DNA of 61,615 nt, from assembly GCA_028278125.1 (NCBI GenBank), contig JANQEY010000228.1:1-61615 (forward strand), in the 5' to 3' direction. The position numbers and the translations under genes were made by a program. The stretch is from a bacterium. Its GTDB lineage: Bacteria; Electryoneota; Electryoneia; Electryoneales; Electryoneaceae. Below the pieces are notes generated by a model. It ran no database searches and had not been told where the DNA came from. It saw only the letters and a program-made list of their open reading frames with translations. How positions within the stretch are numbered: position 1 is the stretch's first letter; each line of letters begins with the position of its first letter. Positions 1 through 61,615 of this stretch are shown here, piece after piece.

Positions 1-1635
1 GACAGTTATTTTTTATCCGGAAGAAACCTGCCCTGGTGGGTTGCCGGCACCAGCATGGTAGCTACAAGTTTTTCCTGCGATACACCCCTGTATGTTACCA
101 AGCTGGTACGTTCAGAAGGAATCCACTTGAACTGGCAATGGTGGTCTTTTGCCATTGGCGGATTGTTTGGAGCGTTTTTCCTTTCACGTCTCTGGCGTCG
201 TGCCAATATTGTCACAGATGTAGAACTTACCGAACTGAGATATGGTGGCAAAGCCGGACGGATTCTCCGGATTGTTCGCGCAGGATGGTTGTCACTGCTT
301 GTCAATACCATCGCCATGAGCTGGGTTGTGCTTGCCATGGCAAAAATCATCGGGGTTGTCTGGGGTGGCCCTAAATGGACAGGCGTGATGATAGCGTCCA
401 GCCTTGCTGTTGTCTACAGCCTTTTTGCCGGATTCTGGGGAGTAGTTGTTACCGATGTCGCCCAATTTGTTATCGCTCTGATAGGAGCTGTAATCCTTGC
501 TGTGATCGCGGTGAACGCTGCCGGTGGGATGGAAAATATTATTGCCGTTGTTGGTATTGAACGGTTGTCCATGATTCCGCAGATTCCCGAAGCTGGAATA
601 TTCAGCCTTGAGAGTTTATCCGGTGCGTTCGGTGGTTTTATAATCTATATATCCATCCAGTGGTGGGCTAACCTCAATTCAGACGGTGGTGGCAAAGTTA
701 TCCAGCGGATGAGCGCGTCAAAAAATGAAGCACACGCATTCGGGGCTACCCTCTGGTATAATATTGCTCATTTTGCCATCCGTACCTGGCCCTGGGTGAT
801 TGTCGCCATGGCAAGCCTGGTGCTTATCCCGGAAATTGCTGATGACGAACTCGCTTATCCTCGTTTGATTATCGAGCTCCTGCCCGCCGGTTTAAGAGGA
901 TTATTAATAGCAGGTCTATTTGCGGCATTCATGTCTACGATCGATACCCAGTTAAACTGGGGAGCCAGTTACCTGACTCACGATATCTATCGTGGCTGGC
1001 TGGTACCAGGCAAAAGTGAAAAACATTACCTGGTTGCAGCAAAAATTTCGATGATAGTTCTGATCGGATTTACATCTTTGATGGCGTACAAAGTTCAATC
1101 GGTAACAGAAGCATTCAAGTTTATTATTGCCTTTGGCGCGGGTACAGGGCCTGTGTATATACTCCGCTGGTTCTGGTGGAGGATATCAGCCTGGAGTGAA
1201 ATATCGGCTATGCTGGCATCCAGCCTGATATCTTCATCTCTCTACCTGTTCTGGCCAGAGGTATCATTCCCGGTGAAAGTGCTGATGGTCACCCTGGGAT
1301 CAGCGATAATATTCCTGCCTGTGACATTCCTGACACCAGCGCCGAAAAAGAAAACCCTTTTAGAATTCTATCGACGTACAACTCCTCCGGGTAATTGGAA
1401 CGCAATCAAATCATCTATTACTAACGATCCCGAAATTTCGGTTACAGGTAAAAACAATCAATCGCTTCTCCCGGAAGTAATTGGTTGGCTTGGCGGGATT
1501 GCATTGACACTGGGGAGCACATTTGCCATCGGATCATTCTGCCTGGCCCGGCCTGTTGATGGGATAATTCTTACAGCAGTCGCAATTGTTGGTGGATATG
1601 TAACATATCGGTGGATGAAATTGAGGTTGTTGTAG
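1..1635 (+). CDS. Sodium:solute symporter (SSS family), 5'-truncated by window edge
   Basis: The reading frame is open from base 1, so the gene starts upstream of the window; the first ATG, at base 55, is internal. The visible N-terminus (SGRNLPWWVAGTSMVATSF) matches the GR-x-L-P-W-W-x-A/G-G-x-S-x-x-A-T signature near TM1-TM2 of sodium:solute symporters. At least ten hydrophobic segments follow. The stretch around bases 920-1000 (LFAAFMSTIDTQLNWGASYLTHDIY) matches the conserved AAxMSTxxSxLN...D-Y region of TM8, which forms part of the sodium site. The protein is an inner-membrane sodium-coupled importer; the substrate cannot be told. It ends in TAG. Confidence 0.9.
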   Translation, partial: DSYFLSGRNLPWWVAGTSMVATSFSCDTPLYVTKLVRSEGIHLNWQWWSFAIGGLFGAFFLSRLWRRANIVTDVELTELRYGGKAGRILRIVRAGWLSLLVNTIAMSWVVLAMAKIIGVVWGGPKWTGVMIASSLAVVYSLFAGFWGVVVTDVAQFVIALIGAVILAVIAVNAAGGMENIIAVVGIERLSMIPQIPEAGIFSLESLSGAFGGFIIYISIQWWANLNSDGGGKVIQRMSASKNEAHAFGATLWYNIAHFAIRTWPWVIVAMASLVLIPEIADDELAYPRLIIELLPAGLRGLLIAGLFAAFMSTIDTQLNWGASYLTHDIYRGWLVPGKSEKHYLVAAKISMIVLIGFTSLMAYKVQSVTEAFKFIIAFGAGTGPVYILRWFWWRISAWSEISAMLASSLISSSLYLFWPEVSFPVKVLMVTLGSAIIFLPVTFLTPAPKKKTLLEFYRRTTPPGNWNAIKSSITNDPEISVTGKNNQSLLPEVIGWLGGIALTLGSTFAIGSFCLARPVDGIILTAVAIVGGYVTYRWMKLRLL

Positions 1636-1665
1636 GAGGTCAGAACCAATCATTAGCAATATAAA

Positions 1666-1688
1666 CCCTGTTGTCAAAGCCAACAGGG
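1666..1688. repeat. REP-like palindrome 1
   Basis: Perfect 8-bp inverted repeat, CCCTGTTG (1666-1673) and CAACAGGG (1681-1688), with a 7-nt loop. It is preceded by AAA and followed by CCAC. It is one of three related palindromes between the symporter and the DUF4249 gene. No T-run follows, so it does not look like a standard terminator. Confidence 0.6.
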
Positions 1689-1757
1689 CCACACACAATA
1701 TTCCCGTACCAGGAATGTTCGGGCTATATCCTCAATATTTATAATAAAACAATTAAA

Positions 1758-1780
1758 CCCTGTTAGACGAGCTAACAGGG
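1758..1780. repeat. REP-like palindrome 2
   Basis: Perfect 9-bp inverted repeat, CCCTGTTAG (1758-1766) and CTAACAGGG (1772-1780), with loop ACGAG. It is preceded by TTAAA. The arms differ from palindrome 1 by a compensated T-A pair, so pairing is preserved. Confidence 0.6.
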
Positions 1781-1839
1781 GCATAAATAGATTTGTTTTG
1801 GAAAATTCCTATTCAGGTATCCGGGGATTTAATATGAAA

Positions 1840-1862
1840 CCCGGGTTGCAAGCCAACCCGGG
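1840..1862. repeat. REP-like palindrome 3
   Basis: Perfect 9-bp inverted repeat, CCCGGGTTG (1840-1848) and CAACCCGGG (1854-1862), with loop CAAGC. Context is GAAA before and CCACAAAGACAC after, close to palindrome 1. The arm bases differ from the other two copies on both sides at once, so the structure is conserved rather than the sequence. Confidence 0.6.
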
Positions 1863-1903
1863 CCACAAAGACACAATATAGATTTATTCTACAAGTTATC
1901 TCA

Positions 1904-2917
1904 TCAGTTCTCAACCCTTTCCATTTGGATGTAGACAGAATGTTTTGTGATTGCCCCAAAACATCCCAGCCCACCATTCATGTATTTTTCAGGACGGGTA
2001 ACTTCACCTGAAGTGGGATTCCCAATGAAATGGGATAGAACATACCTGGAATATTCGACAGAACATGCCATGATATCCAGCCGGTGCGGACCAGCCCAAT
2101 CAAAGAATATCCAGAGGACGTTAAAGTAATCGAAATAATCGGGCGACCATCCAATTCCCGCACGCCACATCTCATCTTCTTCAATCGCGTCATCGGGATC
2201 GTTGGGATCCCAGTCCGGATCGAGACGTTCGAGTTCACTTGTATCTGTCAATGCTACTATATTGAAAACATATCCACCAACAGGATCACCTCCGTAATCG
2301 ACATTATACCAGGGAAGTGACCATTCAAAATTGAAAGGATCCATCTCACGGTTAAAGGTCATAAAAGAATCCGGTAACTCCTGGGGGTCATCCGGTTCAA
2401 TATTCCAGAAATCATTCAATTGTTGATGGTTTGAACAGACAACCGTAAAAGTATCCGGTACTGTAGTTTCTGCCCACATATCAACTTCGTCGCCCTTGGT
2501 TACTTCTATCCTGTAAGTCCAAGTTGGACGGACTGTATCGATCTCGGTTCCGGTCAGGTCCGGATAATAATGACCACGACCCTCAGCGCCATTCGTGGGA
2601 CCATGAGTAAACGTCATTGTATAATGTTCCATCTGTGTGGAATCAAATACTCCATTTGTGTCGGCAATCGGAAATATTTTTACATCAGCACCCGTGATAC
2701 CGGTTTCGTAAGGTATATACACACTACCGATATCCTTGTTCACCCACTCAAGAGTTATCATCTGGAAAGGTTTAGTTGTCTCGATGTATGCAAACAACAC
2801 AGGTTCCGGATCGTAATCTTCAACTTCCGTCGGTTCTGAATCACAACCTACTATTGTGACCATTAATCCCATCACCAGGATAAACAGAGCCGCTTTTATA
2901 TTCATATTAAACATCAT
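1904..2917 (-). CDS. DUF4249-like outer-membrane-associated lipoprotein
   Basis: A secreted lipoprotein. Hydrophobic signal (MNIKAALFILVMGLMVTIVGC) with a lipobox ending V-G-C-D-S; the cysteine would be lipidated. The rest is a beta-rich soluble domain of about 310 residues resembling DUF4249, a family commonly encoded next to TonB-dependent receptors in Bacteroidetes. It lies just after the receptor at 2947-5250 on the same strand, so it is probably its surface accessory protein. The frame also holds an ATG at 2944, 2 nt after the receptor stop. I prefer 2917 (or 2914) because GGGAG sits 4-7 nt upstream and the signal peptide is then of normal length. Family assignment is by pattern and context, not by a search. 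Confidence 0.75.
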   Translation of the reverse strand: MMFNMNIKAALFILVMGLMVTIVGCDSEPTEVEDYDPEPVLFAYIETTKPFQMITLEWVNKDIGSVYIPYETGITGADVKIFPIADTNGVFDSTQMEHYTMTFTHGPTNGAEGRGHYYPDLTGTEIDTVRPTWTYRIEVTKGDEVDMWAETTVPDTFTVVCSNHQQLNDFWNIEPDDPQELPDSFMTFNREMDPFNFEWSLPWYNVDYGGDPVGGYVFNIVALTDTSELERLDPDWDPNDPDDAIEEDEMWRAGIGWSPDYFDYFNVLWIFFDWAGPHRLDIMACSVEYSRYVLSHFIGNPTSGEVTRPEKYMNGGLGCFGAITKHSVYIQMERVEN

Positions 2918-2946
2918 ATATCTCCCAGTTATAAAGCTCAGCATGA

Positions 2947-5250
2947 TTAGAACCTCACTTCATAGCTAACCAGCGGCAGAATAGGAAGCAGCTTGACATC
3001 ACTAGCCTCTACCGGATTTTCATCAGTATCATAATCCCTGAACCAGATCGACCTGCGGTTATATACGTTATAGACGCTCAGATTCAGTTTTGCGTCCTGC
3101 CCGAAAAACTTGTGGTTATAGGTAAATGTCAGGTCGAGCCGGTGATCCGCAGGAAGGCGGTAATTATTCTGCTCTCCATAATGCGCGGTACGGAATTCGT
3201 TTGGGGAATATTCCGTACCAACATTGTAAGGTTGTGTAGTATATATACCCAGGGCACGTGTGTATCCCTGGCCCGTGTTGTATCTCCACTGGGTAGATAC
3301 ATCCCAACGGTTGCTCAGTTTGTAGTTACCTACAATGATAAAATCGTGACGCCTGTCCCATTTTGGGTAAAACCAGTCACCTTCATTGTAGATACGACCT
3401 GATGCCGAAGGATCAGGAAATTTACGTTTTGACCATGCCAGTGAATACCCAATCCATCCGTTCAACCTTCCAGACTTCTTACGAAGCATCCATTCGAATC
3501 CGTATGCATATCCTTCACCTGTATAGAACACATCTTCCATTGATTTTCCACGATCTACAGATTGATCCATCATATGCAGATCATTAAAATCGTTATAATA
3601 GGTTTCGAAGGTAATTTCAGTATCATCTGTTGGATCATGTTCTATCCCGATAACAACCTGGTCTGAATATGTGGGATCCAGGGTTCCATCAAACGGGATC
3701 CACATATCGGTAAAGCTGAATCCTTCGCCGAAGGCAACCAGTTCAATCCACTGATGGTAACGCCCGCCGGCCAGTTTCAGACGTGTTTTTGTATCATAAT
3801 GGTAAAGGAACGCCAGTCTTGGATCTACGCGAAACAGGTTTCCATCTTCATGCCAGGTCCATCTTATTCCGGGCATAATTTCGAACTGTGATCCGATCTT
3901 CCATTCATCCTGGATATAGTGTGAAAGATTAGTATTTGTAGTGTCAATTGTCATTACACGTGTATCTTCAACATCCTGGGTTGTGTTTACATCGTAAATG
4001 TGAAAGTCAATCCCGGTTTTGATTTTATGGTTATCCAGGCCATAATATTCATAGTCGGTTCTGAATGCCGCATCCTGGAAGGTATTCTGGAAATCCTGGA
4101 AAATTATACCTTCGTTTTCAAAGTAAAAATCACTGTGATACCTGCTGAATGTTGCCCCGAAAGTGATAAAACTGCTTACCGGGAGAACATGACGAACCCT
4201 GGCATGAACAGTCTGGTTACCCCATTCAGTTCCAATATTCATACGGCTATCATCCGGTCCGAATTCCGCAGTTAGCTCATCCTGCCCGACATAACCACCA
4301 AACGTGAATGTTGTCCTGTCTGAAAGGTCCAGGTTGATTTTTCCGTTTGTGTCATAAAAGAAGTAATCAGGGAGATCAGACATTGATTCGCTGCTGTTCC
4401 TTAACATTTCTAGGACCGGTTCGAAGTAAGTACGACGCCCGGAAAGAGCATATGAACCACGTTTGTTAGGAAGTGGTCCTTCCAGTGCACCCCTGGCCGA
4501 GATAATTCCAACAGACGCCAGACCTTCAGCCTTCCGTCGATTACCTTCATTAGAGACGACATTCAGCACACTACCAGCTCGTCCACCATACTCCGCAGGG
4601 AAAGCCCCTTTCATCAGTTCCAGGTGTTTTACAGCATCGCTGTTAAACGTACTGAAAATGCCAAATAGATGAGCGGGATTATAAATTGTACTTTGATCCA
4701 TCTGGATCAGGGTCATATCAGCACTTCCACCCCTGACGTATAAATTACTGGAGATGTCGGAAGACGCTTTTACACCGGGTACCGCCTGTAGTGCACGAAG
4801 TACGTCAACCTCACCACCAAGAGCGGGAAGTTTCCGGATAGTATTACCATCAACTGGTATGGTCGAAACCCTGGCACTCTGACGGATTTCATCTTCATCA
4901 AGCTGATCTTCGGTATAGACCACCTCTTCCAGTCTCATTGATTGAGGTGATATTTCGATCCTGAATGTCTCAATGGATCCTTCTTTCAGTTCGATCTCAA
5001 CTTCCCTGCTGTTGTATCCAAGGTAGCTGACATGGAGAGTGTATTTACCCGGATCCATGTTTGGAATTGTAAAGAAGCCATCGAGGTTGGTCGCACCACC
5101 CCTGTTGGTTCCTTTTACAATCACGTTTGCAACTGGCAGCGGTTCGCCAGATTCTTCATCGAGAATAAAACCCCTGATATGTGTTTTCCCCGAAGCTAAA
5201 CCGGCAATCATAATGAAAATCAAAATTGCCAATGTTAGTTTTCGTAACAT
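2947..5250 (-). CDS. TonB-dependent receptor with N-terminal carboxypeptidase-regulatory-like domain
   Basis: Outer-membrane receptor of 767 residues. Residues 1-21 form a signal peptide. Residues about 24-105 are a CarboxypepD_reg-like beta-sandwich (HIRGFILDEESGEPLPVANV, then GGATNLDGFF). A plug domain follows at about 125-235, with the typical ALQAVPGVKASSDISSNLYV segment followed by RGG and later FPAEYGGRAGSVLNV. The remainder is a 22-stranded-type barrel rich in aromatic strands, ending in the aromatic VSYEVRF. It would take up a large substrate using TonB energy; the ligand is unknown. The downstream DUF4249-like lipoprotein is the likely partner. Confidence 0.92.
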   Translation of the reverse strand: MLRKLTLAILIFIMIAGLASGKTHIRGFILDEESGEPLPVANVIVKGTNRGGATNLDGFFTIPNMDPGKYTLHVSYLGYNSREVEIELKEGSIETFRIEISPQSMRLEEVVYTEDQLDEDEIRQSARVSTIPVDGNTIRKLPALGGEVDVLRALQAVPGVKASSDISSNLYVRGGSADMTLIQMDQSTIYNPAHLFGIFSTFNSDAVKHLELMKGAFPAEYGGRAGSVLNVVSNEGNRRKAEGLASVGIISARGALEGPLPNKRGSYALSGRRTYFEPVLEMLRNSSESMSDLPDYFFYDTNGKINLDLSDRTTFTFGGYVGQDELTAEFGPDDSRMNIGTEWGNQTVHARVRHVLPVSSFITFGATFSRYHSDFYFENEGIIFQDFQNTFQDAAFRTDYEYYGLDNHKIKTGIDFHIYDVNTTQDVEDTRVMTIDTTNTNLSHYIQDEWKIGSQFEIMPGIRWTWHEDGNLFRVDPRLAFLYHYDTKTRLKLAGGRYHQWIELVAFGEGFSFTDMWIPFDGTLDPTYSDQVVIGIEHDPTDDTEITFETYYNDFNDLHMMDQSVDRGKSMEDVFYTGEGYAYGFEWMLRKKSGRLNGWIGYSLAWSKRKFPDPSASGRIYNEGDWFYPKWDRRHDFIIVGNYKLSNRWDVSTQWRYNTGQGYTRALGIYTTQPYNVGTEYSPNEFRTAHYGEQNNYRLPADHRLDLTFTYNHKFFGQDAKLNLSVYNVYNRRSIWFRDYDTDENPVEASDVKLLPILPLVSYEVRF

Positions 5251-5302
5251 GAAGTCTCCCTGAGTGAGTAGCTATATATAAATAATATATTCAATTGATA
5301 AT

Positions 5303-5455
5303 CTATTCTTCTCTCGAATTCTTTTTTGATTTTATTTCCAGTTGAGAATCACAAGGTACTATACCGAGAGTTAACCTGGAAATATGAAGCAGCACAAGAT
5401 CAGAAAGACTATTCGATTCCAATCCCTGCGAATACTCGTCCGAGTTCGTATCCAT
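5303..5455 (-). CDS. Possible small protein (50 aa), unrecognised
   Basis: A short reading frame 53 bp upstream of the TonB receptor gene on the same strand. The ATG at 5455 has a strong Shine-Dalgarno, GAGGGAG, 5 nt before it, the main support. The product starts MDTNSDEYSQ, is acidic at the N-terminus and basic at the C-terminus, with no signal peptide or membrane segment. The frame continues upstream to another ATG at 5515 without a good ribosome site. It could be a chance ORF in a leader. Confidence 0.28.
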   Translation of the reverse strand: MDTNSDEYSQGLESNSLSDLVLLHISRLTLGIVPCDSQLEIKSKKNSREE

Positions 5456-5796
5456 ATTTTCTCCCTCGTTTTCACGGGTACTATATTGATTATCTGTTAA
5501 ACAAACTGAAAACATTATAGAAATCTTTCACAATGTGTTTGCCAGAACTTTAGCAACAGCTATGCCGATTATTTCAGAGAACTCTGGAGACGACACATGA
5601 TTTCAGATTATCTCTTAAAATACAAATAATTACGTATTAAATATTAACTGATATTAATAAGAAAGAATAAAGAGATTTATCTCAAAACGCTGCATTTGAA
5701 GGGAGGGTACACCACACCTGTGCTACTTTGACACAGGTAGCCATGAAAACCAGATTAGAATATAATTACTTAGAGATTCTCCAGTAAAAATCCTGG
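5456..5796. other. Intergenic region with one hairpin
   Basis: AT-rich stretch upstream of the TonB operon and downstream of the M28 peptidase gene. The only structure I see is a 7-bp inverted repeat, ACCTGTG (5716-5722) and CACAGGT (5732-5738), with a 9-nt loop and no T-run. It may hold the receptor promoter; I see no clear -35/-10 pair. Confidence 0.4.
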
Positions 5797-6732
5797 TCAA
5801 TCACCATATACAAGTCTTACCAGTACATTTCCGACTTGTTCCAGTGATTGGGCAGAGCATTTTTCAGGTGTGTCCTCAAGGGTATGCCAGTAGGGATAGT
5901 CAAAATCAATAAAATTAGTTACAGTAAATCCTCCCCTGATCAGGTTAACATGGTCATCATATACCGGATCACCAATTTCATCGATAAAACTGTATGAGCC
6001 TACTTCCTCAGCAAGCTGGAAAAGGTGATCTGTCCACTCTTTCGAATAGGCATAGCTGAAATATTCTTTGGGAATTTCAAGATCGGTATCTCCGATCATG
6101 TCGACCAGGATACTTCCTGCAGGAGCACTTCCTGCATAATGGCGGGCAAAATAGGCGCTTCCAAGACACCAGGTATTGTTATTACCCTGGATACCGGCAT
6201 CTTCTACATCAAACAGGACCAGGTCTACTGAAACAGGTGGCGGGTTGACAGCAAATAGTCTTGCCATTTCCAGGAGTACAGCAACACCTGAAGCACCATC
6301 GTTGGCACCGGGAATCGGAGTCATTTGTTTCTGGGGATCAGTTTCAAAATCCGCCCATGGCCGAGTGTCATAATGAGCGCAGAACATATAGGTAGAACGT
6401 TTACTAGTACCGAAGTGGGCAATAATATTCGTGGCGTCAATCTCCTCCATCTCCGAATCTGCTTCGAAAGATTTGTGGATTTTCGCTTTAAAACGTTGAA
6501 GTGTGACCTCAGCACCACACTCCTCAAACCATTCCTTGTATTCTTCAATCGCCCTGGAATGACCCTCGCTGCCCGGATTCCTTGGCCCCCACTCAACCTG
6601 CCGGTATAAAAAAGTAAAAGCGGAATTCCCATCAAATTCTGGCAATTGCGCGAAGGTTTTGCTGAATAATACGCAGAGAAATAATATTGATAAGAGTTTA
6701 AAAATTGTGAAGCCTTTCACGGCTGAGGACAT
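5797..6732 (-). CDS. M28 family zinc peptidase, glutaminyl-cyclase/aminopeptidase type
   Basis: Exported protein of 311 residues. Signal peptide at residues about 8-28, ending KTFAQ. The catalytic domain shows the M28 metal and acid residues in order: H and D in CAHYDTRP, D in GANDGASG, the acidic pair in LFDVEDAG, D in DPVYDDH, and H in YWHTLEDTPEKCS. This layout, with WGPRNPGSEGH near the N-terminus, resembles bacterial and animal glutaminyl-peptide cyclotransferases, which share the fold with aminopeptidases. It could cyclise N-terminal Gln or trim peptides in the periplasm; sequence alone does not decide. It ends with a short C-terminal helix and no sorting domain. Confidence 0.88.
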   Translation of the reverse strand: MSSAVKGFTIFKLLSILFLCVLFSKTFAQLPEFDGNSAFTFLYRQVEWGPRNPGSEGHSRAIEEYKEWFEECGAEVTLQRFKAKIHKSFEADSEMEEIDATNIIAHFGTSKRSTYMFCAHYDTRPWADFETDPQKQMTPIPGANDGASGVAVLLEMARLFAVNPPPVSVDLVLFDVEDAGIQGNNNTWCLGSAYFARHYAGSAPAGSILVDMIGDTDLEIPKEYFSYAYSKEWTDHLFQLAEEVGSYSFIDEIGDPVYDDHVNLIRGGFTVTNFIDFDYPYWHTLEDTPEKCSAQSLEQVGNVLVRLVYGD

Positions 6733-6798
6733 TGTCGCAATCTCTCGATAGATTAGTATTAATGTCGGCTTTTCGTTATTAAATGAAAAGGTTTCCTG

Positions 6799-7014
6799 TT
6801 AAACATCCTTACCGTGCTTAGCCATAATTTGTTTCCACTCATCTTCCGGGAGGATCTCCGATTCATCAATCAGCATAACCGGAATATCGTCTTCGATTCG
6901 ATATCTTCTCCGTGTTTTTTGATCAGTACTGACAAGTGTTTCACCATCCAGGACAAGTGAAGCCTTTGTCTCGGGACAGACAAGAATTTCAAGCAATTCA
7001 GGTTTAATCGGCAT
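6799..7014 (-). CDS. Trm112-like / UPF0434 small protein
   Basis: 71 residues with the Trm112 family start LLEILVCPETKASL and later YRIEDDIPVMLIDE. Eukaryotic Trm112 activates methyltransferases; the bacterial homologues are small and mostly uncharacterised. Only one Cys of the usual zinc pair (CPxC in many homologues) is present here (CPET), so zinc binding is doubtful. It lies 103 bp downstream of gltX on the same strand. Upstream AGGAAC... (GGAGGAA read on the minus strand) is near the ATG. Confidence 0.85.
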   Translation of the reverse strand: MPIKPELLEILVCPETKASLVLDGETLVSTDQKTRRRYRIEDDIPVMLIDESEILPEDEWKQIMAKHGKDV

Positions 7015-7117
7015 CGGTAGTTCCTCCGCATTTTGCTACCAATTATCTAAGCACAACAAATCTTCAACCAACAAACTTTAGAAACAAAAGGTTATATGAT
7101 CTGTCCAGATTATAATT

Positions 7118-8578
7118 TTAATCAAGCTGGGGTGGTGTCCCCTTTTCCCGCATGAATCCGGCCAGCCACCTCAGTCTCCTGACAACTGTTTCCTGTCCAA
7201 GCCCCTCCAGTAATTCGAAAAGCCCCGGGCCTGCAGCCTGCCCGCTGACAGCAAGCCTGGTTGGATGGATTAATTTCCCGGCGCCTATCTCATTCTCTTC
7301 TGCGTATTCACGGAGGACCTGGTCTGATGTATTAACATCGAAGACATCCAGTGCTTCATACCTGTTTGCCAGTTCTTCAACATATTCCGGAGTCTTCGGA
7401 TCCTTCAGACGTTTTTTGGCGGCTTTGGCATCAAGGATTGTCTCCGGATCTTTAAAGAAATAATCCCCTCGATCAATGACATCTTTCGGGAAACGGCACC
7501 TGGTTTTTAAAATGCTGACAGCTTTCGGAAGCATTGGACCGCAACCCTGTGGTAATTCACCGTTGAGAATTTTTTCTGCCAGGTATGGTTGTAACTGTTT
7601 GATCAGGTAATCATCAGGCAGCAACGAAATAAACTGTCCGTTCATCCATTCGAGTTTTTGCTCGTCAAAAATCGCGCTATGGTTATTTATACCTTCGACG
7701 GTAAATTTTTCGATCAATTCTTCCCGTGTTATTATCTCCTTGTCCTCACCCGGATACCAACCAAGCAGGGCCAGGTAACTCAAAATCGATTCAGGTAGAT
7801 ATCCCTTTTCCCTGAAGTCTGTAATAGCCGTTGCCCCATGACGCTTCGACAACCGTTTTTTGTCCTGGCCGTGGATAAGTGGTACATGAGCAAATTCCGG
7901 TGGAGTCCATCCCAGCGCGTTATAAATCAGAATCTGCTTAGGTGTGTTTGAGATATGGTCGTCTCCTCGGATGACATGGGTAATTCCCATTTCATAATCA
8001 TCGGCGACTACAGCGATCTGGTAAGTCGGGTTTGTGTCACGTCGCATTATGATAAAATCTTCGATAGTATCAGGGGAAACTTCAACTTTTCCGTGAACAC
8101 CATCCCTGTATACAACAGGTTCATCTGGTACCATAAAACGAACGGCGAATGGCTCGCCATTTATCATCCGTTCCTCGGATTCAGCTGGTGTCAGGTAGCG
8201 ATCGGGACTCCTGAATGCGACCTGCTCGCCTCTTTTCATCGCGGCTTCTTTCATATTCTGTGCTTTTTCAGGTGGCACAAAACATCGGTAGGCAGCACCA
8301 CGTTCAATCAACTCATCAACCGCTTCACGATGGAAACTACGCCTGGTTGACTGGTGAAGTGGTTCTTCATCCCAATCCAGTCCCAGCCATTTCAAGGCTT
8401 CGAGAATCTCTTCTTCATACTCGGGTTTGGACCTCGCCTGGTCTGTATCTTCAATCCTGAGGAGGAATTTTCCTTCGTTATGCTTAGCCAGGAGGTAGTT
8501 AAAAATAGCTGTTCGTGCTCCACCGATGTGGAGAAATCCTGTTGGACTTGGCGCAAACCGTACGCGCATCAATTTCAT
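7118..8578 (-). CDS. gltX: Glutamyl-tRNA synthetase
   Basis: Class I synthetase of 486 residues, the normal length. It charges tRNA-Glu (possibly also tRNA-Gln) with glutamate. The HIGH motif is seen as PSPTGFLHIGG near residues 10-20, the glutamate pocket as RIEDTDQARS, and the KMSKS loop as KKRLSKRHG around residue 245. The C-terminal helical anticodon-binding domain follows (LLDDYLI... to the end). The ATG at 8578 has GGGA 4 nt upstream; an in-frame ATG at 8569 (MRVRFAPSPTG) would also fit family N-termini. No glnS-like gene is in the window. Confidence 0.97.
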   Translation of the reverse strand: MKLMRVRFAPSPTGFLHIGGARTAIFNYLLAKHNEGKFLLRIEDTDQARSKPEYEEEILEALKWLGLDWDEEPLHQSTRRSFHREAVDELIERGAAYRCFVPPEKAQNMKEAAMKRGEQVAFRSPDRYLTPAESEERMINGEPFAVRFMVPDEPVVYRDGVHGKVEVSPDTIEDFIIMRRDTNPTYQIAVVADDYEMGITHVIRGDDHISNTPKQILIYNALGWTPPEFAHVPLIHGQDKKRLSKRHGATAITDFREKGYLPESILSYLALLGWYPGEDKEIITREELIEKFTVEGINNHSAIFDEQKLEWMNGQFISLLPDDYLIKQLQPYLAEKILNGELPQGCGPMLPKAVSILKTRCRFPKDVIDRGDYFFKDPETILDAKAAKKRLKDPKTPEYVEELANRYEALDVFDVNTSDQVLREYAEENEIGAGKLIHPTRLAVSGQAAGPGLFELLEGLGQETVVRRLRWLAGFMREKGTPPQLD

Positions 8579-8638
8579 TTCATTATTCCCTTAAAACTGA
8601 ACTTTGAAGGTTTTACTATGTTGATACCTATGCCCTTT

Positions 8639-9094
8639 TTATAAACCGGGTGGTTGGTCAAGACCGGTTTTTTGGTCCGGTTTTGATGCTGGTTCAATCT
8701 TTTCGCTACTTTGTTCCTGAAATGCAGAATTCTCGATTTCCAGACTTTTAATCCTATGGGATAAGATATCAAACTCATCCGATTGAATTTCCAATGAGAG
8801 GCCACCGATCAATGAAGCTATAGCGTTATACACCAGCGCAAGAATTATCGTCAGGACAGTATATAACGCCGCCAGCATTGTCGCCCCGAATAGTCCTCCG
8901 ATTATTACCATCGGGCCGCTGAATCCGGGAGAAAATGGAAAGTCGAATTCATCAAAAAAACCGCCAACAGTCCTCAACATACTGAGCATAAATGTCGAAT
9001 ATAAAAGGACCATAATAAAGGCGATTACGAAATAGAGAACAAAACTAACCTTTGCCACCGGTCCCAGGGGAAGCCTGCGTATTTCGAAAGTCAT
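8639..9094 (-). CDS. DUF3566-like small membrane protein
   Basis: 151 residues. After a short cytoplasmic start (IRRLPLGPVAKVSF) there is a membrane helix at about 16-40, a second long hydrophobic region at about 62-95 and the segment ALVYNAIASLIGGLSLEI, as in DUF3566 proteins (YNLxAxLxGGxxxxL). The C-terminal 50 residues are polar and probably a short coiled coil plus disordered tail. Function is unknown for the family. It lies upstream of gltX, 60 bp away, on the same strand, so it may be cotranscribed. Confidence 0.65.
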   Translation of the reverse strand: MTFEIRRLPLGPVAKVSFVLYFVIAFIMVLLYSTFMLSMLRTVGGFFDEFDFPFSPGFSGPMVIIGGLFGATMLAALYTVLTIILALVYNAIASLIGGLSLEIQSDEFDILSHRIKSLEIENSAFQEQSSEKIEPASKPDQKTGLDQPPGL

Positions 9095-9457
9095 TATATC
9101 CTCCCGTTGATAACGTCTTCTCTGACTACTTGAATAACATCAGTGGTATTAAAACACAAAGGGAAGATACAAAAATAATCAGGCCGGAATCCCTCCAGGA
9201 GAACGATCCGGCCAATATATAGAGGTGCAAAAGACTTGTAAATATCGTTTAAGAAGCTATCAGAGATATTTAGTACATATATTTAAAAAGAATCCCTACT
9301 TTGAACCGGTATAAATATATGATCCAGCTATTTAGATTCTTAGTCTTGCAATAAGTTTGAGATACATATTTTTAAGATCATTGTAGTAATACTGCTATTA
9401 GCATTCAATTACTAATGTTCCCTTAAATCGAATAGATATTTTTCAACTTCCAGGTGA
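9095..9457. other. Intergenic region with a nested palindrome
   Basis: It contains GGCCGGA (9182-9188) paired with TCCGGCC (9207-9213), with an inner CTCC/GGAG pair in the loop. Read on the minus strand it is followed by TGATTATTTTTG, so it may terminate the protease transcript that ends at 9458. The rest is AT-rich with no gene that I can support. Confidence 0.45.
9182..9213 (-). terminator. Possible terminator of the Sel1-protease unit
   Basis: 7-bp perfect arms GGCCGGA and TCCGGCC, an 18-nt loop that can itself pair (CTCC with GGAG), and a T-rich tail on the minus strand. It lies about 245 nt beyond the stop codon, further than usual, so the role is uncertain. Confidence 0.4.
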
Positions 9458-12400
9458 TTAATAATTACTCCGGATTCTACTTATCTCAGCTTCAGCTTCT
9501 TCATTTCCTCTCGATGCAGCCAACAGATACCATTTTACGGCTTCATCAATATCTTTCTTTACTCCCAAACCTTCATGATACATCCAACCTACAAGGTACA
9601 TACCCCATGGATCTTCAACTTCAGCGGCTTCATTAAACCATCGCATCGCTTCCTGGTAATCTTGGTCAACACCTCTACCATCTCTGTACATTTCACCAAG
9701 ACTCGTCATGCCAAAAGTATCACCAGCCTCCGCACCCCTAGCAAACCAGAAAACAGCCAGGGAATCATTTTGATCAACACCAAAACCGTCCTCATACATA
9801 GCCCCCAGGCAGCTCATCGAATTCCCATCACCACTATCAATCCCACGTTTGAACCATTTCACCGCTTCATGGAAATCCTTACTTACACCACTTCCCTCTC
9901 TGTACATAATACCGAGATTCTTCATACCATACGGTTCACCAGCTTCAGCACCCTTGCGATACCAATAGACAGCTAACTTATCATCTTCTTCAACTCCATA
10001 GCCCATGCTATATAAAAAACCCAGGTTTACCATAGATGCCGCATGGTTGTTATTAGCCCCACGTTGAAACCAGTAAAAGGCTTCATGGTAATCTCTACTG
10101 ACACCTAAACCATCTTTATACATTAAACCCAAATTAGTCATCCCATTTTCATTTCCGGCTTCAGCTGCCTCTCGATACCAGTAAGCAGCTAAAGAATAAT
10201 CCTGCACAACTCCATACCCCATTTGATACATAAATCCCATGAGGTTCATTGATGAACCATTATTTGCATCAGTCCCACGTTTGAACCAATCTAAAGCTTC
10301 CTGGTAATCCTGCTCGACACCAAGCCCATCTTTATACATAATACCTAGGCTGTTCATACTATACAGCTCCCCAGCTTCAGCTCCTTTCCGATACCAGTTG
10401 GCAGCGAGTGAATAATCCTGTTCAACACCATAGCCCATCTGATACAAATATCCCAGATTGTTCATTGACGACCCATCATTTGCATCAGCCCCACGTTGAA
10501 ACCAATAGAATGCTTCAAAGTAATCCTGCTCAACGCCAAGTCCATCTCTATACATAAAACCAAGATTGTTCATGCCAAACGGATCCCCAGCTTCAGCTCC
10601 CTCTCGATACCAATAGGCAGCTAACTGATAATCCTGCTCAACGTCGTAACCTTGTTCATACATATATCCCAGGTTAGACATTGCTTCATTATGTTTAGCT
10701 TCTGCTCCACGTTTGAACCAATAAAATGCCTCCTGATAATCCTGCTCGATACCAAGGCCATCTCTATACATTAAACCAAGACTGTTCATACCATAAGGAT
10801 CACCTGCTTCAGCTCCCTTTCTATACCAGTGTGTAGCTAACAGATAATCCTTCTTAACACCATAACCTTTATCATACATATATCCCAGATTAGACATTGA
10901 TCCACCGTTACCAACTTCAGCACCAAGCTTGAACCAGTACAATGCCTCCTGGAAATCATGCTCGACGCCAATTCCATCTCTATACATGATACCAAGGTTG
11001 TTCATACCGTAAGAATCCCCCGCTTCAGCACCTTTTCGATACCAGTCGGCAGCTATGGAATAATCTTGCTTTACACCAAAACCTTGTTGATACATAAAGC
11101 CAATGTTTGACATTGAATCACCATGTTTAGCTTCTGCTCCACGTTGAAACCAATAAACTGCCAGCTGGTAATCCTGTTCAACACCAAGTCCATCTCTATA
11201 TATTATTCCGAGATTGTTCATACTATTTGGATCCCCAGCTTCAGCTCCAATCGAATACCAGTGGACAGCTAACGAGTAATCCTGTTTTACACCATAGCCC
11301 ATCTGATATAAATATCCCAGGTTGTCCATTGACGAACCAATATTGTTATCAGCCCCGCGCTGAAACCAGTAAAATGCTTCCACGTAGTCCTGCTCAATAC
11401 CAATTCCATCTCTATACATAACACCGAGATTGTTCATACCAAATCCATCTCCAGCCTCTGCACTTTTTCTGAACCAGTAAACCGCATAAGAATTATTCTG
11501 ATCAACACCTTGTCCCATACTATACATATATCCTAAATTAGACATAGCTGCGCCGACGCCGGAGTCAATTGCCTGGTGGTACAATTCAATTGCCTTATTA
11601 AAATCTTGCTCTACACCATAACCTTCTTGATACATATAACCTAACGCGTTTACAGATAACGGATCACCTTTTTGCATCCCTTTGCGATACCAGCGTAACG
11701 CTTTATTGTAGTTTTTCTCTACACATCTTCCATCCAAATACCATTTCCCTACATTCCACATTGAGACCAAGTCGCCATCTTTTCCACCTCTTTTGTACCA
11801 TTCGAACGCTTCACATTCATCTTTGATAACACCCAATCCTTCTGAATACATGTATCCCAGGTAACCTGCAGCCTCACTAATACCGGATTTTTCCGCTTCA
11901 AGAAGAAAAGGAAGAGCACTCTGATAGTCGGCCACTAAATAGTATTGCTGACCTTGTAAAAACAGATCCTCTCCCTTTTTAGGAGGAACTTCAGGCTGCT
12001 TTACAACTGATTCCGCTTGTGTACCGAACATTTGCAGTTCATATATTCGTGCAAAATTTTCCAGGGCAGGTATGGCATAATCTAAATAAGAATCAGTGAG
12101 AAGAAGCTGATGAGAGTTTTCTACGTGTGATATTAATTTATCACGATTTTTAATATATTGTCTCACTAGCAGCTCACGTTGATCGGAGTCAAGCGTTTTA
12201 CCGGTCAATTTTGCATAAAGGCTTTCCTCATTTAAGCTCAAATCTCGCAATTCCTTTTCAGATTCCTCGGCAATCGCATGCGCCTCATCTGCCCGCTCCA
12301 AAAGGTTTTTCGCATTCTGATCATATTCTTCTATCATTTGACCATATGCAGATTCTAATTGAAAGTTTCTGTATTCTTCGAAAGTCACCTCTAGTTTGCT

Positions 12401-13423
12401 GAATTGTCCCGATAATTCATTGAATTGAAGATCAGCAAAACTTTTAGCATTTATGGTCCTGGATATCAATTGGTTTGAGGAAGCTATATACGCCTTCAAA
12501 TCCTCATCCTGTTGTTCATCGAGGCTACTCTCATTTACCAGAACATTATAGAGATTATTTCTCCTGCTTTCTTCGTCGCTGAATATATCGCTCAACTCAC
12601 TCAAACAATTTTTCCAGTCATGGTTCGCCTCATTTGCCGCTTCCAGTACTCTACGAAATTCTTCATATGTAAATTTTTGGGCGACGTTGTAACTGTACCA
12701 ACCTCGAAGTTGATTCCAGTCTTTTTCATAAATCATAGTAAATTCAGGCCATTTCTTAATTTCTGCTGGCCTCTTACCATATGGTTGAAGTAAATCATAA
12801 TAGTTTATTGGTATTGCCCAGGTAATAGCCCCACCCTCAGTATAACTTCCTGAAAGAACACCCCAGACCTGACCGTTTATCAGAACCGGACCGCCACTCA
12901 TTCCGTTATACGTTGTTAAATCCAAAATCAGAAGTTCAATATTCTCTTGAAATAGTTGATCGCCAAATTCATCTCTTATTGAACCAGCTTTCATGTAGTC
13001 TGACTGAATACATCGACCGTTAAACCTGGAAGTTGGAAGCCCGCGGGGCCACGCCAGGACAGAAACTTCCTGTCCAGCATCCCATGACAAGTTTTCATCA
13101 GCAAACTGCAGGCAGGGCACAGGTAAAGAAATGTCCCCTTCAACCTTCAATATCACTAAATCATGTAAAGGTGAAATAGATTCACAAGTAATCTTTGATG
13201 TAAACGTTCCCTGGAATAGTATTTTAATCTCAACAGCGTCCTTCACAACATGGTACGCAGTCAAAATTTTTCCGTCTTGAGAGATAAAGAACCCTGTTCC
13301 CTGCGATGACTTCTCACCACCTCTTTGAATACCATAAACTGGAACTATGGCTTCTTCAGCTTTATCAGCAAAACTCGATATCGTCAGAAGAAGAGGCAGA
13401 ATAATGGCGGCCGCTAACTTCAT
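9458..13423 (-). CDS. Secreted trypsin-like serine protease fused to 22 Sel1 repeats
   Basis: 1321 residues. Signal peptide at 1-19. Residues about 25-215 form a chymotrypsin-fold protease of the HtrA/trypsin_2 type: catalytic His in TAYHVV, Asp in LHDLVIL, Ser in NGMSGGPV. Residues about 230-470 are helical and Glu/Leu rich, probably coiled coil. From about 515 to 1310 there are 22 Sel1-like repeats of 36 residues (consensus NLGxMYxxGxGVxQDYxxAxxWxRxGAEAGD). Sel1 arrays form solenoids that bind other proteins, so this is probably a periplasmic scaffolded protease. The start follows the upstream membrane-protein stop by 12 bp, indicating one transcript. It lacks a T9SS sorting domain. Confidence 0.93.
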   Translation of the reverse strand: MKLAAAIILPLLLTISSFADKAEEAIVPVYGIQRGGEKSSQGTGFFISQDGKILTAYHVVKDAVEIKILFQGTFTSKITCESISPLHDLVILKVEGDISLPVPCLQFADENLSWDAGQEVSVLAWPRGLPTSRFNGRCIQSDYMKAGSIRDEFGDQLFQENIELLILDLTTYNGMSGGPVLINGQVWGVLSGSYTEGGAITWAIPINYYDLLQPYGKRPAEIKKWPEFTMIYEKDWNQLRGWYSYNVAQKFTYEEFRRVLEAANEANHDWKNCLSELSDIFSDEESRRNNLYNVLVNESSLDEQQDEDLKAYIASSNQLISRTINAKSFADLQFNELSGQFSKLEVTFEEYRNFQLESAYGQMIEEYDQNAKNLLERADEAHAIAEESEKELRDLSLNEESLYAKLTGKTLDSDQRELLVRQYIKNRDKLISHVENSHQLLLTDSYLDYAIPALENFARIYELQMFGTQAESVVKQPEVPPKKGEDLFLQGQQYYLVADYQSALPFLLEAEKSGISEAAGYLGYMYSEGLGVIKDECEAFEWYKRGGKDGDLVSMWNVGKWYLDGRCVEKNYNKALRWYRKGMQKGDPLSVNALGYMYQEGYGVEQDFNKAIELYHQAIDSGVGAAMSNLGYMYSMGQGVDQNNSYAVYWFRKSAEAGDGFGMNNLGVMYRDGIGIEQDYVEAFYWFQRGADNNIGSSMDNLGYLYQMGYGVKQDYSLAVHWYSIGAEAGDPNSMNNLGIIYRDGLGVEQDYQLAVYWFQRGAEAKHGDSMSNIGFMYQQGFGVKQDYSIAADWYRKGAEAGDSYGMNNLGIMYRDGIGVEHDFQEALYWFKLGAEVGNGGSMSNLGYMYDKGYGVKKDYLLATHWYRKGAEAGDPYGMNSLGLMYRDGLGIEQDYQEAFYWFKRGAEAKHNEAMSNLGYMYEQGYDVEQDYQLAAYWYREGAEAGDPFGMNNLGFMYRDGLGVEQDYFEAFYWFQRGADANDGSSMNNLGYLYQMGYGVEQDYSLAANWYRKGAEAGELYSMNSLGIMYKDGLGVEQDYQEALDWFKRGTDANNGSSMNLMGFMYQMGYGVVQDYSLAAYWYREAAEAGNENGMTNLGLMYKDGLGVSRDYHEAFYWFQRGANNNHAASMVNLGFLYSMGYGVEEDDKLAVYWYRKGAEAGEPYGMKNLGIMYREGSGVSKDFHEAVKWFKRGIDSGDGNSMSCLGAMYEDGFGVDQNDSLAVFWFARGAEAGDTFGMTSLGEMYRDGRGVDQDYQEAMRWFNEAAEVEDPWGMYLVGWMYHEGLGVKKDIDEAVKWYLLAASRGNEEAEAEISRIRSNY
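9497..11873 (-). repeat. Tandem Sel1 repeat array (22 units; 216-bp superunit)
   Basis: 22 coding repeats of 108 bp. From about repeat 4 to repeat 21 the units alternate between two types: one of the form MYRDGxGVEQDYxEAFYWFxRG and one of the form YxMGYGVxQDYSLAxxWYRKGAEAGD. The true tandem unit is therefore 216 bp / 72 residues. The pattern suggests expansion by unequal exchange of a two-repeat block. Confidence 0.88.
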
Positions 13424-13435
13424 TTTTCAATCCCC

Positions 13436-13870
13436 CTATTTTTCATCCGATTGAGATTTCTTTACTGTTTTATAAATAGCTTCATACGCTTGTTCAACCG
13501 ACAACTGACCACCTTTATAAGCTTGGTCTATTATATTAACCTCCGATATTAGCTTTGAACGTAAAAGTTTTCTCGCTTCGACGGATGAAATCTCAGGAGA
13601 CGATCGGTAATCTTCAGGGGTTAGTAATTGTCGCTCTGTGATATATACACCGGCAAAAATTCCTATGAGGCAGCTGATCGACAAAACTACGATTGCCTGG
13701 CTGGCAAGTTTTCTGCCCTTATTATCTAGCTTATGTACGAAAGCGATAGCAGAGCCGCCACCAAAAGTGAATAATAATGCCATAAGTGTACTGGTAACAC
13801 TTTCTGCTGTCATACCTGTGAGGATACCGATTAATAATCCCAGGAAAAGAAAAGCCAGAATAGTCCACAT
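13436..13870 (-). CDS. Small membrane protein, unrecognised
   Basis: 144 residues. Three hydrophobic segments lie at about 3-18, 27-45 and 59-79 (WTILAFLFLGLLIGILTGM, LMALLFTFGGGSAIAFV, QAIVVLSISCLIGIFAGVY). A soluble C-terminal region of about 60 residues follows, with SVEARKLLRSKLISEV and a short helix rich in Ala/Tyr/Lys. The start is preceded by GGGAGGAGAAT, a strong ribosome site. It lies 12 bp upstream of the Sel1 protease, so the two are probably cotranscribed and may work together. I do not recognise the family. Confidence 0.7.
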   Translation of the reverse strand: MWTILAFLFLGLLIGILTGMTAESVTSTLMALLFTFGGGSAIAFVHKLDNKGRKLASQAIVVLSISCLIGIFAGVYITERQLLTPEDYRSSPEISSVEARKLLRSKLISEVNIIDQAYKGGQLSVEQAYEAIYKTVKKSQSDEK

Positions 13871-14553
<683 letters not shown>

Positions 14554-15118
14554 AAGGTTGTACCAAGTACTTTTGGTAACGGCACTAAAGGTATAAAGTC
14601 AACTGAAAAAACGCAAACCCATTATTTTGTCTCGGAGTAAACCTGATCGGATGTCCACTCATTGAAATCTGCTTTACCTGGGGGCGAATTTTACTTATAT
14701 CTCAAAAGTGTTGACGAAATTGAGAAAACTATTGAGCTCAGGTAAAGAAACATGAATTAGTTTATGGATGATGAAGTATTAAAATTCTATATTCAGCATT
14801 TTTATTATTACCTGAAAACGTATTAATCTCCAGTATAGTTATTCCAGTTTCTCTCAATTGCGAAAAAACTGTTTATTGCGTAATTGACTCTTGTTTTTAT
14901 GAATAGAATACAAGATATTGTGGTATTAAACGATCTTCGCAGAAAAATAGCATTCAGATTTTAATTAATTCTTTGTTTATAATAAAATAATTCGTGATTT
15001 TTTAGTATTTAATTTACTATAAGAAATTTTGCATATCTTAGAAATCCAGAGTAATTAGAACTTAATTCTATCGCTTTAACGATCTGTGGCTAAGAAATAA
15101 ACGTTCAAGGAGGATTTC
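14554..15118. other. Intergenic region, no gene seen
   Basis: Very AT-rich 565-base stretch between divergently placed tRNA-Ser and the 157-residue gene. I see no gene or stable hairpin. The end carries AAGGAGG, the ribosome site of the next gene. Confidence 0.4.
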
Positions 15119-15592
15119 ATGCGTGAACATTACTATCATTTCGTTGGAACAGACACTCTACGAGAGATAGAAGGCGTCACAGATCAGTTTGGATGCAACG
15201 AACAAAGTCCACAACAGATGTTTACCAAGTTGGAAGAAATCCTACCTGTTGAAAAAACAAATCCCTCAACATGGAAAGCACGCGTGGAAGGTTTCTACCA
15301 CGTTTCCGACAATTTTTTTAACAATGTTTTAACAATCGGACAGGCACGATACGGTGAAGATTGGAATCGCTCCAAGGTAATCCAGGAAGCAAAATTATTC
15401 CCATTCAGCCATTATCACTGGCTGACTGGTTCCAGGGAACCTATTGCCAACATGTTGACCAGGGATGATTATTTAAATGATCCCTGCACTGCCCTGATAA
15501 AGTTAGAAGATGATATTCTTTCGCTTGGCGGATTGCTGAAAAAAGTTGATCGACGCGCTAAACCAAGAGCGGAGGAAGTTGAAGCTGACTAG
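15119..15592 (+). CDS. Unrecognised cytoplasmic protein, 157 aa
   Basis: A well-supported gene: AAGGAGG lies 7 nt upstream of the ATG and a terminator follows the stop. The product has no signal peptide or membrane helix. It has a mixed alpha/beta look, with aromatic clusters (HYYHFVG, FPFSHYHWLTG) and a charged tail ending AEEVEAD. Isolated, with long AT-rich regions on both sides. I cannot assign a function. Confidence 0.75.
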   Translation: MREHYYHFVGTDTLREIEGVTDQFGCNEQSPQQMFTKLEEILPVEKTNPSTWKARVEGFYHVSDNFFNNVLTIGQARYGEDWNRSKVIQEAKLFPFSHYHWLTGSREPIANMLTRDDYLNDPCTALIKLEDDILSLGGLLKKVDRRAKPRAEEVEAD

Positions 15593-15619
15593 ACCGTTAC
15601 TTATCGATTTTAAAATATA

Positions 15620-15648
15620 ACCGCTGCTGAAGATGCAGCGGTTTTTTG
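15620..15648 (+). terminator. Rho-independent terminator of the 157-aa gene
   Basis: Arms ACCGCTGC (15620-15627) and GCAGCGGT (15635-15642) with a 7-nt loop, followed by TTTTTT. It is 27 nt past the stop codon. Confidence 0.88.
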
Positions 15649-16018
15649 TTGGCAATAGATAACATGAACTAAAGATGATATTGGATTTTTATCACATAGA
15701 CATTGATAAATAGTGCTCTCCTTTGCATTGCCAGTTTTGGGATTTTTTGATATTCTCCTCAATCCAGTTGCATTACGAGTAGAATGAGAAGTATCCTTTA
15801 TTGGTGCAAAATTTCCAGCCGGATGACAACAACTGACGCATCATAAATATATATATTACATTATCATAAGCTTTAGGCGACAAAAATAATAAATTCACAA
15901 ACCGGATTTCATATTAAGAATCTTCAGCAGAAACCCTGACGTTCAATTTGATCAACCTTAAAACTACATATAATATAAATATTCTATTTTTAAGAAGATC
16001 ACGCTGGGAGGAGGAGCT
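15649..16018. other. Intergenic region upstream of the T9SS island
   Basis: AT-rich region with no gene that I can support. It ends in GGGAGGAGG, the ribosome site of the C25 protease gene. The promoter for that gene is presumably here. Confidence 0.4.
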
Positions 16019-19000
16019 ATGTCGAAGTTTATCAAATGTATAACCTTGATTTTACTCTGTGCTGGTGTTGTCTCTGCCGGTGTATTCGAAAGAGAATACC
16101 TGTTTCAACCTGTGCAAGTTGAGAATGACGGCACCTACGACATCTTGTCTATCGAAAATTTGAGAAGTTATGGAAAACCCGGTGCCCCATTACTTCCCTA
16201 CAAAGCAGTCACAATTCTCTTACCTGCAGGTGAAGAGATTGTAAATGTGCAAGTAATAGACACCCAATGGGAAGTTTTAGGAGTCAAAACTTTCCCTCGA
16301 CCGGGTAGTCCTGTTGCTCCGTTAAGCAGCCGTGAACAGGCAGAACTGACGGCTAATCCTGAATATTATAATTCAGAATCATTCTATCCTTCTGATATTA
16401 TCAGCAGTATTCAGAACGGTTTTCTCAGGGGATATGGGCTGGGTAACTTCCTTCTCCATCCCGTTCGCTGGAACCCACAGACCGGTGATACAGAACAACT
16501 ATCATCCATCAAGCTTGAGATTACCACAGAATCAACATACCGGGCAGTCGAGGCGCTGGATAATTTGAAGACAAACTACAGCACTGTAAAAAGTATAAAC
16601 TCGATAACTGATGATGTTGAGAACCTGCGAACATATTCAAATGCCCTCGATGAACTGGATGAAATACCTGGCGGATTCCTGATTATCTGCGACGAAGCTC
16701 AGTCTGATGTCTGGGCTGAATACGTTCAGTTTAAAAATTCACGGGGAATGGTCACTACTCTTCTCACTACCCAGGATATTTATGCTGAATACGCCGGTGT
16801 CGATAATGCAGAAAAAGTACGTAACGCGATTATCGACTATTACCAGAACCATGATGTAGAAGCTGTTCTTCTTGCTGGTGATGTATCCGATGTTCCTTAC
16901 CGTGGATTCTACATCTATGATAACGGGTATACCGACTACAACATGCCATCAGACCTTTACTTTGCCGGACTCGATGGTACATGGAACGATGATGGTGACG
17001 ATCGTTGGGGTGAAGTTGGAGAAGATGACCTGTATCAGGAGATCATCATCGGTCGCGCTCCAACAACCAACGATGCAATGGTTGAGACCTGGATCAGCAA
17101 GCAGATCATGTTCCAGACGGAACCGGTTGTGGATGAAATCACCCAGGCTATAATGGTAGGAGAAGACCTCGGTTGGGTAGCATGGGGTGGTGAGTATAAA
17201 GATGAAGTTCGGCTAGGATCAACTAATCACGGCTATACTACTGAAGGATTTTCTGATGATTGGACAGTTGGAACACTTTATGATATGGACGCTATCTGGA
17301 CTGTTCCCCAACTGTTCGCAGATTTGAACGCGGGTGTTACTTATGTTAATCACCTTGGGCATGCAAACGTTACCTACGCCCTGAAGGCAACAAATCCAGA
17401 TATCAATGAAACTGACCTGACCAATGACGGTATCAACCACAATTTCTACCTCGGATACAGCCAGGGATGTTACTGCGGAGCGTTTGAACAGAACAGTATT
17501 TGTGAACTTTGGACAACCATTGAAACAGGTGCCTTCGCATTTATCGCCAACAGCCGCTATGGTTGGGGCAACCTCTATGATACCGATGGGCCGTCACAGC
17601 ATTACGACCGGGAGTTTTTCGACGCCATTTTCGGCGAAGAAATATATATGACCGGCGACGCCAATCGTGATTCAAAACATGATAATATTCCGATCATCAA
17701 TGAAGCCTGTATGCGCTGGTGTTTTTACGAAATCACCCTTTTCGGTGATCCCACAATTGATCTGTATTCAGGTCCTGTAGAAACAATGACAGTTAACGCC
17801 CCACCGGCGTTTGTCATTGGCGAAGCAGATCTGAACATAACGGTTCAGGGTCTCGAAGGCGCGATCGTGGCAGTCAGCCAGGATAACGTGCTGTTGTCAG
17901 TTGCGGAAACTGACGCGAACGGTTTGGCATCTGTTCCGATGGAAATTCCTGAGCTCGGCTCCCTTCAAATCGTAATTACAGCCCATAACTACCTGCCGTT
18001 CGAGAGTGAAATCCTGGTTATCAATCCTGATGGCATGTACCCGATTGTTAACAGCTGGATGGTTGATGATGCTGCCGGAAACGGTGATGGAATTGCTGAT
18101 TACGGCGAAGATTTTGGCCTGCAGCTCGTTATCGAAAATGTAGGAACTGAAGTGGTTGACGTTCTCGATGTAACAGCAACATCAGCTTCTGAATGGTTAA
18201 ATATCGATGCTGACCCGGTAACAGTGGAAAACATACTTCCGGGTGAAACGGCGACAATTTCTATCCCGTCAGATGTAAGTGTTATGGTTCCTGACGGTAA
18301 CAGTGCCGCAATTTCGGTGACTATGACAGGACTCGAGGATACCTGGCAGCAGGACTTCGGATTGACACTTCACGCTCCTGATCCCGGCATTGATTTCCTG
18401 ACTGTAAATGATGAGGTCGGTGGAAACGGAAACCACCGTTTTGATTCAGGAGAAACCGGGACAATCAGTATTCGTCTGAATAATGACGGATCATCCGCCA
18501 TGGACGGAGCAACATTTAACGTCCATATCGATGATCCTAACCTGCAGAGTGTTACCAGTGCTTTGGGACTTGTCAACCTCGCCGCGAATGATATGAATGA
18601 CTATGCTGACGCGATTGAACTCGAAGTTTCAGGTCTTGCACCCGGAATGGAACGTGCCTGGATACTTTGCGAACTGACACTGCCAAATGGTTATTCATGG
18701 TCAGCCTATGTTTATGTAGATATCGGTGGCGTTTATGACGATCTCGAAGGCATTGACCAGGGATGGTCACATTACGCCAATCCAGACTGGGACGAACAAT
18801 GGCATGTCAGTACTGATCGCAACTGGACACCTGGCGGAACACAAGCGTGGAAGATGGGTGACGATGCCGGTGGCCTGTACATCAACTTCCTCGACGCCTG
18901 CCTTGAGCTGCCGGTTATCGATCGAGATGGTTCTGTCAAGTTAAGCTTCTGGCACTGGATGGATGCTGAGACTTCCAACTACTGGCAGGGTGAATGTTAC

Positions 19001-20227
19001 GACGGTGGTATTGTTGAAAAATCCACCGACGGTGTTACCTGGGAAGTAATAACCATGCCCGGGTATAACTATCTCACCCGTGGTGATACAGGGCCGTTAC
19101 CCCTGGGCATCATGGTTTACAGCGGCCAGATCGACTGGACACAGGAAGAGGTAATAATTGAAGGAACCGGTGATCTATATCTCCGTTTCCGTTTCGGAAC
19201 TGACCAGGGAATTGTCAACGAAGGTTGGTACCTGGATAATATTTCAGTTTCACTGCCAAGTGACCTGACACCACCGTCAGGACTTGAAGCAGAACTGGTC
19301 GGGGACGTAGCCAGCCTCAATTGGAACACCCCGGGTGGACAGGCTATGGATCTCGAACTTCTCGGATTTACTGTCCTTCGAGATGGTAACCCGTTGACCG
19401 GCGTTATCCAGCAAACAAGCTTCGAAGATGACCTTTCAGGTCTTCCGCAGGGAACATACATGTACTCGGTAATTGCAGTTTACAGCGGCGGTGAATCGGA
19501 TGCAGCGGGGCCTGTCCTGGTTAATTATGGTGAATCGACAATCTCCCTTATGGCCATTCCTGTTATATCCCCGATAGAAATCGGCGCCGGTGGTGGAAAC
19601 TTTATGTGGTCGGCTTCAATGACCGAACTATCCGGATCACCTCAAATTGTTGACTGCTGGACGGAACTGGTACTTCCAAACGGTACTCCATATGGACCTT
19701 TGCTTTTAATTGAAAACGTCAACCTTGCGGCTTCCCAGACAATTATCTCCGGTGCTTTGACTCAATATGTCCCCGGATTCGCACCAGCAGGGCTTTATTC
19801 TTACGTAGCTAACGTTGGTGATTATCCCGGCACAATTATCGCCCAGGATGATTTTGATTTCACCAAACTCGCAGGTGCAGGACCTTTGGCGCATAATAAT
19901 GGATGGGCGGTCGTCGGCTGGGATGCCGGTGAAACAACCGGTAAACTTGCAATGTTGCCGACCGAGTATTCCGTGGAACATGCTTATCCAAATCCATTCA
20001 ACCCGCAAACGACCGTTTCCGTTGCGTTGCCGGATGTCTCTGAGCTGCGTATAAGTGTATTCAACCTCCTTGGACAGGAAGTGGTTGTGCTTGGAAATGG
20101 ACTTTTTGAAGCTGGTTACCATTCATTCACGTTCGACGGCCAGGGAATGGCCAGCGGGATATATTTCATCCAGGCAGATATTCCCGGCAAGCTGCATCAA
20201 GTTCAGAAAGTGATGCTGATGAAATAA
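16019..20227 (+). CDS. Gingipain-like C25 cysteine protease with T9SS sorting domain
   Basis: 1402 residues. Signal peptide at 1-20. A propeptide-like region (to about 215) contains GAPLLPYKAVTILLPAGEE, typical of C25 propeptides. The caspase-like catalytic domain spans about 220-590; His448 (NHLGHAN) and Cys484 (SQGCYCGAF) are in the positions of the gingipain dyad. Beta-sandwich domains follow, then a MAM/jelly-roll-like region (about 900-1080, LDNISVS), a fibronectin-III-like domain (about 1085-1175), the shared Ig-like module (about 1180-1300) and a type A T9SS sorting domain (YPNPFNPQTTV to KVMLMK). It would be exported through the T9SS and anchored to or released from the surface. The start has GGGAGGAGG upstream. 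Confidence 0.93.
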   Translation: MSKFIKCITLILLCAGVVSAGVFEREYLFQPVQVENDGTYDILSIENLRSYGKPGAPLLPYKAVTILLPAGEEIVNVQVIDTQWEVLGVKTFPRPGSPVAPLSSREQAELTANPEYYNSESFYPSDIISSIQNGFLRGYGLGNFLLHPVRWNPQTGDTEQLSSIKLEITTESTYRAVEALDNLKTNYSTVKSINSITDDVENLRTYSNALDELDEIPGGFLIICDEAQSDVWAEYVQFKNSRGMVTTLLTTQDIYAEYAGVDNAEKVRNAIIDYYQNHDVEAVLLAGDVSDVPYRGFYIYDNGYTDYNMPSDLYFAGLDGTWNDDGDDRWGEVGEDDLYQEIIIGRAPTTNDAMVETWISKQIMFQTEPVVDEITQAIMVGEDLGWVAWGGEYKDEVRLGSTNHGYTTEGFSDDWTVGTLYDMDAIWTVPQLFADLNAGVTYVNHLGHANVTYALKATNPDINETDLTNDGINHNFYLGYSQGCYCGAFEQNSICELWTTIETGAFAFIANSRYGWGNLYDTDGPSQHYDREFFDAIFGEEIYMTGDANRDSKHDNIPIINEACMRWCFYEITLFGDPTIDLYSGPVETMTVNAPPAFVIGEADLNITVQGLEGAIVAVSQDNVLLSVAETDANGLASVPMEIPELGSLQIVITAHNYLPFESEILVINPDGMYPIVNSWMVDDAAGNGDGIADYGEDFGLQLVIENVGTEVVDVLDVTATSASEWLNIDADPVTVENILPGETATISIPSDVSVMVPDGNSAAISVTMTGLEDTWQQDFGLTLHAPDPGIDFLTVNDEVGGNGNHRFDSGETGTISIRLNNDGSSAMDGATFNVHIDDPNLQSVTSALGLVNLAANDMNDYADAIELEVSGLAPGMERAWILCELTLPNGYSWSAYVYVDIGGVYDDLEGIDQGWSHYANPDWDEQWHVSTDRNWTPGGTQAWKMGDDAGGLYINFLDACLELPVIDRDGSVKLSFWHWMDAETSNYWQGECYDGGIVEKSTDGVTWEVITMPGYNYLTRGDTGPLPLGIMVYSGQIDWTQEEVIIEGTGDLYLRFRFGTDQGIVNEGWYLDNISVSLPSDLTPPSGLEAELVGDVASLNWNTPGGQAMDLELLGFTVLRDGNPLTGVIQQTSFEDDLSGLPQGTYMYSVIAVYSGGESDAAGPVLVNYGESTISLMAIPVISPIEIGAGGGNFMWSASMTELSGSPQIVDCWTELVLPNGTPYGPLLLIENVNLAASQTIISGALTQYVPGFAPAGLYSYVANVGDYPGTIIAQDDFDFTKLAGAGPLAHNNGWAVVGWDAGETTGKLAMLPTEYSVEHAYPNPFNPQTTVSVALPDVSELRISVFNLLGQEVVVLGNGLFEAGYHSFTFDGQGMASGIYFIQADIPGKLHQVQKVMLMK

Positions 20228-20257
20228 ACTCCAGTTTACTGGATACAAATAATCGGT

Positions 20258-20290
20258 TACCCCGGTGGTTTTTCATCGGGGTAAATTTAT
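20258..20290 (+). terminator. Terminator after the C25 gene
   Basis: Arms TACCCCGGTG (20258-20267) and CATCGGGGTA (20274-20283) with a 6-nt loop, followed by AATTTATATATTTT. The arms are identical to the hairpin at 24093-24118 after the FG-GAP gene. Confidence 0.7.
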
Positions 20291-20384
20291 ATATTTTCCA
20301 AATTATTGAGATTCAAGCTTAGCCTGGGGAAATGATCGTAGAGACAATTTATATTTAACATTAGCAAAGATTGGGGAGATTACA

Positions 20385-20975
20385 ATGATTTATAATCGTA
20401 TACGATTTTCATTTATAGGTGTATTGGTTATTTGCTGCCTGATGATGTACACAATAGCTTTAGCCCAGGAACATGCCGAGCGGGTTGATACAACTGTAAC
20501 TATTGAATCGATCACGCCTGTCATACAACCAAATCCTGATGCCAGTCTCTCCAGGGGTATCTTCAATCGCATACTGGGTAAATCAGCAACAAAACTTCCT
20601 GCCGATGAAGGTTGCTGGGAATTTATCAAGGACGAGATAGTTGTTGATTTGTCACGTGCCACTGAACTTTCAGAAATCGGTGGAGCGATCAGGATTGAGG
20701 GAGAGGATTTACCAAAACGAGTGCTTCTCTTCCGGGGTGACGACAACCTGTTACATGCAATGTGCAACAAGTGCGCTCATGCCGGCCGTCGTCTTGATCC
20801 TGTACCCGGCGCCGGGACTGTCCAATGCTGCAGCATGGGAAAAGCGACATATGATTATGACGGTAAAGTTGTAGCGGGGAGTGTAAAAGAGGGTGTCCAT
20901 TCTTTCCCTGTCCGCGAAGAAGGTGACAAAGTCTATATAACTTTAACAGAGGATGAGAAATCAGAAACTCACTAG
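20385..20975 (+). CDS. Exported Rieske-like protein with an altered second ligand pair
   Basis: 196 residues with an N-terminal signal/anchor helix (about 8-27). Residues about 85-190 have the Rieske ferredoxin layout: C130-A-H132 (within CNKCAHAG), then a second site 15 residues on reading C148-C-S-M151-G where the canonical motif is C-x-x-H-G. Flanking elements (LLFRGDDNLLHAM before, ATYDYDGKVVAG and VHSFPVREEGDKVYI after) fit the fold. The last His ligand is thus Met, unless C149 or another residue takes over. It may hold a 2Fe-2S cluster with unusual ligands, or be a degenerate redox domain. It lies between two T9SS genes, but has no sorting domain. Confidence 0.75.
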   Translation: MIYNRIRFSFIGVLVICCLMMYTIALAQEHAERVDTTVTIESITPVIQPNPDASLSRGIFNRILGKSATKLPADEGCWEFIKDEIVVDLSRATELSEIGGAIRIEGEDLPKRVLLFRGDDNLLHAMCNKCAHAGRRLDPVPGAGTVQCCSMGKATYDYDGKVVAGSVKEGVHSFPVREEGDKVYITLTEDEKSETH

Positions 20976-21095
20976 TAATCTACTAGTATAGCCATATATC
21001 GTATCTACAGAATATAACATGACTTATAAAATTGTTAGCGACAATATTTAATATTATCAATCTATTACCATCAACATTTTACTTGACCTACTGGC

Positions 21096-21121
21096 AAATC
21101 CCTTGAGAGATCAAGGGATTT
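21096..21121 (+). terminator. Hairpin before the FG-GAP gene (terminator or leader structure)
   Basis: 11-bp arms AAATCCCTTGA and TCAAGGGATTT with a GAGA loop, followed by ATTGTATATTTT. It lies 34 nt before the FG-GAP gene start. A closely similar element sits at about 24212-24236 before the acylase gene. It may end the Rieske transcript or be a leader element. Confidence 0.55.
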
Positions 21122-21154
21122 ATTGTATATTTTAAGCTCGAAGGGAGGAGTATA

Positions 21155-24064
21155 ATGAAAAAGAATATTAATATTTTTATTAGCACTGTATTATTTGGAC
21201 TTTTTAGCTTCTCAACGTTCGCTCGTGATGGATCCTTCAGCGAACAGATCCCCATAACCGGTCAGACTCAGTATCCTGTCTGTGTAATCAGCATCGATCT
21301 TGATGGCGACGGTGACAACGACATTTTGTCAGCATCGCAGCATGACCACAAGATTTCCTGGTTTGAAAATACAGATGGGCTGGGCAGTTTTGGTTTACAA
21401 CAGACCATCTCAACTGAAATGTTTTGGGCAATGTCGGTCTATGGTGATGATCTTGATGGTGACGGTGATAATGATGTCCTCTCGGCTTCCTATGGTGACA
21501 ACAAAATCGCCTGGTATGAGAATCTCGACGGAGAGGGTAATTTTGGTGCTCAACAGATCATAAGTTCAGAAGCATATGGAGCACGTTCGGTCTTTAGCGC
21601 TGATTTGGATGGGGATGGTGATAAAGATGTTCTATCAGCAGCCTGGGAAATAAATGAAATCGCCTGGTATGAAAATATTGACGGCGCAGGTAATTTTGGT
21701 TTACCACAGATAATTAATACAGATGTCGGGGGCGCCTGGAGTGTGTATTCCACTGACATTGATGGTGACGGCGATTATGATGTGTTATCATCATCGCAGT
21801 TTGATCGTGACATATCCTGGTATGAGAACCTGGATGGACTGGGAAACTTTGGACCACGTCATATAATTGTCGAAGAACTGAACTGGGTACATTCTCTTCA
21901 CACTGACGATATCGATGATGACGGCGATCAGGACGTGCTGGCAGCAGTCTGGAACGACGATATAATCGTCTGGTTTGCCAATACTGATGGTGATGGTACT
22001 TTTGGTGAACAGCAGTTAATCACGATGGAGGCTAATCGACCAACCTGTGTGTACAGTGCCGATTTAGACGGTGATAACGATAAAGATGTTCTTTCTGCTT
22101 CAGTGGTAGACAACAAGATTGCCTGGTACGAGAACGTTGACGGTTTGGGGAGTTTTGGTCCGCAGGAAATTATAACCCTGGACGCCGGTAGCGCAGAATC
22201 TGTTTTCAGCGCTGACATGGATGGTGATGGTGATTATGATGTACTCTCATCCTCCACTATGGATGATAAAATTGCCTGGTATGAAAATACTGACGGTGCA
22301 GGGACCTTCGGTTTCCAGCAACCGGTTTCAACGGGGATAAATGGCGCGTTATCTGTTTTTTGCGCTGATCTTGACGGCGATGGCGATAACGACATTGTCA
22401 CAGCGGCACGTTCAGACAATGAAGTAGTGTGGCAGGAAAACCTGGATGGCCTCGGCAATTTTGGATTTCCACAGGTTATCACTTCCGACGCTGAATACGC
22501 CTACTCTGTCTTCTGCATCGACCTTGATGGTGATGATGATATTGACGTCCTTTCTGCTTCCAGGCATGATGATAAGATTGCCTGGTACGAAAACCTGGAC
22601 GGATTCGGTGAATTTGGTCCACAACAGATAATTACTACAGAAGCTTTTAATGCTGAGTCAGTATTCAGCGCTGATCTTGATGGTGATGGGGACAATGATG
22701 TCCTTTCAGCCTCAAACTTTGATGACAAGATCGCCTGGTATGAAAATCTTGATGGATTGGGTGATTTTGGACCTCAACTGGTTATCACCGAAGATGCCAA
22801 CGCGGCAAGATCGGTATTCAGTGTCGACCTTGATGGTGATGGTGATAACGATGTGATCGCTGCTTATCAAAAATATGTCTCCTGGTTTGAAAACCTTGAT
22901 GGTCTAGGCGATTTCGGTCTACCACAGTTGCTGACTGACATGGCGAATGGTGCAAATTCTGTATTTTGTAAAGACCTGGACGGTGATTGGGATTATGATG
23001 TCCTGGTAGCATCCTATCTTGACAATAAAGTTTCCTGGTTCGAAAACATCAACGGGCTTGGAGATTTTGGCCCCAGGCAGGTGATCACAAATGTTGCAAT
23101 GGACGCACATTCCGTTTTCAGCACTGACCTGGATAATGATGGTGACAATGACGTCGTAGCAGCATCATGGGGATTTGAAGTAGCATGGCATGAAAATCTT
23201 GATGGCCTGGGAACCTTCGGACCACCTCGAATTATGTACGATGATTATGGCTTAGGATATGGAGTTTTTTGCGCTGATCTCGATGGTGATGGCAAAAGTG
23301 ATGTTCTCACGGCTACCCCCTCAACCAGTTCAACAGCCTGGTACCGTAACCTGTTAGAAGAATCCCACCTGGATCTTACGATTACTCCCCAGGATGATCC
23401 TGCAATAATACCATATATGGGTTTGTTGCACTTTACTGCCGAACTGGTGAATGAATCGAATGAGAACGCTGTTTATGATGCATGGATCAATATCCATTTC
23501 CCCGTTGACTACATCAGCGAAGATTCATCTCTGGTTCGAACAGGATTGGAAATAGCTGCCGGTGAAACACTGGAATGGGATCTCTATCTTTGCGCGCCTC
23601 AGTGTGCGCTTCAAGGTGAATATTATTTCGTCGGTTGCATAGGTGAATGGCCGGACAACGTCTACGATTCAGAGACGTTTTTATTCGAAATTCTCCCTCC
23701 GCAGGGAAATACTACCATGGGACGTAGTTCAGCCTGGAGATTATACGGCTGGGATGAAAATAATCCCGCTGATAAAGACTATTTCGCCTTTGCACCCAAT
23801 GATTATAATATCGATAAGGTCTATCCGAATCCATTCAATCCACAGACGACTGTGACTGTATCACTTCCTGAAATCTCAGATCTTCGAATCAGTGTTTTTA
23901 ATCTTCTTGGACAGGAAGTTAAGGTACTCGGCCAGGGTCGTTTTGAAGCGGGTTATCATTCATTCACCTTTGACGGCCTAGGAATGGCCAGCGGGATTTA
24001 CTTCATCCAGGCTGATATTCCCGGAAAGATGCATCAGGTTCATAAAGTAGTGCTGATGAAATAA
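21155..24064 (+). CDS. FG-GAP/VCBS repeat protein with T9SS sorting domain
   Basis: 969 residues. Signal peptide at 1-23. Residues about 40-735 hold 14 repeats of about 52 residues, with consensus DLDGDGDNDVLSAS...IAWYENLDGLGxFG. The DxDGDGxxD loops are calcium-binding as in integrin FG-GAP/VCBS units, and the array should form one or two beta-propellers. An Ig-like module (about 738-850) and a T9SS sorting domain (YPNPFNPQTTVTVSL to KVVLMK) follow. It is likely a secreted or surface adhesin or lectin-like protein; no catalytic domain is visible. GGGAGGAG lies upstream of the ATG. Confidence 0.93.
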   Translation: MKKNINIFISTVLFGLFSFSTFARDGSFSEQIPITGQTQYPVCVISIDLDGDGDNDILSASQHDHKISWFENTDGLGSFGLQQTISTEMFWAMSVYGDDLDGDGDNDVLSASYGDNKIAWYENLDGEGNFGAQQIISSEAYGARSVFSADLDGDGDKDVLSAAWEINEIAWYENIDGAGNFGLPQIINTDVGGAWSVYSTDIDGDGDYDVLSSSQFDRDISWYENLDGLGNFGPRHIIVEELNWVHSLHTDDIDDDGDQDVLAAVWNDDIIVWFANTDGDGTFGEQQLITMEANRPTCVYSADLDGDNDKDVLSASVVDNKIAWYENVDGLGSFGPQEIITLDAGSAESVFSADMDGDGDYDVLSSSTMDDKIAWYENTDGAGTFGFQQPVSTGINGALSVFCADLDGDGDNDIVTAARSDNEVVWQENLDGLGNFGFPQVITSDAEYAYSVFCIDLDGDDDIDVLSASRHDDKIAWYENLDGFGEFGPQQIITTEAFNAESVFSADLDGDGDNDVLSASNFDDKIAWYENLDGLGDFGPQLVITEDANAARSVFSVDLDGDGDNDVIAAYQKYVSWFENLDGLGDFGLPQLLTDMANGANSVFCKDLDGDWDYDVLVASYLDNKVSWFENINGLGDFGPRQVITNVAMDAHSVFSTDLDNDGDNDVVAASWGFEVAWHENLDGLGTFGPPRIMYDDYGLGYGVFCADLDGDGKSDVLTATPSTSSTAWYRNLLEESHLDLTITPQDDPAIIPYMGLLHFTAELVNESNENAVYDAWINIHFPVDYISEDSSLVRTGLEIAAGETLEWDLYLCAPQCALQGEYYFVGCIGEWPDNVYDSETFLFEILPPQGNTTMGRSSAWRLYGWDENNPADKDYFAFAPNDYNIDKVYPNPFNPQTTVTVSLPEISDLRISVFNLLGQEVKVLGQGRFEAGYHSFTFDGLGMASGIYFIQADIPGKMHQVHKVVLMK
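21280..23350 (+). repeat. In-gene tandem FG-GAP repeat array (14 units)
   Basis: About 156-bp coding repeat, 14 units, recognised from recurrent DLDGDGDxDV and W-Y/F-E-N-x-D-G motifs. The last unit is shortened (AWYRNLLEES). Units vary in sequence, so it is an old array. Confidence 0.88.
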
Positions 24065-24092
24065 TAGCTTTAATGGTTGAAAAGAAAGCATT

Positions 24093-24124
24093 TACCCCGG
24101 TGTTATTACATCGGGGTATTTTTA
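24093..24124 (+). terminator. Terminator after the FG-GAP gene
   Basis: Arms TACCCCGGTG (24093-24102) and CATCGGGGTA (24109-24118), loop TTATTA, followed by TTTTTATTA. The arms are the same as in the terminator after the C25 gene. Confidence 0.82.
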
Positions 24125-24211
24125 TTACAATAGTTTAATTAAAGCATATCCATATTCTAACATTCAGTAAACTAACGATTTATACTTGGGAATTTTATGA
24201 TATATTTAACA

Positions 24212-24245
24212 ATTCCCTTGAGAAATTGAGGGATTTTTTGTATAT
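24212..24245 (+). terminator. Hairpin with T-run upstream of the acylase gene
   Basis: TCCCTTGA pairs with TTGAGGGA around a GAAA loop (some G-T pairs), followed by TTTTTTGTATATTT. It closely resembles the element at 21096-21121. It may be a terminator or an attenuator in the leader of the acylase gene. Confidence 0.6.
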
Positions 24246-24352
24246 TTCGGAATTCTATGGGTATTCTTCTCGAATCAATAAGAAAGAACTAATTAAAAAT
24301 CTCTCAATTTTGAAATTGCAATCTGCCGGACCTTTACTTGAATGGTGAAAAT

Positions 24353-26887
24353 ATGAAGAAGCTATTCTATTCAGTTTTGCTTGTATCACTTGTAACTTTG
24401 TCCGCTACAGGAATATTATATGCCACATTCCTACCCTCTCCTGATGGAACAGTTGTCTACATAGATCGTGACGAATATGGTGTTCCCCATGTCCATGCCG
24501 AAACCGAATTCGGGATGTTTTTCGGCCAGGGATTTGCCACGGCCCGGGACCGGTTGATGCAGATGAACAGCCATCGCCTGGCAGCCCAGGGTCGGTTGGC
24601 TGAATGGATGGGCCCCGATAAACTGGAAAGTGATCAGCACGCCAAATTGTTTGGATATACCCACGAAGAACGTCTTGCCCGTTATGCCGCAATGGACCAG
24701 GAAAGCCGTGATATGCTGATCGCCTACTCCGCCGGGGTAAATGCTTACATGGATTCTATGGAGGTAAATCCACTTCTATACTCACCAGCTGGGACAATAC
24801 TGTATGATATTGATCGCTGGACTCCGCTGTCCAGCATGATCATCGGCGAATACAACGGGATTTTCGCGGGTTCGCAAGGGGGCTGGGAGTTAACACGTCT
24901 TGAGGAACTCGAATTGATGGGTGAGGATTGGTTCGAGGAAAACCGTCCTATTAATGATCCGACAGCCCCAACCACCATCCATGATGGTGCTCAGGCCACT
25001 GAACGTGAATGGAGTTACAGCGGAATCGAGGTAAATCCGGAAATTGCACGTGAATGGGAGGATCGCCATCAAAGGGTGATTGAAACACGTGAAGAGTTAA
25101 ACCTCCTGACATCTTACGGGAGTTTCGCCGCCCTGATCTGCGAAGAGAAATCGGAATCGGGAGCAGCAATGCTTCTTGGATGCCCACAAGTGGGTGAACC
25201 TACATATGACAGTCCCGCCCAGGTGATGGAAATTGAACTATCCTGTCCCACAATGCATATCGCAGGGGTAACATCATCCGGATCTCCCGGGATATTTATC
25301 GGGCGTAATGATTATTTCGCCTGGAGTATTACGTCAGGTCATACCGACAACTCGGATATTTTCATAGAAACAATGATGGACGAAACACCGTCTTATTACC
25401 GGTATAATGACGAATGGCTGGAATTCGAGGTGTATACTGACACTATCTATGTGTATGATTTCCCTACCATTTACACTCACTATCGCACAATCCATGGTCC
25501 GGTGGTGAGTTTTGATTACGAAAATCACCAGGCGTTTTCCCTGAAAACGACCGTCTGGGATCCGGAATATGTCGACTATGGCTGGAGCCGTGATGTCTGG
25601 ACAGCAACTTCAGTAGAGGAGGTCGAAGAACATCTCTGGAGAGTCCCCTCGAGTATAAACCTGTTTTACGCTGATTATGAGGGTAATGTCCGTTACTGGC
25701 ACTTGGGATGGTACAACGACCGAACCGACGGTATTGATCCCCGTCTCCCCCACAATGGTGACGGAAGTGAAGAATGGGGCGGTATCATACCTTTTGAAGA
25801 TCTTCCAATGGCCGGTGACATGGACCAGGACTACTTCGTCAACTGGAATAATAAACCAGCATCCTGGTGGAATAATGGCGATAATATACCCTGGGTTGGC
25901 GATAATCATGTCACATTGATGGATAATTACGTTGCGCCGATTACTCCTTTTAACTTTGAAAACCTCAAACGGATTCCCCAGGAGATTTTGGATCATGGAA
26001 CATACCAGCAGGCGATTGAATGGACTGAGGAAGTAAACCAAGAAAATATTCTTCCACCTGGCCAGAGTGATTTTATCTCCCTGCTGGGAATACCAGATCC
26101 TCATAGAAACGATCAATGGGACCTTCACCTGGACTGGGATTATAAACTGTTCCGGTTTGGTGAAGAGTTCACCTTCCCTGTTTCCATTGACGTTGATCCC
26201 TGGATCGAACCGGTCGTTATTCCGGGAGACGGTGGCAATATCGTTTTTGATATAACCCTGTCAAATAATACAGGACAGACACTGAATTTTGGTGAGGTCT
26301 GGACTGAAGTAATATTATCAAGTGGCGATGTGCTTGGTCCGTTCAACCGAACTCCAGTCGGTTTAGCTCCGGGCGAAATCATCGAATTAACCGCTATTCA
26401 AAGAGTACATGCTGTTATTCCAGGTGGTGTTTATACATATGCAGTTCGTGCCGGAATTGATGGTTCAATTATCATGGCATCTGATCAGTTCGAAGTAATC
26501 AAACTGCCGGATGCTATGGCTGTTTCCGGTCAGAATTCCTCCGAATTGTGGAACGACCTGGATTGGAATTATGGTTACCTGGATGAACTGACTGCAGATG
26601 CTGACCAGACGGAAATGCCTTTTTCATTTGAATTAATGAGTATTTACCCTAATCCGTTTAATCCTTCAACTCGAATTGTATTTGCACTGACACAACCAGC
26701 TAAACTGAAAATGACCGTTTATAATATTAATGGACAGGAAGTCGCATTACTCGCCGATAACATATTTACATCAGGACAGCATGAGTTAATATTTGACGCG
26801 ACCAATCTTGCAAGTGGAATCTATTTTATTCATGCGGAAACTCAGAACGGTAAAAAGACGGTTCGCAAAATTGTTATGACACACTAA
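24353..26887 (+). CDS. Penicillin-acylase-family (Ntn) hydrolase with T9SS sorting domain
   Basis: 844 residues from the ATG at 24353; a TTG at 24338 is possible, but MKKLFYSVLLVSLVTLSATG is a clean signal peptide. The N-terminal alpha-like part shows VYIDRDEYGVPHVHAETEFG and GFATARDRLMQMN, typical of the family. The candidate nucleophile is the Ser of SYGSFAALI, which would become the N-terminus of the beta chain after self-cleavage. Later family marks are GSPGIFIGRNDYFAWSITSG, FYADYEGNVRYWHLG and NWNNKPA (oxyanion Asn). Usual conserved residues after the nucleophile (SNxW, NDPH) are changed. An Ig-like module and a T9SS sorting domain (YPNPFNPSTRI to KIVMTH) follow. It probably cleaves acyl amides outside the cell; substrate unknown. 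Confidence 0.88.
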   Translation: MKKLFYSVLLVSLVTLSATGILYATFLPSPDGTVVYIDRDEYGVPHVHAETEFGMFFGQGFATARDRLMQMNSHRLAAQGRLAEWMGPDKLESDQHAKLFGYTHEERLARYAAMDQESRDMLIAYSAGVNAYMDSMEVNPLLYSPAGTILYDIDRWTPLSSMIIGEYNGIFAGSQGGWELTRLEELELMGEDWFEENRPINDPTAPTTIHDGAQATEREWSYSGIEVNPEIAREWEDRHQRVIETREELNLLTSYGSFAALICEEKSESGAAMLLGCPQVGEPTYDSPAQVMEIELSCPTMHIAGVTSSGSPGIFIGRNDYFAWSITSGHTDNSDIFIETMMDETPSYYRYNDEWLEFEVYTDTIYVYDFPTIYTHYRTIHGPVVSFDYENHQAFSLKTTVWDPEYVDYGWSRDVWTATSVEEVEEHLWRVPSSINLFYADYEGNVRYWHLGWYNDRTDGIDPRLPHNGDGSEEWGGIIPFEDLPMAGDMDQDYFVNWNNKPASWWNNGDNIPWVGDNHVTLMDNYVAPITPFNFENLKRIPQEILDHGTYQQAIEWTEEVNQENILPPGQSDFISLLGIPDPHRNDQWDLHLDWDYKLFRFGEEFTFPVSIDVDPWIEPVVIPGDGGNIVFDITLSNNTGQTLNFGEVWTEVILSSGDVLGPFNRTPVGLAPGEIIELTAIQRVHAVIPGGVYTYAVRAGIDGSIIMASDQFEVIKLPDAMAVSGQNSSELWNDLDWNYGYLDELTADADQTEMPFSFELMSIYPNPFNPSTRIVFALTQPAKLKMTVYNINGQEVALLADNIFTSGQHELIFDATNLASGIYFIHAETQNGKKTVRKIVMTH

Positions 26888-27208
26888 CATTTAAAAAAGT
26901 TAGCTGACACTAACTCTGAAATGTAACAGAAGTTGAATTTTTAGCAAAAAACTGAAAATCGCAAAGAATTTAGCTGTTTATGTAAATTTCGTTCAAAAAT
27001 TGAGGTTTTATTTCTATTTCATGCTGCTTTTTTGACTAACAAATAACTCTCCTTTTTTTGGCTTTTTTCTATTTTAATATCGCTCAGCTTTCTTTAATTG
27101 TGGACAAGGGAGTATATTATTATAACAATCCTACCGATTGGTCGTGGTTTAATTCTGCACAGCAAGCAGCGTTACCCGTAGAACAGATAAATTGATTTTG
27201 GAGGCAAT
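26888..27208. other. Intergenic region, no gene seen
   Basis: AT-rich 321 bases between the acylase and the 368-residue gene. No terminator or hairpin is obvious. It ends with TTGGAGGC, the ribosome site of the next gene. Confidence 0.4.
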
Positions 27209-28315
27209 ATGAAAACTCGTAACATTTTAATAAATACAATATTAATATTGCTTTTTGTTCCATCGATGATTTTCGCCCAGGCTGGATTCGACATATTGGG
27301 TGGTGGAACGGAAGCATTTGTAGATCCCGGTGACATTTACTCCTTTGAAATGACACTGATAAATACAGGTCCGGAGACAGATGATTTTCTCCTGAGCCTC
27401 ACAAATGAAGACGTTCCCGAAGATTGGACGACTTCCTTCTGTATTGGTGGTCTCTGTTATACACCTGCTATCCGTGAAGTAACAGAAACCATCGCTCCGT
27501 TAGCTGCACAAAGTGTTTGGGTAGATTTCCATACTTTAGCTGAAGGTGTAGGTTATGTGAGTCTTACGATCCAGAGCGGCAATGATCCGGAACTGGAAAC
27601 AACGCTTGATTTTACTTTATATGCCGGAGATCCTCCCGCTGTAGAAGTGTTTATCACACCCGTCGAGGAGCCTGTCCAGGTAGAGGCCGGTGGTTCGATT
27701 CTGTTTGATGCTGAAATCAGGAACAATACTGAGGAGGTACTCCAGGGGAATGCCTGGACAGAAGTTGTGCTGTCAAATGAAACAACATTCGGTCCAATTG
27801 TAAACGCGAATGTAACCTTGCAGCCAGGCCAGGAGTTGACTTTTACCAATCTTGAACTGGATGTCCCCGTTTTTGCACCCCCAGGCGACTACACGTATGT
27901 GGCGAAGTTGGGGATTTTCCCCGGTTTTGTTCAAGCTGAGGATATGTTCGATTTTGAGGTAATTGTCAATGAAGGTGCTGCTGATAATAATGAGTGGCAA
28001 GTTTATGGCTGGGACGATGGTCCTGAATTCACTTCTGACAAAATCCCCACGGAATTTAAAATTTATGAACTTTACCCGAATCCCTTTAACTCGAGCCTGA
28101 ATATATCACTATCACTGCCGGTTGCTTCCCAGGTTGAAATCGGGATATACAATTCACTTGGACAACTCGTATCTAATGTTAAAAACGGGTATTTCTCTGG
28201 TGGATCTCATAATCTGACCTGGAATGCGGAAAAAATCAGCAGTGGAACCTATTACCTGAAGGTTTATTCACCTTCATTCGGATCACTAACAAGGAATATA
28301 GTTTACCTGAAGTAA
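27209..28315 (+). CDS. T9SS-sorted secreted protein, unrecognised (368 aa)
   Basis: Signal peptide at 1-23 (ending MIFAQA). The first domain, about 25-145, is a beta-sandwich of the kind seen in CARDB-like extracellular proteins and contains the pair FCIGGLCYTP. The second is the Ig-like module shared by neighbours (about 146-255). The third is a T9SS sorting domain (YPNPFNSSLNISLSL to NIVYLK). It lies 71 bp upstream of the selenoprotein candidate with no terminator between, so the two are likely cotranscribed and possibly act together. I cannot name a function. Confidence 0.82.
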   Translation: MKTRNILINTILILLFVPSMIFAQAGFDILGGGTEAFVDPGDIYSFEMTLINTGPETDDFLLSLTNEDVPEDWTTSFCIGGLCYTPAIREVTETIAPLAAQSVWVDFHTLAEGVGYVSLTIQSGNDPELETTLDFTLYAGDPPAVEVFITPVEEPVQVEAGGSILFDAEIRNNTEEVLQGNAWTEVVLSNETTFGPIVNANVTLQPGQELTFTNLELDVPVFAPPGDYTYVAKLGIFPGFVQAEDMFDFEVIVNEGAADNNEWQVYGWDDGPEFTSDKIPTEFKIYELYPNPFNSSLNISLSLPVASQVEIGIYNSLGQLVSNVKNGYFSGGSHNLTWNAEKISSGTYYLKVYSPSFGSLTRNIVYLK

Positions 28316-28386
28316 ATTTCTTGTTTTAGATAATCAAAGAATTTATTTGTTGATTTTACATTTATACAGTTCTGGAGGAAATCTTA

Positions 28387-29865
28387 ATGCTGAAGAAAGT
28401 TTATGTTATTTCGTTTGCACTGCTCCTGCTTGCGGGGAGTTTATTTGCATTTGAACGAAAAGTAATGTTTGAAGATTGCTGGGCATACTGGTGAGGATCG
28501 TGTGGTTTGGCGTCGCCAACCTTCCATAATTTTATGACTACTGAACCTTATGCCAGCAACACGGTTTGTTTTACCACTCATGATAATTTTGATCCATGGT
28601 CTTCTTACTCACCGACTGATCATGACGGTAGAATTTCATATTACCCTGTACCTTACTGGCCCAGCTGTTTTGTCGATGGTCTTGTGAATCAGCACCCGGG
28701 TATTTTTAACGGTTTAGTAAATCGATATGAGGCCCGGATTGATATAGAAAGCCCTATAGAAATTGTGATTGATGCTTATGAGGGTGAGGGTGAAATTGTT
28801 GTTATGCTAACAATAAATAGTGCTGATGAAGCGGTGGACGGAGATAATTACAACCTTCGTTGCGCAATAGTATCGAACGAAGTAACAGGTTTTTATACTG
28901 CCCCAAACGGACAATCAGAATTTCATAATGACCTTTTGACTTATTCACCAGACCATGAAGGGGTTGCTTTCACAATCGACGCGAATTCCACTAACGAATA
29001 CGAATTTTATTTCGATTACCCGATTACCCTGTCACATGGCCAAAACGATTTTGAAGTTATGGCAGACAACATTTCTGCGATCGCTTTTGTACAGAATGAT
29101 GACACCGAGGAGGTTATCCAGGCTGAAATAAATGCGGTAATTCCGGACAACCAACTGGATTTATCAGCCGAGCCCCTGGCACCCCCTATCGTAATTGGAC
29201 CTCAAGGGGGGACGTTCCACTGGATGCCAACAGTTGTAAATGATACAGGTGAAGACCAGACATTTGATGCATGGACGGAACTAACACTTCCGAATGGGAA
29301 CAATTATGGTCCTCTAATGATTGTTGAGGATGTACCAATTCAGGATGGAATTACACTCAGCCCAATGTTAACCCAGTTTGTACCAGGGTATGCGTTTACC
29401 GGAGAATACACATTCACGGCAAAAATAGGTGACTATGGAGTTGAAACCATAGATGAAGCTTCATTTACATTTGAAAAACTGGCAGCAGAGGGTCCCCTGG
29501 TGCATCAGAATTTTAATCTCGATGATTGGGCTTCTTCCGGATGGGACGAGGGAGAATACAACCTTCTTGGCACACCTGAACCAGATGCAGCCAGCCCTGC
29601 CGGTTTCATACTTTCGGAAGCATTTCCGAATCCGTTTAATCCAACAACATCAGTATCAGTAGATCTGCCTGAGAGTGAACTGCTGAAAATTTCAGTCTTC
29701 AACACGAACGGTCAGGAAGTTGCTGAATTATCCAATGGGTATCTGAATCCGGGCATTCATAGTTTCACCTTTAATGCTTCCGATCTTGCCAGCGGTATAT
29801 ATTTTATTCATGCCAATGTACCGGGCAGGATGAACGAAATCAGGAAAGTTGTTCTGATGAAATAA
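28387..29865 (+). CDS. Candidate selenoprotein: Omp28-like thioredoxin-fold protein with T9SS sorting domain (UGA at codon 36)
   Basis: The ATG at 28387 has GGAGG 8 nt upstream and starts a clean signal peptide (MLKKVYVISFALLLLAGSLFA). The frame is open to 29865 except for one TGA at 28492-28494. Read as selenocysteine it gives W-U36-G-S-C39, the position of CxxC in Omp28-like thioredoxin-fold proteins, where homologues have the form E-x-x-T-x-x-W-C-x-x-C. Later family marks are ISYYPVPYW with a likely cis-Pro at 92 and CFVDG, then LRCAIVSNEV and AIAFVQNDDTEEVIQAE. The shared Ig-like module and a T9SS sorting domain (FPNPFNPTTSV to KVVLMK) end the protein at 492 residues. Without readthrough only a 35-residue peptide would form, and the part from TTG 28507 would lack a signal. 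Alternatives are a nonsense mutation or a sequence error. Confidence 0.75.
28495..28525 (+). promoter_or_regulatory. Candidate bacterial SECIS element
   Basis: Immediately after the in-frame UGA. Upper stem: GGTT (28504-28507) with AACC (28518-28521), a bulged T at 28508, then GGC (28509-28511) with GCC (28515-28517), loop GTC. A lower helix GGA (28495-28497) with TCC (28523-28525) is also possible. The stem begins 9 nt and the apical loop 17 nt after the UGA; in E. coli fdhF the loop is also about 17 nt away, with a bulged U on the 5' side. The first loop base is G, as bacterial SECIS models require. Pairing was done by eye. Confidence 0.62.
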
Positions 29866-29920
29866 ATAAGCTGTTAACTGCTTAATATTTAAAATGGATT
29901 TTGATTTTTGAAAAACAAAG

Positions 29921-29944
29921 AGCCCGGCAGATGCCGGGCTTTTG
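29921..29944. terminator. Bidirectional terminator between convergent genes
   Basis: Arms AGCCCGGCA (29921-29929) and TGCCGGGCT (29932-29940), with A-rich sequence on one side and TTTTGTTT on the other. It serves the selenoprotein candidate (plus) and the VIT/vWA gene (minus). Confidence 0.88.
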
Positions 29945-29963
29945 TTTGCGTCCCCCCTCAAAA

Positions 29964-32309
29964 TCATTTAGCTACAATGATTCTTTGAACTGAGTTTATT
30001 ACACCCGAGCCGTTTACTGCTTTACCTTCAAGGTGGATAAAATATGTACCGCTGGAAAGATTGTTTGCGTCCAGTCTTAGAAAATGTTGTCCCGGTTCGG
30101 TGTTCCCATGCCAGAGTGTTTCAACTTTTCTTCCCAGGATGTTATAAATTGAAATATCAACGTTCATTTTCTGCTGGATTAGAAAATTAATACGCGCCTC
30201 GTTATTGAATGGGTTAGGATAAACATCAAATCCTGATGTGTACTGATCGATCCGTATCTCAACCGTTACCTCTCCATCCATCGTCGTCCCATCAGGAGTG
30301 CGCATGGCAACGCGGTAGGTATAACGTCCTGAATTGACAATGGTATTATCCCAGAAAGAGGTTTGGTGGATTGGTTCAGGTGTCAGTAACAAAAATGCTC
30401 TTCCATTTGCATTACTACGGTAAACGCTAAAAACACTTCCATCGGGGATTAATGGTTCGTTCCAATCCAATTCGATTCCACGTTTTGTCACCTTTGCATT
30501 TACCGTTAGGAATCCTTCTTCAATTGCGTTATTGTCATCACCACCTTCATCATCATCGTCATCATCACCTGTCCCAAAGTTTGTGTAAGGTGTGAGGATA
30601 CCGTACCTGAGTGACAAGTCAATAATCATATCAATAGTTTCCTGGTCCTCACCATGCACAGCCATATGCGCCAACCAGTAATCAATCTTACTCATCGCCC
30701 ACATACGGGGTACAAATGGATAATTCTGAGCTTCCATAGTAAACTCAAACGGCCCATAGACATACTCTACAATATCGTTCACAACTCTGCCAGTTACAGT
30801 AATGTCTGAATTAGCTGCAGAATTATATCGTCCGGCAAAAATGGTTTGTGTACCGCTAAAAATCGAATAAGGTTCTGGAGGGTATATATCGTCTGTATCA
30901 ATCAAGCCATAATCAATATTAATATCAAGCATTGCCGGCGAAGAAAACCTGTCGAAGAACACTTCTATTTGTTCAGCAACATATTCTTCACCAGGTGGGA
31001 TAGCGATTGAAAGTCCATGGTTTTCATAGGCTATCATCTTGAGGAAATCGAGGTTGCTGGCGCAATCTCCTCCTGGATCACCAACTCCGACAGTAAAAAT
31101 TGAAGCGTCGTGTATATTACCCTCACTGATATTGTTAAGGATTGTAGGAAGATGCAGTTCTCCAGGTACAGCCTCCGGTCTTCCATCCGAGACAAGCAGA
31201 ATCTGGTTTGCTGTGCTATCGCTCATCTCCTGCTGGACAGCCGTTACCATAGCCGCATTCAGATCGGTACCATTTCGCAGCGTCCGCGATTCTATAAACG
31301 ATATTGCATCTTCTATATTATCCAGTGAAGCGGGAACCGGATCTTCTTCCCAGAGCACAATTAAATCATTAAATGCGATGATATTAAAATAATCCTCGGG
31401 ATTTAAATGTTCTATGCAGTAAATAGCCGCTTCTTTAGCTTCATCAATTCTATTCTCAGCCAACATGCTGCGCGAAACATCGAGTACGAATATGAAATAT
31501 TTTGTAAAATTTTCTTCCGGTTCTACTTCACCCGGTTCTAGAACAGCAAGGAAATGACCTGATGAATCAGGATCTTCACAATGTGGCATTACCCACATTC
31601 CGCTGTCATCGGGATCAACCTGTATAGAAAGAGAGAGTGGAAGATCGGGTTCCATTTCGAAATCAATAAACCTTACAGATATGCTGTCTTCGGACTGGTA
31701 AAGAATCTCTACGTCATAATTCTCAAGCCAGAGAGTATTCAACAGTCGTTGTGATGAGATGTTCAGGTTGATTTCCACCGTATCCACAGGCTCGGCAAGG
31801 AATCCTCCCATCTGCAAAGGATAATCCAGGTAATATGATCCAAATGAATATTCCATCAACTCTGCATATTCAAGTCGCATGGTAACATCACCATTGGGGA
31901 AATCTGGAAGTGGAGCATAAAAAGGATTTTCGCCCAGGAACGTCATCAACTCTTCATTATCCGCTCCTCCTCCTCCCGGTTCTGGCTGTTCACCAACCTC
32001 CAGCTCATAGTAGACCAACTCCTCTCCTTCCCAGCGACCGAAACCAACGATACTGGCCATTTCCGGGACAGGGTAATAATAGTTGGCATCAATCAACGAA
32101 TCTCCATCCCAGGAATTATAGAATTGTTGATCGATGGTAAATGATGCTACCTGGTCTCTTATATCAATGTTAGCAGTAATTTTTTTTAAAGGGATATAAT
32201 CGGTTGGATAGTTATCGGTAAATGGAAACAGGATTGCTTCAGCAATAACCAATTGTGAAAAGATGAGTAAAACGGAACAACAAACCACAAGACGGGTTAT
32301 AGTTTTCAT
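29964..32309 (-). CDS. VIT and von Willebrand factor A domain protein with T9SS sorting domain
   Basis: 781 residues. Signal peptide at 1-23. A VIT domain (about 40-175) is followed by a vWA domain (about 270-450) with the MIDAS motif D-V-S-R-S in FIFVLDVSRSM, then NGTDLNAAM and LLVSDGRPE. This is the layout of inter-alpha-trypsin-inhibitor heavy chains and their bacterial relatives. After a helical part there is an acidic linker (six Asp in a row), a fibronectin-III-like domain (about 610-690) and a T9SS sorting domain (YPNPFNNEARINFLI to RIIVAK). It should be surface exposed and metal dependent in binding. GGGGGAAGC precedes the ATG. Confidence 0.92.
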   Translation of the reverse strand: MKTITRLVVCCSVLLIFSQLVIAEAILFPFTDNYPTDYIPLKKITANIDIRDQVASFTIDQQFYNSWDGDSLIDANYYYPVPEMASIVGFGRWEGEELVYYELEVGEQPEPGGGGADNEELMTFLGENPFYAPLPDFPNGDVTMRLEYAELMEYSFGSYYLDYPLQMGGFLAEPVDTVEINLNISSQRLLNTLWLENYDVEILYQSEDSISVRFIDFEMEPDLPLSLSIQVDPDDSGMWVMPHCEDPDSSGHFLAVLEPGEVEPEENFTKYFIFVLDVSRSMLAENRIDEAKEAAIYCIEHLNPEDYFNIIAFNDLIVLWEEDPVPASLDNIEDAISFIESRTLRNGTDLNAAMVTAVQQEMSDSTANQILLVSDGRPEAVPGELHLPTILNNISEGNIHDASIFTVGVGDPGGDCASNLDFLKMIAYENHGLSIAIPPGEEYVAEQIEVFFDRFSSPAMLDINIDYGLIDTDDIYPPEPYSIFSGTQTIFAGRYNSAANSDITVTGRVVNDIVEYVYGPFEFTMEAQNYPFVPRMWAMSKIDYWLAHMAVHGEDQETIDMIIDLSLRYGILTPYTNFGTGDDDDDDEGGDDNNAIEEGFLTVNAKVTKRGIELDWNEPLIPDGSVFSVYRSNANGRAFLLLTPEPIHQTSFWDNTIVNSGRYTYRVAMRTPDGTTMDGEVTVEIRIDQYTSGFDVYPNPFNNEARINFLIQQKMNVDISIYNILGRKVETLWHGNTEPGQHFLRLDANNLSSGTYFIHLEGKAVNGSGVINSVQRIIVAK

Positions 32310-32626
32310 GCTTCCCCCACGGTTTCCCCTCCCTCCAAAACCTCACGAGCACATCATCATCTTGAGCAATATTCAAACCAGAATTTGCGATTTCCTGACT
32401 ATGGCAAACTTTATGGATTTATAAACCATGAGAAAATAGCGTTAATCATTATAATTGCATGGTTTGAATTCAAGAGTTTTTTGAAAGTCCAAAGGGGCAA
32501 ATTTTTAAGATCGTAGGATTCTTTCTTGTTTTCTCAGTCAGGCTGGTTAAACGTGATCATACCGTTCACATTTAAGCGCACAAGGTGCCTAAGTAAACTC
32601 AGTGGACGATATATAAACTGGTGTGA
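32310..32626. other. Intergenic region, no gene seen
   Basis: 317 bases between the vWA gene start and the hemolysin III gene stop (both minus). I see no clear hairpin; the vWA promoter presumably lies here. Confidence 0.4.
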
Positions 32627-33295
32627 TCAGGATAGATGGAACAGCATCCCGAAAAAATGTGAAATACTTCCACCGAGGACAAACAGGTGCCAGACTGCAT
32701 GGTGGTAGGGCATTACTTTCCAAACGTAAAAAATAACACCGAGTGTGTAACAGACACCACCTATCAGCAGCCACATCAACAAACCGGGCGGCACCATATT
32801 CAACATCGGCTTAAAAGCGATAACGATCATCCATCCCATCAGGACATAGATAATTGTGGAAAGTATTTTAAAACGACCGATAAACATTATCTTCAGTAAA
32901 ATACCGGTAATGGCCATAAACCATATAACACCGAAGATCGACCATCCCCATCCGCCGCGCATCGAGACTAACGCGATAGGAGTATATGTCCCCGCAATCA
33001 GCAGGTAGATGGAAACATGATCCATCAGTTTGAAAAACCGTTTCGCCCTTTCGTTTGTAATCGCGTGGTAAAGTGTGGATGCCATATAAAGCATTATCAG
33101 GGTAGTTCCGTAGACACTGAAGCTGACAATCCGCCAGGCATCACCGCGTAAGCTGGCAAACACTACCAGCAGTACCAGGGCGGCAACACTGAGAGCGATT
33201 CCTATCCCATGTATAACACTGTTTGCTATCTCTTCTCCCAGGCTTTGAGTGTGCCACTGGAGAGGCTTGGATGAGGAGTCTTCTGATTTTTTCAT
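32627..33295 (-). CDS. Hemolysin III family (PAQR-like) membrane protein
   Basis: 222 residues with seven hydrophobic helices. Family marks: SVIHGIGIALSVAALV in TM1, the STLYH and MDHVSIYLLIAGTYTP segments, and the C-terminal HHAVWHLFVLGGSISHFF. The Ser, Asp and three His form the zinc site in PAQR proteins such as adiponectin receptors. The family includes E. coli YqfA; true haemolytic activity is unproven for most. It probably acts in membrane lipid homeostasis. Confidence 0.93.
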   Translation of the reverse strand: MKKSEDSSSKPLQWHTQSLGEEIANSVIHGIGIALSVAALVLLVVFASLRGDAWRIVSFSVYGTTLIMLYMASTLYHAITNERAKRFFKLMDHVSIYLLIAGTYTPIALVSMRGGWGWSIFGVIWFMAITGILLKIMFIGRFKILSTIIYVLMGWMIVIAFKPMLNMVPPGLLMWLLIGGVCYTLGVIFYVWKVMPYHHAVWHLFVLGGSISHFFGMLFHLS

Positions 33296-33365
33296 TTAGT
33301 CCATAGGCTCTTAGAAATGCGTAACTACTTGAATGGTATGATGGTATTGCAGAATTCCGTGAAAA

Positions 33366-34262
33366 TCAACGGGATTTTATTGCCTCGGAAGCAAGTCGGA
33401 CATTGTCGGTGGCAAGAATATCAGCGCCATTTTTATACAGATCCTGGTAGGTTTTTAATCCCTTGGTTTCGGCCTGGCGGTCGAGGTTTCCCATTGTCCC
33501 GAGAATAGTTCTTACTCCATCCGAATGAAGAAGATCGTAAAGTTCCTTTTCCGGCTCATATACACCAACAAACGCCACCCAGTTTTTATACGGTATACCT
33601 GTGTCCTTCATCCTCTGGTAGTCATCCAGGTTGCGGACAGAAACGGAAATCATCAACGCGGGATTAAGTTTATGAACCTTTTTTGCTGCTTCAGTGTTGT
33701 AAGTGATAATAACCGAACAACCTTCAGCATCGAGTTCCTCGACCATTTTAATGACTGGTTCGAATAATTCTACACCCTTCACATCGAGTGTAAGAACAGC
33801 ATGCCCTTTTGCCCAGGAAAGAACCTGTTCCAGTGTCGGGGTTTTGTATTTAGTTACGTTCCCGTCATTATCAAGGAGTAACATCTCGTCCAACTGTGAT
33901 AATGTCAGCTCGCTGATGGAACCTTCCCCGGTAGTTGTCCTGTCGACTGTCTTATCATGCATCAATACCAGGACACTGTCCTTTGTCATCCTGACGTCAC
34001 ATTCGATCAGGCAGGGAGCGAATGTCAGGGAGTGTTCAAATGTCTCAATAGCGTTTTCCGGCCATCCGGGCATCGGGCCGCCACGATGTGCGCTGATAAG
34101 GGGTCCACGATCAGGTGTCCAGCGCAGGTATTCCTGAAGATCTTCCGCAGTCTCGCACTTTGTGATAAATGGTGCCTGGGCGGATAAAACACTGAGAATT
34201 CCAAGCAGAATAAGTACTGATAATACTACAGGCAGGCTTTTAAAATTTATTTGATGCTTCAT
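33366..34262 (-). CDS. Glycerophosphodiester phosphodiesterase family protein
   Basis: 298 residues with a signal peptide (about 9-29). The GDPD TIM-barrel marks are present: SAHRGGPMPGWPENAIETF (HR and E-N), IECDVRMTKDSVLVLMHD (E-x-D and H), then VLTLDVKG. It hydrolyses glycerophosphodiesters to glycerol 3-phosphate and an alcohol, in the periplasm given the signal peptide. The metal ligands and catalytic histidines appear intact. A short gap separates it from hemolysin III. Confidence 0.93.
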   Translation of the reverse strand: MKHQINFKSLPVVLSVLILLGILSVLSAQAPFITKCETAEDLQEYLRWTPDRGPLISAHRGGPMPGWPENAIETFEHSLTFAPCLIECDVRMTKDSVLVLMHDKTVDRTTTGEGSISELTLSQLDEMLLLDNDGNVTKYKTPTLEQVLSWAKGHAVLTLDVKGVELFEPVIKMVEELDAEGCSVIITYNTEAAKKVHKLNPALMISVSVRNLDDYQRMKDTGIPYKNWVAFVGVYEPEKELYDLLHSDGVRTILGTMGNLDRQAETKGLKTYQDLYKNGADILATDNVRLASEAIKSR

Positions 34263-34362
34263 TGACGGCCATTTCCAGGTTAGTGAAATCTCCGATGCGA
34301 ATGTAATGTTTTTTTGCTCGTTAGGAAACAGCCCGAGAGCTCGAGTTTAAGACTACAATAAA

Positions 34363-34391
34363 AAACCCGGAGGATCACTCCGGGCTTTTTC
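34363..34391 (-). terminator. Terminator of the OPT transporter gene
   Basis: Arms CCCGGAG (34366-34372) and CTCCGGG (34378-34384), loop GATCA. On the minus strand it is followed by TTTTTT; on the plus strand by CTTTTT. It lies 22 nt past the OPT stop. Confidence 0.87.
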
Positions 34392-34413
34392 ATAATCCAG
34401 AATGCTTTATTTA

Positions 34414-36696
34414 TTACCCACCAAGCGCTGCCATAATCGCGAAGAAAACACCTGTCAATGATTCACCTGCAACAAAACCACTGGCTACAGGAATGGTATA
34501 CATCTCGTTGGCTTTTTTTGCAGCTTTTGACATTATCAATGCTCCCATCGCGCCGATGAACATGCTGATACTGTATTGCGCAGGAATGATCATCGCCATA
34601 CCGAGGGCTGCTGGTGACGGCAGCCAGACCTTCGACTTCAGGGATGGAAAGAATTTTTCCAGCAGCGTGATCGCTGCACCAAACAGGGAACCATACAACA
34701 GGAACCAGACAGCTGTTGGTGGCAGGGTGCTGAGTCCCTGGCTGAGCAGTCGTGCTACTCCTGCCCAGACAATTGCCGCAGGCGCGGGAAGTTCCTGGGT
34801 CCCCAGCGCGGATGAATCGGGTACCATGATAAAGAATACCGGGATAACAGCTATCGCCATCACAATCCCGATCATTTGTGCAATGAACTGGTAACGTGCT
34901 TTGGCGCCTACCAGGTGCCCTACCTTCAACGAGTTTGTCATATCCGACGCCGCACCGGCAGCACCTGCGGTAACAGCTGCGGTCATCAGGTTTGTCTTAA
35001 TACTTCCCGGGTGAAGAACACCGAAAGTAAGCTGGGTGACTTTACCCATCGCTCCGATGGGAATAATACCCGTTTCACCTGATACTCGAATCGAGACCAT
35101 TGCCAGGAAGAAACTCATGATCACGGCAATAATCCCCATCCAGACCGGAATCTGGAACAGCCATTTCATGAGGATGATCGACATGATACCAAAGACTACA
35201 AAACCAACCATAAACCAGCTGATCGGGATTTCAGTGTGTGCGACAGGATCGTCATTGTCCGCACCGCCTTTACGTCTCCAGCCCTTAAATACGGCAGCGA
35301 AAGCACCCGCAATCGATTTCCAGAGGAAGGCGAAAGCCAACAGACCCGCAACCACCATCATCCCAACACCCGGCCACATAGTCCAGGCAACTATATTGCG
35401 GAAACCGCCAACAGTCTGAACCTGTTCACCACCCGGCTCAAAACCGAATAAAGCGGCAACATCGGTTTCACCTGAAACCAGTCCGAGCCGTGCTTCCCAG
35501 TGTATTTTTTCAGGAGCCGATACAGCAAGCTTTTCTCTCTTCTCCAGGATTGGTCGTGCAGTTTCAAACGGCAGGAAAGGAATCGGCTTATATATTTCCT
35601 CATCTATTTTGTGGTTCACTTCATCGATACGGAAAAAGAGGTTCGGCGATAATGTATTAGTTTCCCCGGCTGCGTTCAGATCTGTCACAAGCTCATCAAG
35701 GCTGTTATAGACTGTAGGGACGGAATCCGACCAGGTTTTTGTAAGAGTAATTGTTTCCGACCCAGATTCCAGCTCGGGACCGGTCGTTGCTTCTTCAAGT
35801 TCAAAAACCAGTGTGCTGCCTTCCGGAACGGATAGAGGAAACTCGAGGAATTCTGCACTCTCAAGTTCAGGGGCAGCGTGGACAATCTCTTTCTGGTGGA
35901 TCATCCATGGTCCCAGGACAGCGTAATTCAAAACCATTCCCACAATCATTGCCACGGCAACCCTGGTTCCCAGGAACGGTCCGATACCGACGAAAAGCAG
36001 TGACGGTTCAAACGAAAGAGTCAGCTTGGCAAGATTAATTCCGGCTATCTTGGTTGGAGGTGTCATTAACGCCGGGATAGTCCCACGATGCATCAGGAGC
36101 TGGTTGACGATTCCGATAACGGCAGCAATACCCAGCGACATTGCTTTCCTCACCGCTTCAGATCCCTTCGAATACATACTCTTGATTGTTTCTGCAGCGG
36201 GAATAACCGCAGGGAACCTTAATTCGCCAGTATTAACTACCTGGCGTTTGATTGGAATGGAAACCATCAATCCCAGGAAGAGGATACTCACCATCCAAAG
36301 GCCAAGCTGCCACCAGGTTATTGAAAAATCTGGATCAAGCATCATGATTGCAGGGATAGAAGAGACAAGTCCGGCGGAAACTATATAGCTTGGCGCAACC
36401 GCGCTGGTCATGACTATCGTGTTTTCCATCATGCCGAAGGGAGTTTTGGTCAGTCGCATCCCCTGGATAGCCTTCCAGATAGCAAATGACAGCACAATAG
36501 CTGTAATTTCAACACCTATCCCCCATCCCGATTTTAGTCCAACGTAAAGGTTGGCCAGTGCCATAATCAGCCCGAGCAAAACCCCAGTGAATACTGCCCT
36601 GAAGGTCAGCTGGGGGACATCTCCCTTATAAGTTGTTTCCAGCCATTCCCTGTCTTTTTCCACCTGCGTTTTTGCTGTCGTATTCTCATCACTCAT
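34414..36696 (-). CDS. OPT family oligopeptide transporter
   Basis: 760 residues with about 16 membrane helices. N-terminal marks: PQLTFRAVFTGVLLGLIMALANLYVGLKSGWGIG. Later parts include GETGIIPIGAMGKVTQLTFG and FIGAMGALIMSKAAKKANEMY, typical of bacterial OPT proteins, which import peptides or metal chelates by proton coupling. It carries a hydrophilic insertion at about residues 272-430 (between VLGPWMIHQKEIVHAAP and GGFRNIVAWTMWPGVGM) that likely forms an extracytoplasmic domain. It has its own terminator. Confidence 0.93.
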   Translation of the reverse strand: MSDENTTAKTQVEKDREWLETTYKGDVPQLTFRAVFTGVLLGLIMALANLYVGLKSGWGIGVEITAIVLSFAIWKAIQGMRLTKTPFGMMENTIVMTSAVAPSYIVSAGLVSSIPAIMMLDPDFSITWWQLGLWMVSILFLGLMVSIPIKRQVVNTGELRFPAVIPAAETIKSMYSKGSEAVRKAMSLGIAAVIGIVNQLLMHRGTIPALMTPPTKIAGINLAKLTLSFEPSLLFVGIGPFLGTRVAVAMIVGMVLNYAVLGPWMIHQKEIVHAAPELESAEFLEFPLSVPEGSTLVFELEEATTGPELESGSETITLTKTWSDSVPTVYNSLDELVTDLNAAGETNTLSPNLFFRIDEVNHKIDEEIYKPIPFLPFETARPILEKREKLAVSAPEKIHWEARLGLVSGETDVAALFGFEPGGEQVQTVGGFRNIVAWTMWPGVGMMVVAGLLAFAFLWKSIAGAFAAVFKGWRRKGGADNDDPVAHTEIPISWFMVGFVVFGIMSIILMKWLFQIPVWMGIIAVIMSFFLAMVSIRVSGETGIIPIGAMGKVTQLTFGVLHPGSIKTNLMTAAVTAGAAGAASDMTNSLKVGHLVGAKARYQFIAQMIGIVMAIAVIPVFFIMVPDSSALGTQELPAPAAIVWAGVARLLSQGLSTLPPTAVWFLLYGSLFGAAITLLEKFFPSLKSKVWLPSPAALGMAMIIPAQYSISMFIGAMGALIMSKAAKKANEMYTIPVASGFVAGESLTGVFFAIMAALGG

Positions 36697-37019
36697 AAAA
36701 TCACCGTCCCTTTACGCTGTTTCGTTTTTAGAATTCTGCAAATATAAGGAGTTAATAATATGGATAAAAGCGAGATAGGAATTTTCGTGTTTTATCTTCA
36801 AATCTCCTGAAATTGATTCATTTAGTAATGGCTAATATTAACAGGCTACTAACGTTCTCCCCGACAAATTCAGCGGTACAGATGACTCTTTTAATTGCAT
36901 TATCTCATTCGTATATTTGGCACTTTATAAGCAGGGATTACATCACTTAGAGTTATGCAGTATTAATTATTGAGGATGAATTCCTGCCTATTTTTATAAT
37001 GAACCATCTGGAGTAGAAT
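36697..37019. other. Divergent promoter region
   Basis: 323 AT-rich bases between the OPT gene (minus) and the CBS gene (plus). Promoters for both must lie here, but I cannot mark them. Ribosome site CTGGAG precedes the CBS start at 37020. Confidence 0.45.
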
Positions 37020-37553
37020 ATGACCGGCAAAAAAGCCGGGGATTTAATGATCCCTCTGAATCAATATCCGCATATACCATATTGGTTCACCCTCCGCCAG
37101 GCTATAGCGGAGATAGAACATTCGGTGATTGAAGTTGGTGGTCGGAAATCGTTACCCAGGTACCTGCTGGTATTTGATGAAACCTATCAACTGGTTGGGA
37201 TCGTCCGCCGTCGAGATATCCTCCACGGCCTGGAACCAAAATTCCTCAGCCCGAAAAAAACGGATAAACACCATCGTGAATTGTTCGATATTGAAGTAGA
37301 TCCTCATCTTTTTGAGATGTCCAGCGAGTCCATGTCCAAGACTTTAAATAAGAATGCTGAGACTGCTATCAGTGAAGTTATGCAGCCGATTGAAAGCACG
37401 GTAAATCATGATGATCATATTACCTTTGTGATAACCAAGCTGGTCAGCGGCGTTCAAAGTCTTTTACCTGTACTTGAGAACAAAAAGGTAGTTGGAGTTA
37501 TTCGTACAGTGGACGTTTTTAAAGAAATTTCCAACATAGTCCTTTCAGGATAA
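37020..37553 (+). CDS. CBS-domain-pair protein
   Basis: 177 residues, soluble. Two CBS motifs: residues about 4-75 (AGDLMIPLNQYPHI to LVGIVRRRDILHGL) and about 120-175 (AISEVMQPIESTV to VVGVIRTVDVFKEI), joined by a charged linker. CBS pairs bind adenine nucleotides and regulate partners. It lies 29 bp upstream of the DASS transporter gene on the same strand, so it may sense energy state for that transporter. Confidence 0.88.
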   Translation: MTGKKAGDLMIPLNQYPHIPYWFTLRQAIAEIEHSVIEVGGRKSLPRYLLVFDETYQLVGIVRRRDILHGLEPKFLSPKKTDKHHRELFDIEVDPHLFEMSSESMSKTLNKNAETAISEVMQPIESTVNHDDHITFVITKLVSGVQSLLPVLENKKVVGVIRTVDVFKEISNIVLSG

Positions 37554-37582
37554 AACGAGTTAATACTAACTGGAGCTTGCCT

Positions 37583-39124
37583 TTGGATCAGAATAATTCT
37601 TCCCAGCAACCCGAGAAGCAGCCACCTCCGAAGGATGAAAGTCTTAAGCAGATGCCCGAGGAAGTGTATGTTGCTCCTGTTAAACCGGCAATTGACTGGA
37701 AGCGGATAATATTTATCCTGCTTGGATTTACTCTTTTTATAACTGTTTTTTTATCCCCATCCTGGCCTAGTGCAATAGATCCGGTTGGCAAAGAGTTTGA
37801 ATTAACTCGCGAGGGAAAAGCTGCAATCGGCCTGTTCCTTCTCGCTGCAATCTGGTGGGTGTTTGAAGTTGTCCCGATCGGTGTCACAAGTATCACCATT
37901 GGTGTCTTACAAGCCCTGTTCCTGATCCGTCCCGCGAAAGTCGCTTTTACAGATTTTATGGTGCCGTCTGTCTGGTTCATTTTCGGTTCAATTGTAATCG
38001 GCATGGCATTTTCGCAGACCGGGCTGACTAAGCGGATGGCATACAAGATGCTATTGATGGTGGGTGAAAAAACCAGCATGATTTACCTCGGCTGTTTTGT
38101 CATGACAGCGGCATTGACCCTGATCATGGCTCATACGGCAGTCGCGGCAGCTGTTTACCCACTTTTGATGGCGATTTACGGTCTATATACGGACGAGAAG
38201 AAACCGACGAAATTCGGAAAAGGATTATTCATCGGAATGGCGTTCACAGCCGGCGCAGGAAGTATTATTACACTTCTTGGCGCGGCACGTGGTGCGGTTG
38301 CCATCGGCTTCTATACCGACATTACAGGCAAGAGTATCTCCTTCTTCGAACTGACCTATTACATGTTCCCAATGGGCTGGTTGATGGTATTTGTCCTCTG
38401 GGCATATATCCAGGTGTTCTTTAAACCGGAAAAGAAAACCATTCCCGGACTTCGTGATAGAGTACAACACCTGAACTCCGGGTTGGGTAAAATGACCGGC
38501 AAAGAGAAACTCACCCTGATCATAGTTTTCTCTTCGATAGCTGTATTAAGCATACGCCAGTTCTTCCCAGCAATAGCTGAACTCGATAAAGGCGCGATTA
38601 TTCTGGTAACTACGATCCTGTTCTTCGTATTCAGAATTTTGAAGATTGAAGACCTGGAAGCTATACCATGGAATATTATTCTCCTCTTTGGTGGGGCGAT
38701 GAGTATTGGTTTCTGCCTGTGGGATACCGGTGCTGCAAGCTGGCTTGCTATTAACTGGCTGGGAATGCTGCAGAACGCTGGATGGTACATATTTGTACTG
38801 GGAATTGCATTCTTCGTCATGATCATGACCAACCTGATCATGAACGTTGCTGCTATCGCGATCTCCCTGCCGGTGGCCCTGGTACTGGCACCCTACCTCG
38901 GTGTTGCGCCGGAGGTAGTAATATTCTCATCACTGGTGACAGCAGGTATGCCCTTCCTCTTCCTTGTTGGTGCAGCTCCTAACGCGATCGCATATGAGAG
39001 TAAACAATTCACAACAGGGCAGTTTTTCGTATCAGGTATTCCCGCAAGTATTATCCTGATGATTGTACTCGCGATATTTGTCAAGTTTATCTGGCCATTA
39101 ATGGGAATGCCTGTGACAATTTAA
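37583..39124 (+). CDS. DASS/SLC13-type anion:sodium symporter
   Basis: 513 residues from TTG 37583, chosen because GGAG lies 7 nt upstream; another TTG at 37577 is too close. About 12 membrane segments follow a polar N-terminus of about 40 residues. Family marks: IGLFLLAAIWWVFEVVPIGVTSI, MVPSVWFIFGSIVIGMAFSQTGL, AHTAVAAAVYPLLMAIYG, then MTNLIMNVAAIAISLPVALV and FLVGAAPNAIAYES (SNTA-like signatures). It imports dicarboxylates, sulfate or related anions with sodium; substrate unknown. The CBS gene upstream is its likely partner. Confidence 0.92.
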   Translation: MDQNNSSQQPEKQPPPKDESLKQMPEEVYVAPVKPAIDWKRIIFILLGFTLFITVFLSPSWPSAIDPVGKEFELTREGKAAIGLFLLAAIWWVFEVVPIGVTSITIGVLQALFLIRPAKVAFTDFMVPSVWFIFGSIVIGMAFSQTGLTKRMAYKMLLMVGEKTSMIYLGCFVMTAALTLIMAHTAVAAAVYPLLMAIYGLYTDEKKPTKFGKGLFIGMAFTAGAGSIITLLGAARGAVAIGFYTDITGKSISFFELTYYMFPMGWLMVFVLWAYIQVFFKPEKKTIPGLRDRVQHLNSGLGKMTGKEKLTLIIVFSSIAVLSIRQFFPAIAELDKGAIILVTTILFFVFRILKIEDLEAIPWNIILLFGGAMSIGFCLWDTGAASWLAINWLGMLQNAGWYIFVLGIAFFVMIMTNLIMNVAAIAISLPVALVLAPYLGVAPEVVIFSSLVTAGMPFLFLVGAAPNAIAYESKQFTTGQFFVSGIPASIILMIVLAIFVKFIWPLMGMPVTI

Positions 39125-39171
39125 AAATGAAAGTATGACTGAATAAAAGATATTGCTATTAAGATATAAGA

Positions 39172-39198
39172 AAAGCCCGGCAGTTGCCGGGCTTTCTG
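39172..39198. terminator. Bidirectional terminator between DASS and winged-helix genes
   Basis: Arms AAAGCCCGGC (39172-39181) and GCCGGGCTTT (39186-39195), loop AGTT. It lies between the convergent stops at 39124 (plus) and 39224 (minus). Confidence 0.87.
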
Positions 39199-39223
39199 AT
39201 TCGTTAAACTTTGAAATCGTTTG

Positions 39224-39436
39224 TTACCCAAAATCCTGCATATGCAGTTCAAGTCTTGAAGATTTACCGTTTCTCGTTTCCTGAATCTTTTCTTCTCTCG
39301 CCAGCCATCCGATTGCACGTTCTACCATCGGTCCGGAAACATCAAGTTCTTTTTTCACTTTGGTCACACTTGTAGGGCCATTCTGTTCAAGGTAACGCCA
39401 TAGATTTCCAGCTGTTTCTCCGATTTCATGTTTCAT
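39224..39436 (-). CDS. Small winged helix-turn-helix protein (DUF2582-like)
   Basis: 70 residues from the ATG at 39436, which has AAGGAG 9 nt upstream; the frame extends to 39553 without a good site. Sequence MKHEIGETAGNLWRYLEQ, then SVTKVKKELDVS (helix-turn-helix) and AIGWLAREEKIQ, with a short wing at the C-terminus. Small cytoplasmic winged-helix proteins of this type occur alone in many bacteria; DNA binding is likely but targets are unknown. Confidence 0.88.
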   Translation of the reverse strand: MKHEIGETAGNLWRYLEQNGPTSVTKVKKELDVSGPMVERAIGWLAREEKIQETRNGKSSRLELHMQDFG

Positions 39437-39715
39437 GCTATTATACTCCTTACTTTCATTGTTAAAAAAACCTAACCCATAAACGAAATATCTGACTACT
39501 TTTTTCAGTACGCAATAATCCGTGTTTATTTTCCTCTCCTTGAGTCCTCTCAATTCTCTTCTTGGTCTTTTTTAATATCATAATCATCAAATCTTTAAGT
39601 TGACTTTTCAATAAAATCATCATTTTACGGTCTGATGACATAATGATTTAGTTCAGGTTGTGTTTTCCTCTGAAAGGTTAATATAAAGTGTAGTTTAGTA
39701 ATCTGACGCAGTCAT

Positions 39716-40933
39716 CTATCGTGACAACCAATACAGTAACCGAAAGAATCTCATTGTTTCTTTTGGATGCCTGGCGATATAGTAGATCTTTGGGAGGTAG
39801 TTTTTAATAAGTTCTGTGAAACGTTTTAACCGATCACTGATACTGATTCTTCTACTTCCAGGTTTTTGGCTGGAACTTCGTGTAAAACCTTTCGACAGGT
39901 AAACCGTCCGTGTTCGGCTTTCAGGGCTCGATAAGAACTGGATAACGGGTTTTATCCAGAACTTATCATCAAGCATGTTCTTTTCTATCTGGCGCACCAT
40001 CCATTGCACTGATTCTGTAGGTAATGGGCTGGTCTGTTTATTAAAGTAATCACCAGGATAACAACATCCGAATTCTTTGAGAATTTCCAACGTCAGGTTT
40101 ACACATCTCTGAGCACCCCATTTCGATGCCTCTGTTTCTGCAAAATCCCAATCCATCATGGACGCATTCTTTTCAAGCAACCATTCAACGTCTATTAGCG
40201 TCCTTAACGGCAGGAAAAAGTGTCTGAACGTTGTGTGAATGCACAAGTGTAGAAAATGATGTTCAAGGCACAAAGTTGATGTGGGAACACCTTCATGTAA
40301 GTACGGTTGTATATTTTTCCACAGGCTGTTCACGTTTATTTTATATGGGGTTGTCTCTTCATCCAGGTTAAGATGAACATCAATAATCTGGTTTGTCTTA
40401 CTGCTGTAATAACTGAACTGGTTTACCAGTTTAAAGATATTCTCTCGCTTGAATTCGTAGTTTTCCCTTGGAAAATATCCTGCATCGATCAATAGATCAT
40501 GTATTCCGAAAAAATCGTCTTCTTTTATAAGGATATCGATATCACCTAAAGGGCGAGTCCCAATATCCGTGTAAACATTATCTACCAGGTAAATCCCTTT
40601 CAGCAGTACAACATTGATGTTTTTATCGTTGAACTTCTCCAGCAATAGCTTAAAATGGTGTGACTGGCGTGTTGTTTTCGAGATGTTGAGGTAATAATCG
40701 CGTTCAATTTTTTTGAGTATCTTTTCCGGAATCAATTCATCAAGAGTTGACCTGGTTAATTCCCGGTATAACAGTGGCACCAGCTCATGAAATTTGGCTA
40801 GATTAATTAATCGATTTAACTGCTGATCTGTCAAGGAACTTAGCTCATTTTTCGTTCCCTGTTTTTTCTTGACAGATACAATATTAACGAGGAGACGAAC
40901 CAGTTTTGTTGATTTATTATCAAGAGATGTCAT
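39716..40933 (-). CDS. Nucleotidyltransferase family protein (PF14907-like)
   Basis: 405 residues, soluble. Marks: NVVLLKGIYLVDNVYTDIGTRP-LGDIDILI (nucleotidyltransferase D-x-D) near residues 108-138, then IDVHLNL and HHFLHLCIHTTFRH. This resembles uncharacterised nucleotidyltransferases often found in polysaccharide or peptide clusters. It stands at the start of the surface-glycan region, so it may act in its synthesis, but substrates are unknown. The C-terminal 60 residues are basic. Confidence 0.8.
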   Translation of the reverse strand: MTSLDNKSTKLVRLLVNIVSVKKKQGTKNELSSLTDQQLNRLINLAKFHELVPLLYRELTRSTLDELIPEKILKKIERDYYLNISKTTRQSHHFKLLLEKFNDKNINVVLLKGIYLVDNVYTDIGTRPLGDIDILIKEDDFFGIHDLLIDAGYFPRENYEFKRENIFKLVNQFSYYSSKTNQIIDVHLNLDEETTPYKINVNSLWKNIQPYLHEGVPTSTLCLEHHFLHLCIHTTFRHFFLPLRTLIDVEWLLEKNASMMDWDFAETEASKWGAQRCVNLTLEILKEFGCCYPGDYFNKQTSPLPTESVQWMVRQIEKNMLDDKFWIKPVIQFLSSPESRTRTVYLSKGFTRSSSQKPGSRRISISDRLKRFTELIKNYLPKIYYIARHPKETMRFFRLLYWLSR

Positions 40934-41071
40934 CAGTCAGGCACTTTATAAAGTGACATTGATTACGATATCCACTGGAAGCAAATATAGCGAGAAAAAA
41001 CATGAAAAGTTGCAGATAGATTAAACGGAGAATTGTAGATTTGGAATGAAGACAGCGGCGGGATTTATTAA

Positions 41072-42979
41072 TCAATTCAATATTTTCGCCTCTTTTTTAG
41101 CATCTTTACCATTATCTTCATACGTGGGGACAAAGTATTTCAGTTTTTTGCGAACAGCATTTTCTTTCATAGTCATACATTCATTAGAAAACTTCATAAT
41201 TTCTTGCATAAAGTTATCATCAGGTTTCATGTTCGGCGTCAGCACCATCAATCCGGGTATATGGGTATCACATTCTTCCCCTTCCAGGTAGAGGCTTTCG
41301 TGCATTTTCTCACCTGGACGTAACCCGATATATTCTATTTTTATATCAGCGTTTAGTTCCAGTCCGGACAGCTCAACCATGTAACGGGCAAGGTCGACGA
41401 TCCTGATCGGACTGCCCATATCAAGCACATAAATGTTACCTGAAATACCGATAGAACCCGCCTGCAACACCAGCTCTACCGCTTCAGAAATCAACATGAA
41501 AAATCTTGTGATATCCGGATGTGTTACTGTAATGGGTCCGCCATTTTCGATTTGTCTTCTAAACTTTGGTATTACACTTCCTGAGCTTCCAAGAACGTTT
41601 CCGAACCTTACAGACATAAATTTCGTGTCGCTTCGAGCAGCAAAATTAAGAATTATATATTCACAGATTCTTTTTGTCGCTCCCATTACACTGGTGGGAT
41701 TAACGGCTTTATCGCTGGAGATAAGTACAAATTTATCAATCTTATATTCATCGCTCAGTTCACAAAGTACACGTGTACACTCAAGATTATTTTGAACAGC
41801 TGCCCAGGGATTGGCTTCCATTAATGGTACGTGTTTATAAGCAGCAGCATGGAATACAAGGTCAAATTGATGATCAAGGAAAATCCTTCTCATTAACATC
41901 TCATTGGCAGCATCCGCTACGAAACAATCAATCTTTAAACCAGGATATACCTGTGCAAGCGTATCTTCGATTGTATAGAGATTCAATTCACTGTTATCAA
42001 CAATTGATAATCTTCGGGGTTTATATTGAGCGATCTGCCTGCATAATTCTGAACCTATGCTACCCCCGCCACCTACTACCAGTACATTGCTGTCCTCAAT
42101 CATCATCTGCACTGATGAATAATCGAGGGTCACCGGTTTTCTTTTCAGAAGGTCTTTCAGCTCAATGCTGCGCAATGCGTTAACGGACACCCTGCCGTCA
42201 ACCAGGCTTTTCAACCCGGGTATAGTCTTTACCTCGATCTGGCTGCCTACCTGTTCCTTGATCAGGTTTAAGATCTGTCTTGTCTCAAGTCCTGAGAGAG
42301 AGGCAATGGCGAAATATATCTCAGATATATTGTATTCACGCGCCAGTCTCTCGATCTCTCGTCCGCTGCCAAGGATTTTCATTCCGTGAACATTCCGTCC
42401 ATGTTTCAACGGATCGTCATCAACCAGTCCAATAACTTTGATCCCTGAATCACGTGTATTCTTGATATTTCTCAGCAGGAGTTCCCCGGCTCGTCCCGCA
42501 CCATAGATAAGAACATTTTTTGTCTGTTCTGAATGTTTCTTCTGGCGAATAGATGATTCATATACTTTCCTGGCAACAAGCCGTACACCCCCGGCCAGGA
42601 AAATCACCAGCAACCAGTCCATTGTCACTATCAAACGGGATATTCCAAGGTGACCGAAGGTAAAGTTCATGACCACAAGACCAAGTGATCCCGCAGATGT
42701 GGAAATTATTACTCGCTGGAGATCATAAATGTTTGTATATCGCCAGAAGTTGGTATAGAGGTTAAAGACATAATTGAGGACAATACGTGTAGCCAGCAAT
42801 ATCGGAACCACAATCCCGAGGTCTGAAATTGCGGTAAATGCGTCTTTGTAACTGAATCGCAAGATATGGCTGAGTGATAATGAAAGAACAAAACATCCCA
42901 GGTCAAGTATTATTTTGACCGAGAGATTCGCCAGGTTTCTTCTCATTTCTACCAGCATAATCTTAATCTTTTCAGCCAT
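41072..42979 (-). CDS. UDP-sugar 4,6-dehydratase, WbpM/PglF/CapD-like membrane protein
   Basis: 635 residues. Four membrane helices at about 15-140, a first Rossmann domain (LIYGAGRAGELLLRN), then the catalytic SDR domain from about residue 300 (VLVVGGGGSIGSELC). Catalytic pattern SSDKAVNPTSVMGATKR, with Met in place of the usual Tyr of YxxxK, as in this family. It converts UDP-GlcNAc to the 4-keto-6-deoxy sugar (UDP-2-acetamido-2,6-dideoxy-hexos-4-ulose), a precursor of bacillosamine-type sugars and some nonulosonates. It is at the left end of the glycan locus and separated from its neighbour by about 190 bases. Confidence 0.93.
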   Translation of the reverse strand: MAEKIKIMLVEMRRNLANLSVKIILDLGCFVLSLSLSHILRFSYKDAFTAISDLGIVVPILLATRIVLNYVFNLYTNFWRYTNIYDLQRVIISTSAGSLGLVVMNFTFGHLGISRLIVTMDWLLVIFLAGGVRLVARKVYESSIRQKKHSEQTKNVLIYGAGRAGELLLRNIKNTRDSGIKVIGLVDDDPLKHGRNVHGMKILGSGREIERLAREYNISEIYFAIASLSGLETRQILNLIKEQVGSQIEVKTIPGLKSLVDGRVSVNALRSIELKDLLKRKPVTLDYSSVQMMIEDSNVLVVGGGGSIGSELCRQIAQYKPRRLSIVDNSELNLYTIEDTLAQVYPGLKIDCFVADAANEMLMRRIFLDHQFDLVFHAAAYKHVPLMEANPWAAVQNNLECTRVLCELSDEYKIDKFVLISSDKAVNPTSVMGATKRICEYIILNFAARSDTKFMSVRFGNVLGSSGSVIPKFRRQIENGGPITVTHPDITRFFMLISEAVELVLQAGSIGISGNIYVLDMGSPIRIVDLARYMVELSGLELNADIKIEYIGLRPGEKMHESLYLEGEECDTHIPGLMVLTPNMKPDDNFMQEIMKFSNECMTMKENAVRKKLKYFVPTYEDNGKDAKKEAKILN

Positions 42980-43170
42980 TTACGACACCACCAGTAATTA
43001 TTGTATACTGATGATATCGAAAAATTCAGGTTAATAGCGTGATTTATCTCATTCGGGTACAGTGATACATCTCATATTTCAGAGTATACTTACTCTATCG
43101 GTTCAATAACAACTCAACTTGGAAACGAAAAATCTACCAAATTTACCTGATTTCATAGGAAATTCATTAA

Positions 43171-43839
43171 TTACAATTCTTCGATGGCCATACATCTTAC
43201 AGGAGAACCATCACCGGATTCCAGCTTTAGAGGTAAAACTACAAGTGCGATTTCCGTATTATTGATTTTTTTCAGGTTACTCAAGTATTCCACCAGGATC
43301 ACATCATTTCCCAGCAGGATTTTATGGATGGGTGAATCAACCTTGTTTTCATAGTCAGGTCGGGGATTATCCGGTTGAGCTGTATCCATTGCCAGCATTT
43401 TGAGTCCGTTTTCCACCATCCAGTGAGCGCATTCTTCAGATATATAACCGTGATCCGTATAATATTTCATTGAAGAATAATGTTTGCACCAGTCAAACAT
43501 CATTACGATTCTCTCTGGGAATGTATCTCCAAGTTGCTTTTTAAAATCATCAATTTCAAGCTGTTGATTAGTTTCACATCGTGAAAAATCAATAATCCTG
43601 GCAGGTCCGACAAGTGTTTCAAGTGGAATTTCATCAACTGTCTTTCCGTCGGGAATAAAATGGCGGGGAGCGTCCATATGCGTACCTGTATGGGTTCCCA
43701 GTACCAGTTTTCTTGTTTCCCGACCCTCTATCCCATGCCGACCCAGCTGAGATATTTCAACAACAGGGTGCCAGGGACGGGGATAAGTTGTCATTCCTTC
43801 GTGTATCGTAAAGGTCAGGTCGATCAGTTTACGTGCCAT
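43171..43839 (-). CDS. Cyclase family protein (KynB-like metal hydrolase)
   Basis: 222 residues. The metal-binding motif is HTGTHMDAPRHF, with the early DLTFTIHEGMTTYP. The family includes kynurenine formamidase and other amide or lactone hydrolases. Metal ligands appear intact. Stop and start are 3 nt from the ligase gene upstream (43843), so they are cotranscribed. A role in the glycan locus (removing or hydrolysing an amide) is inference. Confidence 0.88.
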   Translation of the reverse strand: MARKLIDLTFTIHEGMTTYPRPWHPVVEISQLGRHGIEGRETRKLVLGTHTGTHMDAPRHFIPDGKTVDEIPLETLVGPARIIDFSRCETNQQLEIDDFKKQLGDTFPERIVMMFDWCKHYSSMKYYTDHGYISEECAHWMVENGLKMLAMDTAQPDNPRPDYENKVDSPIHKILLGNDVILVEYLSNLKKINNTEIALVVLPLKLESGDGSPVRCMAIEEL

Positions 43840-43842
43840 TTT

Positions 43843-45411
43843 CTATTTCCTGTTCTTGATAATTTCTTTTAGTTCCGTCTTCAATACCTTACCTGTACTT
43901 CCCAGTGGGAATTTATCGAAAGTATAGAATTTCGTGGGAATAGCATTATCCGAAAGATTTTCGTGGCAATACTTCTTCAGTTCCTTTTCATTCAAATCGC
44001 CGCCGTTTTCCATTATCAATGCAGCAGTAATTGTTTCACCAAAATATTCATCAGAAATACCAACAACCGCTGACTGGCTGACTCCCTCATATTTATCAAG
44101 GACCTTTTCTACCGATCGCGGGCTGATATTAAAACCACCACGGACTATCAGGTCTTTTTTTCTATCTGTTATGAACAAGTGACCTTCAGAGGATATATAT
44201 CCAATATCCCCGGTTGGAAACCATTCAGGTGATGTTTCAGGATCAGGCAATTGTGTTTTAAAATCCAGGTAACCATTCATCCTGTCCGGTTGGTAAACAA
44301 ACAGCTCTCCCTCATCACCGGGGGGAAGTTTTTTGCCGGAATCGTCAAATGCATATACTTCCACGTTTTCCAAGACCTCGCCAACCGATCCTTCGATAAA
44401 TGGGAAATTGCTGTTGTTGGTAGTAACATATAACAACTCGGACAGGCCATAACTCTCATGAACATCTACACCATATTTCTGCTCGAAATCCTGCTTGAGC
44501 TTTATTGAAAGTGGAGCAGTTCCACAACAGACATTACTGATGTTATCCCTGCAAAAGTTGGCTGAATCCGGATTACGATCCAGCAGTAGAAGAGTTTTTA
44601 AAATTGTTGGTACCAGCCAGAGTGTATTCACTTCATATTTTATTGGTGCTTCCCAGAAACGTAATGCCGTACTTGCACCAAAGGCATGGCTGATGACTAC
44701 CGATCCACCACACATGAACGGGCTGATGAGAGTATTGAGAAAACCGGCCATGTATGCCATTGTGAAGACATGGTACATCCGGGTATCATTACTAAAACTA
44801 TGTTTCTTGTTAAATTCAGTGGCGTTATTAAAAAGATTCTGAGCACTATGCGCGACACCTTTTGGTTGACCAGTTGTACCTGATGTAAAATTGATGCTCA
44901 ATAGGTCGGAGGGAGTTATTCCTTCGAATGGAACGAAGTTCTCAGTTTCATCGGATAAAACATTAAAACTGGATCCGTTCCCGCAACTCCAGAATTTGTC
45001 GACATCAATTTCATCAGTCGGTTTTCCCAGGAATATTTTATCTATTGATTTGCCTGGAACATCGGTCAATCGTGAGGCTGTGCTTGAATCATACAGCAGG
45101 AGTTTTGCATCGCTGTTATTCAGGATAAATCCCACTTCCCTGTTGTGTAGCATTGGATTAACAGGGACAGCACAGATACCGGAAAAGAGGCAGGTAAAGT
45201 AGGTTATTACATACTCAACCGAATTCTGTGAGAAAATCGCAATCCTATCACCGTGATTAATACCATTATTATTAAATATTACTGCCAGTTCACATGCATA
45301 CTTAAATATTTCGTGAAAAGAATAGGTATTACCGTCGATTGAATCGATTATATAAGGGGTATCAGCACGGCTCTCAAATATTTGCAGTATTTCATCATGG
45401 ATGCTATTCGT
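43843..45411 (-). CDS. Adenylate-forming acyl/aryl ligase with a non-standard start
   Basis: Class I adenylate-forming enzyme. Core motifs: FTSGTTGQPKGVAHS (P-loop, A3), YGLSELLY (A5), TGDIGYISSEGHLFITDRKKDLIVRGG in two parts (A7-A8), and PLGSTGKVLK (A10 Lys). The first in-frame ATG is at 45153, but the frame upstream reads as normal family N-terminus (GDRIAIFSQNSVEYV and CAVPVNP), so the real start is further out. No ATG, GTG or TTG exists before the stop at 45462-45460. ACG at 45411-45409 has AGGGAG 6 nt upstream and gives xNSIHDEILQIFESRADTPY; it would be 522 residues, the normal length. The next ATG pair (45398, 45395) is out of frame. It may load an acyl group on the ACP at 48054. Confidence 0.8.
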   Translation of the reverse strand, partial: TNSIHDEILQIFESRADTPYIIDSIDGNTYSFHEIFKYACELAVIFNNNGINHGDRIAIFSQNSVEYVITYFTCLFSGICAVPVNPMLHNREVGFILNNSDAKLLLYDSSTASRLTDVPGKSIDKIFLGKPTDEIDVDKFWSCGNGSSFNVLSDETENFVPFEGITPSDLLSINFTSGTTGQPKGVAHSAQNLFNNATEFNKKHSFSNDTRMYHVFTMAYMAGFLNTLISPFMCGGSVVISHAFGASTALRFWEAPIKYEVNTLWLVPTILKTLLLLDRNPDSANFCRDNISNVCCGTAPLSIKLKQDFEQKYGVDVHESYGLSELLYVTTNNSNFPFIEGSVGEVLENVEVYAFDDSGKKLPPGDEGELFVYQPDRMNGYLDFKTQLPDPETSPEWFPTGDIGYISSEGHLFITDRKKDLIVRGGFNISPRSVEKVLDKYEGVSQSAVVGISDEYFGETITAALIMENGGDLNEKELKKYCHENLSDNAIPTKFYTFDKFPLGSTGKVLKTELKEIIKNRK

Positions 45412-45463
45412 TTTGGACTCCCTGGATAATTGGAACTGTTTTAATAGTCTCAGCAGAATCTAA

Positions 45464-46627
45464 TCAGGAAATAAATTCCCTGATACGTCTCAAGCCTTCT
45501 TCGATTGTTTGCTCAGGAGCGGCAAATGTAATACGGATAAAGCCTTCAGAACAATCGCCAAATCCTGCTCCGGGGATAGTTGCTACATGTTTTTCGCTTA
45601 ACAGTTTTTCGCAGAAGTCTGCCGAATCCGGGTTATACTCCGAAATATCCAGCATAAAATAAAACGCACCCTGGGGAATAGAATATCCTATACCGTTCAT
45701 CTCGTTTAATTCAGATAAAATCCATCCACGCCTTTTATTGTAAGCCGAGACCATCTCCAGAACAGACTTCTCACTTCTTTGATTCGTTAACGCTGTTAAG
45801 CCTGCCATTTGGATAAATGGCGCCACATTTGTAATTGAGTACTGGGAAACTTTAAGAATTGCTGATAAAATTTCCGGGGGAGCGGTCACATATCCCAGGC
45901 GCCATCCAGCCATGGCGTAAGTTTTGGAGAAACTGTTAATAGTGATTGTTCTCTCTTTCATACCGGGTAGGGATGCAATGGAAATATGCTTCGCATCATC
46001 AAAGATAAGCCTGCTGTAAACTTCGTCGGAGATAACCAGCAGGTCATTCTTTACCGCCAAGTCAGAAAGCTGCTGTAATTCATCAATAGTATAGACTGTA
46101 CCGGTAGGATTATTTGGACTGTTTATTATCAGTAGCCTTGTTTTATCGTTGATGGATTCTGCTATCAGCTCAATTGGAGGTCGGAAACCGGTTTTTCCGT
46201 CGCTGGGTATACGCCGTGGGATGCCATTGGCAATCCAGGTAGAGGATTCATATGGTGCCCAGCTGGGATCAATGATTATAACCTCTTCACCGGGTGCAAT
46301 CACACTTTGAATCGTGCAGAAAACTGCGTGAACACCACCATGTGTTATCAGTATTTCGCTGTCCGGATCATATTCAAGACCGTACAGATTTTTAATACTA
46401 CCGGATACGGCTTTTCTGAGTTCGATCAATCCTCTTGTAGCGGCATAATGAGTATAACCATCCAGAATTGCCCTGTTGCAGGCTTCCACAATTGGTCCTG
46501 GAGTTGAAAAATCCGAATCACCTGTCTGCAGTTTGATTATCTTGATCCCGGATCTTTCAAGCTCCCTCGCTTTGTCAGCGACACGGAGAGTTATTGATAC
46601 CTGGAGTTTATCAAGAACAGGATTCAT
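45464..46627 (-). CDS. PLP-dependent aminotransferase, class I/II
   Basis: 387 residues, fold type I. Marks: ITHGGVHAVFCTIQSV, NSPNNPTGTVYT, SDEVYSRLIFDD, and SFSKTYAMAGWRLGYV, with the PLP Lys in SKT and a conserved C-terminal Arg in GFIRITFA. It resembles aspartate/alanine-type enzymes. It is in the glycan locus next to an aldolase and ligase, so it may make an amino acid or keto acid used there. The stop overlaps the ligase upstream region by a few bases. Confidence 0.92.
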   Translation of the reverse strand: MNPVLDKLQVSITLRVADKARELERSGIKIIKLQTGDSDFSTPGPIVEACNRAILDGYTHYAATRGLIELRKAVSGSIKNLYGLEYDPDSEILITHGGVHAVFCTIQSVIAPGEEVIIIDPSWAPYESSTWIANGIPRRIPSDGKTGFRPPIELIAESINDKTRLLIINSPNNPTGTVYTIDELQQLSDLAVKNDLLVISDEVYSRLIFDDAKHISIASLPGMKERTITINSFSKTYAMAGWRLGYVTAPPEILSAILKVSQYSITNVAPFIQMAGLTALTNQRSEKSVLEMVSAYNKRRGWILSELNEMNGIGYSIPQGAFYFMLDISEYNPDSADFCEKLLSEKHVATIPGAGFGDCSEGFIRITFAAPEQTIEEGLRRIREFIS

Positions 46628-46638
46628 TTTCTGCCTAC

Positions 46639-47712
46639 CTATCTCTGCTCATCACCATGATAACTGTCAAAACCAAATCCCGCGGTATAAATCTCCTCCT
46701 CCTCCTGGGCAAGTTTTTTAGCTATACCTTCAACCATTTCCGGGTCGCAGTCAATTTTATCAACCTTGCATACATCTATAATCAGTTTCCTGGGATCGAG
46801 GTTATACTTGCTTGAATACTCCTTGATCGTTTTCATATAGCTCGAATGGAATTGAGCATACCCGACAATAACATCAAGCGATTTAAAACCGGGATCCTTT
46901 ATTAATGGATTTATATACTTATCACCCAGGTTGCCTACAGTAATAGGATCGATATCACCAATGTCATATCCGGACCTGATCAATGCGGCTACCAGCATCT
47001 CCGTAGGGGCATTTCCAAGGCTGCGTCCCCATCCCTGCAGGGTACTGTCCACAACAACCGCACCGTTTTCAATAGCAAGCAGAGAATGAGATACCGCCAG
47101 GCCAAGATTGTTGTGCCCATGATATGCCAGGGGCATATTGCAAACTGCCTGCACTTCCCGGAAATAGTCCTGAACTTCACTTTTAATCATCCCACCAGCA
47201 GAATCAACTATGCAGAGTAGGTCCGATCCAAATTTCTGCGCTTTTAATGCCTTTTGCGCAAACTCTTTTGGATTCATGGCATATGATTTCATAAAATTGG
47301 AAGCCACGAACATACCGCGTTTTTTAGCAAGGGCAATAAATTCTTCGGATTCTTCCATCTCAGTAACATTGGTCCCAACGCGAATAAATCCCATTCCATT
47401 ATCAGCGGCCATATCGACATCTTCCAGGCGTGCGATCCCCGGTATACAGAACATACCGAACTTCGCTTCAGTTAATGTATCGGCGGCTGCTTTCATGTAC
47501 GCCTCATCGGTTTCCGCCGCTTCACCGTAGCCTGCCTGGGATGCATGAAGGCCAACCCCGTGACCCACTTCAATCATCCTGAATCCTGCATCTTCAAGAG
47601 CTTTTGAGATAACCGCAGTATCATTGGCAGTAAAACCGAAGTTTAACGCGTAACTACCATCCCTTAACGTACATTCAAGGATAGTTACTTTTTTATTTCC
47701 TTTATCACTCAT
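46639..47712 (-). CDS. HMGL-like aldolase, 4-hydroxy-2-oxovalerate aldolase type
   Basis: 357 residues. TIM-barrel marks: ILECTLRDGSYALNFGF (metal Asp and Arg), CIVDSAGGMIKSEV, YHGHNNLGLAV (metal His pair). These are the DmpG/isopropylmalate-synthase features. It would cleave or form a C-C bond of a 2-keto acid with a divalent metal. It lies 11 bp upstream of the aminotransferase gene. AGAGG precedes the ATG. The C-terminus lacks the DmpG communication domain of typical pathway enzymes. Confidence 0.88.
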   Translation of the reverse strand: MSDKGNKKVTILECTLRDGSYALNFGFTANDTAVISKALEDAGFRMIEVGHGVGLHASQAGYGEAAETDEAYMKAAADTLTEAKFGMFCIPGIARLEDVDMAADNGMGFIRVGTNVTEMEESEEFIALAKKRGMFVASNFMKSYAMNPKEFAQKALKAQKFGSDLLCIVDSAGGMIKSEVQDYFREVQAVCNMPLAYHGHNNLGLAVSHSLLAIENGAVVVDSTLQGWGRSLGNAPTEMLVAALIRSGYDIGDIDPITVGNLGDKYINPLIKDPGFKSLDVIVGYAQFHSSYMKTIKEYSSKYNLDPRKLIIDVCKVDKIDCDPEMVEGIAKKLAQEEEEIYTAGFGFDSYHGDEQR

Positions 47713-48053
47713 AGAACAACCTCTTTATAGTTTAATGTTAATATTGAAACAACAGAAATAATCGTTGTTTAGTCCTGTACCAGGAATTTAAGGAAAGCCA
47801 AACATTATACTATACTGTGCTCATCTTCTCTAAGCAAGCCCGTCCCGGGACTATTCCTCTTTTAATCTTAAAATCCTACTCGGTAATTATGGCGGATTCA
47901 TTTGAATCTCGAAAAAACAATATTACCTTTCGACTGCTTTTATGCTTGATGTCTGTATCTATCTTAGACACGTTCGAGTTTCCGAAATCGTTGAGATCTA
48001 TATATTGAAAGCAAATTTTTCATCTTCAAGAGGAATCTTATTCTGAGTCACTA
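47713..48053. other. Divergent promoter region of the glycan locus
   Basis: 341 bases between the aldolase gene (minus) and the ACP gene (plus). Both operons must start here. A TATACT-like box lies near 47808-47813 on the plus strand. No gene is supportable within it. Confidence 0.4.
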
Positions 48054-48320
48054 ATGGAAATAATTGAAACAATAACAGATGACATCCTGAACTATTTTAA
48101 AGATAAAAATATTGCTCTCGATTCCATTTCCAGCGAACCGAATCGTGTAAATTTCGTTAACGAAGGACTGGTAGACTCTATTGGTATCGTCGAACTCGTC
48201 TATCATCTTGAAAGCAGGTATAGTTTTACTTTTTCTCCAGACGAGTTGGAATCTGATAATTTTCGTACTGTTGAAGGTCTATCACAGATTGTCAAAGGTA
48301 AACTGGACTCTGTTCAGTAA
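48054..48320 (+). CDS. Acyl carrier protein-like
   Basis: 88 residues, acidic. The phosphopantetheine site is Ser42 in GLVDSIGIVELVYHLE, followed by the helix IV-type segment FRTVEGLSQIV. It is a carrier for acyl or aminoacyl thioesters. It lies 26 bp upstream of a putative acyltransferase, opposite to the adenylate-forming ligase; the three may form an acyl-transfer set. It is not fatty-acid acpP by context. Confidence 0.9.
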   Translation: MEIIETITDDILNYFKDKNIALDSISSEPNRVNFVNEGLVDSIGIVELVYHLESRYSFTFSPDELESDNFRTVEGLSQIVKGKLDSVQ

Positions 48321-48346
48321 TTCAACTTCTGAGTAAGATATATCCC

Positions 48347-49462
48347 ATGTCGATACTAATCAGGCAACTTGAAGAAAAAGATGTTGAAACTATCAGGGCC
48401 TTCAATAAACGGCTTTCTGATGGTGGTGCGAAAGAAAGTTTCCCTGAAGTTCATATTCCCTCATGGTTGCCGAAAAAAGAATCATCCTCTATTTTCCAGG
48501 AATATTACATCGCCCTCGAAGAAGATACAGCAAGGGGTGCTTACATACTTAAATGGCAACCGTTTTATCTGAATGGCAAGGAAGAACAGGTATGCGGATA
48601 CCAGCTTCCGATCGCTGAAAGTATAGTAAATCCAAAGTATAATATAATTCCTCTGAGATTAATGGGTGACGCGCTGGCGAGAAATCCATTGATGACGGGA
48701 CTAGGTGGAGGAAGACCTGAAGAGCCCAGCGTACGTTTGCTGCTGGCAGCGAAATGGAAAATGGTTCCCTGCCCATTTTTCTTCAGAATAATCCATCCAA
48801 AACCGTTCCTGGACAACATTGTCTACCTCAGGAAGGATAAAAAATATCGATTTTTACTTGATTTCCTGGCTAATACAGGTCTTGGCTGGTTGGGCATGAA
48901 GTCGCTGTTTCTCTATAAAGATTTGACGAAGAACAAATATTCAAAGGTCGAATCGAGAGTAGAGCCAAGCTTTGATGGATGGTGTGATCAAATCTGGGAA
49001 GAGGCCAAAGATAAATATTCACTCATTGCGACGCGAACTAAGGATATCCTGAATACCCTCTATCCTGCCAGCCGCCCACGATTTATTCGTCTCAGGGTAA
49101 CAACAAGCAATGATACTATCGGTTGGGTAGTGCTACTGAACACGAAGATGAAAGACCATAATTTCTTTGGAAATATGCGCGTAGGAACAATCGTAGACTG
49201 CCTGGCATTGCCAGGTGAAGAAGGCAAAGTGATAAAGGCCGGATACGATTATCTCGTATCAGATAAAGCAGACATTGTTATATCCAACCAGTTACATCAA
49301 TCATGGTGTGAGGCTTTTAAAAACAATGGTTTTTTACGAGGACCATCCAACTTTTTCTTTTTTACTTCTCCCGAATTGACTTCCCAGGTATCAGAAAATG
49401 ATCCTGACTACGAAAAAGTTCATATGACACGTGGTGACGGAGACGGTCCTATTAACCTTTAA
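48347..49462 (+). CDS. Putative acyltransferase of GNAT type, partner of the ACP
   Basis: 371 residues. The start (ILIRQLEEKDVETIRAFNKR) looks like a GNAT N-terminus, and IGWVVLLNTKM with VGTIVDCLALPGEE resembles a second acetyltransferase half, so it may be a double-GNAT. The middle (about 95-200) is unusual. No signal peptide. As the partner of an ACP, it may transfer an acyl group to a sugar amine. Family identity is uncertain. Confidence 0.62.
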   Translation: MSILIRQLEEKDVETIRAFNKRLSDGGAKESFPEVHIPSWLPKKESSSIFQEYYIALEEDTARGAYILKWQPFYLNGKEEQVCGYQLPIAESIVNPKYNIIPLRLMGDALARNPLMTGLGGGRPEEPSVRLLLAAKWKMVPCPFFFRIIHPKPFLDNIVYLRKDKKYRFLLDFLANTGLGWLGMKSLFLYKDLTKNKYSKVESRVEPSFDGWCDQIWEEAKDKYSLIATRTKDILNTLYPASRPRFIRLRVTTSNDTIGWVVLLNTKMKDHNFFGNMRVGTIVDCLALPGEEGKVIKAGYDYLVSDKADIVISNQLHQSWCEAFKNNGFLRGPSNFFFFTSPELTSQVSENDPDYEKVHMTRGDGDGPINL

Positions 49463-49478
49463 ATCGATTTAGGTGAGA

Positions 49479-50507
49479 TCAGGATTGAATTGCAGTTATT
49501 ACGTCGTCGAGGATCACATCTTGAGGCCAGTAATTACCTACTACCCAGTTTAATTTCGAATTAAAATAGCCGGCACAGTTGCAAACTGCCCTGTCCTGGT
49601 AAACATAGCTGATCTCGACAATCAGCTTTTCGCCCGAATCCGGATCGGTGACAAAATCGTACGCCATACTCTGGAATCCGAGTTTCTGCGAAACTTCAAA
49701 TGCAATTTTTATACATTCAAAATCAGCTTCACCGGGATTGTAGTAGATCAGTTCTCCACTCCCTGACGCTCGAAAATCGTTAGGACGTACTCCCCTGGTA
49801 AAGGTAAACGCCCTGTCACCAATCGTGGTCACACGGATATCGAAAGTATTATCCGGGATATATTCCTGGAACAATATGTATGCATTTTCCCGCGGAAATA
49901 TCTTTCGAGCGTTGAGTATGGCAGAAATTGAGCTCGGCGCCCTCTTGATCTTTCCCAGGATGTCATTGCGCGATTTCACAGTACGAATCCTGGTAGAAAT
50001 ATCTTTCACCGGGCTGGCAATAAATGGAAATCCTTTGCCGAATGCCTTTCGAACCAGCTTATTTGCTTCACTTCTAGTGTGGACAAGTTTTACATTTGAC
50101 GCCCCGGCGCCCCGTCTGAGCTTAAAAACAACGGGATAATCTATTCCTTCCAGCCATTTGTAAGCAGCTTTTCTGTTATAAAAGACATAACTGGGAACCA
50201 GTGGTGCATTAATAGCTTCCAGCAGGTATTTTTGTGTCACTTTGTCGTCGAAATGGAAACGGGTATTGAGGTTCGGGAAAGTGTGAATCCCCATCTCATC
50301 GCAAGCCTGGAGGATATGACGGGAAAATATCAGGTCGGTTAGGCTGCCGTGATTCAGGTGCCATAATACAGCGTCACATCCCGATACCTGGTCGATTATA
50401 TTGTTGTCATAGCCATTAACAACAAGACTATCAATTCCACGTTTTTCCAGGGTTTGGATCCATCTTGTGGAATAACTGTCTTCTCGATGATGAACGGCAA
50501 TTTTCAT
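49479..50507 (-). CDS. ATP-grasp enzyme (RimK-like)
   Basis: 342 residues. ATP-grasp marks: DDKVTQKYLLEAINAPLVPS, VVFKLRRGAGASNVKLV, ILFQEYIP and DIRVTTIGDRAFTFTRG, then YDFVTDPDSGEKLIVEIS (metal ligands). This suggests a carboxylate-amine ligase or a peptide ligase. In the glycan locus it may attach an amino acid to a sugar acid; substrate is unknown. ATG start with GCTAGTC upstream, no clear ribosome site. Confidence 0.87.
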   Translation of the reverse strand: MKIAVHHREDSYSTRWIQTLEKRGIDSLVVNGYDNNIIDQVSGCDAVLWHLNHGSLTDLIFSRHILQACDEMGIHTFPNLNTRFHFDDKVTQKYLLEAINAPLVPSYVFYNRKAAYKWLEGIDYPVVFKLRRGAGASNVKLVHTRSEANKLVRKAFGKGFPFIASPVKDISTRIRTVKSRNDILGKIKRAPSSISAILNARKIFPRENAYILFQEYIPDNTFDIRVTTIGDRAFTFTRGVRPNDFRASGSGELIYYNPGEADFECIKIAFEVSQKLGFQSMAYDFVTDPDSGEKLIVEISYVYQDRAVCNCAGYFNSKLNWVVGNYWPQDVILDDVITAIQS

Positions 50508-50555
50508 GACTAGCTCTGAACCAAATTTCTATCAAAGGTTTGATTTTACCATCTA

Positions 50556-51596
50556 TTATCTTCGGCTTCTTAATCTACCGGTCAGCCAGTTAAATAATTG
50601 TTTACTTGTCCTTGTTGGCAGGTAGAATTTAAAGAGGTACTCCCATTTCCAGAATTTTTTCTCTGCCCCTTGATACCAGTCATCGTAGTCTGGATTTTCT
50701 AACGCTCGGCTGTAATTCGTGCATAATGCCTCAGCACGTTTTTTCGGATCAATGCGGGTAAGATCATTTTTATCCCAGTAGTGAGAGTATAATTTCCAAA
50801 CGGGCTTACTGCCTTTCTCGAACTCGAATTCTACCGCCAGTCCAAGTTTATGAGGTGGTGCAGGTTTTACCTTCCATCCACCGTTATCACCGGGAACATC
50901 ATCGAAATAGTAATTTCCAAGGCTGTAAAAAACCGGCTTATCATCAATCAGTTCCATTCCACGCACTACATGGGGATGATGACCGATGATTACGTCGGCA
51001 CCTGCTTCGATCATCCCGCTGGCGTAATCACGTTCTAGTGGATGTGGATAATAATAATGTTCAATCCCCCAGTGCATTATTACTAGAATCCAGTCAGCTT
51101 TAACAGAACAGTTACTTATGAACTCTTCCGCTTTCTTTTTCCCCGGCCAGCGGTTTGGCCCGGCATCATCAGGCCTGGCAGGCGACGGCGTAGTTTCATC
51201 CGTTACCCAGTTGATTACACATAAAGTACCCTGGTCTGTTTTCCAGAACCAGGGCTTTTCGACATCTTCAGGGGATATACCCGCGCCAAAACATTCTATT
51301 CCAGATTTATTCAGCTTATTAATTGTTAGATTAAGTCCCTCTTTTCCTGCATCGAGGATATGATTATTGGCGAGGGTAGCAACCGGTGATGTCCAGTCTT
51401 TTATAGCATCGAGGGCGTCATCAGAAGCCAGAACCTGCATTTTTTTATGTTGATCGATTTTATCACCAAAAGGCAGCTCCCAGTTTAGCAGTATTTTTAT
51501 ATCTTTTTCATTTCTACCACTAGTTGGATCGAGTAATGGAGATCGGCCTGCAACAGGACGACAGATACCAACATCACCGACACAATAAAGCTTCAT
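50556..51596 (-). CDS. CapA family protein (poly-gamma-glutamate synthesis type)
   Basis: 346 residues of metallophosphoesterase-like fold. Marks: VGDVGICRP, ATLANNHILDAGKEGL, VIMHWGIEHYYYPHP, ADVIIGHHPHVVRGME and VFYSLGNYYFDD. These are the CapA/PgsA features (GDV, NNH, HWG, HHPH, GN). No signal peptide. It is cotranscribed with glycosyltransferases; the family takes part in capsule or polymer synthesis, exact role not settled. Confidence 0.92.
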   Translation of the reverse strand: MKLYCVGDVGICRPVAGRSPLLDPTSGRNEKDIKILLNWELPFGDKIDQHKKMQVLASDDALDAIKDWTSPVATLANNHILDAGKEGLNLTINKLNKSGIECFGAGISPEDVEKPWFWKTDQGTLCVINWVTDETTPSPARPDDAGPNRWPGKKKAEEFISNCSVKADWILVIMHWGIEHYYYPHPLERDYASGMIEAGADVIIGHHPHVVRGMELIDDKPVFYSLGNYYFDDVPGDNGGWKVKPAPPHKLGLAVEFEFEKGSKPVWKLYSHYWDKNDLTRIDPKKRAEALCTNYSRALENPDYDDWYQGAEKKFWKWEYLFKFYLPTRTSKQLFNWLTGRLRSRR

Positions 51597-51626
51597 TTTT
51601 GCTCAATCCAGTAAAGACTATTCAAA

Positions 51627-52904
51627 CTAATCGATCAAGTTACGCAGGATTTTATCAAGTTTCTCTGAAAGTACAGGCCAGGAGTATTTTAGCCTGTTTA
51701 TATTTTCCACCAGTTCACTTTTTTGCTTGTACTGTTTATAAATAAAAGATGAAATCTCGTCCATTTCCCAGCTGGGGAACGATTCTCCCGAGGAACTGTC
51801 CTTGAGAATAATAGAAGCCTCGTTCTCCTCGGGCGATATCAGAAGGATTTTGGTATCCAATCCCATTGGCTCAAACAACTTGCCTGTTACGATCAACCGG
51901 TCACCCAGTGTAGGTGCATCATAAATTGTTGTAATCACGAGTGCAAGGTCTGCACCGGCAACCGCTGACAACGCCTCCTCCCGGCCAACAGGACCGTGAT
52001 CAACAACAAAATTATCCGTACCCGTTTTTTTAGCTTCTTCGATTACATGTCCGGATTGCCGACCGTAATAATGGAACTTGATTTTTTCCGATATTCTCTC
52101 TTTCCGTTGATCCAGTTTTTTTAGTGCTTCAAGAAATGGAGTGATTGATCTTTTCGGTGGATAAAATCCACCGGTGTAAACGATTGAGAAATGATCGTAT
52201 TTTTCCGGGGAAATGTTTTCCAGGCTTTTCGAATCAAAACCGTTGGTAATTACATGCGATTTTTCGGAAATACCAGCGTTTTTATCCATGTGTTCTTTAA
52301 AAGCGTTGGCAATTACAAGCACAGCCGCTGCCCCATCAAGTAATCTCTTCTCTTTTCTGCCGATACCGGATTGTTCATCGATTTTGACTGAGCTGACATT
52401 ACCCGACCAGGGATCACGGTAGTCAAGTACATACGGCTTGGTCAGATATTTTGCGAGAGCTTCGGCTACAGAAAACGAAGTAAACGACGGCGCGGTGGCA
52501 AGGATTACATCTACATCTTTATTTCCACTTTCTATAAATGCCGTCACTGCAGGTTTGTACCATCCAGCAGCCCTATCTATCCCCAGTTGCCTGGCTGTAA
52601 ATCGAAATCCCTTATCAACCAGTCGGGAAAATGGTGATTCTGATGTCTTTAGAAAACCTTCATTCAGACCACGGAAAGAATGCCCTGTTAGAATCCGTTC
52701 AATTCCTTCTTCGTCAAGTGTCTTATCCCAGTCTTCCATATTTTCAACATTGCGGCAGAGATTTGGATCAACTGTCAGGACAGTAACTTTCCAGCCAAGT
52801 TTCACCAGGTTTTTTGCCATGTAATAGGGACGGTAACTGCCTATCTCGTTACTTGGCGGGAACGCCCTGGTAAGAAGCAGAAGTGATGGTTTTTTCGCTG
52901 ACAT
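51627..52904 (-). CDS. Glycosyltransferase, family 4 type
   Basis: 425 residues of GT-B fold. N-terminal start LLLLTRAFPPSNEIGSYRPYYMAKNL, LDYRDPWSG, then IVYTGGFYPPKRSI and the donor-binding part (GREEALSAVAGADLALVIT, LIVTGKLFEPMGLDTKIL). Typical retaining GT4 layout. It transfers a sugar to the growing glycan; sugar unknown. Stop is 30 bp from the CapA start. Confidence 0.9.
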   Translation of the reverse strand: MSAKKPSLLLLTRAFPPSNEIGSYRPYYMAKNLVKLGWKVTVLTVDPNLCRNVENMEDWDKTLDEEGIERILTGHSFRGLNEGFLKTSESPFSRLVDKGFRFTARQLGIDRAAGWYKPAVTAFIESGNKDVDVILATAPSFTSFSVAEALAKYLTKPYVLDYRDPWSGNVSSVKIDEQSGIGRKEKRLLDGAAAVLVIANAFKEHMDKNAGISEKSHVITNGFDSKSLENISPEKYDHFSIVYTGGFYPPKRSITPFLEALKKLDQRKERISEKIKFHYYGRQSGHVIEEAKKTGTDNFVVDHGPVGREEALSAVAGADLALVITTIYDAPTLGDRLIVTGKLFEPMGLDTKILLISPEENEASIILKDSSSGESFPSWEMDEISSFIYKQYKQKSELVENINRLKYSWPVLSEKLDKILRNLID

Positions 52905-52921
52905 AATAATTATCGGTTATA

Positions 52922-54022
52922 TCAGGACAGGAATTGTTTGATTGATTCTACAGTTTTTTCTACGGCTGTTCCATCGCCGAACAGGTCAGGATGTTTTTCT
53001 GGTGTTTTCTTCTTTAAAGCTTCCAGGATAGTTTCCACATTCGAACCGGTCATAACACCCCATCCGGATTTTACTATATCAATCCAAGCTGTTGTGTCAT
53101 CAATATATAACGAGGGGACACTGTAATAATATGATTCACGGAATAATCCGCCGGAATCGGTAATGATTTTTCTTGAATAGAAACCCAGTGACAACGACTC
53201 AAGATAACTGACAGGTTCCACCAATTTCAGATGTGGCAGTTTTTCAAACAGTCCCCACAAATCAAAATCCTGGAGCCGTTTCCTGGTTCTCGGGTGGATC
53301 GGAAACAGGATCTGTTTATCAAACTCTGAAAATGCTTCAAGAATAGAAGACATCCTCTCCCTGGAATCAGTATTTATAGCCCTGTGGATAGTGCAGAAAT
53401 AATAGTTCTTTTCCGTTAGATCGTAATTGTTTAAAACATTTTTATCAATTAAACCTTGTTCCTTTTTACCCAGGAACAGATCATACATGATATCACCGGT
53501 GTATTCGATCTTTCCCGAAATGGACTCGTTTTCCAGGTTTCCCAGGGCCCTTTTTGAAGCACACAGAAGCACTGAAGACAAATGATCCGTTGCAACACGG
53601 TTTGATTCTTCAGGAATAGTGCATGGTAAAACTTTTACCAGGTAATTATCAAAATTCCGCTCGCCGGCTTCAAGATGGATCACGGGTACCTGGTTTTTGG
53701 CAGCAGTTAGCGCAGCAGCCAACGTGGAGTTTGTATCCCCAAGACAGAAAAGAGCATCAGGTTTTGACTCTTTTATAATTTCGTTAATTCCAATCATCAT
53801 CTGCGAAAACTGCACAAATGGATCTTTATCACCGGCTGACAGGTTATAGTCAGGGATTGGAATTCCAAGCTCCGAATAAAAAACCTCCGACATATTCTGA
53901 TCGTAATGCTGACCCGTATCAACGAATATCTCGTTTATATCCTTCCTGACCTCCTTATGGAGAGAGGCGTATTTAACATATTGTGGCCTGGTTCCAATTA
54001 CTGTCAGAAGTGTCCTATTCAA
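52922..54022 (-). CDS. wecB: UDP-N-acetylglucosamine 2-epimerase, non-hydrolysing (WecB-like)
   Basis: 366 residues from TTG 54022, chosen because AGGAAA lies 6 nt upstream and the product then starts MNRTLLTVIGTRPQYVK, as in the family. Another TTG at 54043 is in frame. Marks: FVDTGQHYDQNMS, FCLGDTNSTLAAALTA, HLEAGERNFDNYLV, FPIHPRTRKRL and ITDSGGLFRESYYY. It interconverts UDP-GlcNAc and UDP-ManNAc. The usual PEExNR segment is present (PEESNRVATDHLS). Distinct from the hydrolysing NeuC-like enzyme at the right end. Confidence 0.93.
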   Translation of the reverse strand: MNRTLLTVIGTRPQYVKYASLHKEVRKDINEIFVDTGQHYDQNMSEVFYSELGIPIPDYNLSAGDKDPFVQFSQMMIGINEIIKESKPDALFCLGDTNSTLAAALTAAKNQVPVIHLEAGERNFDNYLVKVLPCTIPEESNRVATDHLSSVLLCASKRALGNLENESISGKIEYTGDIMYDLFLGKKEQGLIDKNVLNNYDLTEKNYYFCTIHRAINTDSRERMSSILEAFSEFDKQILFPIHPRTRKRLQDFDLWGLFEKLPHLKLVEPVSYLESLSLGFYSRKIITDSGGLFRESYYYSVPSLYIDDTTAWIDIVKSGWGVMTGSNVETILEALKKKTPEKHPDLFGDGTAVEKTVESIKQFLS

Positions 54023-54081
54023 AATTAGTTTCCTGATGTTCAAAATGACTGGTTTATATCAACAACTACAATTATAGGTAA

Positions 54082-55422
54082 CTATGAGCGTTTCAAATTG
54101 CCAAGTCTTTTAATACCGCGATCAACGTTGTCTGAGATAAACTTTGCCACTCTTTCCCCGGATTTACCATCACTGAAAGGAATATAGTTTTTAACAAGGG
54201 CTTCACGTCCAGATTTATATTCCCCCGGATTTTTTAAAGTATAGATGATCTTTTCAGCAAGTTTATCCTTGTCATAGATAAAAGGTACCCAGTCATTATC
54301 CTTCAGTTTTTTCAGATGCCGGTCAAAACTTTTCTGGATGGTTTTTTTATACTCTTCAGGTTGAACGGTACTGAAAACCGGGACTATCACGGGTGTATCA
54401 AAAATCGCCGCTTCAAGCGTTAATGTCGATCCAGGGGTAACTACCAGGTCAGAGTGGGCAAGCATGTTTGCCATCTCGTCAACCTCATCCCGTGTCATCG
54501 ACCAGCCAAAAGCCTTGATGTATGAAACGAATGAAAGTGTAACCCTTGGATTTGAACTGAAACGCCAGAATGCCACCAGGTTCGACGATGGATGCAGCCT
54601 GCAGATAACCTGTGCGTCTTTCAGCTCTTTATTAATCTCAACGATTGAAAGAAGTTCTTCCATCATATATGATTCGTCAAAAGTCGTTCCCATCCCGACA
54701 AAACCGCCAATGCTGCCATATAAAATGATCGGTTTCTCAGGATCTAGACCTTTCGATTTCCAGAACTCATCCCTGTCTTTGATTACACCTTTTGTAAAAT
54801 AGCGATCAAAGGGAAACGGCCCTACATTAGTGATTTCGCTATCCCTGTAGAATTCCAGTTTCCTGGCTTCAGCCCGGTTCACGTCATTCCAGACAGCGAT
54901 TCTTTCAGCACGAAGCTTCAATCCTTTTTGAATATTGTCCCAGCTTTTGACAACAGCTGCTGTGGCATACCCCAATCGGTCAGCATACGCTATAAGGTCA
55001 TATTCTATATGAAAATGAGGAAGTGTTGATACCACCAGCGCTGGAGGATACTCCTTGAACAGTCGTTCTATGCCGGGATCATGGGTAAATAAACGGGATT
55101 CAATTTTCCAAAGTTCCTGGTCGAGTTTACGTTTGTTACTTATCGGGAGTTTCCTGGAGAAATTACGCAGACGGCAGGCATATGAATGTAACCTTGGAGA
55201 ACCCCAAAGTTTATGATATTTAAAAATCACCCTTTCATGATCAAACTCATCGCGGAAATCCTGTACTTTATCGCCGGGTGTAAGAAGGATAACACGGCAG
55301 TCCGGACGCATCTCCAGCAATTTATTTAACATCCCAAGACGAAGATGATCCCGCACCAGGTGACCATATGTTATTGATAAATATATATTATGAAGATTCT
55401 TATTTGTGGTCTGCGGGGTCAA
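54082..55422 (-). CDS. CDP-glycerol/UDP-glycosyltransferase-like GT-B protein
   Basis: 446 residues from TTG 55422, with GGAGGG 4 nt upstream. GT-B fold. N-terminal ITYGHLVRDHLRLGMLNKL, IILYGSIGGFVG as hinge, then LVVTPGSTLTLEAAIFDTPVIVPVF as donor-binding loop. It resembles glycosyl/glycerophosphotransferases of capsule loci. Donor unknown. It is about 160 bases from the upstream GT gene. Confidence 0.78.
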   Translation of the reverse strand: MTPQTTNKNLHNIYLSITYGHLVRDHLRLGMLNKLLEMRPDCRVILLTPGDKVQDFRDEFDHERVIFKYHKLWGSPRLHSYACRLRNFSRKLPISNKRKLDQELWKIESRLFTHDPGIERLFKEYPPALVVSTLPHFHIEYDLIAYADRLGYATAAVVKSWDNIQKGLKLRAERIAVWNDVNRAEARKLEFYRDSEITNVGPFPFDRYFTKGVIKDRDEFWKSKGLDPEKPIILYGSIGGFVGMGTTFDESYMMEELLSIVEINKELKDAQVICRLHPSSNLVAFWRFSSNPRVTLSFVSYIKAFGWSMTRDEVDEMANMLAHSDLVVTPGSTLTLEAAIFDTPVIVPVFSTVQPEEYKKTIQKSFDRHLKKLKDNDWVPFIYDKDKLAEKIIYTLKNPGEYKSGREALVKNYIPFSDGKSGERVAKFISDNVDRGIKRLGNLKRS

Positions 55423-55584
55423 TCGTCCCTCCAGTAAACTTTAAATTAAGAATTATCAGGTATTATAATACTTATAACGGATGTAATTAAACATTCTTCA
55501 AATCAGGGGGGCAAGTTATTCCAAGTGACAGGTTATTGCAAGGCTCAATTATTTTTCGGATTAAAAGCAGTCATAGATTATCTG

Positions 55585-56757
55585 CTAAATATGTCCTGAA
55601 ATGCACTCGTTATGTATCTGGTGGAGAAGTTTTCCGACGGTTTCGTGGCTGAAACGGTCACGAGTTTGGTTGCTGATTCTTTTCATATCGAACTTATGAT
55701 CACCATTCAAAAGCCTAGTCATACCTTCCGCGATTGCGGTTATATCCCCCACGTCAACAAATATCCCATCATTTTCCTGCACAACAGCAGGAACACCACC
55801 AACACTTGTAGTCAGTACCGGGCATCCGCATGCCATCGCCTCCATCAACACACAACCGAAGGTTTCAAAAGAGCTTGGAAAGATAAATCCGGAGGATTGT
55901 CTCATTAAATCAGCAAGTTCTTCCTTTGGAATGACACCATGGAACTTAAAAGATCCCTCTGGAAGAATTTCCCTGGCCTGGTTCTCGCGTTTTGTAACCA
56001 TCTCCGGTGTTCCACCGGCAACGTGTAGAACAGCATCCGGTTTCTTTTTAATCAATTGCGCAAATGCATTGAGGATATCATCAAAACGTTTATGCTCAGA
56101 ATCCAATCCGGACACATGGAGCAGCCACGGTTTCTTTTCCATTGTTTCATCGGGATAGAAAACATCTGTATTCAGGGCGTTTGGAAGCCAACGGATATTA
56201 GCCTTTATATCATAGGCCTTGTAATCCTTTTCCGCGAAAGCATTAGCCGGGAGCACAAACTTTGCTTTTTTAAAGGCTTTCCCGAATATTTTTACCTGGT
56301 CTTTTGTCAGTTTGCGCGCTAAAAATCCTGTCCAGTGCTGTGAAATGACAAACGGTTTTCGAAGATGTTTTAATCCATATATCGCCCAGGGCGCGATATT
56401 ATCCTGTGTGTGAATTACATCAGGAATCCCCCATTTTTCGAATACCTGCTTCAGGATTTTCCTGACGTAAATGGGAAATAGGATGCCATATAAACCCGGT
56501 ACCGGGAACTTTGATGCGAACGCTTCAAATATTTTTATGCCGTTGTCTTCATAATATTCAATCTCGATCCCAATTCCTTTTTTATCTGAAACGCGGTATA
56601 GCAGGACAGTAACATCGTCATACAATGATGCAGCGCGAACGTGTTCCCGGACAAATGTTCCAAGACTGCTCTTAAAATGACGGTCGGGATACCAGGTGGG
56701 AAAAAAGAGAATCCTGTTCCGGCGGGAACTATCTTCGCTCGCGGAATCAGATAACAT
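55585..56757 (-). CDS. Glycosyltransferase, family 4
   Basis: 390 residues. Marks: ILFFPTWYPDRHFKSSLGTFV, ISQHWTGFL, LLHVSGLDSEHKRFDDIL and FIFPSSFETFGCVLMEAMACGCPVLTTSVGG with the GT4 E-x7-E nucleotide-sugar motif. Retaining glycosyltransferase for the surface glycan. Only 2 bp separate it from the upstream cytidylyltransferase gene, so they are cotranscribed. Confidence 0.93.
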   Translation of the reverse strand: MLSDSASEDSSRRNRILFFPTWYPDRHFKSSLGTFVREHVRAASLYDDVTVLLYRVSDKKGIGIEIEYYEDNGIKIFEAFASKFPVPGLYGILFPIYVRKILKQVFEKWGIPDVIHTQDNIAPWAIYGLKHLRKPFVISQHWTGFLARKLTKDQVKIFGKAFKKAKFVLPANAFAEKDYKAYDIKANIRWLPNALNTDVFYPDETMEKKPWLLHVSGLDSEHKRFDDILNAFAQLIKKKPDAVLHVAGGTPEMVTKRENQAREILPEGSFKFHGVIPKEELADLMRQSSGFIFPSSFETFGCVLMEAMACGCPVLTTSVGGVPAVVQENDGIFVDVGDITAIAEGMTRLLNGDHKFDMKRISNQTRDRFSHETVGKLLHQIHNECISGHI

Positions 56758-56759
56758 GA

Positions 56760-57473
56760 TTAATCAGTCTCGGATTTTGTGATAAGGAATTCAGCCCAGT
56801 GAAGATCTTCAATTGTATCGATATTTACTATTGGCCGCTCAATAATTACCGGTACAGTATTGTCCGTGAAGATCAATTTTTTATCGATGAGTGTTGATCT
56901 TTTTAAAGCGTAACAAATTCCATTTCTGTAGTAATATTCACCTGTCAGTTGTTGCCTGCTGGTGATTTCAGCTCCCCCGCTATCAAAATACCGAAGTTTA
57001 TCATCAACACATTTAAGGATTTTTTTCGGGTGATATTTCGTATCAACTTTACTGACCGTGACCACGGAATCGGTATCATTTAAAACAAGTGACTCAATTG
57101 TCTTAATTATATCTTCCGGTTTACGCATTGGAGAGGTAGGCTCAATGATTAGATGTATATCAAATGTTTTACCATAGTATTTTTCCGCTTCGAGATGTGC
57201 ATGAGTCATAGCTTCAATACTGCTTGTTTTATCACCGCTCAACTCATCCGGACGTAAAAAGGGTGACTCCAGTCCATATTTTTTCGCTTCATCCGCGTAT
57301 AGTTGCGAATCGGTAGAAATAATTCCTGCATCAATTATATCTACATTTGCAAGTGTTTTCCCAGCCCAGCCAATAAGGCTGGTTCCTCCCAGCTTGCAGA
57401 TATTTTTATCCGGAATTCCTTTACTTCCACTTCGAGCCGGAACAACCGCCAGTATTGTTTTCCCCTGAAACAT
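56760..57473 (-). CDS. CMP-nonulosonate (sialic acid-like) synthetase
   Basis: 237 residues. Marks: AVVPARSGSKGIPDKNICKLGG (CTP site), LIIEPTSPMRKPEDI, and VVTVSKVD... It activates a nonulosonic acid (sialic, legionaminic, pseudaminic or related) with CTP. The exact sugar cannot be told. No NeuB-type synthase is in the window; it may be just beyond the right end. It lies next to a Gfo oxidoreductase. Confidence 0.92.
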   Translation of the reverse strand: MFQGKTILAVVPARSGSKGIPDKNICKLGGTSLIGWAGKTLANVDIIDAGIISTDSQLYADEAKKYGLESPFLRPDELSGDKTSSIEAMTHAHLEAEKYYGKTFDIHLIIEPTSPMRKPEDIIKTIESLVLNDTDSVVTVSKVDTKYHPKKILKCVDDKLRYFDSGGAEITSRQQLTGEYYYRNGICYALKRSTLIDKKLIFTDNTVPVIIERPIVNIDTIEDLHWAEFLITKSETD

Positions 57474-57477
57474 TAAG

Positions 57478-58479
57478 CTATACCAGTTTTACCTGTTTAT
57501 CGTTTACAGAACTTTCACGCATTGCTTCGAGAATCTGCATCACATGGTATCCATCTTCGATAGTGCAGGATGGATGGGTTCCCTGTTCAAGAATATCCAT
57601 AAATTCTTTCGCTGCTTCCACAAACATATCGTTGCGTTCATATTCAAACAGTTTTTCATCCCAGTCCTGGGTCATCTCATTTGAATAACGAATCCTGTTC
57701 GGATCAAAACTCCACTGTATTGTCCCGTTGTCTCCGGAAACAACGATAAATTTTTCATGAGGGCGGCCAAAGAGATCGAGATGGATGGAAACTCTCATGT
57801 TATTATCATAAAACATCAGTGCGTCAACATTGTCGTCGGTCTCTATATCCAGGTCGCTGAGTTTCTCCACTTTCGCATACAGTTCACGTGGTTTACCGAA
57901 CATCCAGTACATCAGGTCAACGAAATGGCTCTCGTCCAGGAGCGCACCACCACCCAGTTCTTTGCTGGCCATGAAGAAGTCCTGGTAGTTTTCCCACGGG
58001 TGCCAGTCCGCAAGATGAGCACTCATCACACAACGGACATGATGAATATTTCCTACCATCTTATCCTCAAGCCATTTTTTCATCTCCCGCAATGGAGGCC
58101 ACCAGCGGTATGTGTATCCAAGTAAAAGAGGTGCCGTTGAATTATTTACAACATCCACGAGTTTTTTAGCTGAATCGGCATCGGCGCAGACCGGTTTTTC
58201 CAGGAAAACTGGAAGGTTTCTTTCAAGTGATTTTATACACTGATCGACATGAAATTTAGGTGGAGAACATACGACAACACCGTCGTATTTCTCCGGCTTT
58301 TCAAGCGAACTTTCAAGGTCGAGGTAACAATCAATTACTGAATCGAGCCTTGAAACCTCATCGAGGCGATCCCGGCGAGGATCCATCGCTGAAAACTTAC
58401 AGCCCATTTTGCCAAAATTATCTATATGGCGTTTTCCCACCGATCCGGCACCAAGTATTAGTAAGTGTCTTTCACTCAT
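57478..58479 (-). CDS. Gfo/Idh/MocA family oxidoreductase
   Basis: 333 residues. NAD(P) site LILGAGSVGKRHIDNFGKMG, then the EKP motif in FLEKPVCADADSAKKLVD, with the catalytic Asp/His region LDESHFVDLMYWMFG. Acts on a sugar or sugar-acid. In the locus it may modify a nucleotide-linked sugar. Overlaps no neighbour; 4 bp to the cytidylyltransferase. Confidence 0.92.
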   Translation of the reverse strand: MSERHLLILGAGSVGKRHIDNFGKMGCKFSAMDPRRDRLDEVSRLDSVIDCYLDLESSLEKPEKYDGVVVCSPPKFHVDQCIKSLERNLPVFLEKPVCADADSAKKLVDVVNNSTAPLLLGYTYRWWPPLREMKKWLEDKMVGNIHHVRCVMSAHLADWHPWENYQDFFMASKELGGGALLDESHFVDLMYWMFGKPRELYAKVEKLSDLDIETDDNVDALMFYDNNMRVSIHLDLFGRPHEKFIVVSGDNGTIQWSFDPNRIRYSNEMTQDWDEKLFEYERNDMFVEAAKEFMDILEQGTHPSCTIEDGYHVMQILEAMRESSVNDKQVKLV

Positions 58480-58493
58480 TTATTGCCCCATCT

Positions 58494-60062
58494 CTATCTA
58501 AGGTTATTAGCCATTACCGCATATTTGTCTTTGTCAAATTTCAGTTCCAGGAACAGTGGTGATTTTTTATCCCAGCTGTTTAATGTTGAAATTAAACTAC
58601 CGGTGGAACCAATTTCTTTAGTAGGACAGCCAAATGACTCCATCGCCGTTTTCCATGACGGACTGAATATTTCGACAGGTTTACGTTTTAATTTATTTTC
58701 CGGATCGGCACAGGCGATACTACCATATTGACCATCTATCATGTGTAAAACACATACGGGTGCTTTTTCCTGGACAGCCAGCTTCATTTCCTGTGGATAC
58801 ATTCGCATACCACCATCACCAATGCAGCATATTACCGGTTTGTTTGCCGCGATTGCAGCTCCAACCGCGTATGGGAACACTACTCCGAGATATCTTCCGT
58901 TGCTGGAGCCGAGGTATGGATGTTTACTGCTGGAATGCCATAAATGTTCGCCTATTGTGCAGAATGAACCAGTATCCAACATCATTGTATAGTCCCAGTC
59001 AAGTCCGTTGAGAGCATAAAAACAATCAGCAGGCAGCCAGGCATCATTAACAAGGTCGGATTTGAGATTTTCTTTTAATCTTGCCAGATGATCCAAATCC
59101 CTTTCTTTTTGTTCAAGAGAATCGAATAATTTCTCAACTGTTGAATCACCCTGCTCGATCAGAATAATCTCAGATTCAAATCCATCATGGACAGGTCCTG
59201 TAGTTTCATCAACAATGACTGATTTACATTTGAACGGTTTCGGATTTAATATTTCCAGGTTCCGAAGTCCAAGGCCGATAACCAGGTCAACATCCGATTC
59301 TTCACTTAAAAGGTGAGTTTCAGGAGCAAGTTCTTTCCCTGCACCTGTAAATACTCCCGCCGAAAAATCAAGAGACTCATCCACAGCACCCTTACCGGCA
59401 GCAGTGGTAAATACCGGGATTTTTAATTTGTCCAGTCGGGTGGACCATCCTCTTCGTATTGCCAAAGACCCGGCAATCAGGACCGGCTTTTTCGCAGATA
59501 ATATTATTTCCGATAATTCTTCAAATTTCGAGGAGTTAATAGAGTCTTTTCGTACATGTGATTCAAATGGCGTCGCAGATTCTCCGGCAGTACAAAGATC
59601 CAAATGCACAGGCGCCGGTATTTCATCTTGTGCCAGTTCGATGGCTTGTGGTAAAGATGCTCCAACATCATCCAGTGTAATTCTTGCCTTGACTATCGAG
59701 GACAACAGGCTCCGATGATCCAGTCGTTTATGCATTTTAAACGATGGTGCGGCGGTCCCATATGCTTCTGAAATACTTAGTGAAGGAATATTTTCAAGGT
59801 AGTTTGCCGCGATTCCCGGCAGCATATTAGTTGTGCCAGGTCCCTTGATTGAAATAGAGACAGCTGTCTTGCCTGTCATCCGGGTTGCAGCACCAGCCAT
59901 TAATGCACCTGCCGCCTCATGCGCTACCGGGTGATATTTTATCCCGTTATTTTCCAGGTGATCAATCAGGTTCCAGGAATTCCCGCTGCCCGTGACCCCA
60001 AAAGCGTGTTCCACTCCCTGCTCTTTGAGTAATAATGCCAGTTCTTTCATCATTTCACTCAT
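58494..60062 (-). CDS. ThDP-dependent enzyme, acetolactate-synthase-like
   Basis: 522 residues. N-terminal Pyr domain with the catalytic Glu in VAHEAAGALMAGAATRM, and KGPGTTNMLPGIA. C-terminal PP domain with GDGGMRMYPQEMKLAVQE... ending HMIDGQYG, where the usual metal-binding Asn of the motif (NN or DN) reads as D. It would decarboxylate or ligate a 2-keto acid. Start overlaps the stop of the upstream dehydrogenase by 4 bp (ATGA), implying translational coupling. Not part of a valine pathway by context. Confidence 0.87.
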   Translation of the reverse strand: MSEMMKELALLLKEQGVEHAFGVTGSGNSWNLIDHLENNGIKYHPVAHEAAGALMAGAATRMTGKTAVSISIKGPGTTNMLPGIAANYLENIPSLSISEAYGTAAPSFKMHKRLDHRSLLSSIVKARITLDDVGASLPQAIELAQDEIPAPVHLDLCTAGESATPFESHVRKDSINSSKFEELSEIILSAKKPVLIAGSLAIRRGWSTRLDKLKIPVFTTAAGKGAVDESLDFSAGVFTGAGKELAPETHLLSEESDVDLVIGLGLRNLEILNPKPFKCKSVIVDETTGPVHDGFESEIILIEQGDSTVEKLFDSLEQKERDLDHLARLKENLKSDLVNDAWLPADCFYALNGLDWDYTMMLDTGSFCTIGEHLWHSSSKHPYLGSSNGRYLGVVFPYAVGAAIAANKPVICCIGDGGMRMYPQEMKLAVQEKAPVCVLHMIDGQYGSIACADPENKLKRKPVEIFSPSWKTAMESFGCPTKEIGSTGSLISTLNSWDKKSPLFLELKFDKDKYAVMANNLR

Positions 60063-61003
60063 TGAGCAATTCCTTTTTCATAAAAATTACGGATTCGTCC
60101 ACACGAGAACGAGAGGACAAATTTGAGAGCATCAGGGCTGAAACCACCAATGTGGGGTGTGATAATTACGTTGGGATGATCAAGTGAATAGAGACGCAGG
60201 GGATGATTCTCGATATCAGGTTCTCCATAGAGAACATCCAGTCCGACCGATCCGACTCTTCCGTCTTTTAAGGCATCCAGGAGCGCTGATTCATCAATAA
60301 TCTCACCACGAGAAGTATTAACGATCACGACACCAGGTTTAACCTCATTTAGTTCCTCTTCTCCGATAAGGCTTTTTGTCTCCTCGGCCAGGGGTACATG
60401 TACGCCAATACAATCTGAATTATTTAAAAGCTCCTTTAATGGAACATTTTCAACATTTTCCGGCCACGGATCTGCAAAAGGATCATAACTCAGGCATTTC
60501 ATCCCGAAAGCATTCCCGTAACGTGACATCCAGGTTCCGATACGTCCGCACCCAATCAGTCCGAGTGTTTTACCGTTCAGCATCAACCCGGGATGGTTAT
60601 TCCGGTCCCATCCCCCCTCCAGTACCTCATCGACCGCTGTCCTCAGAGTCCGTGCACATGCCAGGAGCAGCAACCATGAATGTTCCGCGGCTGCAGTTAT
60701 ATTCCGCAGGACATCTCGTTGTCCCATGAGTGTAAGCAGGGGGATGTTTTTCTCCTCGAGATACTCCTGGCCAATATGGTCGGCACCGGTTGTCGCGGTT
60801 ACGAAAAGTTTCAGGTTCGCTGCTTTTTCCAGTCTTTCTACCGGGAACCTGATTTTCATATAGGCGTCAAGGATTGTATCACATTCGGTAATTACCTTAT
60901 CGACTGATTCGTCATCCAGGGCAAGATCTATAATTGTCCCTTCCGGAAGGCAGGATTTCACGTGATCCAGGGTATCTTCCGGACCGAGGTAGAGCAGTCT
61001 CAT
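60059..61003 (-). CDS. D-2-hydroxyacid dehydrogenase
   Basis: 314 residues. Rossmann motif LGLIGCGRIGTWMSRYG, catalytic Arg in VNTSRGEIIDESAL, Glu in YGEPDIENHP and His in VIITPHIGGFSPD. The D-isomer-specific 2-hydroxyacid dehydrogenase family includes SerA and lactate dehydrogenases. It reduces a 2-keto acid or oxidises the D-hydroxyacid with NAD. Translationally coupled to the ThDP enzyme, so the two likely work on a shared 2-keto acid. Confidence 0.92.
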   Translation of the reverse strand: MRLLYLGPEDTLDHVKSCLPEGTIIDLALDDESVDKVITECDTILDAYMKIRFPVERLEKAANLKLFVTATTGADHIGQEYLEEKNIPLLTLMGQRDVLRNITAAAEHSWLLLLACARTLRTAVDEVLEGGWDRNNHPGLMLNGKTLGLIGCGRIGTWMSRYGNAFGMKCLSYDPFADPWPENVENVPLKELLNNSDCIGVHVPLAEETKSLIGEEELNEVKPGVVIVNTSRGEIIDESALLDALKDGRVGSVGLDVLYGEPDIENHPLRLYSLDHPNVIITPHIGGFSPDALKFVLSFSCGRIRNFYEKGIAQ

Positions 61004-61028
61004 TATATTTCCTTGTTAGCTTGTCAGA

Positions 61029-61615
61029 TCAGTAGGCAAGTTTTTTCTTGATTCTCAGCTTAACATTTGAGAGTAAATCCGCAATCTGTTTTCCCGCGTC
61101 ACCCGTTCCATAAATCTTGTCACGAACACGGGCTTTCCCGTTCAAGTGTTTTGTAATGGCATTTGCAATAGACTCACAGTCATAATCTACATCGATTACA
61201 TTTCGTCCTCTCTCACGTCCACTTTGTCTGCTGCCAATATTTACCGCGGGTACACCCAGGAATGAACATTCACGAATACCAACGCTCGAATTACCTACCA
61301 GACATTTGCTACCATGCAACAGCCTGAGAAAATCCCGGGGAAACATATTTTTAAAAAAGTGGATATTCTTCGGATTATAGTTTTCACGAAACGCTCGGAT
61401 TCCTTTTGATGTTCCGTCAGATCCAGCATCGACATTCGGCCAGAACCATAAAGCCGGGTATTCCACATCTTTGATGGCTGAGAGGGTTTCCTGTACATGA
61501 TCCCTTGCGGCTTCATATTCAGTGGTAACAGGGTGTTGGAGTATTACTATATATCCATCATCCAAGTCTACACCAGAACCAACACCGCCATACTTTTGGA
61601 AAGGATCAAAATCGA
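61029..61615 (-). CDS. UDP-N-acetylglucosamine 2-epimerase, hydrolysing (NeuC-like), partial
   Basis: Only the C-terminal 195 residues are in the window; the frame is open to base 61615 (reading FDPFQKYGGVGSG). The TTG at 61565 is internal. Marks: VILQHPVTTEYEAARDHVQ, LLHGSKCLVGNSSVGIRECSFLGVPAVNIGSRQSGRERGRNV, typical of NeuC/LegG. It makes ManNAc-type sugars from UDP-GlcNAc (or a diacetyl analogue) as the first step of sialic-type acids. It supports a nonulosonate pathway with the CMP-synthetase at 56760. Confidence 0.9.
   Translation of the reverse strand, partial: DFDPFQKYGGVGSGVDLDDGYIVILQHPVTTEYEAARDHVQETLSAIKDVEYPALWFWPNVDAGSDGTSKGIRAFRENYNPKNIHFFKNMFPRDFLRLLHGSKCLVGNSSVGIRECSFLGVPAVNIGSRQSGRERGRNVIDVDYDCESIANAITKHLNGKARVRDKIYGTGDAGKQIADLLSNVKLRIKKKLAY

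Follow-up and report, generated by a model that had tools for sequence, protein, structure and literature searches.

Strong sequence support for selenocysteine at the UxxC site of a predicted T9SS-sorted, Omp28-like protein

The window, meaning the whole 61,615-nucleotide stretch of DNA analyzed here, contains a gene whose reading frame is crossed by a single in-frame UGA. The frame opens at ATG 28387, closes at TAA 29863-29865, and spans 492 codons, 456 of which remain open 3' of the TGA. Around this codon, the translated protein reads CWAYW-U-GSC-GLASPTF, where U marks the predicted selenocysteine (Sec). The following features define the locus.

28374..28378, + strand: ribosome-binding site GGAGG, 8 nt 5' of the ATG, read from the sequence
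28387..29865, + strand: predicted selenoprotein gene, 492 codons plus TAA with a single in-frame UGA, based on frame and column counts
28387..28449, + strand: putative signal peptide MLKKVYVISFALLLLAGSLFA, assigned by eye
28450..28716 (end approximate), + strand: thioredoxin-like part with U36-x-x-C39, from family-profile matches to 5y1a (HBP35) and 1fo5 (thioredoxin)
28492..28494, + strand: predicted Sec-UGA codon, residue 36, with 29 of 29 family UGAs on the same column
28501..28503, + strand: Cys39 codon, the other half of the UxxC pair, from frame translation and alignment
28504..28522, + strand: predicted bacterial SECIS hairpin, from pairing register, covariation, and motif rarity
28636..29145, + strand: Omp28-like region, below the Pfam cut-off (PF11551, residues 84-253)
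29623..29823, + strand: T9SS type A sorting domain (PF18962, residues 413-479, above cut-off; TIGR04183, also above cut-off)

The initial annotation described a gene split by one TGA at 28492-28494 and equipped with a ribosome site, a signal peptide, and a sorting domain, and each of these elements is recovered here. The N-terminus fits a signal peptide by eye. The C-terminus matches Por_Secre_tail (PF18962) with 34.2 bits against a cut-off of 27, and the T9SS sorting domain TIGR04183 with 33.4 bits against a cut-off of 23. An Omp28 match is also present (E 3e-5); its 24.3 bits lie under the PF11551 gathering cut-off of 34.9. Several neighboring genes also encode T9SS tails, forming a cluster around the selenoprotein gene (window positions 16019-32309). 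These genes encode a C25 (gingipain-type) peptidase, an FG-GAP protein, a penicillin amidase-like protein, a 368-residue protein, and a VWA protein.

Related genomes were reached through the glutamyl-tRNA synthetase encoded in the window, which shares 64-66% identity with its counterparts in three metagenome bins. One of these bins is labelled Calditrichaeota (L002), and its phylum was scanned as a set of 39 genomes. A first contig profile scan with a four-row N-terminal alignment returned no match. With the N-terminal 262 residues of the window protein as query, 77 matches were obtained in 36 of the 39 genomes. Exactly one TGA occurs in 23 of these matches, and none of the 77 contains an internal TAA or TAG. 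The final alignment comprised 80 domains: 75 of the 77 phylum matches, six outgroup rows (four from G006, labelled WOR-3, and two from G004, labelled KSB1), and the window protein, minus two rows dropped for a missing N-terminal part (L167 and L168). The domain count leaves out two short matches of the 77 and a C-terminal-only match from G007.

The distribution of UGA in this alignment is strongly ordered. UGA occurs in 29 of the 80 domains, window included, and in every case it falls on one column, that of the first Cys of the CxxC motif. The 28 other UGA domains come from 15 genomes. At the same column, the 51 rows without UGA carry Cys in 49 cases, Asp in one, and Ser in one, with no Trp. 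Because all 29 UGAs in 80 domains share a single column, their placement on the Cys position can be taken to exceed chance. The initial annotation had placed the TGA at the first Cys of a CxxC motif and proposed a search for Cys at that position in aligned homologs. The alignment bears this out, and two homologs (P0122 and P0006) display CGPC at the site.

Sec and Cys versions are interspersed within the family. A quick tree requires 12 Sec/Cys changes, of which at least six are forced by well supported branches. The row nearest to the window protein by tree path, L093, also carries UGA, with a fork support of 94. Both versions coexist in genome G025, where three of the five Omp28-like copies have UGA and the other two Cys (L094, L095, L096, L098, and L128). 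One UGA copy (L150:1151-2782) reads U-G-P-N-C, with the second Cys displaced one residue further. The domain architecture was scanned in 27 family proteins (26 UGA and one Cys), three of the 29 UGA proteins having been omitted as cut at contig ends (two) or short (one). A PF11551 Omp28 match at E<=0.001 was obtained for 21 of the 27 and a T9SS tail at the same threshold for 26. The T9SS tail is thus the rule within the clade of the window protein.

Immediately downstream of the UGA, the window RNA can form a short hairpin. It begins 9 nt past the UGA, and its arms (28504-28511 and 28515-28522) pair at seven of eight positions around a GUC loop (28512-28514), giving a UGA-to-loop distance of 17 nt. 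The bacterial SECIS model described in PMC13188914 specifies a loop of 3-9 nt with G within loop positions 1-2, a distance of 16-37 nt to the UGA, and a minimum free energy (MFE) of -7.5 kcal/mol or lower. The window hairpin fits this rule, with a 3-nt apical loop starting G-U, the 17-nt spacing, and an MFE of -7.9 kcal/mol, but its stem has one mismatch and its energy lies near the threshold. The -7.9 kcal/mol fold retains only the inner stem pairs of the register and differs in the outer pairs, and the 18-nt core alone reaches -6.0 kcal/mol. Free folding of 40 nt at the window UGA was not better than that of shuffled sequences (z -0.05). The window hairpin is therefore among the weaker ones of the UGA genes.

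Across the family, the best model hairpin averages -13.2 kcal/mol in the UGA genes (n=29) versus -8.1 kcal/mol in the Cys genes (n=49; rank test p=5e-6, with rows that are not independent). The -7.5 kcal/mol rule is passed by 26 of 29 UGA genes, three failing, versus 23 of 49 Cys genes. A scan of 119 registers, carried out without the window, selected the register with the loop at 17 nt, which was then counted over the 29 UGA and 49 Cys genes. At least seven of eight pairs form in the window (seven) and in 7 of the 28 other UGA genes versus none of the 49 Cys genes, so that, with the window counted, this pairing level is reached by only 8 of 29 UGA genes. Among ten UGA genes of the window geometry, again including the window, all eight pairs covary, compared with a shuffled mean of 3.0. 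Selection of these ten rows required a G[GU][CA] loop and at least six of eight pairs, which biases their percentage of paired positions; L120 was excluded, with six pairs and a different loop. When both window strands are counted, only 3 of 2661 TGAs fit the hairpin motif, the selenoprotein UGA among them, and synonymous recoding of the window yields the motif in 0.2% of cases.

A second hairpin geometry was observed in seven UGA Omp28 genes (L119, L120, L134, L142, L145, L146, and L153), all from genomes with doubled Sec genes (G019, G020, G022, and G023). It consists of a 6-nt GAUCCC-like loop located 18 nt past the UGA. Covariation supports it only moderately, and shifting the register by 2 gives a similar score.

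The machinery for Sec insertion is widespread among the relatives. Under strict thresholds, 35 of 43 genomes have tRNA-Sec, 39 have selA (38 over the cut-off), and 37 have selB. Relatives with UGA copies, a set of 15 that does not include the genome of the window itself, possess selA and selB in all cases and tRNA-Sec in 14. The 28 relatives without UGA copies have selA in 24, selB in 22, and tRNA-Sec in 21. Four genomes possess none of the three genes (G010, G017, G027, and G041); three of them carry Cys versions only, and G041 has no match. Because Sec genes are also present in the majority of genomes that lack a UGA copy, this co-occurrence discriminates little and is consistent with the Sec reading rather than decisive.

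Some relatives carry this machinery in duplicate. Genomes G018-G023 (L206-L217 and L224-L234) each contain two selA genes and two tRNA-Sec genes; the anticodon is UCA in every case. Five of them (all except G020) also contain two selB genes, which belong to two lineages separated by a deep, well supported split. Such a cell apparently has two Sec systems side by side, and the SelB proteins of the two lineages may recognize different types of SECIS. G042 and G043 combine two selA and two selB genes with a single tRNA-Sec. Doubled Sec operons have been described in Photobacterium profundum 3TCK (PMC5330540).

Taken from the sequence evidence, the Sec reading of the in-frame UGA is strongly supported because the column statistics, the covarying SECIS-like hairpin, and the Sec genes of the relatives converge on it; the assignment of Sec to a UxxC motif in the initial annotation gains support accordingly. 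With a probability of roughly 0.9, UGA would encode Sec in the first position of a predicted UxxC redox pair, within a thioredoxin-like protein that is likely exported and T9SS-sorted and is a divergent relative of GOS_C/NF045500.

Three other readings were weighed. The gene could be a pseudogene, its TGA being either a sequencing error or a nonsense mutation that recently hit a Cys codon; one base change from TGC or TGT would suffice. This is nonetheless improbable: the same codon recurs on the same column in the 28 other domains from 15 genomes, nine of these domains have covarying hairpins, and the frame stays open over the 456 codons past the TGA. In addition, the start of P0003, which is 67% identical, is predicted just downstream of the UGA site, so that this gene may likewise have a stop there. 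Slightly less probable still is that UGA acts as a true stop and that a shorter protein of 452 codons is made from the downstream TTG 28507, an open reading frame that mechanical gene finding does list (P0002). This product would, however, have neither the signal peptide nor the redox pair, and the ribosome site sits at the upstream ATG instead. Partial termination at the UGA alongside Sec insertion is possible. A genome-wide reading of UGA as Trp or another amino acid, whose sole argument is that the frame would then be open, is excluded; the initial annotation had called UGA as Trp unlikely. No Trp occurs on the column, and UGA is an ordinary stop elsewhere in the window because TGA terminates 11 of the 39 ORFs examined there, including an aminotransferase at 45464 whose profile match reaches residue 386 of 387.

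Selenocysteine in an Omp28-related protein has precedents. NCBIfam lists NF045500 as "Omp28-related selenoprotein", and a 2026 review includes it as hypothetical protein GOS_C with a UxxC motif (PMC13188914). GOS_C itself was found in 2008 by Zhang and Gladyshev, who reported 74 sequences with a Trx-like fold (PMC2398784). The window protein has in common with GOS_C/NF045500 a UxxC motif, with Sec predicted in first position, and an Omp28-like part that comes after a Trx-like one. Because it misses the curated NF045500 cut-off widely (30.7 versus 200 bits), the window protein is best classed, on sequence grounds, as a divergent relative of this family and not a member.

Members over the cut-off were located in 12 of 149 genomes from the phylum of a Neomarinimicrobiota-labelled bin and in none of the eight genomes of a smaller relative set that includes G007. 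They amount to 17 matches, 16 with one TGA and the remaining one without its N-terminal part. Ten of the 17 (from L194-L204) were scanned for domains: the T9SS tail that characterizes the window protein is also present in four, and a Dockerin_1 match occurs in two, one of them under its cut-off. Unlike the window protein, several of L194-L204 end, as judged by eye, in dockerin-like repeats. This pattern suggests two ways of anchoring the same selenoprotein. Weak matches below the cut-off in the same phylum contain TAG or TAA in G080, G136, and G115, and two TGA codons in G122.

The initial annotation knew of no described Omp28 or T9SS-sorted selenoprotein. This claim must be narrowed since Omp28-related selenoproteins are known and four of ten scanned NF045500 members carry a T9SS tail. 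The literature search returned no paper joining selenoproteins to T9SS, the co-occurrences being single mentions of each term. The same search found no paper for Omp28 together with selenoprotein, or for selenoprotein together with Calditrichaeota.

A predicted function can be drawn from structural relatives. When a profile of 27 family proteins was compared with the PDB, the best whole-sequence match was HBP35 of Porphyromonas gingivalis (5y1a, E 4e-9). This match covers the motif and the middle region; its single stretches are weak (19.1, 13.7, and 3.2 bits), and the tail stretch is not significant. Further profile matches are 1fo5, which is a small thioredoxin (E 2e-5), and 8glj, which is a T9SS sorting domain (E 5e-4). 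AlphaFold models of 492 and 262 residues, built on a shallow six-row alignment, had mean pLDDT values of 47 and 52, and in both models the thioredoxin part lay mostly below 50.

The thioredoxin activity of HBP35 requires both cysteines, and one form of the protein is found on the cell surface (PMC2907840). It is secreted by the Por system (PMC3120885). HBP35 and the window protein are alike in a CxxC-type thioredoxin motif combined with secretion by the Por (type IX) system, which is predicted for the window protein. They differ in that HBP35 has Cys where the window protein would have Sec, and hemin binding is a feature of HBP35. By analogy with these relatives, on which the redox function rests, the window protein is likely a surface or secreted Sec-Cys (seleno-thiol) oxidoreductase.

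A route from gene to function can be proposed along these lines. SelB with Sec-tRNA(Sec) would read the hairpin at 28504-28522 and recode the UGA. The protein would then cross the inner membrane via its signal peptide and the outer membrane via T9SS. Once on the cell surface or released from it, the protein may use its Sec-Cys pair as a fast thiol/disulfide or peroxide-reducing center, much like HBP35, which is secreted by T9SS and has thioredoxin activity.

These observations bear on both annotation and evolution. Standard gene finding cuts a gene of this kind at its active site, as exemplified by P0002, the predicted window protein from the downstream ORF, in which both signal peptide and redox residue are missing. 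In uncultured phyla, secreted redox proteins may be misannotated by a cut at UGA. At a broader and more tentative level, an uncultured phylum might place Sec on its cell surface, with multi-copy T9SS-exported thioredoxins that swap Sec and Cys repeatedly, two SECIS geometries serving the same family, and genomes keeping one or two deeply split SelB sets. Because Sec and Cys have been exchanged many times on a single scaffold in this family, the reasons for gain and loss of Sec become directly testable.
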